From positions 8,366,354 to 8,430,353 of the forward strand of contig NC_049991.1 in the NCBI RefSeq assembly GCF_000003815.2: a stretch of 64,000 nt of DNA, read 5' to 3'. Position numbers and translations under genes: made by a program. The notes under the pieces are model-generated. The model was given only the letters and a program-made list of their open reading frames with translations, was not told where the DNA came from and made no database searches. The first letter of the stretch is position 1; each line of letters starts with the position of its first letter. This DNA is from Branchiostoma floridae. Its lineage: Eukaryota; Chordata; Leptocardii; Amphioxiformes; Branchiostomatidae. Below, in pieces: positions 1 to 64,000 of this stretch.

Positions 1-1355
1 CAGTCTTAGCGTGTGGTTAATGTTAAGTATGCGTTTCCATACACTAAATATGACGCAACAAATTTTAGGTTCTGACAAAGAAACTTCCTTTTGTGTTTTG
101 AAAGGCGAATCTATTCTCCAACACAAGAATTGTGTAGCTAAATAAAATCACAACAGGACTTTAGGATGCTATCTACGTCCGGCCTCGTCAAAGCCCGTTA
201 GGCCGGGACGGAGGCCCCTACAAACTATCAACCACCCTAGCTCGTGTAACGTGAGGTGCTTTGAGCGACAGAGCCCTCAGTTGCTCTGAAGAAGACTATT
301 TGATTGGTTAAAAATTAATTCCTGCTGTTGTAAAATGGTTGAAACTTTCTTATAGCCTCTGAACTGATTAAAAGTTTCTAACCAATTACGTGAGGAGGCA
401 AGTTACTCTACGGCATTGAGGGATTGGATCAGCTCCAAGCAATTACACAGCGTCGTATTGTCTCACCAGAGGAGCAGAGAGCCGTAATGGTTTTGTTACC
501 CAGCGTGCAGATGTGCGAATTGGACGCTTTGACAAAGATTAACATACATATAGAAGAGAACTTGGGGGAAAAAGTTAGTGGCTAAAGAGTACCAGAGGCA
601 TTTTATTTTTCAGCTGAAACTCAAAGATTAGGCATTGAAAAGTTTTGACCGTTCTTCTGGTCTTCCTTGGAGAACGTATTGCTAATTTCTCAGAGCACGT
701 CACTTCAATGAGGTGTGACGTGAGCACTGGGTCAAAGGTGCTCACCCGTAATAGTTTGTGGTGGCCCCCGTCTCGGTTCAGTTGCCAAGATTTTGTGATG
801 AAGGAGTAGCTCTGTGTCTTGGTGTGAAAAAGAAGTGCGGTTATTTATCAATGTGATTATTTCAAGTGAAAAGTATTATTTTTTTTCGTTCAGCGCTCGT
901 GTATACAATTTTGATTGTATTTTTAAACTCGCAAAAGCTTTATTTTTGTCCATCATAATGAATTTAGTTGAAACAATGAGCTGTATTATGAGAAAACGAT
1001 AACGTTCAAGTTTATGTATTACGTAGTGTATATTACAGGAAATGCACCGGGTATACAACTAAAATAGCCAGAGTATCTTTGACAAAGCAGGATGCAACAG
1101 TATCTTGGATGCCGTGGATATATCAAATAGAAATTGGAAAATGTATAGGTGCATGCACTCCAAATTCAGACACGCCTTACCGTGGTAGGATCAAAATTTC
1201 ATTTTCAATCGGAATGTTATTTTAACACCTAGGGGAAAGTGTTACCCAGACGATGTACCGCGAAATTATTGACTGAACAGCACCAGTCAAGGAATGAGTA
1301 ATCCACCGCTTCAGTGATGTCACTTTATGCAAATTGTCACGTGATTAGGTGAGCA
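1..1355. other. No gene seen
   Basis: No coding frame, repeat or RNA gene could be supported here. Confidence 0.5.
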
Positions 1356-1737
1356 GAGGATGAAAAGTTACAGAAAGTTTATGGATCCCACGTCTACAGT
1401 TTTCTATGCATTCTAATCTTTCACTTGGCATAGAGTCGATAGTCAGTGGAAAGTAACGACGAGTAGAATACGTTCAAATCCGCAGTGCAGAAAATCATAC
1501 ACTGCCAACGCCCATGCAGTGATCTGAATTCTGCAGTCGGTAAGCGGAGGATGAGTTGTAGAAAGTTTATGGCGTCCCCATCTACAATTTTCAATGTATT
1601 CTAATCTCTCACTTGGCATAGAGTCGATAGTCAGTGCAAAGTAATGACGTGTCTTATCCACAGTGCAGAAAATCAAACACTATACCAACACCCATGCAGT
1701 GATCTAACTTCTGCAGTGGTAGTAATTTGTAAAGAAG
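1356..1737. repeat. Two-unit tandem duplication, about 191 bp
   Basis: The unit gaggatga...cagtgcagaaaatca...cccatgcagtgatct is repeated with offset 191 (1356 and 1547). Copies are diverged by several percent with small indels. Confidence 0.85.
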
Positions 1738-1989
1738 TAACAGCGTACAATTAGCCCGTTCCCCGCTGCGCATCCCTGCCAAGTTGTGCGATCAATAACT
1801 ATAGACCGCACCGCCCGAGAAGACCTGAGAAATGAGTGTTGGTGTTTAGTAATGGGGATGTCGATCGGGTTGGGCAGCTCTGGTCGTCACAAACGTGTCT
1901 GTAATGGCAAATCACGACAGTGGTCCATTAGTCAAGGTGCGGGCAGTGTCGAGGGTTCATTGATTGATCACAAGTGGACATTATAGTCG

Positions 1990-2985
1990 TGTCAGGGCCT
2001 CACACTTTTCAGGTGCTTGAGTCGAGACGAGACGGGAGTGCTAACTGGTGCATTTAGATGCGCGACGGTTTCAATCACAAGAACGGAAATGGTCACTGCT
2101 GTGTAGAACCAGGGCATGTTACGGCGGTTTAGGTCAAGAAAATTGGGTTCAAACCTACGTTTGTCACTGTATAGTTCTGTCCATAAAGCCACACACCTTT
2201 AAGATGCTTGAGTTGAAACAGGACGCAAGTGCTAGATACTGCGTTTTGATGCGCAACAATTTCAATCGCAAGAACGGAAATGGTGACTTCTGTGTATAAC
2301 CAGTGCATGTTACGACGGTTTAGGTCAAGATACTTGAGCTTAAGCGCTTAAACTCACGTTTGTCATACAGATAGCCATAACGCCACACACTTTTTATGAA
2401 CCTTGAGTCGAGACGGGAGTGTTAAATAGTGCAGTTAGATGTGTGACATGGTATCTATCACGAGAACGGAAATGGTGGCTGCTGTGTATAACCAGGGCAT
2501 GTTACGACTTACGACGGTCAAGAAAAAAATGCGTTTAAACCTACGCTTGTCATAGTACAGCTGATCATAACACCACACACTTTTTTATGATCATTCCATG
2601 AGTCGAGACGGGGGTCATAGTATAGCTAGCCATAGCGCAACACACTTTATTCATGATCCCTGAGTCTAGACGGGAGTATCATAGTGCATTTCGATGCGCA
2701 ACGGTATCTATCACGAGAACGGAAATGGTGACTGCTGTGTAGGTCTATCATATGTCATGGCGGTTCAGTTCAAGAAAATTGCACTTGGCCCTACGTTTGA
2801 CATAGTATCGCTAGCCACACACTTTAAAGGACCAGGCTAGGGCATTATAAAGCCTTTCTAGATGTGCAACGATATCAATTACCAAAATGGAAACTGCGGT
2901 TGATGTGTAGAACTAGTATAAGTCATGGCAGTTTAGTTCAAGAGAACTGCACTTAACCCTACATAGTATCGCTACACATAATGAC
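1990..2985. repeat. Diverged satellite array, unit about 191 bp
   Basis: The word gaacggaaatgg recurs at about 2081, 2272, 2463 and 2717, with a diverged form near 2885. Each unit also carries ttgagtcgagacgggagtg, cagggcatgttacg and cacacacttt. One unit is expanded by an internal duplication (2590-2670). Confidence 0.85.
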
Positions 2986-3496
2986 GTGTACAGTGGCTTT
3001 GAAGCATTTATCTTTGTAAGACGTAACAATGCCGTCTTGAGGAAGATGAATAGCACTTCGCTATCAAAGCAACCACAGCCCAGGCGACGAAGACATTAAA
3101 AGAACTGCAGCTTCATCAAATGTTTCCCTCTAGAGCCGTTCCGTATGGTCGTTTAAACTTCTTAACTGTTGTAGCTAGCGATAAAGAAGTTTTCCGACCC
3201 CAGTTTATGTGACACAGACTGTATTAAAACTGACAATAAGCAGCAAACAGTGTGATATAAATCCAACCTGTCGCTCATTTCTGTATTGAACCAGGAGTTC
3301 ATATAAATGAGTAAAGTTTTGTCTCCACATTAGGCGAGGTGGTTAGCATACAACTACAGAAGGATATATCACCGATAAGTGCGTTTCTCGCACTTTACGG
3401 CAAACTTGGAATCACCAGGAGAGCGCTAAAACTGTGGAGTAGGGCGTCTGTAAATCTGATACCTTGTTTGGACCTAAAGCATAACGTATGTGCATA

Positions 3497-3959
3497 NNNN
3501 NNNNNNNNNNNNNNNNNNNNNNNNNNNNNNNNNNNNNNNNNNNNNNNNNNNNNNNNNNNNNNNNNNNNNNNNNNNNNNNNNNNNNNNNNNNNNNNNNNNN
3601 NNNNNNNNNNNNNNNNNNNNNNNNNNNNNNNNNNNNNNNNNNNNNNNNNNNNNNNNNNNNNNNNNNNNNNNNNNNNNNNNNNNNNNNNNNNNNNNNNNNN
3701 NNNNNNNNNNNNNNNNNNNNNNNNNNNNNNNNNNNNNNNNNNNNNNNNNNNNNNNNNNNNNNNNNNNNNNNNNNNNNNNNNNNNNNNNNNNNNNNNNNNN
3801 NNNNNNNNNNNNNNNNNNNNNNNNNNNNNNNNNNNNNNNNNNNNNNNNNNNNNNNNNNNNNNNNNNNNNNNNNNNNNNNNNNNNNNNNNNNNNNNNNNNN
3901 NNNNNNNNNNNNNNNNNNNNNNNNNNNNNNNNNNNNNNNNNNNNNNNNNNNNNNNNNNN
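3497..3959. other. Assembly gap (463 N)
   Basis: A run of N. Apparent open frames across it are artefacts. Confidence 1.
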
Positions 3960-5223
3960 ATTATTGACTCACATGTTTGTACATAGAGTGACGCCATGGA
4001 AGCGGTAGGAGCATCCCCTAACAGCCTAGTGTACTATAGGAAATTTTTTGTCCAATTCGTAGTGTTCGCAACTATAACTTGAAGGTCCTTCGTTATAGTG
4101 AATAATTTGTTTTAGTATACTTATCTGCCTGTCTGTTGACCTGAGAGGACCCAAACATCTTCAGTACAAAAATCAAAACCGACGTTTCCCAAATGTCTTA
4201 TATTGAAACCCTGGTCATCTACAGATGCTAGAATGATATACCATTAGTCAGGTCCGTCAAAACTGATACAATTTGACCAGAAACCCCATGTAATGGAGTC
4301 TATTCTTTGTCCTTTTTAAAGGCCGGATAACTATTAGTTTCAAGTTTAGAAATTTGCCACGTGAAGATTCAAACATTTTTAGCTCAAAGGTAAAACAAGC
4401 TATTGCAAAAAGCCTTATCCTCAGACGAACCTGGCTATCTGGAGCTCCTGCAAAGAGACACCGCCAGTCAGTTTCCACACCCTGAAGCGTCGGATGGGCC
4501 AAAACCAAAAGTGTTGGAGGCTTTTTGCCTTTCTTGTAAAGCTGGTGAAATTGTGAGCTCTGTTGATGACCTGGAATAACCCAAACAGGCTCAGCAAAAG
4601 CTTGAGATACCCCCCCCCCTCCTCCCACTCACACATTGTCTTATCTACAAAGGACCTGCTCATCTGAAGCCCCTGCAATGTGCTACCATTAATCAGTTTC
4701 ATCTTAACTGATTGGCTGCCGAGCGAAACCTGACTACGAAGAGGTTCCACTCGAGGCGATGAGATACATTAAAGCAAAACGGATGAGCGCGGTGGGCCGC
4801 GACGCGTTTTATGTTGCGGAGCGCTTCCTTTGTTCTTTAATCTCATCTGCCTTCCCCATCGATATCTCCGGGACACTAAGAATAGTTCTAGTCGCAGAAG
4901 ATCTCTTTCTGATATCCTTTTAGTTATATAAGCCTTGTGGAGGAAGGATATACATCTTTATCCATCCGTTCTAGGCATCGCAGACTGAAAACTGACGAGT
5001 GCTACTAAGTTGCTTCAGCTTTTCTGTGAAGAGTTTGTTTTACCATGACGTTTTTAAAAATACTTTCCCTGTCTTACAGTTTGGTTTGGCTCTCCTATGA
5101 ATAATTATTACGGAACGCTGTACATTGACATGCTGTTAACAACCAATTCCATACCAACAAACTGGCGGGAGAGAAGGTAATGTTTTCAACAAGTGGGCTA
5201 TAACACACCGGGGTGGACCCACT

Positions 5224-5400
5224 AAGGTAGCCTTGTGATTAGTGTTGTTGATCGGCATCTACAGCTTCTTGGCTCAGATCCCTAGCCCTGTCTCCTGTGT
5301 GGTGACATTGCAATTGGGAAAGACACGTAAAGCCTATATCCCCCTCGACTCAGCTGATAATTGCTAAGGTTGTTGGATGTAGCGCCGGAGGTGCTATGTT
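5224..5400 (+). mobile_element. tRNA-derived SINE
   Basis: It has A-box-like tagccttgtgattag and B-box-like ggctcagatccc about 35 bp apart. Then comes the widespread SINE body word ttgggaaagacac with the usual spacing. It is diverged and no target duplication was seen. Confidence 0.6.
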
Positions 5401-6049
5401 TCAAATGGGAGCCACACATCAAACACGTACATACATGTTCAGGAGTGGTAGAAGCCTAAATTGCTACGTCAACAATTATGCCTACGAAAAAGGTTCTGAA
5501 CAGAATTTCCCGCGAACTTAAGCCGATCCCTAAAGAAGCAGTCCCGCAGTGATCAAAATAACACTGGTCTTGTTGATACCAAAGCTTGTTACATAAATGG
5601 TAATGAAAATTTCCCTTCACCGACACTTTAAGAATGAGTGCTATGTGCTTTCGAAGCAGTGATTTGCTTCATTCGGTTCTCAAGGAAAAGAACAAGAAAC
5701 AAGAAGGCCGCAGATGTTAGGAGTCTGAATAATCACTTTGGGGGGCTGTTTCACGTCTACAGAGTACACTACATGCAACTTAAAAGCTTCGATGTGGATA
5801 AGACAGATTGTAGTGAGTGCGTCTGAATCGGCTGTATCGACGTTGCCGTTGATCATTTAAGTACCGAAGTCTTTGATATCGCCGACTGAAGTGTATGTCA
5901 GACATGAGACACTTTCAGACTTGCTTTCGGGGATTACAAGTAAACTCCACTTTTCAACATTGTTGATAAAGTAATCCTACTACTAGCAAGCAAGACCTTG
6001 TCTACAACTCTACGTCAAACCACTTATTTGTAAAAGTCTACCTTCGTCT

Positions 6050-6190
6050 AGCCGGGGCGAAACTCCCTTCCACGGCAAACAAGATTCCACGACAAACTCC
6101 CTTTCCAGGCACATGAGAACCTAGCCAACGCACGTTAAAAATCGCGAACCAACGCCCCCCCCCCTAAAAACAACCCCGTTCGAAGACTGC
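6050..6190. repeat. Dispersed repeat with poly-C tract, copy 1
   Basis: It shares gaaactcccttcca, cggcaaac, a poly-C run, then taaaaa and ccccg..cgaa with 8405-8590 in the same order. Confidence 0.7.
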
Positions 6191-6680
6191 ATGCTTTCGT
6201 CAATGTATTGACCAACATCAGTGTTTGCCGGCAAAATTATTTAGAAATTGGAGATATAATAACTTTCTTCACTTATTCTACCAACGCGTGACTCGATATG
6301 CAGTGGATCAAATGTCCTCCGTCTCTACCCATGACGATGACGAAGACACAAATAAGAAATTACAGTTTAAACACCCGCAAGCTTCTTCAGGCTGAATACT
6401 GATATTCAAGACAACATATTTCCATGATTCTAAAAACTTACGCAATTCCGAGCATGTCATAAAAAATTTTCCGTTACGAAAAAGACCTAGAACGGTTCAC
6501 AATATGTCTTCACAAAACCACAAAATGCATGAGTTCTGGATTAGCTACTCATGTTAGTGTTGAGCGAGACCTTAGACGCTGATTGGCTATTTCCTAAGGG
6601 CACCCTCGCCTGCTCAGGGACAAACAACCAATGGGACCTGGTGAGCAGAAGCTATGAAATCAAATGCGGCACCACCCTTT

Positions 6681-6860
6681 TAATCTCCAAGCAGATTCTA
6701 CGGTTGAATAAGATAGTATCAAAAGTTGTCAGAGGAGTGAAGCCGACATAGCTAAATCAGTTTGTATGCTCCGGTGCTCGTCTTACTCCCTTTGGCCGGC
6801 CCCAGTCCTCTGATATCTTTGATACTATCTTATTCAACCGTAGAATCTGCCTTGAGATTG
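6681..6860. mobile_element. Mutator-like foldback element, copy 1
   Basis: A 180-bp element with a perfect 9-bp target duplication ccacccttt (6672-6680 and 6861-6869). The ends are TAATCTCCAAGCAG and CTGCCTTGAGATTG. Inner arms 6691-6723 and 6818-6850 are a perfect 33-bp inverted repeat. Long inverted repeats with a 9-bp duplication are typical of Mutator-like elements. It is non-coding. Confidence 0.8.
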
Positions 6861-8404
6861 CCACCCTTTGTCATTCTGAAGAAATTCTACCTGCCGCCGT
6901 TCTAGTGACTTTCGTTCAGATAAGATTATGTTCTGGAATGCCCGATTTCCATGTACTGAATCCAACATATTGGTTTCTAGGTATTGGATGCATTCTTTAG
7001 TAACTTTCTATCACTACGTTGGGAATAATCTTCAAGTTTTCCTGATCACCAAGCAAGCGTTGTGGTTAAACTCAGGGGTAGAACATTGATGCGATTTTAC
7101 TTGTGGGTGTGAGCATTACGCTTATAAGATGTGTGTGGGCTGGCGTAAACGAGGAGGCTTACATAAGAGTCACATCCTCTAATTACAGTATTAAAGTAGG
7201 CGCTTTGAAGGATTATGCACATCTACAGTATCATTAGCCAGTGCACTGAATGACAGAAAACCCACCTACGTAGGAGCCTAAGTAGTGTGTACATTTGCCG
7301 CTGGAAGTTTCGTGACATTTACTTGTCTGTACTTTACAGCAGGATAATTGTGCTGACGATAATGGAATGGTAATAACTATCATTCGGACGAGATAGCTCG
7401 GTCTGAAGCCATATCATATCTGCATCCATTTAACGACTAGGCAATACTTGGTTTAAGGAACTGCCTGAAGACATGATGAAGACAGGCATTTATGGATTTG
7501 GAAAATAAAACCGGTGCCACGGTGCGATACCATGAGAGCAAAGTTCGTTTACATGCCAAATCTACATAGTTGTGCCATTCACAGCACGGTACACCAACTG
7601 TCACTCAACGGAGACGGTGGGTGGTATAGGCTTCTTGGCTACTTTGACCAATTATTGACGTCACATGTTCGTAAAGTCACTTAATTCTCAAAATGAAAGC
7701 AGCAGAAAATGCGAACGGCATTTTCTACAATAAAGATGATCTTTCATGCTAATAGCCTCTCTACTGCGGACTTGTGTGGTCATCAATGTAATTAAATCTT
7801 CGATGCACTCACGCCCAAATAATTGTTGGCTATTTCAACGCTCAAGAAAATAGATAATCTCTTGCGCTTTGTTTTGGTGTTTTCTTACGGGTAGAATTGA
7901 TAGTCTGAGGAGCAGGAACAAGAAAGGTTAGAAAACTATTTCTGTCAGGCGAGGTTGTCTGTAGGCGCTGTTAATATATTCGACCGACTTCAGCTAATAA
8001 GAGAACTCCCATCGTGAAGCAACATGTCGATGTCTTTTGTAACAGCGAAAAATCCGCCATATTCAAGAACCCCTGAGTGTGTGAGTGATTGCTGACTATT
8101 ATGCCGTTCTGCAGATGTACAAACAATTTACACCATGCAGCTTTCATGGCTTTGTGAGGTTTTATGCGTCCCCAAAGCGCTGCGGGACAGTAGTGCAAAC
8201 GATCGAGTTAGTTCTAACGGACGCATATTAATGGCGAGTCATGCGTGTTTGTGCAAAATAGAATAAGTACATTTCAAAAGTAAACAAATTAATGGTGCAC
8301 AACCAAGAGATATTCAATTATATGCACCAATTTTTGTTTGTTATCATTTTGATATATTTCTGCGGGCAATATATATATATTTTCTAACTGAAGAAGGGTT
8401 TGCC
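6861..8404. other. No gene seen
   Basis: Nothing recognisable between the Mutator-like element and the poly-C repeat. Confidence 0.5.
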
Positions 8405-8590
8405 TCTTTGGTGGGCTGAAACTCCCTTCCATGGCACACTCCCTTCCACAGCAAACTCCGTTCCACGGCAAAGCATCTTTCCCGGCAAACTTTCTTTCCC
8501 GGAATTAGAAAACCTTATTCAACGTTGAAAATTGCGTACAAGCCCCCCCCCCCCCCCCCCCATAAAAAGGCAGCCCCGCTCGAATTTTGC
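8405..8590. repeat. Dispersed repeat with poly-C tract, copy 2
   Basis: Homologous to 6050-6190. It has internal short tandem units of the ttccacggcaaac type and an 18-C run. Confidence 0.75.
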
Positions 8591-9763
8591 GAAGGAGGCT
8601 GATAAAAGAGTTTCTGAAAGACTAATGAAGCGTTGACAGGTGGATATTTATTGATTTATCAACCTGATGGAACTATTCATGGATTCCTGAAGCCTGTTTA
8701 CCGCTATGAGGATGTTGGTCCTACACTACAGAATACTAATTTCCCTGCTCCATCTCCAAGCGTCCTTGATATTAAACCGTTAATGGCTTCTTAGGACGAT
8801 CTTGAATTTTACTGTTATGCGTGCACTACACGCCACTTACACAAACCACTTATCAAAAGAAGATAAACATCTTGTTATGCAATATATCCAAGTTGTTTCT
8901 GATTTATGCAAATTGTATTCACACTGGTCTCTGTGAAAATAAGTTGCGTATTTGCTATGTATTTCATGTTTTTCATGTACACTTCTACAGATAACATTCA
9001 AATAACAGTAGACATCTTCCTTATGCAAAGTTTAGATAGTCTATTCAAATCTTTTCCACATCGGACGTTCGTAAAACGTATTCCCAACGTTGTATGTGTT
9101 CCACCAAATGCAAACCAACAGTAAATAACAAACGTCTTGCTAACACTTTGACAATAAGAAAATGTGCATGATAAACACATAAGCGTTAAAATACCTGTAT
9201 ATACAAATTGTGTCTAATTCATTCAAAAATATTCACACTGAAATGTTACAACGTTTGTATATGCAGCTTTTACAAAAATTATACCAACTATTTTACACGG
9301 GCCTTTTGTAAAATCGTATCATGTACTTACGTACACACTTACAGGAATAGGATATCTAATACGTTCCAGTCATGTAAAGTGTTTCTAGATCATACAAATC
9401 ATCTTTACACGACACTTAGAGGAAAGCGCATCGCCTATTTTATTTATCTTACGAATTTAAGATGTAAGCATTAGAAGCACTTGTCAAACAAAATGGAAGT
9501 TAGAAGTAATGTGATCGTACATGAAAGCTACAAATTACTGTTAATGGTGTTGCTAATTACGCCGGCAATGTGAGACGTACAGGTAACAACGTCTGATTTG
9601 TGGAACGTGGGAAGAGTGACAATAACTCGCTGCCTAGCTCTTCATTCATAGTCACATCACGTTTGTGTGGTTGGAGTCAATAACCACGCCTAACGATACC
9701 TGCAGTGGCGATGCAATCTTCCAACTGGCCGAACCAATAACCGACTTTTCTTGCAGCTGTCAC
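8591..9763. other. No gene seen
   Basis: AT-rich. Overlapping frames near 8837-9474 are low complexity and unmatched. Confidence 0.5.
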
Positions 9764-10141
9764 AAGAAAAATAAATCTCTAGTTTTCCTTTAGAAGAGGC
9801 TGGTTTTATAGATCAATGGGACGAGATTTTAGAGCAATTCCAAAAAGCTTTCCTACGTTTCTAAACAAACAAACAAACAAATGAAGAAACAAACAAACAC
9901 CATTTCTGACGTGTCACAAGAAGTAATATGTAATGAATATTTCATACTGTCTATTTCAAGAAAAATACATTTTTAGTTTTCCTTTTGGAGAGGCAGGTTT
10001 TATAGATTGATGAGATAAGATTTACGTCAATTCCAAAAAGCTTTCCAACGTTTCTAAACAAACAAGTGAAAAAACAAACACCATTTCTGTCGTGTCACAA
10101 GAGGTAATATGTAATAAATATTTCATGTTGTCTATTTCAAG
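9764..10141. repeat. Two-unit tandem duplication, about 190 bp
   Basis: Units 9764-9960 and 9961-10141 share tagttttcctt, ttccaaaaagctttcc, acgtttctaaacaaac and gtcacaagaagtaatatg. The caaa repeat tract differs in length. Confidence 0.85.
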
Positions 10142-10756
10142 AATTATCTATTTCGATATTAACAGTAAAATATTGAAAAGCAAATTCGAAAAAAAAACTT
10201 TAAGCTTCCGTCTCTATTTCTTGGTTAATATTTATAGCTTGGATTGACGACTTATCGTGAAAAAATAATGTCAGAGGATATTACACTCATCTCTGCAGAG
10301 CCCCTCGTTAAAATGTCTTTATTTTACTTGTATAGAGCTCGGCGGCTTGGAATGATGTATCTGTGTGAAGCGCAACGAGGATTACCAGTAAACCATCGGA
10401 AATATAAATCTATGGTAAGGAGTTTATATCAGGGCGTGCACCTGTGTAAACTATAAAGTAAACGGTGACAAACGCCGCAAGATATTCAACAAATCCCTTA
10501 CATGCACATTCCTGAAACCGTTTTGACAGACACAAATGTTAGACTTTGGTGCTGACTATGCTGGCACGTTGGTATATTGCTCTTTTTGATCTGTAGGCAT
10601 TATTTTCTTACAAACATTTGCAAAGCATCCAGAAAAAAATGTACGTAGTAATTTATCAATCCTATCCACATTATGCCCCTTGGTGATTTTCGACCGTTGA
10701 ACATTTTTCAAAAGACAACAGACAACATCACTTACGCTTTTCTATGTCTATTTCAG

Positions 10757-10906
10757 CCGATGGAAAGAATGATGAAGTATGGCGGAATAGCAGTGACACC
10801 TGAGTTGCAGTGTGGAACAGAACCAGTCAGCATTGCCCTGAAGAAGGTGACACTTGGTCATCAAAACGTCGCCTGTCAGTTGTATATAGATACTGCTAAA
10901 AAATAA
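10757..10906 (+). other. Exon-like block of unknown identity
   Basis: After a good acceptor (tctatttcag) an open frame reads PMERMMKYGGIAVTPELQCG and on through KKVTLGHQN to a stop at 10904-10906, overlapped by AATAAA (10902-10907). Alternatively it could end at a gtgaca donor at 10847 after exactly 90 nt, phase 0. I do not recognise the protein and see no partner exon. Confidence 0.25.
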
Positions 10907-12481
10907 AGAAACTTGCTATCCAGTGATTTTTCAACTCCGATAAAATCATATTCGGAATAGTTGATATGATAAGTATATGCAGAAACAGTCTCTTGATCTT
11001 GATCACATTTATTGTTCTGGGAGCGCCATCAACGACTGTGAACAGTCGAGAATTGGCAATTAAGGCCACAGCAAGTAAATTTTATGGATGACATCAGCAC
11101 GCTCAATAATTTTTGCCTGGTTTCAGAATTGGTTTTTGCCTGGTTTCTTCGTGGATGGTCAGATAGACCAAAATAGGCAAACATGTTGTGTTGTAGCCTA
11201 ATAATCATTCTTGTAGGAGTCACAATAGGAAGGTAGACATTACTATAGTTGTAGAAGTGAAACTTGTTGGATGGTTGTAAAAGTGCAACAAATATGAAAG
11301 CCATGACTGTAGTTACCAGCTTGGCAAGTGATACCAGTTTACCACACCAGTATCACCTTTATTACTCACTTCTTTAAGACAGGAATGAATGCCTTTTTAG
11401 TTGTGATGTCACGTTTTGTCAGTTAAAATCTTGTTACGATGTTTATGGTGAAGATTTAGCCAACTTGTTTTTTTACCCATCTTGTTTTTTTTTTGCACTC
11501 TGTATAGGATGTCATCCATAAAGTTTACTTTCTGTGGCCTATTTCTTTATGTCAATCTCCTCAGATGGCAGCCACTCTGGGCTCATTCCAGGGCGGATGT
11601 CTCCTTTACTTAAAGAATCGCTCTCTGGTGTACCTTGTTAATGCGTTTGCCAAGACGGTTCTGTTTTCCATTTTCGTTACGTCTTGTAAATTGCCTTTCT
11701 CAAGGACGCAACGTTGGGGATGGCGAGTATCTAACCCTTTAAACGTATCCATTGGTTCTTAGTCTAACGTTCTAAAAATTGCGCCACACCAACTCCACTA
11801 GTTATTGATTCGTGAATTCATCAATACTACTACTATTACAACATTGCTGCCTCTGTTGTTGTTGTTATTGTTATAATTGATTTTACTGGTTTCTGACAAA
11901 ATATGTCCATATGGATTATGACGGAAAATATGGGTCATGGTATTAGTAGGAGTAACCAGAGAATCACATACATAGAAGCTTGCTTAAATATACGAAGGAT
12001 TATCGAAATGTGCTTATACATGCACGAAGGGAATAAAAAAAATAATAGCGTATCCATATGTAAAATATGCCTCTATAGCAGGCTTCATCACTTGGCTGTC
12101 AAAAACCCAATACAATCATAATGTACTTGTGAGGGCTACGTGCAGGTGATTTTCTTTCCTGGCTAAATAAATAAACTGAACTGAACTGAACTGAACATGG
12201 AGATGATCGCATACAGACGTGCAAGTAGAAATCATATAGAAGTGTACAAGGAAAAGATTACATGGTAACGTTCTGAAAATGATCGCGAAGAAGTGTACCT
12301 ACGTGTTGTGTTTGCGAAGTTACTCTGCATTACATCACGAAGATACCCTTCTTATCGTTAGCTGTCGTGGATAAGCAACCTTACCATGCGTGCAATAGAC
12401 TGCATAAAGTGGTAGCTCAGTGCTAGCGATCTCGCGACGGTTGGAATGATTCTTAAGTGTCGCATTTACTGGGTCAGTCCT

Positions 12482-12500
12482 CCTTTATGGCCTCCTTCGG
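12482..12500 (-). mobile_element. Possible LINE tail fragment
   Basis: It shares the 18-mer tttatggcctccttcggt with the LINE 3' UTR at 29764-29782. Flanking similarity is weak. Confidence 0.35.
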
Positions 12501-12951
12501 TACTGGGTCACTACATCTTTACGAAATGAGGTCCACGTACATTTTAAAATCACCCTTCCGTAAAGACAGATCGATGCAGTATCACGTTCTGTGACTTGAA
12601 ATTACGTGACTGTTATTTTTGCAGCCTTGTGTTCTATATGTGGCGTTACGACGACTGAAAATTCGAATAGACGTTTTCTTACGTTTCCAACCCATGCACA
12701 CAACTTTTTTTTTGTTTTCTGTCACAAGAAATATGTATTTCTGGTTTTCTGTTTTAGGAATTCCAGTTATCGGGCTAAAAAGCTCTTGATAAGGATTGTA
12801 TATCTTGGTTAGTTTCTAATTCTGGAGGTTTATTTGATGAATCCTCAGACAAAAAAACTATACAGGCAAAAATTCACTTATCTAAGGTCAACTTCTTAAA
12901 AGAAGTGCCTTTATTTTACTTACATACCTATCTGTATCTGTATCTACATAG

Positions 12952-13030
12952 CCGGTATAACCGCCGTTCGGCGTAACACCAGCTTCCCACGCGCGCGGCG
13001 CGGCAGCAGCCGGTTATATTACACCGAACG
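12952..13030. repeat. GC-rich imperfect hairpin
   Basis: cgttcggcgtaa (12965-12976) pairs with ttacaccgaacg (13019-13030), one mismatch, across a GC-rich loop with gcgcgcggcgcgg. It is preceded by tatctgtatctgtatct. Probably a short transposon remnant. Confidence 0.5.
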
Positions 13031-13079
13031 ACCCGTCACACCTAGCTTTTGCACATCTATCTGCAAGCGTTCTTTAAAA

Positions 13080-13358
13080 CTACCAAGAGAAGATGTCCCT
13101 ACTGTACTTGGTGATAACAAATTCCTCTCTACGATAGTTCTGGGAAAGTATGAACACATCAATTCTAGGTCGGTAAATCTGGTATTTGAAGGAATGACTG
13201 TTTCTTGTTATTTTATGAGCTGGAATTAGATACTTATCAGTTGGTAAGTCCACCATTTTATTGGTCATTTTGTACATCATGGAAAGTCTGGACATTTTCC
13301 TTCTGTCTTCAAGTGACATCCACTGCAAATCTGTTTTCATTTTGTCATCTGTTTTCAA
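13080..13358 (-). mobile_element. LINE reverse-transcriptase remnant (CR1/L2-like)
   Basis: The minus-strand frame contains LQWMSLEDRRKMSRLSMMYK, then MVDLPTDKYLIPAH and FKYQIYRPRIDVF. This is the region downstream of the reverse transcriptase core common in CR1/Jockey-type LINEs (W-SLE-RR...RL-MMYKI.N.LVD.P..YL.P). The end is degenerate and the usual SFFPRTI..WN block is lost, so it is a dead fragment. Confidence 0.7.
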
Positions 13359-13359
13359 T

Positions 13360-13643
13360 ACCTAAACGGCTAGGATGTTACCTAGTTGACCGGTGACAAC
13401 AGAAACACAAAGATATGGCTAGGGGAGTGTATTTGACTAAATTTGATGTAAACGGAAGGTAATACCGTTAGTTATTGACCAAAACACTTTTGTTTTAATT
13501 TACTTACATACCTAAATGGCTTGGGTGTTACCTAGTCAGTAACAACAGAAACACAAATTTAAAGCTATGGCTAGGTGAGTGTATTTGACTAAATTTGATG
13601 TAAACGGAAGGTTATACCGCTAGTTATTTACCAAAACACTTTT
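13360..13643. repeat. Two-unit tandem duplication, about 150 bp
   Basis: Units start at 13360 and 13510 and share cctaaacggctaggatgttacc-type starts and gtgtatttgactaaatttg. The first abuts the LINE remnant at 13080-13358. Confidence 0.85.
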
Positions 13644-16600
13644 GACTTTAATACTTTGGTAATGTCTCATTGACGATCTTTTGGTTGTGGGGTTTGTGGC
13701 AATCTGTCGGGACGAGCTTTATCAAACACCAGTTGTTAATGGCTACTACAAGGCCTGCCTGTACGTAAACAGGAAGCCCGTTAAGCTAGCTTATAGCCTC
13801 CATTGCCATTTAACCGGCGGGACACATACATGTATATCCGCCACTTAAAATAGTGGGTTCTATGATATCTCAAAGCACATACAGCCAGTTTAGATATGCA
13901 GGAGTTTATATACGGCGGGTTTTTACATGGGAAATCTCTTTAAACACGTTTTATAAAAGTTGAGGATGTAGATAGTCCGGCAAATAAAGGGTAAGGGACG
14001 TTAGCGAGGATAATGCACACGGCTGCACTGTAATTGTATATAGGACATGTTAGTAACAACATCGCTAGAATTGAGAGGTCATTAAAAGATAGCTGATGTA
14101 GTATGAACTTTTATGGATAAAATTGAATTTAGGCTCTCATCTCAGTGACTCGTGGCAGATTTGAAAAGAAAACTCTCAATTGAACGGGTTTGATAACCAC
14201 AGCTCTATTTCAGAACCCTGGACAGTTTTAACGACAACACTGATTCAGCACTCTGGACAGGGTACACACAAGTTGGGTTCATAGAGGTTAAATCTAAAAA
14301 CGTGTTGGCGAATAGCTTGCATTACTGGAGGGATATAGACCACAAGTCAGAGCTGCGGTAGCAAACGACAAGGTAGTTATCCAATAGACATGCCAATAAA
14401 AGCCGCATGTACCCGTATCGTGCGTTAAACCTCTTTAGGGGGAAGGCAGGAAAGAAACCACGTCCATTGAGCCTCGTGCCTCAATGCATTTCTGCTGATC
14501 CTCGCAAAATCTCAAGCGGGATACATAAGGGGATTTCTCGCAAATTCTACATCAAGAATGCATCACTCTACAATTCTCTTGGTTTCTCCTCCGGAACAGC
14601 ATGCACGTATTCGCACGTACATGTGAGAAACGCTACCGCTATCTGGCTAACGGCTGTCTCGTCTAGTCGTGTCAAATGTACGGGAAGAGCGTTCACCGCG
14701 GGGAATTGACAAACCGTGCAAATTGCATACGTTTGGGACGAAATGAAACTTTCTTATCCGGGGGATCAAATAACTGTGCCGTATCTTCAAGATTCATAGA
14801 ATATTGATGTTTTTCCGTTCCTAGGATCACTTCCATGATTTCCCCAGATTACAGTGCTTCAAGGCAAGATGTCTCTCCAGCCGACTGTATTTTAAAAAAA
14901 TGCGTCTTGGCTCCCCTTTAGAATCTCCCAACCAAAACCAAGAAGATCCTTTTAAAATGAAAAACGTCAATACTCACTGTTTGAAACGTCGACCCGTTCG
15001 GTCAAACAGCAAATGCTATTATTAAATTTTAAGGCGCCGAACGTTTACAATGCAGGAAAATTGGTCTGTTGCCAAAAAAGCTTCTTAGCGTGCTTCGTTT
15101 TGGGAATGCGGCTACTATAGACCAAGGAAACCAGCATTTAACATCATCAATACTGAACCTTACAACTCTGCTATTTTTGTAATTTCTTTCTCGAGCCTAG
15201 GCGGTTTTTTATTGCGATGTATAAAATGTCCTCGAATAGAACTCCAAACTGATCTTCTCTTGTTTTCGTTCACCCTATGAAGGTTTTGCAACCCACTAAG
15301 TGAACAAAATAGGCCTCGACTCCAGTGTGCCAAATTTACCCAGCACTCTTAAAAACAGAAGGTCTTCCTCACAAGGGAATATTCGAAGACTTGGCGCTGT
15401 ATTTTTTTAGACAAATGTAAGCCGCCATTGAGGTTCTGTTTCAATGATTGGCGAGGACGATTGATTAGTCTACAGCTCATTCGAACATACGGTAACAACA
15501 TCAGTCTTCAAAACGCATGTTTACTTTAAACGTAGGGCGTACCAACGGTAAAAAACACAAGACCGGAGCAACCACTTGTTGGTACAAACACAGCTGTAAT
15601 ACCGGACCTCCACCGTACCGATACATAATGTCAACAGTGCAGACCATGTGCTTGCCGTTTCCAGTCTCGGCGCGTGCCGGTGCATGCTTACCTTCACGTA
15701 TTGGCCGCAAACCCAACCCGCTTTCAAGACCACCACGCCGCCGATGCTCAGTTTCCCACCGCCTGGTTAGTCGGGCTGGAGCTTACTTGGCTTGTTTTCG
15801 TCTTCACGCTTTCTACCAGGGCCTCGCTGAACGTAGAGCCTTGTGTCCCGGTACTCGAGTCTCCGTCGAAGATATGGAGAGCCCTGGCCTTTCGGTTTTT
15901 AAGGACTTAAGATAGTCATTGCGCATGCGCTATAACGGTCAGGTCCCACGCTGATTGTTCAAGCACAGGTGTTTTATTAGAAGAGGCATTTTCATCCACA
16001 AGCAGCTTAATAGCCTATATGCACCTGTCTCTTTTTCCCTACTAGAAATCTAATATCATTTTCAGGCCGAGTTATACGTAGAACTCGCTACAATGCAAAA
16101 GACGAACTATAGCTTGTGAGATTTGCATACGATGAATGAATCCTGTAAAGACGGAAGATCTTTACGGATAACATGTTGAAGTGTTTTGGAGGCTGAGATC
16201 TTACGTCACTGCGCGCTGCAGGTGTTTGGATGTGGCACACACCCACGTATGTAGTGGGCAACAACAATCGTCAAAGACCCCCGCAGGCCGAGCTCTTTGT
16301 AAGAAGCTTTGGCTGCTTCAGCAACCGTAGGATCATACCAGCCGCAGCTTTAAAAACAACACAAAATAAACGATGTAGAACATTTCAAAAGAAAAACTGT
16401 AATAAGATTACAAAAAAGATCGATATGATAAAACAAATGACAAGGAAATAAATAAATATGTGATAAATAACTCGAGTTTTCTGGCAGGGATGAAGTGACA
16501 AGAACTACCAGATCATATACCTCGGACTGCCTCATCGTGCTAAAGCTGCAGTTGAAAACAGGCAAATAGTAGTTAACGATTCCTGGAATATTCTGGTCCT

Positions 16601-16789
16601 GTAGTCTGGAACACCATCCAGCCTCACATCATGCAGGGCAGCCGAGTCTTTCCATAGTTTCGAGGTATTCATGAAACAGTCAAGATTACGGACGATGTAG
16701 GACTGAATGATTTATTCATTTATCTATTTACTTGTTTATCTATTACTGCATACACACAGGGCAACCACAGCTGCGTTTCTAATATGTCT
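13644..16789. other. No gene seen
   Basis: A GC-richer patch (about 15590-15900) has overlapping open frames on both strands, including 132 codons at 15517-15915, but no family match or splice evidence. Confidence 0.45.
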
Positions 16790-17070
16790 TTGAGAGGGCC
16801 ATAAAGACTCTTGATATTGACACTGAGCACTGGGAGGACCTTGCAAATGACAAATACAGATGGAGATACACACTCCCCCAGGCAGCTAAAATCCGTAGAA
16901 GCCAGACTGATGTGCAGAAGAAAAGCAGATCCTGAGAAGACCTGAGTCAGGCTGCAGATGTGTCCAGAGGGCAGAGAATGTCATTTGCATATAGGACTAG
17001 CCGAAGCTGCAGGGCTGATATCAATTAAAATTTTACCATGGTATTAACTGGCCAATGGGGGCCATAAATG
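16790..17070 (+). mobile_element. LINE 3' end, degenerate
   Basis: One frame reads AIKTLDIDTEHWEDLANDK then YRWRYTL, typical of the LINE ORF2 C terminus. A frameshifted MCPEGRECHLHIGL follows, homologous to the [11 protein letters not shown] finger of the copy at 29765-29925. The 3' UTR ends in ggccataaatg like that copy. It has stops and frameshifts. Confidence 0.65.
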
Positions 17071-20000
17071 TATATTATTGCGATGTTCTTTACTAGAACT
17101 TTAAATGTTTTGATTCTTATCCATGACCCCTTCTTCGGCCTTGCATAAAGACTGGACAAACCATCAAGATAAAAAATACACACCTTGACTTGAGTTGACT
17201 TGAAGAATAGAACGAAAATAGATTGTAAAAGAATATCAGTGCTGTTTCTAGCATATCACTCTGCCATGGACATATTATTTCCCAGTATCCTCTGATCATT
17301 AAAGAAATTATTCATATGCTCCTAACTAGAATTATTGCTCCCTTGAGCTCTGCTCAACTGTTACTAGGCCTCAATTAAGGAAGAATATTCCACCAAGGGA
17401 ATTACCCTCAATACCCGGTGAATGCACTTATTGTAAGGATTTACGTAGAACAGTTCCACCTGCTACGTCTATAAAAGACACAGCAATTACAGGTAATTAC
17501 AGCCGTTTTCTGTCGTAAAGGTTGGCTTTACACCTGCCTGGAGATTCTGCCACCCAGGTTGCAACGTCTCATAAATAACGCAACGTTATGACTGGCTGAG
17601 GTAACAGGACCCACCCTGGTATCTTTATCCGTTTTATTTTCTGCAAAAGAGTATGCTTGAGCTGTGAACACCCGATTGGTGTAGCGGATAGTTGTCGTTA
17701 CACAACTCCTTGCCGCAGGTGTTCGTTTGCAAGTTGTAATTTCCGTAGGCAGAGTTGTCTCACATATAACGTGGTGATTAAAACCACACCATATGTTCAG
17801 AGCAGAAGATATACAAAAAGGACGATCCGTTGCTTTTGTACAAAAATAGAAAAGCAACTAGGAGCTCACAAAGGATGAGCATTTTTGGAGCACAACACCA
17901 AAATATAAATCCAGCTCCAATTAAATGTGAAAGAACAGCCACTGCAAACAAGATGACAGGTGAATTTGGTTGACCAAGAAATGGTACATGAACCAAGACA
18001 TGTACATGTACATGCACTTTTCATTTGCGGTACATGTAATGTAAATTGGCAGGTGAATACCCTTGTCACTTACAGCTACTCTGGGCAGTAGAGGGTCATT
18101 TCGCCATTTGGACGCCATGCGTTCGAGTGACCGAGAATAAATGAGTGTGAAAACGCAGTGCATGCAGCAAATTCGTTTACATTCTAATACAAACTGTTTA
18201 CACATGAGATCATCGAAGTGTCTGCCGCCATCTTGGTGTCTACGTTTGCATTTCAGTAAATAATGACTCTTAAACAAGTGTAGCCGAAATAATTCCGACA
18301 ATCACAACTAGAAAATGTGTACAGCCAAAAAATAATTCAAGAATGATGCTAATAGCAATAGCACATGAAAGATGGCGTGTGCACTTGAGACACGATCCGT
18401 CGAAATGCAAGCAAGGACACCAACATGGTGGTCAGCACCTTTCTGCCTCGTTGATACGGAAATTAGATGAAAACTCTACATATTCTCTTTGTTCTGCCAA
18501 TTATTAAAAACATTTCGTAGTACTTTCAGAGTAAATTTGAAGACATGTTTTCTACTGGGTTTACTGTTGTGATTGTTAAACTTTCTTCCAATAAAAGCAA
18601 ATTCATATTCACAAAATCTAATCTCAAATTTTCATTTCATGCTGATGCATATGATAACTATAATAACATGTTGTTCTTGATGGCACTTGTTCAAGTGTTC
18701 TATATTGAAACTGTCAACCTTGATTTATGGTTAATGAATGCAGGGTGTTCTATTGGTTGCAAAAATCAGAGCATCGTGCTTTTGTTTTGTTCCTTTTCAT
18801 TATAATCTAACCCCCTCTGTGTATTTTAATTGATATTAGCTACTATTTCGTTTACAGTCTATAAAAGCGGCCCAGGACACTACTTAAAATTCGTACATTA
18901 AAGGTTTCTACTGACAGTCTGTTATTTTGTTAGTTCTATACTCATAAGGATTGATTGGTGTGATTTTGATAATTACGGTATTTATCTGTACATATTTTCT
19001 GTGATTTAATTTGCATAATTTAACAAATATATTGCCATTCTTGTTTATGGTCGACATAATATATGATACACATGGAGCACTGCAGCAACAAGTAGCATTG
19101 CTTTTATCATTGTGCATCATGTATCAATGTTGTTATTCTAAAGAAAGTTTGTGCTGATGTCATATATCATACTTCAGATTCGTCTTTCGAAACGCACCGG
19201 GTGTCAAGTATACGCCATACTCTCAGTGTTTTACACGATGAAAATTATCTTATCAAATCATTTTAACCATTGATAAACCCATTGATACATTTTTCGTGAT
19301 TGTTAGAATTGTATTCGCTGTGTCACGCTGGGCACTTTGCATTCGGGAATACAATATGTAGTACGTGTGGGGAATGATTTCCCCACTAAGTACAAGATAT
19401 CCTAATATGGACAACAGTGAAAGTTTAGAAAAACTGTCCTTACACTATAAATCATACGGCAATTATTACGACAAAGAAATTGATCAAAACGCTGTTAATG
19501 ATGTCTACATATCTTCTAAGAGCTACTATTTAATTTTTAAAACAAAGTTGGCGAATCATTATTTCTGAGAAGGAACTTCACCATTACAGTCGCCGTTAGT
19601 CTGTGCGGCCCCCCTTTCTTACTCACCAAAGGTGCTGGCAATCTCTTTCCATGTAACCGTATAATGCAATAGGAACCTCCAGCAATGCAATATAAATACA
19701 CCGCTGTTTCATGTTGGTCTATTTGATAAGACCCCGTCCTGTCTTCCTTTATTATTGAATTCTTTCACCGATTATCCGGTTCAGAAGGTGGAAAATAAAT
19801 TAACCACAAAGGTGGGACTTGAAAGGTGTTGTGTATACCGTAAGCTTTGACCCTCCCGCAATAAGAAATAGCCTTAAGAGATCTAAAGGCGGCTCAAAGG
19901 ACCGTGAAATCGTAGCTAAGATAATAACCGTCTTTTTTAAGCAAAGGCACAACATGCAAGCTTTGATACTACCGCACTGAGAATAACCTTTAGTCGATCA

Positions 20001-21121
20001 AAGAACCGTCAAATCATAGCTAATATGATAAAGCAGCCTCTGTAATTTCCAACAACATCTTTCATCTCTTCAACTTCAGGGTTTCACCTGTTTGTTTGAA
20101 ATAACGTAAATGTTGAATTGTTCCAATTATTTTTGTACCATTTGTTTAGTATTATTCTGTTTAACTTTCTTATGCATTGGTGAAATAGTTGTGAGATTTA
20201 ATTATCCATATCCATTTAAAATCGACGGCATAGTATAAAATAAAACACAATCACTTTGTACGAAGTCATGGGGAAAGATATTCCATTTCGTGTTTTTCTT
20301 TGTTCGCTAGCCTTTATGATATCAAATCTTCACGCCAAGATGGACATCTTGGTGTTTTGCATCCACCTTTGAAGATGTAAACCGCTGGGTTAGAAGGAAG
20401 TAAAAATCAACATACTCTAGCGAGTAGTGAAAATTTACACACAGGTTCGGGCAAGGACCTCTACCCCATGTTTCATCGTGGTCCGTCAATCATTACTTCT
20501 ACATGGATGAGTGCTATCTACATATCGATTGGATGACATACACGGATGTGAGGGCATCAACCGAGAACGAAATCATGCTAATGGTTTCCAGTTACGTGTG
20601 TTTTCTTGGCCTGTGCATATTTGACCTAATCAATGTCGGATTGCATTAACTCCAATGTAAAGAGGGTGTCAACAAAATATTGTGATAAGATCAATGAGGT
20701 CATTGAACGTTAGAAACTCAGATATTCAATACTTAAGTTACGCAAGCAGCCGGATACGTTTTGGATACGGTTTTGAATACGGCCAGACGTCTACGGTAGT
20801 ATCCGCTGTTTTTCGTCAGTGACAACACTTGTCATGCTCTTGTGCTTAATCGCCTAGTCAATTAACTGCAACTAAAGCGGCATGTTTCGAAACTGTACTG
20901 TAAAACATTGTAATGGAACTCGAGATCATTTGTTGACCTGTATATCTATCCACAAAATGCTGCCATAAAAATCTTTAGTCAATGTAAATCTTGTAAAAAC
21001 TATGATTGGGCAGGATACGTCTAACATTGGAAAAAATAGGAACAATCCTTATATTGGCATAGAATCCTGTATGGAATGGTGACAAGATACCGGCAAGGCT
21101 CTTGGGAATTCGAGGGGTTCC
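17071..21121. other. No gene seen
   Basis: AT-rich, with tgtacatg repeats near 17998 and the diverged duplication at 19819. Nothing else recognised. Confidence 0.45.
19819..20035. repeat. Diverged two-unit duplication, about 120 bp
   Basis: The order agctttga, ccgca, aagaa/gagaataa, accgt, aaatc, tagcta recurs in both halves. Confidence 0.55.
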
Positions 21122-21194
21122 GTACAGACTCCCAGGTACCTTTGATCTACCAAGAAAAGATACTATAAGGTCAAAGGTACCTGGGAGTCTGTAC
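21122..21194. repeat. Perfect 24-bp-arm hairpin
   Basis: Arms 21122-21145 and 21171-21194 are exact reverse complements (gtacagactcccaggtacc...), with a 25-nt loop. The loop and inner arm are repeated directly at about 21198-21240. Confidence 0.85.
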
Positions 21195-21240
21195 GAACCC
21201 AGGTACCTTTGACCTACCAGGAAAAGATACTATGAAGTCA

Positions 21241-23210
21241 CGCGTGTGTGTACATAGTACTTTGATTGATCAGAAGAAGGAATCACGGAATCAAGCAGAA
21301 TGTTACAGAATCCGCCTACAACAGTCAAAGCTGTACATTTCAATGTGGAAATGTCACAACGACGTGACTGACTTTACATACACAATCTTTTTACCTTGCG
21401 ACTTCTAGGTTTAACCATACATCATGGCGGACGACACGCACGACATTATCACGTGAGAGCAAAAACCTATTGGATCGGACGAAGATCACTTAATATGTTT
21501 GGATTATTCGCGGTATTGATTGAGGTATTACAATTTCTAAGGTGTCAGATTACATTAAGTAGATTGGAATAAAGTAGATTATGATCAAAGCAGATAAAGG
21601 GAGATGACGATTAAAGAAATCAATGTATTAGGATTATAGTGGATTGAATTGTACTCAAAGTAACCAACGGTAATGAGATTAAAGTATCTCAAGATTAACG
21701 TAGATTGAGGTATCAAAAAGCTTTTCAATTATAGGTCACCTGCATTTTTACAGTCTATGCGATAATGGAAAAGGTCACATCGAACGTTCTCGTCGCTGTC
21801 ATGAATATCGGATCTTTCTTATCATCTTCTCATGGTTGTCAAGAAGCCCTCAAGAACCTTTCAAGAGATCAGCTCAGTTATTAAAGAAGAACATTCTCTT
21901 ACGCTTAAGGGCACGAGTGGTTAATTGCCTACGTTAGCAACATCTAAGAACCCTCTGATCGAACTCCCATTGCGGAAATGGTTAAGGTAAAGGTTGCTGT
22001 AGTTTATTAAAGTTTGGAACGACTATGAACTTCAAAAGAAAAAAACTCGCAAAGTTTATACGTTTCTGGAATGGTTAACGAGGGGAGGACGGTTGGTAGT
22101 TTATACCACGATAAAATATCAGGAGGTACAAATTCACACAAGTGCATACAGCCAGAAAGTCGTAAAAATCATAAAGTTAAACCGTGCCCCGAAGGAAACG
22201 TACACTTATGCAAGTTTGTAAATGTCACATAGGAATGTTACAGTCGACGGGATGCTGAGTTAATTGCCAGTGCTCAAGTCTCATGCATTAATAAAAGTAA
22301 TAAAACTCCTCATTCACGCTGTACTAACTCTTTTGTGGGGGTGTGCAACGCAAGAATTTAGTGAGGGACTTTGCAAAAAACAGTTTTGTACAGTGTGGAT
22401 AATTGCCCACAAGAATTCTACCCACGATTAGAGGTAGGATACTGTCTTATGAATGATATACTTGTACTTACGTTTCTCAACTGGAGATAGCGAAGGAGTT
22501 TGCAAGCACCTCAGCAACAAAGTGCTGTCATAAAATTTACCCGCGTAGGATTTCTCTACTTTCTTGGGAATGGAATGTTCAACTTTCAAATTCTCGAGGT
22601 GGCAATGAAATCGAAGCAGTGTTATTGGACTCCATTTAGAGTTCGCTGAAGGTAGACTGGTAACCGTCCTTAACACCCCGACTTAGTGGCGTTTTACTGG
22701 CCCGAGTCGTAAGAGCCTAAGCACATGGCTTTTCTGACAACCTTTTTGATTATGCCTTCCCTTATAGTGAAGGTGTTGGAACCAGTACAGTTAGAATTCC
22801 CCGGTTTGCTCTAGTGTACTAAGGCAGACAGCGTACTTCCAGTACCGAAGTACCGGCGAACTCTCGATGGTATGGTTGTTAACAATTAGGACGTATTCAC
22901 GAATGGACTCAGAATGGATCTGACCGTATCCTCACAGTTTGCTTTATTGCTTTAGCGAGAAACGGAAAAGAATGGACACGTTCCCACCTCCTGTCATCTT
23001 CCACAACTACCGTGAACTCTTTGCCTGTACAAAAATCTGTGCACATTTCTACAATTGATCAAAATGAACTGACGGTTTGTATTCTACTCGTATGAATTAC
23101 TATCGTCATGACAGATGTGCTGTTCTTTCAATAGGCTACAAATGGAATTAAAATCACCACTTAGGAAATATGCTTTATTCTTCTTTGCAAAATCTTGCAC
23201 CTAATAATAA
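21241..23210. other. No gene seen
   Basis: The 21500-21720 part is rich in loosely repeated agatta/gtagatt words. The rest is unrecognised. Confidence 0.45.
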
Positions 23211-23897
23211 ATATGCCGTGCGACAGGCTTACAACAGTGCCACATATGTCGCACAACAGGTTTACAACAGTGCCACATATGTCGTACGACAGGTTTACAA
23301 CAGTGTTACATATGTCGTACGGCAGGTTTACAACAGTGTCATATATGTCGTGCGACAGGTTTACAATAGTGTCACATATGTCGTACGACAGGTTTACAAC
23401 AGTGCCACATGTCGTGCGACAGGTTTACAATAGTGTCACATATGTCGCACGACAGGTTTACAACAGTGCCACATATGTCGTACGACAGGTTTACAACAGT
23501 GCTACATATGTCGCACAACAGGTTTACAACAGTGTCACATATGTCGTACGACAGGTTTACAACAGTGTTACATATGTCGTACGGCAGGTTAACAACAGTG
23601 TCATACATGTCGTGCGACAGGTTTACAATAGTGTCACATATGTCGCACGACAGGTTTACAACAGTGCCACATATGTCGTACGACAGGTTTACAACAGTGC
23701 TACATATGTCGCACAACAGGTTTACAACAGTGTCACATATGTCGTACGACAGGTTTACAACAGTGTTACATATGTCGTACGGCAGGTTAACAACAGTGTC
23801 ATATATGTCGTGCGACAGGTTTACAATAGTGTCACATTTGTCGTACGACAGGTTTACAACAGTGTCACATATGTCGTACGACAGGTTTACAACAGCA
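23211..23897. repeat. 33-bp minisatellite with six-unit higher-order repeat
   Basis: About 20 units of gtttacaacagtgycacata-tgtcgtacgacag. Each unit holds two palindromes, acatatgt and tcgtacga. A 198-bp period (6 x 33) is seen from the variant acggcaggttaac at 23581 and 23779. One unit near 23408 lacks 2 bp. Because 33 is a multiple of three, both strands stay open for about 200 codons, so these frames are not taken as genes. Confidence 0.97.
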
Positions 23898-26640
23898 CAT
23901 TCAGGAGATTCTTGGATATATCGCATAGAATGTAAGCTTTCTTTGACTATAGGATTTAGTATCAATCCTATTCGACATCAGCCTGCATCGGCTAATTAAA
24001 CAATCTTACGACACACACACCGTCACACGACAAAAAAATTCTATGCTATGATACAGTCCCTGTCCAAGTTGTTAATATCTCGTCCCTACTTTGTCATCAC
24101 CGACAGGAATAATTATCACCATCGGAAGTAATCACCTTGGTTATCTAACTTTCCCGAGGCGTAAAACGGACCGTCAGAGGCACCTTATTGAGATGAATCA
24201 GTAATAAAACGCGACGATTGCTCAATGCCGATCTCTTATCTAACGGTCTTTTTCAAACATGCCTGTCTACAAATTAAACATTTACAATCTGCTACCGAGA
24301 TATAAATCATGCTCTAAGGGATTTTCACGAGAAAGTATGGGATTTTTCCCCAGTACGGCGGAAGAAATTCAAGTTGACGGTCAAAGCAAATAACATTCGT
24401 ACAGAGTAGGATGTCGTTCGAGTTTAGATTTTGCAGTATTTGATCCCGTGTTATTTGCTGATTGCTACAATAATCGTGATCGGATGTTGGCCTTGGTACT
24501 AATTGACACCGTATTCGAGTGGCAAAATAGGCATAAAGGTGTAAAGTACCATTCTCAAGAGCAAGATGTCGAGAGCTAGCTGCCGGGTCTCGAACTCATT
24601 ATCTTCAAGTTCTTAGTCAACAACTCTTACCACGATCGAGAACATCATGGTAGCATTTATGCTCTCTAATGCAATATATTTTGTATTGCATAACTATAGC
24701 TAATAAGTATTTTTTATCATTATTATCAACTTTACCGGATGGATCGACTACTCTCTCACTACACCACAGCAGGCTGACGGTGGTCTCGTGAAGCTCGATG
24801 AAGCGTCGGTTTTGGTAAAAAAACCTGAGGACGCATATCGATCAATCAACCAATCATTGAGTGTATTTGAAGTAATACTAGGCTAGCACACTACTGTCAA
24901 GTTTTGCACTTCTGAAATGCATAAATAAAAGGTGGTGTTACTATGTTCATACTCACTGCCTACATATTTTTTTCCGCTTGCCCATGTTGTTGTGTTTTTT
25001 TGCGCTCACGTAGTTGATTTGGAGTCAGCAGGGGTTGTCACGAATAAAACGCACCTGCTGAGGCCGAAGATTGTCTCGTGTTGTCAATTATAATCTAATA
25101 TAGCTGCTGGCGCTGATGAGTTCACCCAGGAAACGAAACCATAGCCAAAGGAACGTTGCGGTAATGACTGGGCAGCCATCATCTATAGCATTCTATACCA
25201 TATAACGTTAGAAATACTCAAACACATGTGTTTGTTTGTAAGAATCACCACAATTCAGGTGTATACGTACATACTTCGAATCTGTCAGTATAGCTGCTGG
25301 CGCTGATGAGTTCACCCAGGAAACGAAACCATAGCCAAAGGAACGTTGCGGTAATGACTGGGCAGCCATCATCTATAGCATTCTATACCATATAACGTTA
25401 GAAATACTCAAACACATGTGTTTGTTTGTAAGAATCACCACAATTCAGGTGTATACGTACATACTTCGAATCTGTCAGTTGATAAATTGATTTCACAACT
25501 AGGGGTCGGACCCAAAATCTAATCATTTTGAAAGCCATTGAACGCCTACACATCTGCAAAGTAGCGCAGAATCCATCCGGGCATTCTCGAGAAATCGTTC
25601 TCACAGACACACACACACGAACGTCGCCGAAAGCAAAATCTTCTAGCCGAGGGAAATTCACGGGAATCAAAATTGAATTTTGACGTCTGACCTGATTTAG
25701 AATCGACTTCGGGAGACTATCAGTACCAATTATTACAACCACTCTGAGCAGTTGTGACAGATACGTGTGTATACGGAGTATACAAGATCACCACTAAGTC
25801 AGAAAAAGGCTACATATATGTGCATTTTGTAATGTAACGCAACGTTATACTATGCCTTCTTTTTCTAAAGAGTCGGGTACAGGTAAAAAAATTGCCCCGC
25901 CCAGGTAATTTGCATTTTGCCTATACCAGTGAAGGTTTGAAGATAGAGAGGACAACGAGACCTGCATCATGATTGTGATTTTCATCATGGTCATAAATAT
26001 ATAAAGACAATCAGCGTCACCATATACTATAGGGCTCAGCAAATCTTGGGTTGTTAGCCACATAGCACTAGAACAACAGCTGCTGGTGCATGAAGCATTT
26101 TATACAAGGGTTCCTGTTCAGAAAGTAAACAGAAGCTATAATTCTGACTGGTTTGAAAGGGGTAAGGTTATGTTTGTTTCTGCCAGTCGAAAAACCTTAA
26201 CTTTGAACATACATGCATTATGTAATCGATCTGTTTGTTTGTTTTAAATTTAAGTATAATATTCGCCAAGCAGATGTAACAAAAGGCTGACTACAACATG
26301 GTAAACCAAACAATTATCGGTATTTTAACAAAGTTCATTTTTTCATATCTTCTCCTCTGTCTTTGGAAGACTTCGCTCAGGGTTAGAATTTTTTTCAGCT
26401 AAGCCGCACATAACGTTATATTAACTGTTAACGTTAACATTAACGTTATAACTTACTAAAGTACGTCACAACAATACCATAGGAATAAAGTCACTCACGG
26501 CATTAGTATCCATTTTGCGACATCTTTCTCCAATTTACACCGTATATGCAGCTTCTTTGTACGAATGACAGTCTTTTTATTTACTATTTTTATTTTATTT
26601 ATTTTTTTTACTTTTTGGAAATGGACAAATGTGCGCACAC
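23898..26640. other. Upstream flank of UCP4, no gene seen
   Basis: It holds the 190-bp duplication and a taacgtta-rich palindromic stretch (about 26411-26455). A T-rich tract precedes the presumed UCP4 start. Confidence 0.45.
25099..25478. repeat. Perfect 190-bp tandem duplication
   Basis: 25099-25288 and 25289-25478 are identical as far as I can read them. Either a very recent duplication or an assembly artefact. Confidence 0.97.
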
Positions 26641-26658
26641 CCCCATTGTTGGTATGAG

Positions 26659-26672
26659 CCAAGATGGCGGCG
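26659..26672 (+). promoter_or_regulatory. YY1-like element overlapping the UCP4 start codon
   Basis: The sequence gccaagatggcggc matches the known YY1 core-promoter consensus (AAGATGGCGGC), which in animals is often found just downstream of transcription starts and overlapping the start codon. A tgtgcgcaca palindrome at about 26629-26638, which resembles an NRF-1 site, lies 26 bp upstream. No TATA box is evident. This is motif recognition only. Confidence 0.5.
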
Positions 26673-26681
26673 CCCGAGAGA
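26664..26681 (+). CDS. UCP4: UCP4 exon 1, partial (start codon to gap)
   Basis: The ATG at 26664 has A at -3 and G at +4, a strong initiation context. It opens MAAPER before the N run, which resembles the MSVPE start of vertebrate UCP4 (M-x-x-P-E). The next exon begins in phase 1, so the missing part should end one base into a codon and supply the first half of helix 1. Another ATG at 26653 is in a different frame (MSQDGGARE); the gap prevents a formal choice. Confidence 0.55.
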
Positions 26682-29600
26682 NNNNNNNNNNNNNNNNNNN
26701 NNNNNNNNNNNNNNNNNNNNNNNNNNNNNNNNNNNNNNNNNNNNNNNNNNNNNNNNNNNNNNNNNNNNNNNNNNNNNNNNNAAAAAAAAATGGCGAATAA
26801 AACAGTGTCAGAGGCTATGCAGCTGCATACTGTAGATGACTCTAGAGGATCCCATTCATTGTGTAAACTATAAAAACACGAATACTCATTAATGAAATGT
26901 AAGACGAGGGAAAAACTCGTGTTTGTTTGGGGATGGGGGAGGGGCGGCTATCAAACTTTTAAGGGGTGTGGCGGGCTCTGCTGTTTTATTTGCCGCATAC
27001 AGATTGTAGACCCTGTTTAGACTGTCAACCTATGGACTTAGAAAAGGAAAGGTTGTTGATATACCATTGGCAAGGTGTTAATTTTGGACCACAGCGTTTT
27101 GTTCCCACTTATATGCATGTGGGTCATTGACCGCTAATAACCTCTTACGAGCTTCACAACATATCCAGGTGGTGTACCAGTGTATGTAGATTACAATTAA
27201 TTCGACTAGCAGTGTAACATAAAAAAAGATTGTTGATTGTGTATTGCATAGTAACCAGGGCTAGCCCTTAGTAAAGCCTCAGGCACAGCCAAACAAATCA
27301 AATTGAAATCAAATCAAATTTAAATCAGATCAAATCAAATCATTTAAATCTGATCAAATCAAATAATCTAAATCAGATCAAATCAAATCAGATCAAATCA
27401 AATCAAATCAAATCAAATCAAATCAATAGCAAAGGACAGATCTGCCTAAACACCTCAAACAACCTCAAACAACGTCAAACGTTTCTAATATGCATAATGC
27501 AGTGTACATTGTTAGGGCCAACCACATTGTGTGTTACTGGATACAATGCATTGATAAATATAAGAAAAAAAGCAGCAAGTATTTACCAGTTATTTGGAGT
27601 TAGTCAGCTGGTTTCACTCGACTGTCAATTTGGAGCTGAAAAACACTTAGTAATATATATACATTGTATGTATTATAGTTGATAATGATAGAAATGTGCT
27701 ATATATGCTATGATTTATGAGCCAACAGTATCCACAGTTTTATTGTAATGTCGTCTGTGGACTGAAGAAGGTATCAAGAATTTGCCCATGGCGACTGAGT
27801 TCTAGCACAGACAATCCAATATGGCACCTAGAAATTGCTTCGATCTTGAAACCGGTGGACTAACTGAAAATGAGTCATAAATACTTAAGACTTGCATTTT
27901 TGAATTTATAAGTGCATAAACAATGTATCCAGAGTGCCACACAAGGTTGTTGTCCATGTACACTGCATATCAGGGCCATTTGAGGTCATCTGAGGTTTTA
28001 GATATTTAGGCAGACTGGCTTAAGACTGGTGCCATCATTTGACTTTTTTTGCCTGGAACAGCTAACAATATTCTTTCATCTTATGGACATGCTTTTTTTT
28101 ATGTAGTAACATTAGACCAATTGTATATTGTGTGCCAATAGTAATACTGTAATGGTAATAATAGTGCAAGGGCAACTCAGAAATTAACATAGAACTGATT
28201 CTTTTAGGTTTCTATCATTGTACAGTTTTGTATTTATTTCTATTAGTACTAACTGATTTGTCTGACAGGACCTGCCTATCAATCAAATTTTTTCTTGCAC
28301 CGTGGCCAGGTTCTATGGATAGGGTCCAAGCTAGGGCTCGGTACAAAACCGTTTTTTCTTATTGAACCGGTCCAGAAAAACCGGACCTGAAAAAATTCGG
28401 TAGACCAGATGTTGGACCTTCTAGAAAATAAACAGATTATATGATCATGAATTCACATGTCTTGGAGCTTACCGGCGGAAGAAAATAACAAGAGCAAAGC
28501 AGAGTAGAGTTTACAGTCATTTCTACAAAGTTTTGCTGTCAATTGTACAGAGGCAATTAGTCTTGCAGGATTTTAGAATGCAAATGGGAGTCAAATAAAC
28601 CACAAAATATGCTTTCTTGTAGCAAAATGGATCATTGTTTTGAGCATCGTTCATTCATAAGGTTTCAAATACTGAATCAGGTCCAGGTTCAGGTCCGGAC
28701 CTGGACCTAATCCTCTGGACCTGAACTGGACCTGGACCTGAATTTTCTGTACTGGTACCCACCCCTAGTCCAAGCAGAAGCCAAGGAATGCAACCAATCA
28801 GAGCATACTTTACAGCCAAAATAGTCTTGTGAAAACGTTATAACATTTCATCATCATCATCATTTCATGATAACATTTCATGATCGTATTATTAACACTA
28901 ACCCTAATAAGGATATAACCATAACCTTAATGATGATCCTGTAAAGAGTGCAAAGATAAGACTTATTGACATTCCTGAGCCAGAATGATTTTATGGTCCA
29001 ATGTAAGGTCAATATTTAAAGGCCACTGATATGTAAACAAAACATATCTAGACAATTGTTAAATGCAAAACTGTATGAAAGAGGCCATATACATGCAACA
29101 TGTACAATTATACTAGTACGAAGCATGGTCATTGGTCAACACAAGAACTGTCAGGGGCATTCACCTTTGACCTTCATGCCCGTGCAGCCGGATCCGTGAA
29201 TGGGCTTTTGGAATGGAGGCATATGTATACTGATTCAAACAAATTCTGAACTGCCTGGCCCTTTTCTGTTAATAAGACTTTTGTTCACTATTGACGTTGT
29301 TTCTATCAATAATCATGGAGTTTGAGATAACCTTGTATAATTATATCCAATCTACTGTTTGACTACAGTGACATACCCACTAGACCTGACCAAGACCAGA
29401 CTACAGATACAGGGGGAACTCTCCAAACAAACCAAACAGAAGGTGCCTTACAGGGGAATGCTACAAACAGCTCTTGGTGTAGGTACGTATGTGCACTGGT
29501 ATACATGTATTGGAAGGAAACTGATTTTTGACCTATTGCTAATTATAAGAACATGCAGTATGTAACATCGTCATCAGTATTTATGATGTAACATCTGTTA

Positions 29601-29727
29601 AGTAACTCTATTGTTCCATTCTGTTGTGTAATGACAGCTCGTGAGGAGGGTGTACTGAAGTTGTGGCAGGGTCTCACACCAGCTGTACAGAGGCACGTGG
29701 GTAAGTACAGTTAACATATATCTCTCT

Positions 29728-29764
<37 letters not shown>

Positions 29765-32700
29765 TTTATGGCCTCCTTCGGTCAGTATTGACCATGGTAT
29801 AGTCCTAATTAACATCAGCCCTACAGCGTCGACTGTGGCTAAACAGTCCTATACGAGAATGACAGTCCCTGCCACATGTAAGCTGGCTCAGGTCTGTTGC
29901 AGAGTTCTTTTTTCAACAATCAACAAATTCTCTTCTAACCTGTGGAAAAGTCCAGTTATAAACTGCAAAGCAATTGTCTGTATGACTATGACTAAGCCAC
30001 TTTCTGAAAAAGACAAACAGCTAATTTCAAATGAAGTGATAAGAGTACCAATCCTGCTCGGCAAAAAGGCAATATGTTACTGTTAGGTATAAAAAGATTG
30101 CAATCTAGCAAAATTGCAGCTACCAGTAGAGATAGTGCAACTTCTACCCTGATATATATGTTGTAATACAATTTTTGAAGCTTATGAATGTTTTGCTCAG
30201 TAGTTTTTGAAGTGGTTGACACGACTTCACCTCTGACATTTTCAAAGTCAAATGTCAGTGGTGTCTTGGGCATTTTTGTATAGATCCTTAGTTAGAAAAA
30301 TTGCATCTATCAAGCATTTTGTACCTCAAAGAAGAAAGGATGTTATTTTATTGGAAGGGTAAATGCAGTAAGAAATTGCAGTTGCAGGCTGTTAAGGAGG
30401 TAAAGGTCCCATAGCCTGTTTGAAGCCATAGGGGCATTAGATCAAATGATAGATAACCTTTAACCTTTTGGTCTCATGTGTAATTTAGGCTCAGCGTTTC
30501 TTTGTGTTATATCCAAGTTTTCTTCAACCAGTAATACACCATGTACGTAACACCACCTTTGAGGAGACATGGATACACCCCAGACAAATCTTGAAAGGGA
30601 ATTGTCTGGGATGCAGACGGAATCAGGACGACTCGGACCATTACTAACTCGGCCCATTGAAAATCTGGTTAACTCGGACCACCCCCTGGTCAACTCGGAC
30701 CACCCCCATGTACCAGTCGGACCAAATTACGTATTGAAAAAAAAAAGTTAATTTGACATTTCTTGGTACATTTGTACTAGTATTATAACGTTAAAGATTG
30801 TCCCCAGCTGCTACTATTAGAACGTCAGAAGTTTCCTGGACATACAGAGTGGCGGTCCTTTGATCTAGTATCATATGTGCCGGGGGCGCCGGTGATATTA
30901 AAACCGCGATATTAAAACAAAGTGGACACGGTCGGCTTGAAAAAAATTCTTAATTAGCAATTAATCTTCAACAAGAATGACTCATTCTCTGATCAATACC
31001 CACATCTTATTTGTCTAAAGCTATTCCGAAGAGCAAGTAATAATAAAGTTTACTACTGTCCCCTATTAGAAGCGCCTCACACATATCCACGTGTCCACAC
31101 ACACTGTGTATTTCGGGGTCAACGACCTAATGTGCGCCGCATGGAATGCCGAAAAGTTCCAATGAATTACACAATCCAATCAATCCAACCAACAGTTTTC
31201 TCATTTCAGAGTATATACATACATGTATAAAACTAGTGTTGGGGATTACATTTTCGAAAAAAAATCAATTAAATAGCTGTCCCGGGGTGATGGTCCAAGT
31301 TGTCCCGGCAGATGGGCCGAGTTGACTGGGCCGAGTTGGTAATGGTCCGAGTCGTCCAAGATTCACCAGAAATAAGCCAACTCAGAGACTGCCTCGTTTT
31401 TGTGAGCGCTCGCTAGATCGGTGACCACGTGACCTCTAACCGAAAAGGTGACTACTAGAGAAAAGTTTGGTGACAGTTGGGTGAAAATGGACCCAAAATG
31501 TATCTTCAGCTTGATACATATCGGGTGGTAGGGAAATGTGAGAACCTGTGTCATGATAAATGCCGAAAGTCATCTAATTTGTGTTGTTTCCCAACTCGCA
31601 AATTTAGGCAAACAATTAGGCTTAATGAAATTACTAGTAGCAATGCCATAACATTTGAAGCACTTAAATTTCCAGCTACAATATGCAGGTCAAGAGTTTT
31701 GTAATGTCTTTGAATTAAAAATGCTGCAAAAAGTAAAAACAAATGCAGCATTCTGTTGGAAGGCAGCACCTGTTGATGTGCTACACTAGCGCTTTGGGGG
31801 TCTCGTTAAAAGCTTTAAAGCACAATTTGTTAGACGACTCTCCGGGATAGACATCAGCCCTTTCCATTTGATGTATGATGCAGCCTTGAGCATGTAATAT
31901 TTCTAAGCTAATAGCCACCTGATATACACTGATGTTTGGCTTTAAAGGGCCACCTTTTTCTTAAAACATAAAACGTGACATTTGAGTGTCTTTAGGGCTG
32001 GTATCATCATATTTCCTTGATGCCTACATGTAATAGCTATACTTTGACATTTTAATAAATTCACAAGAATATTCTTTAAATGGGGCTATATATCTCACTG
32101 AAGGTATGGTACATTGGCATTGTAGATGCATTGTAAATAGAATTTGTGTTAACCCATGACTTTATAATGGGAATATCATGCAAACATACAAGTAAAATTT
32201 AAAATAAATAAAACACGAAACTTAAAAGATTTATATCCGATGAAATTCGTTGAGCAGTCTTTCCAATTGCTCTGCTGCAGTGATACTGACATTTTAGAAA
32301 AGTTGAAATCTCTTGTGCATAATTCTTACATGTAAATGCCAACCATAATGCATGGCTTTGTTTTTCATTAAACCATGGATGGTTATGGCTAGTCTCTAAG
32401 CAGACCATACTGTGCCTTAGAGATAGTATCAAAGCTGGCCAAGGAGTATAGTCCATTTGACTCCCTTTGGTCAGCTTTGATACTATCTCTACTAGTAAGG
32501 CACTGTAGGGTCTGCTTCGAGATTAGCTTATGGCATGTACAAGTATAACCAGTAAGCATGTACAATGTATCAGGCTTGTGGTTGGTCTACACAGCCTGGT
32601 TACATAATGATACTTTTGTCCTGCTACTACATGTACGTTTTGAAACCACCATTCTGTAAAGCCCCTATCACAGAGTTGATATAAATGCTGATGGTGTCAT

Positions 32701-35700
32701 TTAGTGCCTCATCTATTTTAGTGCAGTGCAACAAGGGCTTTATACTATACATTCTTGTGAACATGATATGTTGGAAGTACATGTTGTAAAAGGATGTATT
32801 GCCCTATATATAATAATTATATTTATTCCTTTGTTTAAAAAAGCTGTACAACAAACTGCAACTGTTATGTATTCTGTTAGTAAAACTACAGAACTGTTGC
32901 AACGAGGTAAGTTGAGATAAAGTTACATGCTGTTTATCAATATTGTGTACTTGTATGTTGTTCCAGTATATTCTGGCTGCCGTATGGGTGCGTATGAGTG
33001 GATACGAGACAACGTACTGGGCAGAGAACCAGACGGATCCTTTCCTGTATGGTGAGATAATCTAATATTAACAGTATCTATATTACATCTATAAATATCT
33101 TATCAACGTTATTCAAAACAAGGCGTATAAGGTTATGGCAATGCATGGCAAGCACTTATTCAGCTTTTTTAGACCACACAAGTCAAATAAGGTGTTGATT
33201 TTTCGATTAAAAAAGCAATACTGGAACATATGTAATATGATAGAAACAGAGTCTAAGGAAAAAGGTCTATTAGGAATTGCCTTGAAAACAAGTTTTTAGT
33301 TGTAAGATATACTTTGAGATTCATGTTTTACTCCAAGCCCTCTGTTTCCATCTTTATTGCTTGATAGTATTTATGGTACAATTTCTGGAAAGCAAGAAAA
33401 TAAACTGGTATGACCTTAACTGGTCAACCTGAGTGATGAAATTTATCAGGAAGCATTCAGGAAAAGACTGTTTGACAGCTTGATTGCAGGTTTGACTAAC
33501 ATGTTCTATTTGCCCACTCAGGAAAGCGGTTTTNNNNNNNNNNNNNNNNNNNNNNNNNNNNNNNNNNNNNNNNNNNNNNNNNNNNNNNNNNNNNNNNNNN
33601 NNNNNNNNNNNNNNNNNNNNNNNNNNNNNNNNNNNNNNNNNNNNNNNNNNNNNNNNNNNNNNNNNNNNNNNNNNNNNNNNNNNNNNNNNNNNNNNNNNNN
33701 NNNNNNNNNNNNNNNNNNNNNNNNNNNNNNNCAAGAAATAGAAAAGTCCTTGAGGCAAATCACAGGACTTTTTTCCATGAGTCGGAGATTGGTTATCGGT
33801 GCACACACCAATTCTTCCGCGACAGGGGTCCGAGATAGTGCGCGACAAAAATGTGACAAAAGGGTCTCGAGGGTCCGTGTTTGAGTTCAAATTTATCATA
33901 ATCTACTGCGAAGTGGCATTTGATACTTGCATGGCTAAAAAGCATAAGAAGTGATGTGTTTTTGGTGCAAATTGGTTTTGGGCCCGAGTGTCACTTCCTT
34001 GTATTTCTACGCGTTGGAAGTGATTCGCCCGTTGACCCAGATTCCCCGTCCATATGCGCTCTGTGAGCCGTGTTGGTATGCCTCGCGCGCCGGGTTATTG
34101 TAAAAATCTCAGTGTTATGACTTTCTTTATTTTTTGCTTGATTAATCTTAGGTGTATTCTCTTTCCGACAATATCAGTCATTTTCATGACTAAAATATAG
34201 GTGATGGGTTTATTTCCACGTCAAAATCCCCCTTTTTTGCGTACTTTTTTACGTGAAAAAAACTTTTCTCCCCCAAAAATTATGAAAAGTAGAGAGAGTG
34301 AAGAAACTGAAACCCGGCTGTTCTTAAAGCTGGAGTGATACCCTTCATTCCCTTTTCTGCTTTAGATTTATTTTCTTGAAGATACGGCCTCTCGACTTGA
34401 GGGTGCGCAGCCTCGATTTGAGACCCCAAATAAACTGGGGTGTGCACCGTTACTGTACCTATCCTGCTGTGTTGGGCAAAATGTTTGCTGTATGAAGTTT
34501 GCATGTGGAGTTTGCAAAGTTTTGTTAAAAAAAGTTTTGTTAAAAAAAGACGTCAAGAAAAGGATTTTTTTGGTCTGTTGTATAGAGGTTTCATGTGGTG
34601 TAAGGTTTACAAAGTTTTGTTTAAATAAAGAAGTTGTCCAGAATTGATATTTTTTTAGTCTATATGGTATCATTGTTCTTTGTGGTCATTATTGTACAAT
34701 AACTGAAATTTAAGTGAACGAACCCAAGATTACATGCCCATTGGTCCCCCAGCCCAACCAAACCAAACCCATCTCAACTCAACCCATCTAACCCTGCCCT
34801 ACTCATTCCCAACGAAACCTTGCCCAACACAAATCAGGTATACCAGTCTATCATATCATCGCTCCTGCATCGTCAGCATTTGTTGCAAATCATTATTCTG
34901 TAGTTCTAAGATCATACTTTCTTCTCTCCCTTGAAGAAAATGAATGCATGTGCAAGCTTTATCTATATAGTGGAGTCAGTTTGGCCTTCTAGAGCACATT
35001 AAATGTAGATATGTACAAGTCTTGGAGGTGGGATTTTATTAAATGACCATTTTTCTGAGTCAACTTCCCAGACCCCAGGCCCTTCTAGTTGTTATACACC
35101 CACTTGTTGTTTCATGACTACTGAGTAATATGAAGTGATAACAAGACCACACAGATTTGAATGCTACATTATGTTATCTCACAAGAACAGCAGGTGGTGA
35201 CAAGTGGTGTTGGCTGGGAATGTAATAAAAAGTATAAATTTTTGTTCTTTCTTCAAAAGTTTCATCTAACTGCTGTAGATAGTACTTGTTCATGGGGCTA
35301 CTGTAAATTCTGACACTTTCTGCTGTGTTGTTTAAATCTAGTTTATTTGGTTACCACCCACTGGAAATATGTCTTGTTTTCTGTTGTTTACAATTGTTCA
35401 ACTGTTTTTCCAGTTAGATGTACTAGCTGATTTCTTCTGCCAGCTCATTCTCAGTAATTTTTACAAGTTACAGTTAGCAAATTCTCAAGTTTAAAGAGAC
35501 ATTTACACAATGACAGTGTAACCCCAGGTTATAAGATAATTATCTCATGCAAAATAACCTGGGGAAAACATCATAAATTTGAATTTATCCCGTTCAAGTT
35601 CTGTTCAAAATTGGTAAAGAAGGGATGCATACTTTGTTTGAGCTTTTCTATTTTACCTTTCAGTCCCACAGATCAGTCAAAGACTTGGGGTACTTTAATT

Positions 35701-38700
35701 GGGGTGCATACATTATTCGAGAATATACAAATGTACTGTACTAAAATTACGATAAATGCAAACTCAAAGATTCTACAAGTTTTAACTAGCTTGTTATCCC
35801 AGATATTCTGGTTCTATTCACACTTTTGATTGCTTCCCTACAGAGCAGTCTGGCAAACATTAAAATAGAAACTATTGGCATTTGGATATCTGCCTGAAAT
35901 ATAGGTGAGAGTTCTGATTGGCTAGAAGTCACACTTTCCATGTAACAACATGGTATTACTAACAATTTCAAACAGGCTTGTAAAAATTTCATTCCAGAAA
36001 AAAATGCAGAACATGATTTTCTAAGGATTAGATGTTGAATTGGGCATGTGGACCTGACAACAGTTATTCTTGGAATTTTTGCAATAGTTTTATATTTGTG
36101 TTTTTTTGCAGTGACTGCTTCACTGCAAACTTTAAACCAGCATTTCAGTTACTGTACAGTATGTGACTGTAGTGCTATGTACATGTCCCTAAATGCTTTG
36201 TAGTAGCCACTGGCTAGAATTAGGTATCCCAGGCTAAATGCCCATGTTGAGCTTAACCAGTATAGATTGAATGTCATTCAGAATAAAAGATCTATTTTCT
36301 CACATGGGAAAAGAAGATACAAAGCACACGAAAGGTTATATTTAACCAGTAATTGTACATTTTATTATGCCAAAATTGCTATAACAAGCTAGGAAAGCTG
36401 TTGGTATTAGATACTGACGTACATGCACACCAGCACACTGTTTTAAGACGTTTCAATGTCAGTAACGATTTGGCTAATTGGAGCCATGAGCCCTGTTCAC
36501 ATGCTGGCAGCTATTAGTTTGACTGCAGCAATTAGCCAGCGTTCTAGCCGGGAGGAGTCATTAACGAGTGCCTACTGATTAGCATATTGGCAGTAACTGT
36601 AAAAATGGCAATGTTTGCGAGGATTCAGTTTTGCGGGGGTGAAGAAATGGAGTTATTTCCAGAGGTTTAAAGTTTGCAGTTTAAATGTGGATGTAATAAT
36701 TACATCCATAGATTAAACCATAGGGTTTTGGGGGAAGAGGACAGAATAATAATTTTATTGGTGAAGAAACCATGGCAGAAATTGTGAACATAAAACCAAG
36801 TTGCAAGCATTTCCCCTCTCACAATAGCAGGGTTTTCTTGAAAACCCTATGTTCTCGTCTTTCCCTCTTGCTAGATTTATACATTTCAAGGTGATGGAAA
36901 ATCAGAGAAATGAATCAATTTGACTGGAAGTTTATACTATTTGTATGAAGTTTGATTTCTATCTTCAACAGGACAATCCTGTTCCTATACAATTTTGATT
37001 GTATATATGTAATTTCATACAAATTAAAGTCCTTTGCATAAATTTGCAATGTGCATGTTGATGAGGCCATATGTCTGCTTTTGGCCACCATAAAAGAGCT
37101 AATTATCAAAATGTTAGTTTGTGCTTTCTTGTACAATTTGCCTGGCAAGTATGTTACATGTATTACACATACAATTGTTGACCAATAAGATCATGATGTG
37201 ATTGTGAGCTATGTGCATATGAGCTAACTAGAACAACAAACTATTGTAAAAAAATAAACAAATTATTTATTAGATTAATCAGTCATCATTCTAACTTGTA
37301 GTCCAGCCGGTAAAAAATAAGGATGATATTGTTTAAAACCGTCACAGTTTTTTGGAAGTAAATGCAATACAATTACAACAGTATCACTGACTGACTTTTT
37401 TTCTTGGCTGCAGGGTACGAGGGACGTGGCACGCTTTTACGAAAATCTTGGCGGAGGGCGGAATTCGCGGCCTGTGGAAAGGCTGGGTGCCAAACGTACA
37501 ACGTGCCGCTCTGGTCAACATGGGAGGTGAGACTGATGGGTTAAGGACCCGCTTTCTTTGGTGCATACTTTGCCATAATCCATGGCTAATTCCTATAACC
37601 ACGAAAAGATCAGCGTAGCAGGCGAGCAAGCTTGTCATAGGAACCTGCCATGAATTATGGTACCATGTACACTGAAAGACCTGCTATTTAGCTTTCTTTT
37701 ATTTTTCTCACCAGTACATCTAAATAACATTTTGCTTCTTATCTATATTCATATAAATATCATTTCTTTTAACAATATTCTCTCTTAGAAAAGATGAAGG
37801 ATCAAAGCAGCTGCTCATGGAGGTCTACATCTTATGCTGAATTTGTCAGATTTCTAATCTTTTAATCATCCATCAAAAGAAGTATTCAGCTGGTTTTCAT
37901 TCTACTTTTGTGTATCTGAGACTGAGAAAAATAGGCATTTCCCTTGTAGCAGCCGGTTATAACTGCAAGCCACCCACAGCTATAATAAAAGAGCAGCTGT
38001 TCCGAATGTATAAAGTTGGAAGGTGTCAGCCTCAGTTTTATGTGAAAACAATAGAAGTCCAACTTCCGGCATAAGCCCAATTTGTGTATATTCTTTTGAA
38101 CATAGATTAGGTGCTTCAATGGACCATGCAACTAATTTCAGGTGCTACATTATGCTCTGCTAATAAGAATATGTTGCAACGATGTGAGCTTTCTCCTAAT
38201 GAAATGGTACAGATACAGGGACTTAATATGTTTTAGTGAGCCTGTATTCTCCACATAAAAGACTGTACAAGAAAAGTATGATAAACTGCAAACTTTAAAG
38301 TAGGATATTCATAGAGACTACTACATATCTTTGAAGTATACCTTTTGCTAAAGGCATTCAAAATGAATTCCTTATCTATGATTTGTACCCAATGTGGAAC
38401 GTCAACCAAATACTTTGCCAAACATTGTTATAAGTTGTCATAGTTGTAAAATGCCAAAAAGGATTTTAGAAGATGGATGAAGAGAATTAAGTTCTAGATC
38501 CTACTGTGGCTATGTTGTTTGTTCTCGACTTTAAGTTTGATTTTGTGCAAACATACTTTGAAGTTGAAAAGGTTGATTTTTTTCCGTTTATTTCATGCCG
38601 TGACTTTTTCCTTTATAAAATGATGTAGGTCTTATACTACAAAGGTAGTGCTGGAAGCAGGATACTTCAATTTGTGTCTTTCAATTCGTTTTTTTCTGAA

Positions 38701-41700
38701 CTTTTCCTTTTATCTGGGTTACTTTGAACCAATTCAAAGGGCGATTTGTTGTCTTATAACTCTTATTCTACAAAAGAGTTTTTTTAGATAAAATACTGCA
38801 AATGTGGTGTCTTTGGTAGTCCTTAATTCTTTTATGTGGATTGCTTTGAACCAACTTAAAAGGCAATTTCTTTTCTTTTATCCATCAAATATCTCATGTT
38901 AACAACACTATAGGTCTAATAGCACAAAGAAAGTGTTCCAATGGGATAGTATATACATGTATACCATGCTTTTGGTTTTCTTTAACCTCTTTGTTTATGC
39001 GCATATGCGCATGAATCTGTTTTGTTTAATCTTGCATGTTGTTTCTTTTAACTTATACTACAGAAGAAAGTGTTAAAGATGAAATGCTTACTAATTTTAT
39101 TGTAATTTTGCTTTTGAGACTGACCTATTTTGTGTATTCCTCAATTTTTTCTTGTTCCAATCCGATAAGTCTAATGCTACAAACTCCTCAAATGAGATAC
39201 TGTCTCTTTCCTCTCTAACGTTCTGCTTCAATTTAGATTTTTTTCAAGCCAGCTTGAAAAGCAGTTTTAATTTTGTCTTTGTCTTCCATTTTTTTTCTTT
39301 TGAAAGATGTAAGTGCAATACAAAAGAAAGTCTTAAAAGGATGAATAACATATTCATCGGAGAACAGTTTATAACCTCTTATCAACGAATTTTTTTCCAG
39401 ACATTTTTTTCCATGAGAACTCAAGTGAAGATATGTTGTATTCAGCAAACTGTACAAAAGTTACGTTTGGATGTAATTAGAAAATTGTTATCTTTAGATT
39501 ACTTTATTCAGTATCTTCCTTTGTTGCCACTTTCTGCATGTATATGCCTCTCCACGGTGCTGATTTGTGAAGTGTTGTGTCCCATGCCATCTGTTTGACT
39601 GGATATGACTGAAATCATGATTAGTCACTAGTATTGGACTGTTTTCTTGTGCCATGATACATGCACACAATTTTGATATTTTTTTATAATCTTTGTTGGT
39701 GGATTGAAATGTTTTTTTTAAATATGAAGATCCACTTTTGAGTTGGTTTCATTGTTGCATTAGTGTGTTGTCAGGGCTGGAAATACTGGGAGCATGTGCA
39801 CTTTTGGTGTTCCAAAAACCTCAAGGAGTGCCTCAAGGATAAGTTTTAGGGCCCTTTTTGTGCACATCAGGAAAACAGTGAATCCATACTTGAATCACCA
39901 TCCTTTACTGTAATGCCTAAAAATCCTCATTACTGCCCTTCACACCTCATTACTGGAAAATTGTACTTCTAGTTTTAGCTATTTATTATTAACTTCCTCT
40001 CATTTGAAATGCATTCTGTTATCTTCATTGACATGTTTTGACCTTAAACACTTACTACAAATCTTGAAATGTTTGTGGTAGTTTTGTTTTACTGAGCATG
40101 TATGGTACTGTGAATTTATGTTTCCAGTGCTATTACACACACTAACTGTACTACAGAGTAGTTTTGGTCCCAATCTTAAAACATGCAAAAGTTCCTTTCC
40201 CTTGAAGTCTTACTTCAAAATGGAGCCCTCACAGAAATAAATGGATTTACAGTATTGAAGTTAGGAATCTTGTTATTTCTTGTGTAACATACACATCCCG
40301 AGAGATTTATTAGGTATGCCTTGATGAAGTGCCTTTCCAAATTATGTATCTAAATCAGCAGATACCCCCTCCAGGGCAATTTCTACACTGATATAATGAT
40401 GTTACCTGGGAGTAATAGATAACACATGGCCCTCATTAAGTTTCCTTTCCAATCTACATTGCCATCAACTTTAAAATCTCATTTCAAATCAACTGTCAAA
40501 AGTCGACAGCAAAGAACTTGTGGAAAGTTTCTGATTTATTGATGTACTTTCACATTAGGATATTCGTGTCTCTTGTGATTTATGAATTTGCTGTTATCAT
40601 TTTCTTTAGTGTCCAACACGTCGTTTGTCTATTTCTGCAGGCTGCTTATTTTGCAATTTGATGTTTCAAGATATCATGTTGAATTCATATTTTTCATAAC
40701 AGCTGCCTGCCATGGAAGATAAGAGTATGACTTGATAAATGATAACTGTATAAATCTGCATATTGCTAAAGGTGGTATCTCACTACACTTGGGGCACCAG
40801 TGTGGCATTGTGGGGTTTGAAAGATTACTCAACAAATTTCAGAGATAAAGAACAAGTTTTCTTTCGTTTTGTGTATTTTCTTGTCTTCTAAGTCATACTT
40901 TTACATATTACGCAATATCTAAATTATAAATGATCGGCAAAAATAACACAACAGTGCCACAGTGAACAAACCCAGCAGTGCCAAACTGGTGACCTAAGTG
41001 CAGTGAGATACCACCTTAAGAGAACAATTTTTTACAACTACTTTAAATCAAGACTTTTAGATGTCTTTGTGCTTTGATATCTATACATGCTTGTATCCAA
41101 TATCAGAATCAATGATTTTATTTCCATAACTGCTTTAAGTGATATAACATTACATGTACATTTTGTAACTGGAAAGTATTGAAATTACGGAAGGTATAGT
41201 ATGCTCATACTTTACAAATTGGTAGTAAAGACATATATTTTTAAGCCTGACATCTTGCAAAGGACTTTCCATACATTTGTATTAGTGAGAATGCTGGCAA
41301 TTCTTATATCTGCGTAGTCAAATTTGGAACTGTACAGGGTTGCTCGAAACAGATGGGTTTTGGATATGAGACGTAGCAAAAAGGGAAGAATGAAGGGAAG
41401 GAATGCTGCAAATTCTGTGGTAGAGCCTGACGTGCTTAAATCAGTCTCATTATAATGAGAGGCACTGCCAGGCCAAAACTACACAGAGTGACCAGTAACT
41501 GACTAAAGCTGTGAGATGCAAAGAAAGCTGTTGACCATCTTCTGAGATATAACAAGAAATTTGAATTTTCACACTCACAATGATTATGTGACATTCTTTT
41601 TCGTATGTTTTGCAGATCTTGCAACTTATGATTCAGCCAAGAGATTCATTCTCGGCCACTCCTCATTATCTGATGGACCAATCGTACATTCCCTTTCAAG

Positions 41701-44700
41701 GTGAGGACAGACTTTTTTCACAAACTTTTTCTTGTTGGTAATGGCAAAGTACAAGTGAAGTTTGATTTTGCCAAGTGGGATTGCAGTCAAACCTGTCAAT
41801 AGTGGCTACTCAAGGGACTGGCCAAATGTCATTATTTGCAAAATTGATGAGGAAATTCTATATATTCATTTTTTTCCACAATAGGACTTAAAAATAAATG
41901 CATGCAACAAATGTATCTTATGGCAGGTGGGACAGTCACAGATACCAGTTATGCAAATATGGGCCTAATTTTGATAATACAGATGTCCCATAGGTCAAGA
42001 GGTAAAGGATTGGAATTTCATACTTGTGACATGTTAAGTTACTTAAAGGTGTACAGAAATATGCATATATTTGGGGGGGGGAGGTGTTGCTAGGATCAGG
42101 CTTTTATGCAATGAGCAACAGTTCTGTTGAACATGACTGCTTTTGTTCTCAAGCTCTTTCAAAATGGATTTCCCTGGAAAATCTTGTTTTATTATAAATA
42201 ATTGTTATTCAGTTTTGGGGTTTAGACATGAGACACTGATTTTGCGCTCCAACGTACCCAGCAAATTCAATAACATTGCTTTTAGTAGTTCAAAGGCGAC
42301 ATAAATAACAACCAAGGACATGGCAAGCCCAGGGCCATTGACTAATGAAAAACCTATGGACTTGAACTAAGTTGATTTAGGTGCTACTGAACTTTGAATA
42401 CTTTTTCTTTGATGAATGTTTTATGTTCCAAGCTCAATATGAGACATTTGGGGTTTATACTTCAGTTAGAAAGACTTTAGAGCTATTAGAATGCTTGAAG
42501 GATCTTTAAGAAACTCTAGGTCCTTATGCATGTAGAAATTTTGGAAAACCATGGATTTGTCAAAACTGAAAAAGTCATGGCTAAAACTACATTTTTAGCT
42601 GAAAATTTAGCACTGAACAAGTTTGTAACATAAAATAGTGCACTATTTCAGACTTACCAGTAGAATGCCGAAGCCAACGATGGCAAAAACTCAATATTGG
42701 CGTTAGTTTCAAGCATTTAAGAATTGCACTGAAGTCAAAGTTCCAATAGCTTACTTCAAATGGTTAAAAAAGAAATGCAATAAAGTTTTTGCGATCATTT
42801 CTGAAACTTAGATGTTGAAAATATGCTATGTATTAGAAGACTGAGTGAACAATTATTCTATCTTTATGCACAAACGTCAACGCAAGTATCTAGGTTCACC
42901 TGTGTGCACAACTATAAGGTGTACAGCTCCAATATTGGAGTCACAAAAGTGCAGTGTTGAATGACAACAAGGAATCCTGTACATTCCAAACAATACTGTT
43001 TGAATCTATGCTTGAGTAGAAACTAACAGTACCTGACGTTAGTTGTCTCTGATTTGTACTGTACCATTACCAACCAATTTATGTCTTAGTCATGAATCCA
43101 TGTCTGATACCATCCCCTTTAATAGTAACCATATAATGATTAATCCTCAAATCTTACCACAATGGGACATTGACAAATGTCACTCTCTCAGAAATAAAGA
43201 CTGCCATATATCATATAGGTTATTGGCAACAATGACATCTTACATGTCTGCACTACTACTATAAGTAGTACTAGTGGATTTAAGTAGAGTTAGTGAGTTT
43301 ATAAGACTGTCTATAGTCCAGAGACGTAGGCAGTAGGGGTGGGTACCGGTACAGAAAATTCAGGTCCAGGTCTGGTTCAGGTCCAGAGGATCAGGTCCAG
43401 GTCCGGACCTGAACCTGGACCTGATTTAGTATGTGAGAACTTGTGAATGGACGATACACAAAACAATGTTCCATTTTGCCACAAATAGTATGTTTTGTGG
43501 AGTATTTGACTACCACTGGCATTCTAAAACAAGACTAACTGCCTCAGAGTACGATTGACTGTAAAACTTTGTAGAAATGACTATAAACTCTACCTGCTTC
43601 GCTCTCGTTATTTTCGGCGACCGGTAAGCCTCAAAACGCGTAAATTCCTGATCATATAATCCGTTTAATTTCTAATAGGTCCAACATCCGGTCCACCTAA
43701 TTTTTTCAGGTCCAGTTTTTGAGGTACAATAAGAAAAGCCGGTTTTGTATTGGTACACCGTACCGGTACCCACCTCTAGAAGGCAGTAATGTAATCCCAC
43801 TGTTTAGCTGTATGGATCAGATTCTGTAGATCCATAGGCAATGTTGTGGTCTTATATTCCAGTGCCTGTTCAGGGATTGTGGCAGCTTCCTTAGGCACTC
43901 CTGCAGACGTGGTGAAGACTAGGATAATGAACCAACCAACAGACAGCATGGGCAGGTGAGGTACAAGGGTACACACATGCAGCACACATGTACACTCACA
44001 CATATACACACACACATACACATACGCACAAAGACGTGCACGCAAATACATGTACATGCACACTATCGTCTACTGTGAATTGTTAATCAATTTAATAGCT
44101 GGTGTTAAAGAAATGTCCCTTCATCACCAAGGACATGTTTGAGTGTGAATGACTCATACCAGCTTAGCATTTCTAATTAGACTTCAGGGTCTTAAAATGT
44201 GTGTCTATAGGTGGCTTTATTGAATAGCAAAATGTATGATACTTATCCACCAAGATGATAATTTCAAGCAACAGTCTCTGCTGTATACCCAGGATTTGTC
44301 TTCTAGATAGATCTGGTGTGTGAAATTTATTGACAGTTTATCTCTGGACCAATCAGATCACTCTACGCTCTTGTCACATGACGGGGCATCTGTTACAAAT
44401 TACTAAGAAACCAGAATTCCTTGCTGCTCAAAACTTATTTACATGTGTAGAAATCCTCATTATGTAATTTACCAACTCAGATGACCTAATAGGATGTTGT
44501 GTGTCTGTAGAATGTGTCCTCTAAAAACTTGGAATTAGGGCCTAGGGATTTGGAGATGTGCTATTTTGTTCTATTGTTGGCTTGTTTTTATTACATCATG
44601 ACTGCATTATGTGAGCATGACCTTGTTGTGTTTCAGGGGAACATTGTATAGGTCGTCTGTAGACTGCCTTGTTAAAACGGTGAGCTGTAGTACAATTAAC

Positions 44701-47700
44701 TGTGCCTTTTGTCACACAAATTCATTTGTTTTTAATTATGATTGATAACTGTTTATAATTACTTTTCAGCCATACAAAACAAGTAGAAGGCAAGACCATT
44801 GCACCAATTTAAGTTTTTAATAAGGTGTTCCACAAGGGGTAATCCTGGGACCATTACTGTCCCTCTTGTATCTGCCTTTTTTTTTCATACTTCTACATGT
44901 ATGGAAGTCCTGAAGCAGCCTTACTGTCAACACTTGCCATTCTTCTTGAAGTTCTTCATACTTCACTCATGTGGGTGCTCCAAATAGCATTGCCTATTCT
45001 GTATCTGTATATCCGATTTAACTCAGCCTTCCAGCACAACACACCAGCTTGAAAAAGTTCTGGCAAATCAGTGGAATTGTTTTTATTGTAAAGTTTTATG
45101 ATCTTTCTCTTTTGCTTGATCAAAGATACAAAAATTACACCTACTTCAGCCAGACCTATTTGATTCAAAAATTGAATCACATAACATCAAACCAATCAGC
45201 TCTTGGATGACCAATCACTGACAGCTTCAAAGAAATTTGGTTTTGTCTGAAAAAAAAATCTGGTTTTGTTCCCAAATTTAGGTGAGACATGAAGGATTCC
45301 TGGCTTTGTACAAAGGCTTCATACCCATATGGGGGAGATTGGTGAGTGTTGGCTTCTTTGTTGTCAGGCCAGTGTCACGTGTTGTGACTTGAACATGTTG
45401 TGTTGTCCTTTTACAGGTCAGAAAAGAAGGTGTCATGGCACTGTATAAAGGCTTCATCCCCATATGGTCACGAATGGTGAGTCCCATCTTTTTTTTATAC
45501 CCATACTAGTACTGTAGTGTTGTGTACCTTGAAGTTCCTGTTTTATTACTTCAGTGAAAACAGATTGTTTTCGGTGTACTGTCAAACCTGTATTAGCGGC
45601 CACCTTTGCATAGCGACCACCTGGCCATTGCGGTGACTTTTTTTCAGTCCCTTGGATTTTTCCCATTGACCTAAGCATTAAGAGAGTCTATAGCGGCCAC
45701 CTCTCCAACGCGGCTACGGCCACACGATTTCCCGTCCTATAGATACAGAAACTCATACAGCGGCCGTATGTTACCCTGTGCCAGGTTTAAAATCGTTTGC
45801 GAGGATTTGGAGTTCCTGACAGGGTCATTTTGGCGGTAGCGGAAGGTACGTGTGACTTGAACGTTAGAGTGCAACTCATTGCCGGTGAATTTATCAACGT
45901 TCCGCCTGGCAATTGATCAAAATTTCCTCTATAGTGGCATTTTGTCTATAGTGGCCACACAGTGTTTGGAGCGGCCATATTTCTCCAGTCCCTCGAGTGG
46001 CCGCTACATGTATAGACAGGTTTGACTGTACATACAATCATGACTGTTTGTTTATCTTGGTGTCTAGGAAGTGTTATCTGAATATTGTAGAGTGACAGGA
46101 TATGACATGGATAACTGTGTAAATGCCACGGTGGCCAGAAGGAATGAAAGGTAACGGTTTTGCCCTTTTCCAAAGCTGCTAGGCATGTCAGTGACACTGA
46201 CAGGACCTTTTGAACTAATTTAAAAGGGAAAGGTCCCAAGATAGGAGATGAAAGGTTGTCTCATTTCCTGTCTTCCTGCTATGTCAGGGCTCAAAATACC
46301 ACCTGTATATGCAGGTTAGTGCAAGTAAAATTTGAGCTGTGTAGGTACATGTATTTCTGATGTCTACCTGCACCTAACCTGCACTGGTCCACGTACTGGG
46401 TTTTATACACAATGTCCTATGATTTAGGTGTATGTGAATTGTAATTAGCTGCATTGACTGTTACCGCCTATTAAGTATAAAAGAAAAAAATAGCAATGGT
46501 TCCTCAACAATTTTAGTATGATCTATTCTTTCTAAATTCAGAGTGGTGCAGGTAATTTTCAATGTTACCTGCACCAGTGCAGGTATGCAGAAAAAAGTAT
46601 TTTGAGCCCTGTATGTGGATGTTGCCCTATGGGAGCCAGAGGGAAATGCTTTAGACAGAATCAGGGGATTATTTACAATGATTATTGATAATGAACTAAA
46701 CAAAAATTCACAAACATTCCAAATATTTCATAGACATACATGTACAAATGTACCAGATCTTTGATTATTTGATTTGAACAAGTCCCAAATAGTACTGTAA
46801 ATCTTGAAATATTGATAGTTTTATGTTGAACTTCAGATTTACATTATATATGTTACCCTCATCACCTCAGCAAGCGCCTCCTTTTCCCCAAACTGAAAAA
46901 CTGAAGAATCAGCCTTTTCAAACTCATGCAAATTAATTTTTGTCACCATGCAATATTTATATGGCCTAGGATCGCAAAAGCAAATTTAAAGATTTTTCTT
47001 CCTCTTCCTCTTTGAAAATGTGTATCCCACAGTTAAATTGTGAACTTGTTGATTTGTAGTTGAAGTTTGCAAGCCTACTTTGTGTCTTGTAAGATTGATT
47101 AAGAATTATACAAGTTATAACAAGACCTGAAGCCACATTAATCAGGCAGTATTTCCGTCAGCATTTTAAATCAGGGATAAAGTCCACTAGCCCTATTGTC
47201 CAGGGCAAGTGAAAGTGCTGTTCGGGCAAGTGCATGTCCTACCTCACTTGTCCGATCGGGCAAGTAAGATTTTTCCATTGATTTTAGTGCAATTTTGATA
47301 TACTTGTTACTTTTTACAGTCATGACATCAAGCAATTGTCTACAGAGAATTCCATTGATGGAAGTGAAAATGCATGAACTAGAATTTTGGGCAAGTGAAA
47401 AATTNNNNNNNNNNNNNNNNNNNNNNNNNNNNNNNNNNNNNNNNNNNNNNNNNNNNNNNNNNNNNNNNNNNNNNNNNNNNNNNNNNNNNNNNNNNNNNNN
47501 NNNNGCTTGGAGAGTACATTTTTTATGTGCTTGCCCGATAGGACAAGTGGATTTTAGAAAACTTGTTCAACCCTGTAAATCATCCTTTTTTTGCAGTTTT
47601 AACTTTGCCATTTTCCCAGTGACTTGTAAAATTATGACACTATGAATACTGTAAATGCATTTAAGTTCGCTGGGATTTAAGTTCGCCGTAGCGGGAAAAG

Positions 47701-50700
47701 GGACTTTTCGTGGTGGATTTAACTTCGCGGTAACACCATAGACTGCAGTCTAATACCATAATAGAAAAATGTTCGCGGTGCAGTTCAGGGTAAAGTGGTC
47801 AATGCAAAAAACCGCGAACATTTCTTCAATTACAGTATGTGTTTCTATTGTATAACAGTTACTACTGTACTACAGTACTAGTATTGCTTTAACTGTCAAC
47901 ACAATACACAGGTTATAGCCTTCTTTTTTATCCTACTGCAAAACCAAAGCCTGCAAAAATCAATAAATTTACTGTTACAGTACAGTCATGCTTCAGTTTG
48001 GCCTGTGCTTGAAGTCATCCCCTAGGGTTTAATTAAAAGTTTGCAATTTTGATATCTCAGTCTGAGCCATAACAATCTTGAATTATTAAAGGCCACAGTA
48101 GCATCGTTTCTGACTTATCAGCTTTTTCCACAATTTTGCCAAATTATCAAAATTATTCCAATTGTCTTCTTTGGTTTATTCTTGTACTTAAGCTTGGCGT
48201 TTGTCCCAGTTGATACCAAAGGAAAGTTTTATGTGCAGATTTAAGCTGTGCTACTGTGTTTGTAGTATCTAGCCAATATGAAAAGCAGCTAGGGCATTTG
48301 CAGTATAACTTGCAGCCATATCTTATTTCACCCCTTGAAACTGTACAAGGTACGGAAGTTTTCCTCAGACTCTGTTTTATGCTTAACACATGTCTTCACA
48401 TGTCTTCCAGCTTAACACAAAGTCTTTAAATATGAGAAGCAAAGATTAGCCTAAGGAATGGACTTTCTAAGAAAAAATTCTGTAAAGAAAAATCAACTAG
48501 ACATGCTTCATAATGCATTCTACATGCTAAGCATACAAGTCCCTAGCACAAAATTAATATGTTTCAAAGTATTCATCACTTTAAATCTTAATTTGAGAGC
48601 AATGCATGTACAGGCCAACCCTCTTTAATATGTATTACTTAAAGACAGATTATGCAGTTGTGATTAGGATGGCTATAAGCTTCCCCCTAATCCATTTCTG
48701 GTGATTGCCCCTTAAGCTTCAAAGACAATTTTCTTCAAGATTAGAAATCCTTGAAAATGGTTGTTAAACGAGCCCACCCTCGGGAAAAGACCTGAAGGTT
48801 CTTATGTAAACCACAATCATCATCTTAATTGGGAACTCTCGACAAGGCTTCAAGGCATAACTGGAATGCAACAAGTTAATTTTGCAAGATAAAAGTTTGA
48901 CAAATAAGAAAGACGTGTATCCCTCTCTTAAGTTGGACTGGAAAATTGGCGATTAGTTTATAAATCCATATAATATAGCAACCAGGTCTGACAGTACATA
49001 AAGGATTATATCTAGTATGCACCTGTCAGTATATGGATAATGAGAAATGGTTTTGGGCATGGTCCAACTCAACATGTAGACATGAAAGTATGATGACAAA
49101 CCACATGGATACTCAGATATCCTGTAGGATTTGGGGGTACTTAATCATACGTCTACATGTAAGCTTTTAATTATGAATGTTTGTCAGAAGAGTTCTTAAA
49201 AAGACAATAAGTTTCTGGTAACTTAGAAAGTTTAAGGGTCAGTAACACTAGGTTCAAGTTCTTGATTGTCAGATTTTTTAACATCATTTTTTTCAGATTT
49301 AACAAGAAAGACCATTTATGATGTAAATCAAATACATGTTGTATTATGGCACCAACATTGGTTAAGCCAACATAGGGGTCCAAATTTCTTATTTACTCAA
49401 ATTCACACGAGTAGGGTGGTCGGGGTATCATCCTGCAATGGTTCTGAGTTTTAGTAAATTTCGAATTAAAATGGTGCATTCTAAGGTATCTTGAGGGGCA
49501 AATTATTGTCAGAGAGGTCACATGCAGTTGAAGACTGAGTGGCAGCCCTGGTCAATCAGAATTTTATGCTTGTCAGAGGATCTGCTTCCCAGTGGAAGGG
49601 CTTCTATTTTTTATTAAATTTAGAACAAATTGACACCTGGACACATGCCTGTCAGTGTTGTACATGTAGGTTCTTTATCATGCTTGAGGTGTGGCTTTTC
49701 TTAAACAAAGGATTTCCAGATTAACATTCTATCCCAGAAAACATTGAGGGAGTGGCTAGGTCGTAAGTGCCTTTCCCAAGGGCACATCACTAGAGCCTCA
49801 GCAGCCCAGTCTATACATGTATATGATTGTATGATTGTTCTAAACAATTTGTTTATTTCTCCTGCAGGCCCCCTGGTCACTGACCTTCTGGCTGTCCTAT
49901 GAGCAGGTCCGACGGTTGTCAGGGACAACGTCCTTCTGATGATTGACATCTGTCCATCACAGTCATGTGACCAGCTGCCATCATGCCAACCTTTGTGTTG
50001 ACTGATGTTGACACTCTTTTCCTCTACCTCTCATAGAACTAATAAGCCAGTTCTGATGTTGAATTTTGCGTGACATGTGAAGCATTATGCATAATATATG
50101 TCAAAGTTGAAGCCCCCTGAGACATAGCCTAGTTACATCTGGACATGGTATCAAGCATGGCAAAGACAGGTCTTATTTATAGCGTCACCTTTGACCTGTT
50201 GCATATGCAGTTCTAACTGTGAACTTACTTATTAAAGTAGTGGCTGGTTCTATAGTCTATGAGTTAGATATTCATGACAGCCTAACATGAACTGGCAGAT
50301 ATTTCTAAAATGACAGTTTCAATGTAAATATGGTGACCTTATCTCAACATTGATTTGTCTCCAATATCATAAGAATTTATGTTAATGCAAAGCATATCAG
50401 AATAATGTTGAATAATTTTCAAACTGCATTTCATTATGCATTCCTTTTTTTCCCTTCAAACAGTGCAATGTTGTATTTTGCATTTGATTATGGAAGTCTT
50501 TTAGTCAACAAAGAAGACACAGAGGAGACGTAGAAAATTGGCTAACCTTCCGTATTTGTATAAATTTGCCTAAAGGTCCCTAGAACCATGATGTCCCACA
50601 AAAAAAAGCCTACATCATAGTACCTAAACATGATCACAAGATTTAGGGAGTGGGCTATGATAATAGATTTGTTTCTTCCTGGCCTCTCTTCCTAGACTGT

Positions 50701-51049
50701 TGTTTATTATATTACTATGACTGTTATATAAATGCAACTGCTGCCCCCAAAAGGAAAGAGACTGGCAGTTTGAAGACAGGCCTTCCAAACTGTATATGTC
50801 CATTAGATGTGTACGATTTCAAAAGTTACTGAACACAAGACATCCCCCCCCCAAAAAAAAATGCAAGTTTAACCATTCTATACTGTCTGTTGTTTTTCAT
50901 TTCTTGGAAGCGAGGATTTGTACATTGTGTGAAGGACATGAGTCATTCCACTAACACAGCTCCTTTTGCCACCACAGGCCCCATGGTACATAGTGTTCTG
51001 GATGTCGTATGAGAAGTTACTACAGGCTGCCGGGTCACAGTCATTTTGA
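26664..51049 (+). CDS. UCP4: Mitochondrial uncoupling protein 4 (SLC25A27-like carrier), gene with duplicated 3' exons
   Basis: This is a spliced gene for an SLC25 inner-membrane carrier. Exons: 26664-gap, 29369-29482, 29638-29700, 32967-33051, 33522-gap, 37414-37526, 41616-41700, 43863-43955, 44637-44679, then 45282-45341 or 45417-45476, then 49868-49939 or 50978-51049. All junctions are GT-AG and every phase joins. Carrier signatures seen are PLDLTK (repeat 1), PADVVK (repeat 3), [11 protein letters not shown] (repeat 2) and ALYKGF (repeat 3). Cytoplasmic-gate motifs are YEWIR (repeat 1), YDSAK (repeat 2) and YEQVR (repeat 3, exon 11a). The match to vertebrate UCP4 is recognised from blocks such as [12 protein letters not shown] and [20 protein letters not shown], which separate it from UCP1-3. 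UCP4 family members act in the mitochondrial inner membrane; their physiological substrate is still debated. Most of exons 1 and 5 lies in assembly gaps. The gene is convergent with PARN. The family call is firm; the exact paralogue within the UCP4/UCP5 group is slightly less so. Confidence 0.93.
26682..26781. other. Assembly gap (100 N) inside UCP4 exon 1
   Basis: Exactly 100 N, the usual placeholder for a gap of unknown size. It hides the rest of exon 1 and its donor. Confidence 1.
27293..27425 (+). repeat. AAATC-type microsatellite
   Basis: Imperfect repeats of caaat/caaatc with aatcagat interruptions. Confidence 0.95.
28332..28767 (-). mobile_element. hAT-like non-autonomous DNA transposon, copy A
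   Basis: A 436-bp element with a perfect 8-bp target-site duplication gtccaagc (28324-28331 and 28768-28775). The right end ggtacccacccctA mirrors the left end of copy B. A cluster of ggacct/aggtcc words fills one end (about 28680-28740). No transposase frame is present. An 8-bp duplication and TAGGGGTGGG-type ends fit the hAT superfamily. Strand is set relative to copy B. Confidence 0.85.
29369..29482 (+). CDS. UCP4: UCP4 exon 2: first matrix signature
   Basis: The acceptor is gactacag and the donor gtacgt. The exon enters after one base of a codon and leaves after one base. It encodes [16 protein letters not shown] with the PxDxxK carrier signature of repeat 1, then a lysine-rich matrix loop and [11 protein letters not shown]. 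Confidence 0.93.
29638..29700 (+). CDS. UCP4: UCP4 exon 3
   Basis: The acceptor is atgacag and the donor gtaagt. It encodes [20 protein letters not shown], the EG-x4-WQG part of the first repeat and the start of helix 2. The phase joins exons 2 and 4 without a stop. Confidence 0.93.
29721..29764 (+). repeat. GA/TC microsatellite
   Basis: A nearly pure GA run starting 20 nt after the UCP4 exon 3 donor. It probably grew from the 3' tail of the adjacent LINE. Confidence 0.95.
29735..29925 (-). mobile_element. LINE 3' end with ORF2 C-terminal zinc finger and TC tail
   Basis: On the minus strand the frame reads [20 protein letters not shown] and RADVN, stop at 29805-29807, the C-x3-C...H...C terminal finger of CR1/L2-type LINE ORF2. 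A short 3' UTR ending aggaggccataaat and a TC microsatellite follow. It is 5' truncated in UCP4 intron 3. Confidence 0.72.
30620..31364. mobile_element. Large inverted-repeat element with ACTCGGMCC subrepeats
   Basis: About 745 bp. The left end gaatcaggacgactcggacc mirrors the right end ggtccgagtcgtccaagattc. Both ends carry several ctcggacc / ctcggccc words, at least seven in all. No clear target duplication, no coding frame. Confidence 0.65.
32390..32525. mobile_element. Mutator-like foldback element, copy 2
   Basis: A 136-bp relative of copy 1 in UCP4 intron 3. The ends are TAGTCTCTAAGCAG and CTGCTTCGAGATTA, and the 9-bp flanks are ggttatggc / gcttatggc (8/9). It shares the arm core agatagtatcaaag and the loop word ctccctttgg with copy 1. 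Confidence 0.8.
32967..33051 (+). CDS. UCP4: UCP4 exon 4
   Basis: The acceptor is gttgttccag and the donor gtgaga. It encodes [18 protein letters not shown] followed by a short loop ending FPVW, whose last codon is completed by the next exon. YEWIR is the cytoplasmic-network motif [FY][DE]xx[RK] of repeat 1. Confidence 0.93.
33522..33533 (+). CDS. UCP4: UCP4 exon 5, partial (runs into gap)
   Basis: After the acceptor tgcccactcag the bases gaaagcggtttt continue the frame as W-K-A-V before the N run. Vertebrate UCP4 has WKSV at this point. The missing part should hold the second PxDxxK signature and leave two bases into a codon. It would be roughly 120 nt if it has the human length. Confidence 0.7.
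33534..33731. other. Assembly gap (198 N) inside UCP4 exon 5
   Basis: A run of N that hides the second PxDxxK signature of the carrier. Confidence 1.
33732..37413 (+). other. UCP4 intron 5
   Basis: Mostly unrecognised single-copy-looking sequence. It has a CCAAAC-type low-complexity stretch (34740-34815), a small hairpin (35522-35564) and a homeobox/POU-motif-rich block (about 36460-36600). No coding exon was found. Confidence 0.6.
35522..35564. repeat. Short perfect hairpin
   Basis: ccccaggttat pairs exactly with ataacctgggg across a 21-nt AT-rich loop. Confidence 0.8.
37414..37526 (+). CDS. UCP4: UCP4 exon 6: second repeat, matrix side
   Basis: The acceptor is tcttggctgcag and the donor gtgaga. 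It encodes [24 protein letters not shown] and [13 protein letters not shown]. This block is strongly diagnostic of UCP4 and contains the EG-x4-WKG signature of repeat 2 and the start of helix 4 with a conserved arginine. Confidence 0.95.
38620..39330. repeat. Diverged pyrimidine-rich tandem array, unit about 140 bp
   Basis: A taggtctaatactacaaag-like word recurs near 38627, 38757, 38911, 39051, 39165 and 39306. It alternates with a ctttgaaccaacttaaaagg-like word. Units are 114-154 bp and strongly diverged. Confidence 0.6.
40770..41016. mobile_element. PIF/Harbinger-like foldback element
   Basis: A 247-bp element with ends AGGTGGTATCTCACTACACTT and its near-perfect reverse complement, continuing inward for about 50 bp, flanked by TAA on both sides. 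A 3-bp TAA/TTA target is typical of PIF/Harbinger elements. It is non-coding. Confidence 0.7.
41616..41700 (+). CDS. UCP4: UCP4 exon 7
   Basis: The acceptor is gttttgcag and the donor gtgagg. It encodes [20 protein letters not shown] and GPIVHSLS, the end of helix 4 (YDSAK, cytoplasmic network motif 2) and the start of helix 5. Confidence 0.93.
41784..41822. mobile_element. Broken end of the pogo-like family
   Basis: It matches the left end of copy D (cagtcaaacctgtc, then actcaagggactgg). No partner end is present, so it is truncated. Confidence 0.6.
43334..43778 (+). mobile_element. hAT-like non-autonomous DNA transposon, copy B
   Basis: A 445-bp element homologous to copy A in the opposite orientation. 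Its terminal inverted repeats taggggtgggtaccggtac and tagaggtgggtaccggtac differ at one base. The flanking 8-bp duplication is gtaggcag / gaaggcag (7/8). It shares the aggtcc-rich end and the internal tttgtagaaatgac block with copy A. Confidence 0.85.
43863..43955 (+). CDS. UCP4: UCP4 exon 8: third matrix signature
   Basis: The acceptor is cttatattccag and the donor gtgagg. It encodes [20 protein letters not shown] then IMNQP, the helix 5 segment with the third PxDxxK signature. A competing AG ten bases downstream (ttcag at 43873) would break the frame, so the upstream acceptor is chosen. Confidence 0.93.
43970..44063 (+). repeat. Imperfect CA/TG microsatellite
   Basis: An acacac-rich run with tgtacatg interruptions, starting 15 bp after the UCP4 exon 8 donor. 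Confidence 0.9.
44637..44679 (+). CDS. UCP4: UCP4 exon 9
   Basis: The acceptor is ttgtgtttcag and the donor gtgagc. This 43-nt exon encodes [14 protein letters not shown] in the third matrix loop and ends exactly on a codon boundary, which lets either version of exon 10 follow. Confidence 0.92.
45282..45341 (+). CDS. UCP4: UCP4 exon 10a (alternative copy)
   Basis: It is 60 nt, phase 0 at both ends, with acceptor cccaaatttag and donor gtgagt. It encodes [20 protein letters not shown], the EG-x4-YKG signature of repeat 3 and the first turn of helix 6. It is 15/20 identical to exon 10b. The acceptor tract is weaker in pyrimidines than that of 10b. Confidence 0.88.
45417..45476 (+). CDS. UCP4: UCP4 exon 10b (alternative copy)
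   Basis: It is 60 nt, phase 0 at both ends, with acceptor gttgtccttttacag and donor gtgagt. It encodes [20 protein letters not shown], closer than 10a to the vertebrate SWLRM ending. Only 75 nt separate it from 10a. Using both would keep the frame but insert 20 residues into repeat 3, so exclusive use is expected. Confidence 0.9.
45579..46028. mobile_element. pogo/Tc1-like non-autonomous element, copy C
   Basis: A 450-bp element flanked by TA on both sides. Ends are CTGTCAAACCTG and CAGGTTTGACTG. The interior is rich in gcggccacc words and homologous to copy D (58507-59392) in opposite orientation. TA target and CAGTCAAACC-type ends fit the Tc1/mariner/pogo group. Confidence 0.75.
46285..46611. 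mobile_element. CAGGG-ended element with 5-bp duplication, copy 1
   Basis: A 327-bp element with perfect 15-bp ends CAGGGCTCAAAATAC and GTATTTTGAGCCCTG, flanked by TATGT on both sides. The subterminal regions repeat acctgcac/gtgcaggt words. The ends look hAT-like but the duplication is 5 bp. Confidence 0.8.
47172..47575. mobile_element. CAGGG-ended element with 5-bp duplication, copy 2
   Basis: Flanked by TAAAT on both sides. It begins CAGGGATAAAGTCCACTAG and ends CAACCCTG. Subterminal gggcaagtg/cacttgcc words repeat at least six times. It contains a 100-N gap. It is related to copy 1 by end type and duplication length rather than by interior sequence. Confidence 0.65.
47405..47504. other. 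Assembly gap (100 N) inside a transposon
   Basis: Exactly 100 N within the element 47172-47575, so the true element length is unknown. Confidence 1.
47649..47835. mobile_element. Tc1/mariner-like short element
   Basis: A 187-bp element flanked by TA. The ends CTGTAAATGCATTTAAGTTC and the complement of GAACATTTCTTCAATTACAG form imperfect inverted repeats. The interior repeats (a)agttcgc/gttcgcgg words. Confidence 0.6.
49745..49815 (-). mobile_element. SINE-like fragment
   Basis: On the minus strand it reads gtgcccttgggaaaggcactt, close to the SINE body word at 5325. It sits just upstream of UCP4 exon 11a. Confidence 0.4.
49868..49939 (+). CDS. UCP4: UCP4 terminal exon 11a
   Basis: The acceptor is tttctcctgcag. 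It encodes [19 protein letters not shown] and TTSF followed by TGA (72 nt). It keeps YEQVR, the third [FY][DE]xx[RK] cytoplasmic-network motif, and resembles the vertebrate UCP4 C terminus (PWSMVFWLTYEKIR). This is the canonical-looking ending. Confidence 0.92.
   Translation, partial: APWSLTFWLSYEQVRRLSGTTSF
49940..50977 (+). other. 3' UTR of 11a / intron before 11b
   Basis: This stretch would be 3' UTR in the 11a transcript and intron in the 11b transcript. No repeat family was recognised. Confidence 0.6.
50231..50236 (+). promoter_or_regulatory. Candidate poly(A) signal for the 11a transcript
   Basis: ATTAAA is the nearest common poly(A) hexamer, 292 nt after the exon 11a stop. No AATAAA was seen between 11a and 11b. 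Confidence 0.35.
50978..51049 (+). CDS. UCP4: UCP4 terminal exon 11b
   Basis: The acceptor is gccaccacag. It encodes [19 protein letters not shown] and SQSF followed by TGA, also exactly 72 nt. It matches 11a at 11 of 23 residues. The motif reads YEKLL, so the basic residue at the fifth position is lost. A poly(A) signal lies 16 nt after the stop. Confidence 0.88.
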   Translation, partial: APWYIVFWMSYEKLLQAAGSQSF

Positions 51050-51064
51050 CGGCTTCTCATCAAC

Positions 51065-51070
51065 AATAAA
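51065..51070 (+). promoter_or_regulatory. Candidate poly(A) signal for the 11b transcript
   Basis: AATAAA lies 16 nt past the exon 11b stop and is followed by TG-rich sequence (tggttgt at 51099 and 51125). It would give a very short 3' UTR. Confidence 0.5.
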
Positions 51071-54000
51071 CTTTTATAATACGAAGTATACAGTACATGG
51101 TTGTAATTATTATAGTAACCACATGGTTGTATGTACCTGTAACAGCATTCATCTGTCAATATTCTGTATGTATGTAAGATTTTTCTGTGAGTTGTTTCAC
51201 TATTACTTTTGATTAGCATTTTGTAGCAAATGGAAATCAATGTATTTGGCTGAAAATCTAGGTATTTGTCCTAAGTCACTGTTTAAGTGTGAAATCAGGG
51301 TTTACCACAGCTTAAGATTTAATGCTCTAGTTTCAGCTCCTGGCGTGATTTGACCTAATTTGACGATATCTTTTTTTTTTGTCATATTAGACATTAATTT
51401 TGACTGTCAAGATGACAAAGTGGTCATGATTTTTCACTTTGATAAACACAAAAATCCTAAAAAATTACAGAATATTGGGGGAAATTCTTGTTCCCCACTT
51501 TAGAATAGCTGATTTATAATCTGACATTAACTCTACCATTGCATCAGTGTACATATTGTGATGTTGTAAATTTTGTATACGTGTCAGTGTTAGTGTATGG
51601 ATTGCAATCTTGGATAAGTGCCAAATTCTAGATCAAAGTCTCTCAGTAGAGATAAATATCAGGATCCTTACCAAAGGAATGGGCCATTCTGCATCGGTAG
51701 ATTTCCCAAGTGGAGACTGAATTTTAAGATCAATTCACCAAGAAGGTAGAACTTTTCAACTTCGGTTTGTGTCACTTCAGATTGATGGAATGACTAGAAA
51801 CTCTGGATTTATGAATTGGAATTCACCCTAACACATTCCTAAATGTAGCATCTCAATTGGAGTCTCTTATAGGGAGAATCAAGGATACCAGCAGAATCAA
51901 GAATTCACCCAGATTGCAATCTCTGCCCAAAGATATACATGTATAACGGTATATTGTTAGTGCAATATTTGCTTCATGTTGAAGATGAGTAGTATGTGAT
52001 GTAACATCAGACTGTAATACTCAGGGAGGAAAACCCAAGATCTGTCTGACTGTATATCAGTGATGGAAGATTGTAATTACCAATCAAACTATAACGCAAA
52101 CCTGTATTTTTGTGACACAAAAGTTTGAATTATTCCTTTTCCTTGTTCTTACAACACATGGATATCTACAAAACAACTGAGTGTGCCACAAATGTATAGT
52201 AGATTGGAATTATACAATTGTATGTGAAAACAGTCTTTAGAATATTGTCAGTTGTAGTAGGGAAGGAAAGTACACACATTAAATCACACACCTGAGATGC
52301 GCAATGTTTTTTAGTTGAATGGGTTTTATCACTTATCAGCTTATGAAATAATGGTTGTCCATGAACCTGTTTTATTTTTATCTCTCTAAATTGTTCTGGA
52401 TTCCAGTCATGCTCCTTTGAGGGACATGAAACAGGGTACATGAATTTGGGGATCACATATAATGGACATCATCATCTGGGAGGTACATTTTACATGTCTC
52501 ACATATGACATGCAATTCTTCACAAAGCTTACATATATATACTAATAATTGGTTTATTTGTTCAAAGCAAGAACAGTAAAATACATGGCGTCTTATAGGA
52601 GAAGACGCTTAATTGTGCACTTTAGAATGATTCTTATGCAAACATCGATACAATTACAAGGAATAGAATAACAACTACAAAAACCTCTTCTGATACAAAG
52701 TAGTGAAAGAAAACTGCAATACATGTAGTTGATAAATAGATATGAGAGACGTTTTCAGGTACTTGTATTCAAAAGTTGTGTGAAATATGGGATGGGGCTG
52801 TTTTATAACAGCATCCTAACACCATACCGATGTAAAAGTATTGCTGAGCTGGAATAATCATCAACGTGAAATAAGAATTCAAGTTTGACCATGAACCTGT
52901 TTTATCTTGATCTCTCCTTTCAGCCTTCTATTTCTATCATGACTTGCCCAACCTAAAAGACGTACAATCTAAAGAAGTGAATTATAGTGGTCTGATATGT
53001 TCCCATTTGCACGTTTTTTTTTGTAACAGAATGGTAATGGGTGTTCGGAAATTAACCATTGTTTTACACTGCTTATGACAAATATTTTATATCCAAGCTA
53101 CATGTATCTAACAACGTAAGAAGCAGAAGTCTTTATGTGCACATTGGTGCCAAATTATATTGTAGAGAAGCAATCAGAGGTCCAATCTAGAGCTAGGATA
53201 GATACCAGGCTACTTAAAGATGCAACGTTAACCCCTTCTTGGGACACGCACCACGAGAGATGCAATCACGTATCATCCACCTATCTCCTGAGAACACATT
53301 CCAGTCATTTCCTGTAGCCAGATATAGCAAGGCCAGTCCTGGAGAGTCGATAACAACCCTCACAGGGCAGATTAAGGCTGCTGACCCAGCTATGGTCTCT
53401 GCACTCCTTAAAAGCTTTTACACCTGCGGGAGAAGGTCTACTTTATCTTTAGGTCCCTAGGAACACACCTGTGGTAGGTACGGGCTCTTATTGTAATGTT
53501 TTGGTGCTGGATTGCCTTTATGGCACGCACTTGTCTTTAATCGAAACAATTTCAAGGAAGCGAGACGTTAACGTATCACTCCCACAAAGGGCCAATGACT
53601 TCTTGTCTTATTTCCAATCCTAAAGAGTTTTTTTTTGCAAAACAGACAAGCAAACACAGACACAGAGAGGATGCTTTGTAATCATAGTTTGTAAATACTA
53701 TTGCTTAGTTATTGCAACCGATGCACACTAACATTAAAAGAAGCAGACTTCCGTTGAAGTGCTACAAATTGGCAGCAGCATCAAATTCAGCACCATGGCT
53801 AGTGTCACATCAAGTATATGGCTACATCAGGATTTTCTACTGTTATCTCGACCATGGTCACTTCTTGGTGTGATTTGACCTAATTCTGATGTTCCTTACA
53901 AGACACACCAATTAGGGTCATGGTTTTTATTCATCATTAGCGGCAAGGAGAGCACACGCAAACATTGGAACAAGTTGAAACAAGGGTTCGGGGACATTAT

Positions 54001-54672
54001 TGGGTTTTGTAACCATTGCAACTATTTTTTGGCTCATTCACAATTATCTGGTTTAAAACAGTGGTTACCCTTTGGCTTTCGTCTTCAGTCAGGTATTGGT
54101 CTATGGGGAGAAGTCGGCCTAGAAATAGATCTAACCCACCTTATTCCTTTGTTGCTAAAATTATGTGTAGAAAAGAACATGTGGTCATACCCGCAGCCTT
54201 CCTTGTGTGAAATGAAAAAAACAAAACAATATTAAAGAGTTCATCTTTTTTATTATCTCATCGTTTGATTATGGAAAAAAGATAAAGTGAAACGGTGGCA
54301 TATTGAGGAAGTATCCTATGAAACCAAGCATTCAAAAACCGTTGAATTTACCAGAGTATTGTAATTTCAGAAACTTCCCTTGGAACTGCAGTGACACCTC
54401 GAGGCTTTTTTGGAAACTGCAGCCTTGAATGTGTTAGTCAAATGTGGTATATTGACTAAATTGTGTAGTAATGTTTGTACCTGCATTGCTATTTAATGCA
54501 GATATTATTGAAGACATGTACCCTAGAATTGTAGTACATAAATACTCGGTTTGGCATATTTCTACAATATTGTAAGGACGACTGACACTGGACTGTCCAC
54601 CATCAATGTTTATTGTTCTGTCTTGCCATACAAATATGTTCTTATTCCATGTAACATATAGATGATTGTGCT

Positions 54673-54678
54673 TTTATT
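54673..54678 (-). promoter_or_regulatory. Candidate PARN poly(A) signal
   Basis: This is the nearest AATAAA (TTTATT on +) downstream of the PARN stop, about 845 nt away. A second lies at 54609-54614. The distance makes this uncertain. Confidence 0.25.
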
Positions 54679-55521
54679 TGACAGTAAATTTCCAACAACC
54701 TGATTCTTGCGACCATAAAAAGTATCATTTCCAGTGTTAATAAACAAAAATTGTTGAAATGGTTGATTAAATGTTGATTGATTTGGTTGTAAAGAACTTC
54801 TTTTCTAACACGGTGTCTTTAAACAGTGTTGTGTAAATTTGTCTGAAACTTGATTGGGTAAACTGAACATATCAGTCCACAATATGACAAATGTAAAACT
54901 TTTTGACGCCACCTCGTGGGTGGAGCCTTTGTCATCACTGCCTCTCATGGTTACAAGAAAACCTTATATTTATCAAAGTACAAAATCTGATGGTCCATAC
55001 ATGTATTAAGCACATACTATGATGACAATAATACTAAAAAATATAGGGCTGTAACAAAAAGAAAAACATAAATATTCATAACACTCAATTGTTGTCGTCT
55101 TGGAGGGACTTTTAGGTTTTTCCCCACCACAACAATATGTACTAAACCAGGCCAGCAGATTTGTGTAGAGCCATAAATGATTGTTTCAAAGACTGTTCCA
55201 CTTACCAAAAGGGGACAAATGTCACACTCCACATTTCCTTTACCATCTACTGTGTAGACTGCTTAGTAACTCCCCCACCAAGAAGGTAATTTGGTACAGT
55301 CCTAACTAGCCCTTTCACCAGTTACACAGCAGCTGTCTTAAATCAGTTTCCTCACCAGCCTTAAGTTGCTGTGTTTAGAATCATCCCTAACATCTTTTCA
55401 CAGGGTATTCATAATGATTCTTTCACTAGCTGTGGAAAAACTTCACACTGCTGTTCCAAGTCAACAGCTGTACAGCTGTTCTCTTCTTCTGCTGTGAAGC
55501 CTGCTATACCAGCTGTTCCCC

Positions 55522-55559
55522 TCACCATGCCTCAGGCTCCTCAAACAATGCCTTTGGAG
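55522..55559 (-). CDS. PARN: PARN terminal exon
   Basis: The acceptor is acctctttggccag. The 38-nt coding part completes an Ala codon and encodes [11 protein letters not shown] then TGA. It matches the conserved human C terminus ATLFEVPDTW, and the phase fits the previous exon exactly. Confidence 0.88.
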
Positions 55560-58500
55560 CTGGCCAAAGAGGTAAAGAATATAACATGTCTTAATGAGGT
55601 ATACAACATTATCATGATCAGACATAATACTTCAATCTGTGAAATGCAAGACTATAACTTTTCTTTAAGCTTTATGGAGCCAACGACTAGCAACACTAAT
55701 GTCTGTTATACATAGAAAAATGTAAGACTGTGGTTCAACAGTCTGTGTTACTCAAACTATTCTGTCAAGGGCTACAGTTTAATCTGAAAATTGGCTGAAT
55801 AATTAAAAAGAAATGATAACAAATACCAATGTTCCACATCTAGATAACACATGACTTACCTTCATTTGTTTTCTCTTCCGACTTTTCTTCTTTCATTTCA
55901 TCCCCATTTTCATCTTCATCCCCATCTTCCTCCGGATGTTCCTCCCCCTCCCCCCCTGCCTCAGTAGTGGGTTTGTCCTCTGCCTCCTCCAGGATGGTGG
56001 TGATGCACCGCTGGGTCACTGGTGACACTCTTCTTTGGAACAGCCAATCAACAAAGGAACAGCTTAAATCCAATTAACATGTATACAGCTTCAAATGTCC
56101 AAACAATGGTACAAAACGTATGAACAACAGGAAAGCAAACATTGGATAAAGAATATGTACTTTTGTAAAAGAAAAAGTCATAAATCTGATAAATTATATA
56201 CTTTTGATACTGGCGCAGAAACTAGCATAGTGATACTATGTCCTGTGTGCTAGAGATACAACTCGAGCCAAAAGTACTAAATGTTAATTTCCAGCATGTT
56301 GCCTCATGCCAACGAATCTTTCACATCATTTTCTTGTCATTGTCTAAGTTTACAGTTACTGTAGTAGCACAATCATAGTTGATTCATTATTCTTTATTGA
56401 TTTTGTCTTTTCAGAAACATTATCATTTTCAAGATGTTATAAAGAATAACTGACCTGCCCACATCCGAACTGGTGACCTTTAACCTTTTTCCTTCCCCGT
56501 TCCAAGGTGCAAAGGTCTCTGGGAGTGACAGGGGTCTCTTCCGCCCATGAGAAGTGTTTGGATCTTTGTGATCTCCGTACCGCCTTACTCGGTAGCTCAC
56601 TCCCTCACATAGCATTTTGTAGGCTAGAGGCACAACATTGAATTGATTAATACATCTTTCCTAGATTGGGTGAATAAAATTGTATTATGATATTACGATT
56701 GAATTAGTTTTAACTTCCAAAGCGTCTCTGTTTTAGAATACCTGTATGGTTAAGATGGCTAAATTGTACATGTATGAATGATAACTTGTTTACTGCTTAT
56801 TATAATAGGTCTACAGTTAGACTCAAGTGTGATACGTAAAAAGTATGCAATATTCAGCCTGGGCAGCATGATACTTTTCATAGCATATCATAATGATCAT
56901 GATAAACCATTCATTCTATGATTTTGTATCATTTTAGGGAGAAATGAACAATCTTCTAAGATTTTACGTAAGGTAATCATTAAAAAGAACTTAAAACCAT
57001 AAGGATGACGTTACCTAAACTCAAATTTTCCGTAACTATTCTGTAAACTCTGAATGATGCATATCATGAGAAAACTTACCCAGATCTGACTGGTCCTTCT
57101 TATTCAGAGCAACAAAAGCTGAAACATCGTCAATCCAGGCAATGTAGATTGGTCCTGGGGAGAGACAATAACAAAAGTATCAATAACAGAACATAAAATA
57201 ATGACACATGCTGTTGTCAATCTTTTACTCTATTTTTTAGACCTAAAATCATGTAATAGAATAAGACTAGTGCTCCAATTTCTTAATAAAAAAATAGCAT
57301 CTTAACAACATGTATTAAAAAGCAGTCTTACCAAATGGTCGGAAGAGTTGGTACAAGTCGTTAGACTTCCACTCCTTGGGGAAGGTCACATGGAAGACAT
57401 GGTCTCTGTTGGGTTTTACTGAATAAACAACAACAAAACAACAAAGTCATTTCGGAGTCTTTAAAATTAGTGGAGAGGCACACCCACACTCAATACATAT
57501 AATTTTCATGATCACAATTTTAAATGCATATACTATAGGAAAGAATCTTTAGAACATTTCCTAGCCAATCCCAACCCTAAAGGCTCTTCTCTGGGGTGTT
57601 CATATCACAATCTTTCTACAACATTTTGTGATACATTGTATAGTCTATTGTGCAGGATATTTTACAAATGAATAGATGAAAAACATTTTATCTATATTTC
57701 ATTCAAAAACTTGACTGTGCAAATTCAGCTATCGTTTCTTTGCTGTGCATAACAAAATATGAAATTTAAACCTAAGACTGTACAACTTTAAGTTTTCCCA
57801 TACACATACGATGCATGCAGAACCAAGGCCACTTACAGTCCTGTCCTGTAAGATTGACGTATGGAATGTCTTGTACTCTCATCAGGTAGAGTCTGGAATG
57901 ACATAGGATGCACAAGTATGATATTATGTGACTGTATAGTCCAAAGAGATATCGTATGTGACAGCCATTATTCTGCTTGACCATTCAACACTAACCAAAT
58001 AAAGAGCACAAAACTTAGCAACTTTTATAGATTTGGATACCAGGCTATCTATTGTACATCTGTATGTTCTGGATACGTGCCATGATGATTCATATAATTA
58101 TATAATGACTCTATGTTTATAGAAAAATGTAAAATTTTCCAATGGCATTTCATCCTGATGAAGCTATTTAAATACTTACTAAACTTATTAAGTATGACAG
58201 TAATGTTAGTACCATTATCAATAATATTTACAGTTAAAACTCACTTGTTCACAAAAGGCTCCAAAAGTGCTGATCCAGGCAGTGCAGGTTTGGACTGGGA
58301 CTTGAATTTACCTAAAATATATTATATAATACTTTATGTGCAAATGTATATAATATATTACATGTACAAGCATTGCTATTAAAGTAGCCCCATTAACTAC
58401 ATACGAACTGGAAGTTTTATACTAAGTCTTGTTGACTCATTTTGTGCATGGCTGATTATAGCTGTAGATGTGCAGAAGGAGAAAGGTGGTAGCTGTTATT

Positions 58501-61500
58501 TGTGTACAGTCAAACCTGTCTATAGTGACCACTCAAGGGACTGGTCAAAATTGGCCACTATAGAGAGGTGGCCACTATAGAGAATATGCTAATTAATTGA
58601 CCACAAGCAATAAGTTACACATGGTTTTAGTACCCACTGATCTTTATTCACATAATACAGTACTGTACATGTACTGCAATGGTTTTTACACTATATGTAT
58701 TAAGAAAACAAAAGCTATAAAAAGTTTTAAATGTTCTACAGTTGATATTGTTTGAAGAGACCGGTATCGTCATATTTCTTTGATCTTTCGCGTTCACACG
58801 TCAGATTCGCCCATTATGCTAATGTGGTACTCACAAGAAAAGTCTCGTCATTTTAGACTTATCTCTTTATAAATCTAAGAATAAAATCCACCATAGTCTG
58901 AAGTTCATATCATTTTGTCTTTGTAACAATTTATTTTTTAGAAAGTTTTTGTGATGTAAATCAATAAAAGCTCCTTGTGTAAATTAACCTCAGCGATAGT
59001 GTATTAGAACGTAACTTTAACACAATAATCCGTAATATTGGTGTCATCTATTGATCTTATATGACCTCGTTTGTCAGCGGGTATGGGTAGCGCCAGTTTA
59101 CGAAGTTTTGTTTTGAAAATAAATCAAAGAGGTTTTAAATCCGGCGTAGGGTGACGATACGGCTGCTGTATATGGCCGAACGCGTGCCGAAACATAGGTC
59201 AGCGGTCCGCGTGGCCGTAATCGGCAGTGTTTTTGTACCTGCGGGACCGAAAATCGTGTGGCCGTGGCCGCGTTGGACAGGTGGCCGCTAAGCCTATTTC
59301 TTAATCATTACGAATCCAAGGGACCGCTAAAATGTGGCCACTATGGGCAGGTGGCCGGTATGCAGAGGTGGCCGCTAATACAGGTTTGACTGTAATAACT
59401 AAGTGAATGATAAGAAATCAAGGAATTCTTAACTTCCAGAAACTTACACTTTTGTTGACTTTTAAATTTACACTGCAGTCCTGTATTTTCAAGAGTATCA
59501 TATGTAACAGTTAAGTAAATGCTTCAAAATCATGCAACATATAATATAATTTTCTTGAATGATATTTGGCAGATTTCCGAGGTAATTAAGTGGAGAATAT
59601 ATACATTATGTACATAAGTATACAGTAAGATTATTCTAATAATTCTATAATTCTAAACATAAAACTGTATATCCGACCTAAGTAGTTGGCCATGATAGTG
59701 AAGCACCTCCCCGTGATGTAGGCATCATACCCAGCCTGGTGCTCCTGGGCTGTCTCATAGCCTGGGAAGTCTTCAGGGAACACTGGGGGACAGTTGGTCA
59801 ATAGGTTAGATCATGGTTTCAACTGCACATGACACCTTACATCAGCCATGGTCTACACAATCCCTGTTTACAAGTGAGGGGCCTACAAGTTTAGACCTCA
59901 TGATTAAACTAAACTTTAACGGACCAACACTATAATATTGATTGGGACTTACCCCAAATTTTCAACCGACTCCGTCAACCTTGTTCACAGGATGGACCGT
60001 CTACTGTAGCTTCTGGAACGTGACACAGTCTGCAGCAGAGGGTCGTAAATAGCAGATAACCTGTGTCACCCCCCGTCTCTGTTCAGCGATGGACACGGAT
60101 GTACACAGCCTTGCCCAGAGACAGGGGCGACACAGGTTATCTGCCATTTACGACACTCTGCTGCAGCCACGTGTCTGCGACATCACATTCTGGAAGCTAC
60201 AGTAGACGTGTCCATTGTGTGAACAAGGCTGATGGAGTTGGTCACAATCACATAATTTATATGTAGCTCAAATGCATGGCTCAAACCTTTGGCCTTTGGA
60301 TCCATGGACTTATATTAATGCAATAAATGATTATCTATACATGGCTATAAGCATTACTATTGTGGTGCACTGACCTATGACAGGCACTTTGAATGGTTCT
60401 TTCCCTAAAGTAGCCTCCAGGTCTCCCAGAGTAGTGTTAGAGACAAGTTCCTGAAAAAATGCCACATTTTCCAACATCACAACCATCAAATGAGTAAAAC
60501 ATTAGTCACAGAAAATACAATTCTTGTTCTTTAAAGCAGACCAACACAATTCATCAATAAGTTAAGCAAGGGATGCAGGGATGGTTTAAATAGATACATG
60601 TACATGTACACCTGTGCAGGTGTGACCAATGGGTCTAATGACTTACATGGAACCTAAAAATTAATCATGATTGACATTTAAAGCAAACTACATTCAATTT
60701 TATATACAACAGCCATAGAATAGAAAAAAACTGTAACTAACAGTGACTGCTTGTTATGAACAAACCTTAAAGTTAAGGTTGAAGGAGTTTCAACACAGCT
60801 TAGTGTTGTAACAAATTAGCTAATTCTAAACCTTATAGGTGTTTTTATCATTAACATATTGTAAAAATACAATTACACAATAATAAATACTACTGAAGAT
60901 CATATTGGGCTGTTTTATCTATATGAAAGCACAGTACCTTAAATGGATGCATGCTGGCCATCAGTTTGGTGTCCAGTAATCTGCAGAGGGACAAAAGAGA
61001 GAAAACATGTGAAAACAAGGACATTTGTAACCTATTATCATTCATTGTTTATCATCCACAATACATATGAATGCCAACTATCATAATGCTGTTGATTACC
61101 ACATTGATAAAATCAGAATTAGAGATCAGCATCTGTAGTCCCTTAGGTTTGTGCACTTAAGATATCCAGACATCATCAAGAACATATTTATCAATATCAT
61201 TGCTCTTGGGTGAAATAATTTTTGAGATTTATCAAATTTTGTTAACTATCACTCACCTTGGGAAGAGACAGTTTACAAGAGACTTGAACTCATCTATTTC
61301 CTGTTGAAACACAATTATTGAAAACAACAAGCAAACGATGTTATCAATCAAGAATAATATTGATCTTGTTTACATAACCTTAACAACTTGGCTAAGGTTT
61401 AAAGTTGTCACATTTGACTTACAGTTACAGGGTTCCTGTTTATTGTAGATACTGTTTTGAATAGTACAGCTCCTCCTTTTGTCCATAACCACAAAAGCGC

Positions 61501-63969
61501 CTCTTGTGGGAATTACTTGAAGTGCAGTTTGTAAAATGCATTTACAAAGAGATTTAGTATGTGTAGATGTTGCAGGTACTAACCTGAGGCAGTGGGTAGC
61601 TGAACTTATGGACAAGGTGGAGAACATCCAGTAGCATGTTGTGACCAATGACAAGTTTCCCCTGTGTGGGTTCAGAACAGTTGACAATGAAAATCATTCA
61701 TACCACACATAACATTTAATACAGTGCTTGGTCATTGTGCTACATGGAATGGCAAGATATATTTGTTTTAGTTTAATGCTTTTCAAAAGTGATGTTTTAC
61801 AAAAACTGCTAGGTGAGTTTCCGAACAGGTAGCTGTGTTCACTAATAGTATTCATTTATGACATTTGGGAGTCGTAATTGTTGCAACAAAAACTGAAGAG
61901 CATTTTGTTACAGTTTATAGGTACTTGTACATTACGTTCTTTGATGAATATGTTCATTGTGGGAAATACAATCAAGAAATGTCGTATCTTAAGTGGTCTT
62001 GAAGCTCAAAAGCAGACTTTTAAAAGTTTGAATTTTGCAATCTCACCGACTGACAAATCATCCTGATGATTTTAGACATCCCAACAGCATCGTCCAGTTC
62101 ATCCTGAAAATTCATAAAGGTTCATAAATGTGTTTGATCAAACTGTGGTACTGTATACAAAGTATAACTTTTTACTATGTAAAAGTACAACAGTTATTAC
62201 AGTGAGTGGCAAATAATTTATAGCAACCAAATAAACCACCGAGTGAGCAAGGCAAATAAACACCAAGTGAGCGGGGTGAACAAGGTGGTTTATTTGGTAT
62301 GTACAGGTTACTGACTAAGCATTGTGTTTCAGTAACCTGATAAGTGGGTCATCAACCTTGAATCAATGGCAAAATCACGATTCTGTTTACCTCATGAAAG
62401 GAAATACCCCTAGAAACCTTGAATATAGAAAATTATCCCACCAGTTCTTGTTGTCTTTTTTCCTCTCCTCTCTTTTTCAGCACTTCCTCATTTGCTTTGC
62501 TGACTTCAATGAAGTAGTGTTGGTTCTATATAATGAGATAAAAACAGTTAGAGCTCTTGCAGAAATTTGAAAAATCTCAGGGGCCCAACATGCATGGAAT
62601 CTATGAAAATTGAAGGCACAACCAGCAAGTAGTGATTTCTACTTACAGCGTCTTTAAGGCAGGTTGATGTATAACCTAATCTATTCTAGCAAATGGTATG
62701 ACTACCTCAAGATCATCTGAAGCCAAATACTAGCAATATGTCAGATGAAGCGCTTGGACTGATCATTACCTCTGAGCCCATACATGTACCTTTGGTGTGA
62801 CTATGCAAACTTAATCTAAGTCATGACAATTGTTTTAGCTTCAGATGATCCTGAGAAGCTCTACTCATATCATATACATTTTTGTACTTGAGAAAAAGTT
62901 TACCCTATACCCCAATATATATCTATATAACTCAACTTAAAAAACATAACATGTATTGATTCTGTATCAGATTAAGAAAAAAACTCATAACAGTAAGTGA
63001 ATGATCACCTGCTCTCCTACTTTGGTTTCCAGATAAACAGAAGATGAAAACCTGCAGAGACAAAATTTTTCATCTATTCAGCTTAAGTCACTTTAATACA
63101 TGCCAGATTCTATAGGTAATTAACTAGTATTCTACAGATACTCTGATATCAAAGTCTGCAAATTTCAAGATTTGTCTTAAAAGGCAGTAAGAATTTTCAA
63201 TGTCGATAAATGTCACATTACATATTCACTTGAAATAAAAAATTTACTAAGAGACCACCAAAACATCCTGATTACAATCTCTGTCGACAGATAAGATTGA
63301 GGATGTCGAGTGGTAGAATCGTTGTTTCTGCCAGGTTGTAATTTCCACCATGAAATGGTTATATATTTTGTATCATCATAAGTAACATGTTCCTTGTACA
63401 TACAGCCTTGCAAGTTCAATAAGTAGTTCCTAAGATTTACCCAAATATGCAGTTTTACTAAATGCACACTCAACCATGTGTATTTAGATTTTGTGACTTC
63501 TGAATTTGTTTGCAAAAACCAAAAACCTACGAACAATCGGGTGTAGCTAATTTCATTGGAACCTTGATTGAATATTGCATGGAAACATGACCACCATCAT
63601 TTGATGAGAACCTTAACTGTATTTAGCTATGTTACTCACTTGTTTTTAACTGTTGAGTAGATCAGCTTTCGCAAATATCTATGGAGAAAACATGGTACTT
63701 GTTAAAATATTTCAACATTTAAAAGAACTGAGAAATGACAAACTTCAGAGCTCTTAACATCACATCATCATGGTTACATCAAAATTCCATCAAACAGTAT
63801 GATAGACATTAACTAACTTTCATTCATATTTCAACACATTCAAAGCCAGTTTCTTATTAAATGTAGTACTAATATGCAGTTAAACATCATACACAGAAGG
63901 ACCTACGCATTGCAGGGCTCCAACTGAAGACTCTCCTCCTCACTGTCTATGAAGGACTGTATTCTGGTG
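55522..63969 (-). CDS. PARN: Poly(A)-specific ribonuclease PARN, C-terminal two thirds (5' end outside window)
   Basis: Seventeen exons on the minus strand (one tentative) join in phase to 416 codons plus stop. PARN is a DEDD-family 3' exonuclease that shortens mRNA poly(A) tails and matures small RNAs in nucleus and cytoplasm. Visible parts in order: end of the nuclease segment before the R3H domain, R3H-like segment (RKLIYSTV), nuclease core with GHNMLLD (human catalytic Asp292), [12 protein letters not shown], then [11 protein letters not shown] (human His377 and Asp382), then an RRM with KEW and AWIDD, matching the human Trp456 and cap-binding Trp475. Next come a basic segment, a long acidic segment, and the conserved end ALFEEPEAW, which matches human ATLFEVPDTW. 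Asp28 and Glu30 lie upstream of the window. The gene is convergent with UCP4. Confidence 0.94.
55860..56032 (-). CDS. PARN: PARN exon, acidic C-terminal tail
   Basis: The donor gtaagt is clear. The acceptor gctgttccaaag is the only one upstream that fits the phase. It encodes [19 protein letters not shown] and then a long Glu/Asp-rich low-complexity stretch (with [20 protein letters not shown]). The acidic bias resembles the variable acidic tail of vertebrate PARN. Confidence 0.75.
56455..56623 (-). CDS. PARN: PARN exon, post-RRM basic segment
   Basis: The acceptor is gtgcctctag and the donor gtcagt. It encodes [18 protein letters not shown] and a linker with [10 protein letters not shown] and GKRLKV. 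The start matches human YAESYRIQTYAEY, and the lysine/arginine clusters could serve as a nuclear localisation signal. Confidence 0.86.
57080..57154 (-). CDS. PARN: PARN exon, RRM second half
   Basis: The acceptor is ctctccccag and the donor gtaagt. It encodes [19 protein letters not shown] then DQSDL. The Trp of AWIDD matches human Trp475, which stacks on the mRNA cap. Confidence 0.94.
57332..57418 (-). CDS. PARN: PARN exon, RRM first half
   Basis: The acceptor is gtttattcag and the donor gtaaga. It encodes [20 protein letters not shown] then LYQLFRPF. The Trp of KEW matches human Trp456. Confidence 0.95.
57837..57892 (-). CDS. PARN: PARN exon, RRM linker
   Basis: The acceptor is cattccag and the donor gtaagt. 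It encodes [18 protein letters not shown], matching human LFLMRVMDIPYLNLEGPD. Confidence 0.94.
58245..58311 (-). CDS. PARN: PARN exon
   Basis: The acceptor is atattttag and the donor gtgagt. It encodes [20 protein letters not shown] then N, matching the human SARSKLIEPFFNK region. Confidence 0.9.
58507..59392. mobile_element. pogo/Tc1-like non-autonomous element, copy D
   Basis: An 886-bp element in a PARN intron, flanked by TA, with perfect 12-bp ends CAGTCAAACCTG and CAGGTTTGACTG. The GGCCAC-rich right part matches the left part of copy C. The AT-rich centre has no long open frame. Confidence 0.75.
59678..59782 (-). CDS. PARN: PARN exon with catalytic His/Asp
   Basis: The acceptor is ctgtcccccag and the donor gtcgga. 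It encodes [20 protein letters not shown] then [14 protein letters not shown]. His and Asp have the same spacing as human His377 and Asp382. Confidence 0.95.
59965..60242. mobile_element. Long foldback element in a PARN intron
   Basis: A 278-bp near-palindrome. Left arm words (ccttgttcaca, gtctactgtagcttc, ctgcagcagag, gcagataacctgtgtc) all recur reverse-complemented in order in the right arm. The loop centre is about 60085-60115. No target duplication was identified. Confidence 0.75.
60375..60450 (-). CDS. PARN: PARN exon
   Basis: The acceptor is cattttttcag and the donor gtcagt. It encodes [18 protein letters not shown] followed by PFKVPVI, matching human [20 protein letters not shown]. 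Confidence 0.92.
60938..60980 (-). CDS. PARN: PARN exon
   Basis: The acceptor is ccctctgcag and the donor gtactg. It encodes [14 protein letters not shown], nearly identical to human [14 protein letters not shown]. Confidence 0.95.
61257..61300 (-). CDS. PARN: PARN exon
   Basis: The acceptor is gtttcaacag and the donor gtgagt. It encodes [14 protein letters not shown] and the first two bases of the Arg codon of FPRLLDTK. Confidence 0.93.
61583..61660 (-). CDS. PARN: PARN exon with catalytic aspartate
   Basis: The acceptor is cccacacag and the donor gttagt. It encodes [20 protein letters not shown] then SYPLPQ. The Asp of GHNMLLD corresponds to human Asp292, an essential metal-binding residue. 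Confidence 0.95.
62047..62103 (-). CDS. PARN: PARN exon, re-entry into nuclease core
   Basis: The acceptor is gaattttcag and the donor gtgaga. It encodes [19 protein letters not shown], matching human EELNDAVGFSRVIHAIANS. It spans 57 nt in phase 0. Confidence 0.92.
62226..62298. repeat. Hairpin with perfect 15-bp arms
   Basis: accaaataaaccacc (62226-62240) pairs with ggtggtttatttggt (62284-62298). The loop repeats gagtgagc/aagtgagc. Confidence 0.85.
62647..62685 (-). CDS. PARN: PARN tentative 39-nt exon
   Basis: Phase 0 at both ends, with acceptor catttgctag and consensus donor gtaagt. It would encode [13 protein letters not shown], replacing the human ERYIVISKVDEEE stretch between the R3H segment and the nuclease core. 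Similarity is weak, and skipping it would also keep the frame. Confidence 0.42.
63009..63051 (-). CDS. PARN: PARN exon, R3H segment
   Basis: A 43-nt exon with acceptor tctctgcag and donor gtgatc. It encodes [14 protein letters not shown], matching the YPKGIHVETLE region, and ends on a codon boundary. Confidence 0.82.
63640..63678 (-). CDS. PARN: PARN exon, R3H segment start
   Basis: A 39-nt exon with acceptor tctccatag and donor gtgagt. It encodes [12 protein letters not shown], matching human FQRKLIYQTLSW. Confidence 0.88.
63907..63969 (-). CDS. PARN: PARN exon (first one in the window)
   Basis: The acceptor is tttccatacag and the donor gtaggt. It encodes [19 protein letters not shown], which corresponds to human KIEDLLQSEENKNLDLEPC. 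It starts one base short of a codon, so earlier exons lie beyond 64000. Confidence 0.88.
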
Positions 63970-64000
63970 CTGTATGGAAACATATACATGTCAGAGAACA

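Follow-up and report, generated by a model that had tools for sequence, protein, structure and literature searches.

The 3' end of a UCP4-like mitochondrial carrier gene in the lancelet Branchiostoma floridae contains two pairs of tandemly duplicated exons: the penultimate exon is present as the adjacent copies 10a and 10b, and the terminal exon as the copies 11a and 11b. The most likely reading of the sequence is that 10a and 10b are mutually exclusive and that 11a and 11b are alternative terminal exons, which would yield up to four UCP4 C-termini. The window analysed here, that is, the whole stretch of 64 000 nucleotides, corresponds to C13:8366354-8430353, and the genome searched for further copies comprises 513 431 437 bases in 431 contigs. 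The exon numbers follow the scheme of an earlier note on this DNA. The features are as follows.

37414..37526, + strand: UCP4 exon 6 (ctgcag before, gtgaga after; 80% identity to a provisional human UCP4 sequence)
41616..41700, + strand: UCP4 exon 7 (ttgcag before, gtgagg after)
43863..43955, + strand: UCP4 exon 8, with the repeat-3 carrier signature PADVVK (ttccag before, gtgagg after)
44637..44679, + strand: UCP4 exon 9 (tttcag before, gtgagc after)
45282..45341, + strand: exon 10a (60 nt, 20 residues, phase 0-0, AG before, GTGAGT after)
45342..45416, + strand: intron between 10a and 10b (75 nt)
45417..45476, + strand: exon 10b (60 nt, 20 residues, phase 0-0, AG before, GTGAGT after)
49868..49939, + strand: terminal exon 11a, coding part and stop (23 codons; tttctcctgcag before)
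50231..50236, + strand: candidate poly(A) signal for 11a, ATTAAA (hexamer match, at the edge of a dispersed repeat)
50978..51049, + strand: terminal exon 11b, coding part and stop (23 codons; gccaccacag before)
51065..51070, + strand: candidate poly(A) signal for 11b, AATAAA (hexamer, 15 bases past the 11b stop)

The assignment of the gene to UCP4, made in the earlier note, is supported at the level of a UCP4-like gene, with the name, as opposed to UCP5 or UCP6, resting partly on a provisional human sequence. When the translation of exons 6-9, 10b and 11a is compared with the proteins in PDB, the best relatives are UCP2 (124 bits) and UCP1 (112 and 110 bits), compared with at most 62 bits for the ADP/ATP carriers and 37 bits for the oxoglutarate/malate carriers, so that this query is nearer to the UCPs than to the other carriers of known structure. 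This human UCP4 sequence matches exons 2, 3, 4 and 6-11 in order, with 73% identity for exon 8, and every exon found aligns to it; with the same query, exons 1 and 5 have no match in the window. The missing exon 5, which carries the signature of the second repeat, is expected in 33054-37413 and may be hidden inside the 198-N gap at 33534-33731. Exons 6-9 followed by either exon 10 and either exon 11 form a single frame of 154 residues together with the final stop. All four combinations of 10a or 10b with 11a or 11b match the Mito_carr family (PF00153) with 76.5 to 81.2 bits (cut-off 22.3) over profile positions 8 to 90-92; the score without exon 10 is 39.9 bits.

Exons 10a and 10b are homologous neighbours that agree in length and phase and have intact frames and splice sites, with 15 of the 20 residues identical, just as the earlier note had described them; at the nucleotide level, 45 of 60 positions are identical. 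The direct repeat extends over 68 nt (78% identity) and takes in the splice sites, whereas the intron flanks are unrelated (34% identity upstream and 38% downstream, over ~40 nt). The window was compared in six frames, under BLOSUM62 scoring, with the exon 10 and exon 11 peptides as queries. The score of 10a against 10b is 85; the next-best scores (33 and 26 for the 10a query, 40 and 33 for 10b) come from further carrier exons of this gene, and no unrelated peptide scores above 20 and 22, respectively. Given these scores, the repeat identity and the unrelated introns, the resemblance is real and beyond chance. Upstream of 10a, the intron contains a short dispersed repeat (44994-45050), relatives of which stand in tandem on C16, C11 and C10.

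The first description, confined to exon 10, is correct but incomplete, because the terminal exon is doubled too. Both a motif scan and the six-frame scan of the window detect 11a and 11b, which share a CAG acceptor, phase 0, a length of 23 codons and a TGA stop, begin with the same residues, and are identical at 11 of the 23 residues and 44 of the 69 nucleotides. The score of 11a against 11b is 74, and the runners-up within the window reach 27 and 25. Each copy has its own acceptor, stop and candidate poly(A) hexamer, the hexamers being pattern matches. The stretch 3' of 11a up to the ATTAAA (50042-50236) matches a dispersed repeat that has, among the matches listed, many other locations in the genome. 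With the terminal exon duplicated as well, the variation takes in all of helix 6 and goes beyond the 20 residues of exon 10. The order 10a-10b-11a-11b and the different divergence of the pairs suggest that they come from separate duplications rather than from a doubled 10-11 block. The six-frame scan of the window yields no further copy of either exon 10 or exon 11, although a 100-N gap (47405-47504) could hide one, and no duplicates of exons 6-9; on the + strand of the window, exons 2-4 have no duplicates either, and the only matches to exon 3 are its counterparts in the other repeats.

Across the genome, the protein search gives 22 matches at E values up to 10, five of which are UCP4 exons 9, 10a, 10b, 11a and 11b, and the strongest match outside UCP4, on C5, is 56% identical. 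The DNA search returns one full-length match for the exon-10 region (the other 9 of 10 are short dispersed repeats) and one for the exon-11 region (the other 39 of 40, among the matches listed, are again short dispersed repeats). A second UCP4 gene or a haplotype copy thus does not appear among these matches, and the single full-length match per region indicates that the pairs are not two alleles placed side by side.

The two pairs together encode helix 6 and its approach. UCP1 numbering was taken from the PDB-search alignment to exons 6-9, 10b and 11a, and is fixed by the residues named in PMC10413660 (R277, L278, W281, N282 and K293), which align in register. The histidine/lysine difference before EG, noticed earlier, is confirmed and aligns with UCP1 N261; the differences between WGRL and WSRM flank an arginine kept in both 10a and 10b, whose UCP1 counterpart, R277, is a substrate contact point. 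Exon 10 has five differences in all: besides H/K, these are G/S at L276, L/M at L278, and two more at P264 and T265. The differences in exon 11 include S/Y at UCP1 N282 and R/L at UCP1 K293; W281 is kept. In UCP1, according to PMC10413660, N282 forms hydrogen bonds to guanine, K293 is part of the cytoplasmic salt-bridge network, and L278 is among the hydrophobic residues of the cavity. The gate motif [FY][DE]xx[KR] is fitted by YEQVR in 11a and not by YEKLL in 11b, which lacks the basic residue. Because the changes adjoin the contact-point arginine and coincide with residues of nucleotide contact and of the cytoplasmic gate in UCP1, the isoforms would be expected to differ in how they handle substrate or nucleotide, or in how stable their gate is, and the forms ending in 11b would have a weaker cytoplasmic gate. 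Nucleotide binding by UCP4 need not resemble that by UCP1, and the effects of these residues in UCP4 are suggested by analogy.

The divergence of 10a and 10b is mostly synonymous. The NG86 estimates are dN 0.17 and dS 1.15 (0.20 and 0.66, respectively, by LWL85), the differences at codon positions 1, 2 and 3 number 7, 1 and 7, and synonymous change is above expectation (Fisher P 0.003). When the same amount of neutral change is simulated, only 0.09% of the 20 000 trials retain at least 15 of the 20 residues and no stop. Both copies therefore look constrained, as the earlier note had argued from their intact frames, and phase, length and splice sites are kept in both even though the introns have lost all similarity. 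For 11a and 11b (NG86 dN 0.42, dS 0.78, ratio 0.54; Fisher P 0.19), 5.8% of the simulated neutral trials are as conserved as the observed pair (P 0.058), so that the signal of constraint is suggestive only, and 11b may be under relaxed constraint. Identity between the copies is higher at the positions conserved in human UCP4 (provisional sequence) than at the others, in exon 10 (11 of 12 vs 4 of 8, P 0.058) as well as in exon 11 (8 of 12 vs 3 of 11, P 0.070), which is likewise suggestive only. Some residues of this human sequence are kept by one copy alone, F6 by 10a, M7 and M20 by 10b, S4, L9, R15 and S18 by 11a, and V6 and K13 by 11b; hence neither copy is merely a decayed version of the other.

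The 75-nt intron between 10a and 10b contains a single TRAY branch-point-like pattern match, TGAC at 45385-45388, with the candidate branch A at 45387, which places it 45 bases past the 10a donor and leaves 29 bases to the end of the intron. Another match, to a looser pattern, is only 3 nt away from the acceptor and could not serve. In human genes, a donor-to-branch-point distance below 50 bp has been taken as potential steric interference and applies to 57 (9%) of the mutually exclusive exon clusters (PMC5740500); the 45 bases seen here fall below this limit. Such crowding of the donor and candidate branch point may favour the use of 10a or 10b, not of both. The donors score 7 of 9 for 10a and 8 of 9 for 10b, within the range of exons 6 to 9 (7 to 8; exon 9 itself 7 of 9), and the acceptor of 10a (TAG) is weaker than that of 10b. 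RNA structure was considered as an exclusion device, but the fold is ordinary (z -0.82, with 33 of the 200 shuffles as good). Introns of ~75 nt are handled by invertebrate spliceosomes, which counts against steric exclusion, and the reading frame is no enforcer of exclusion either because the exon is 60 nt long.

The proposed mechanism starts from a 3' end doubled twice through tandem exon duplication. A transcript would then include 10a or 10b, never the two together, and would either end with 11a, cleaved at the signal near 50231, or skip 11a and end with 11b, cleaved near 51065. As many as four equally long proteins would result, different in the matrix helix h56 and the transmembrane helix 6, and the choice among them is probably regulated by tissue or stage, in the manner of SLC25A3.

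An alternative that we regard as unlikely, without dismissing it, is that each pair has only one copy in use, the other, likeliest 11b or else 10a, being a relic that is still open by chance or because the loss is recent. This would fit the constraint on 11a and 11b, which falls short of significance, the 12 of 23 residues at which 11b differs together with its missing basic gate residue, and the weaker acceptor of 10a. It sits poorly with the strong synonymous excess in both exon-10 copies: a fully neutral copy would give a dN/dS of at least ~0.5, whereas exon 10 shows 0.15 to 0.30, and random change of the same size brings a stop into 51% of the copies for exon 10 and 66% for exon 11. Moreover, 11b retains its acceptor, phase, stop and poly(A) hexamer.

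The inclusion of both 10a and 10b in one transcript, so that the third repeat would gain 20 residues, as with the duplicated HLH exon of vertebrate COE (PMC2394523), seems improbable. An exon length divisible by three and phase 0 at every border would allow it: with 10a and 10b together the frame stays open over 175 residues, and the Pfam total is then the highest (94.5 bits), so that the family model does not exclude double inclusion. This match, however, is split into two stretches, the better of which stops at profile position 73 of 96, and a second h56 and helix-6 start would have to be placed inside a tightly packed three-fold carrier. An assembly artefact, in which divergent haplotypes were placed in tandem, is barely credible. 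Lancelets are highly polymorphic, and the 100-N gap lies between 10b and 11a; yet the copies are separated by 75 nt in the case of 10a and 10b and by 1.1 kb in that of 11a and 11b, each in sequence without a break, the identity of 32-38% between the intron flanks is far past allelic difference, and no further copy is found among the matches listed in 513 Mb. Compared with these alternatives, mutually exclusive use of 10a and 10b with alternative ends at 11a and 11b is the reading we prefer.

A bolder extension of alternative splicing here, and quite a speculative one, is that UCP4 carries a two-by-two helix 6 cassette in which splicing switches between a gated carrier (11a) and one whose cytoplasmic gate never shuts completely (11b), trading regulated transport for leak. 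Exon 10 would then set the surroundings of the contact arginine, and exon 11 the nucleotide contact and the strength of the gate. Should this be true, mitochondrial coupling would be under splicing control inside one gene.

Exon 3 of SLC25A3 lies in the first carrier repeat. Its tandem versions 3A and 3B are used tissue-specifically and differ in kinetics, as reported in PMC2636774 and PMC5740500, and so form the nearest parallel: both genes encode mitochondrial carriers of one family and have homologous internal exons in tandem, which in SLC25A3 are mutually exclusive. The location differs, in that the UCP4 pair belongs to the third repeat and has another pair, of terminal exons, after it. 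KRAS 4A/4B resembles the terminal pair in having two alternative last coding exons with their own stops that arose by duplication (PMC9882654), but the KRAS exon specifies a flexible tail for membrane targeting, whereas UCP4 exon 11 encodes most of a transmembrane helix. The human clusters of mutually exclusive exons described in PMC5740500 share with exon 10 the homologous neighbours of the same length and phase in a folded domain, and SLC25A27 (UCP4) is absent from the main text of that paper. In COE/EBF, a chordate gene, the HLH exon is likewise duplicated in tandem, but both copies are mandatory in vertebrates, as described in PMC2394523. PMC10419851 cites the cloning, in 2010, of an uncoupling protein from a lancelet. 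No open-licence paper on SLC25A27 in Branchiostoma was found, and the open-licence matches listed contain no description of exon duplication in UCP4 or any lancelet carrier, in line with the statement of the earlier note that it knew of none. Tandem alternative exons as such are already well known, and the UCP4 pairs would be a further case, the terminal pair being new here.

To our knowledge, the substrate of UCP4, and whether it truly uncouples, are unsettled, and natural swaps that, within a single helix, touch just the region of substrate and gate would amount to a ready-made mutagenesis experiment. With the phosphate carrier as the first, UCP4 would be a second mitochondrial carrier that is tuned by tandem exons. 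If conserved among lancelets, the pairs would date a regulatory layer; we know of no such layer in human UCP4.

In the UCP-type paralogues on C12 and C5, used as controls, just one copy of the homologous region is present in the 16 kb and 10 kb, respectively, searched on the gene strand. The C5 paralogue has a repeat of another kind (C5:15176906-15177438): four tandem copies of a unit of ~142 nt cover an acceptor-like stretch and the start of another carrier exon, and the last copy alone continues PTDLVK, the others reading PTAIIKSN or PPAIIKSN. Exon-scale tandem duplication is therefore not peculiar to UCP4 in this genome. Three further carrier matches, C10:11696350-11696622 (- strand), C10:11698728-11699000 (+ strand) and C11:6183120-6183392, all score 82.3 bits and have long open frames, and those on C10 are arranged head to head at a distance of ~2 kb.
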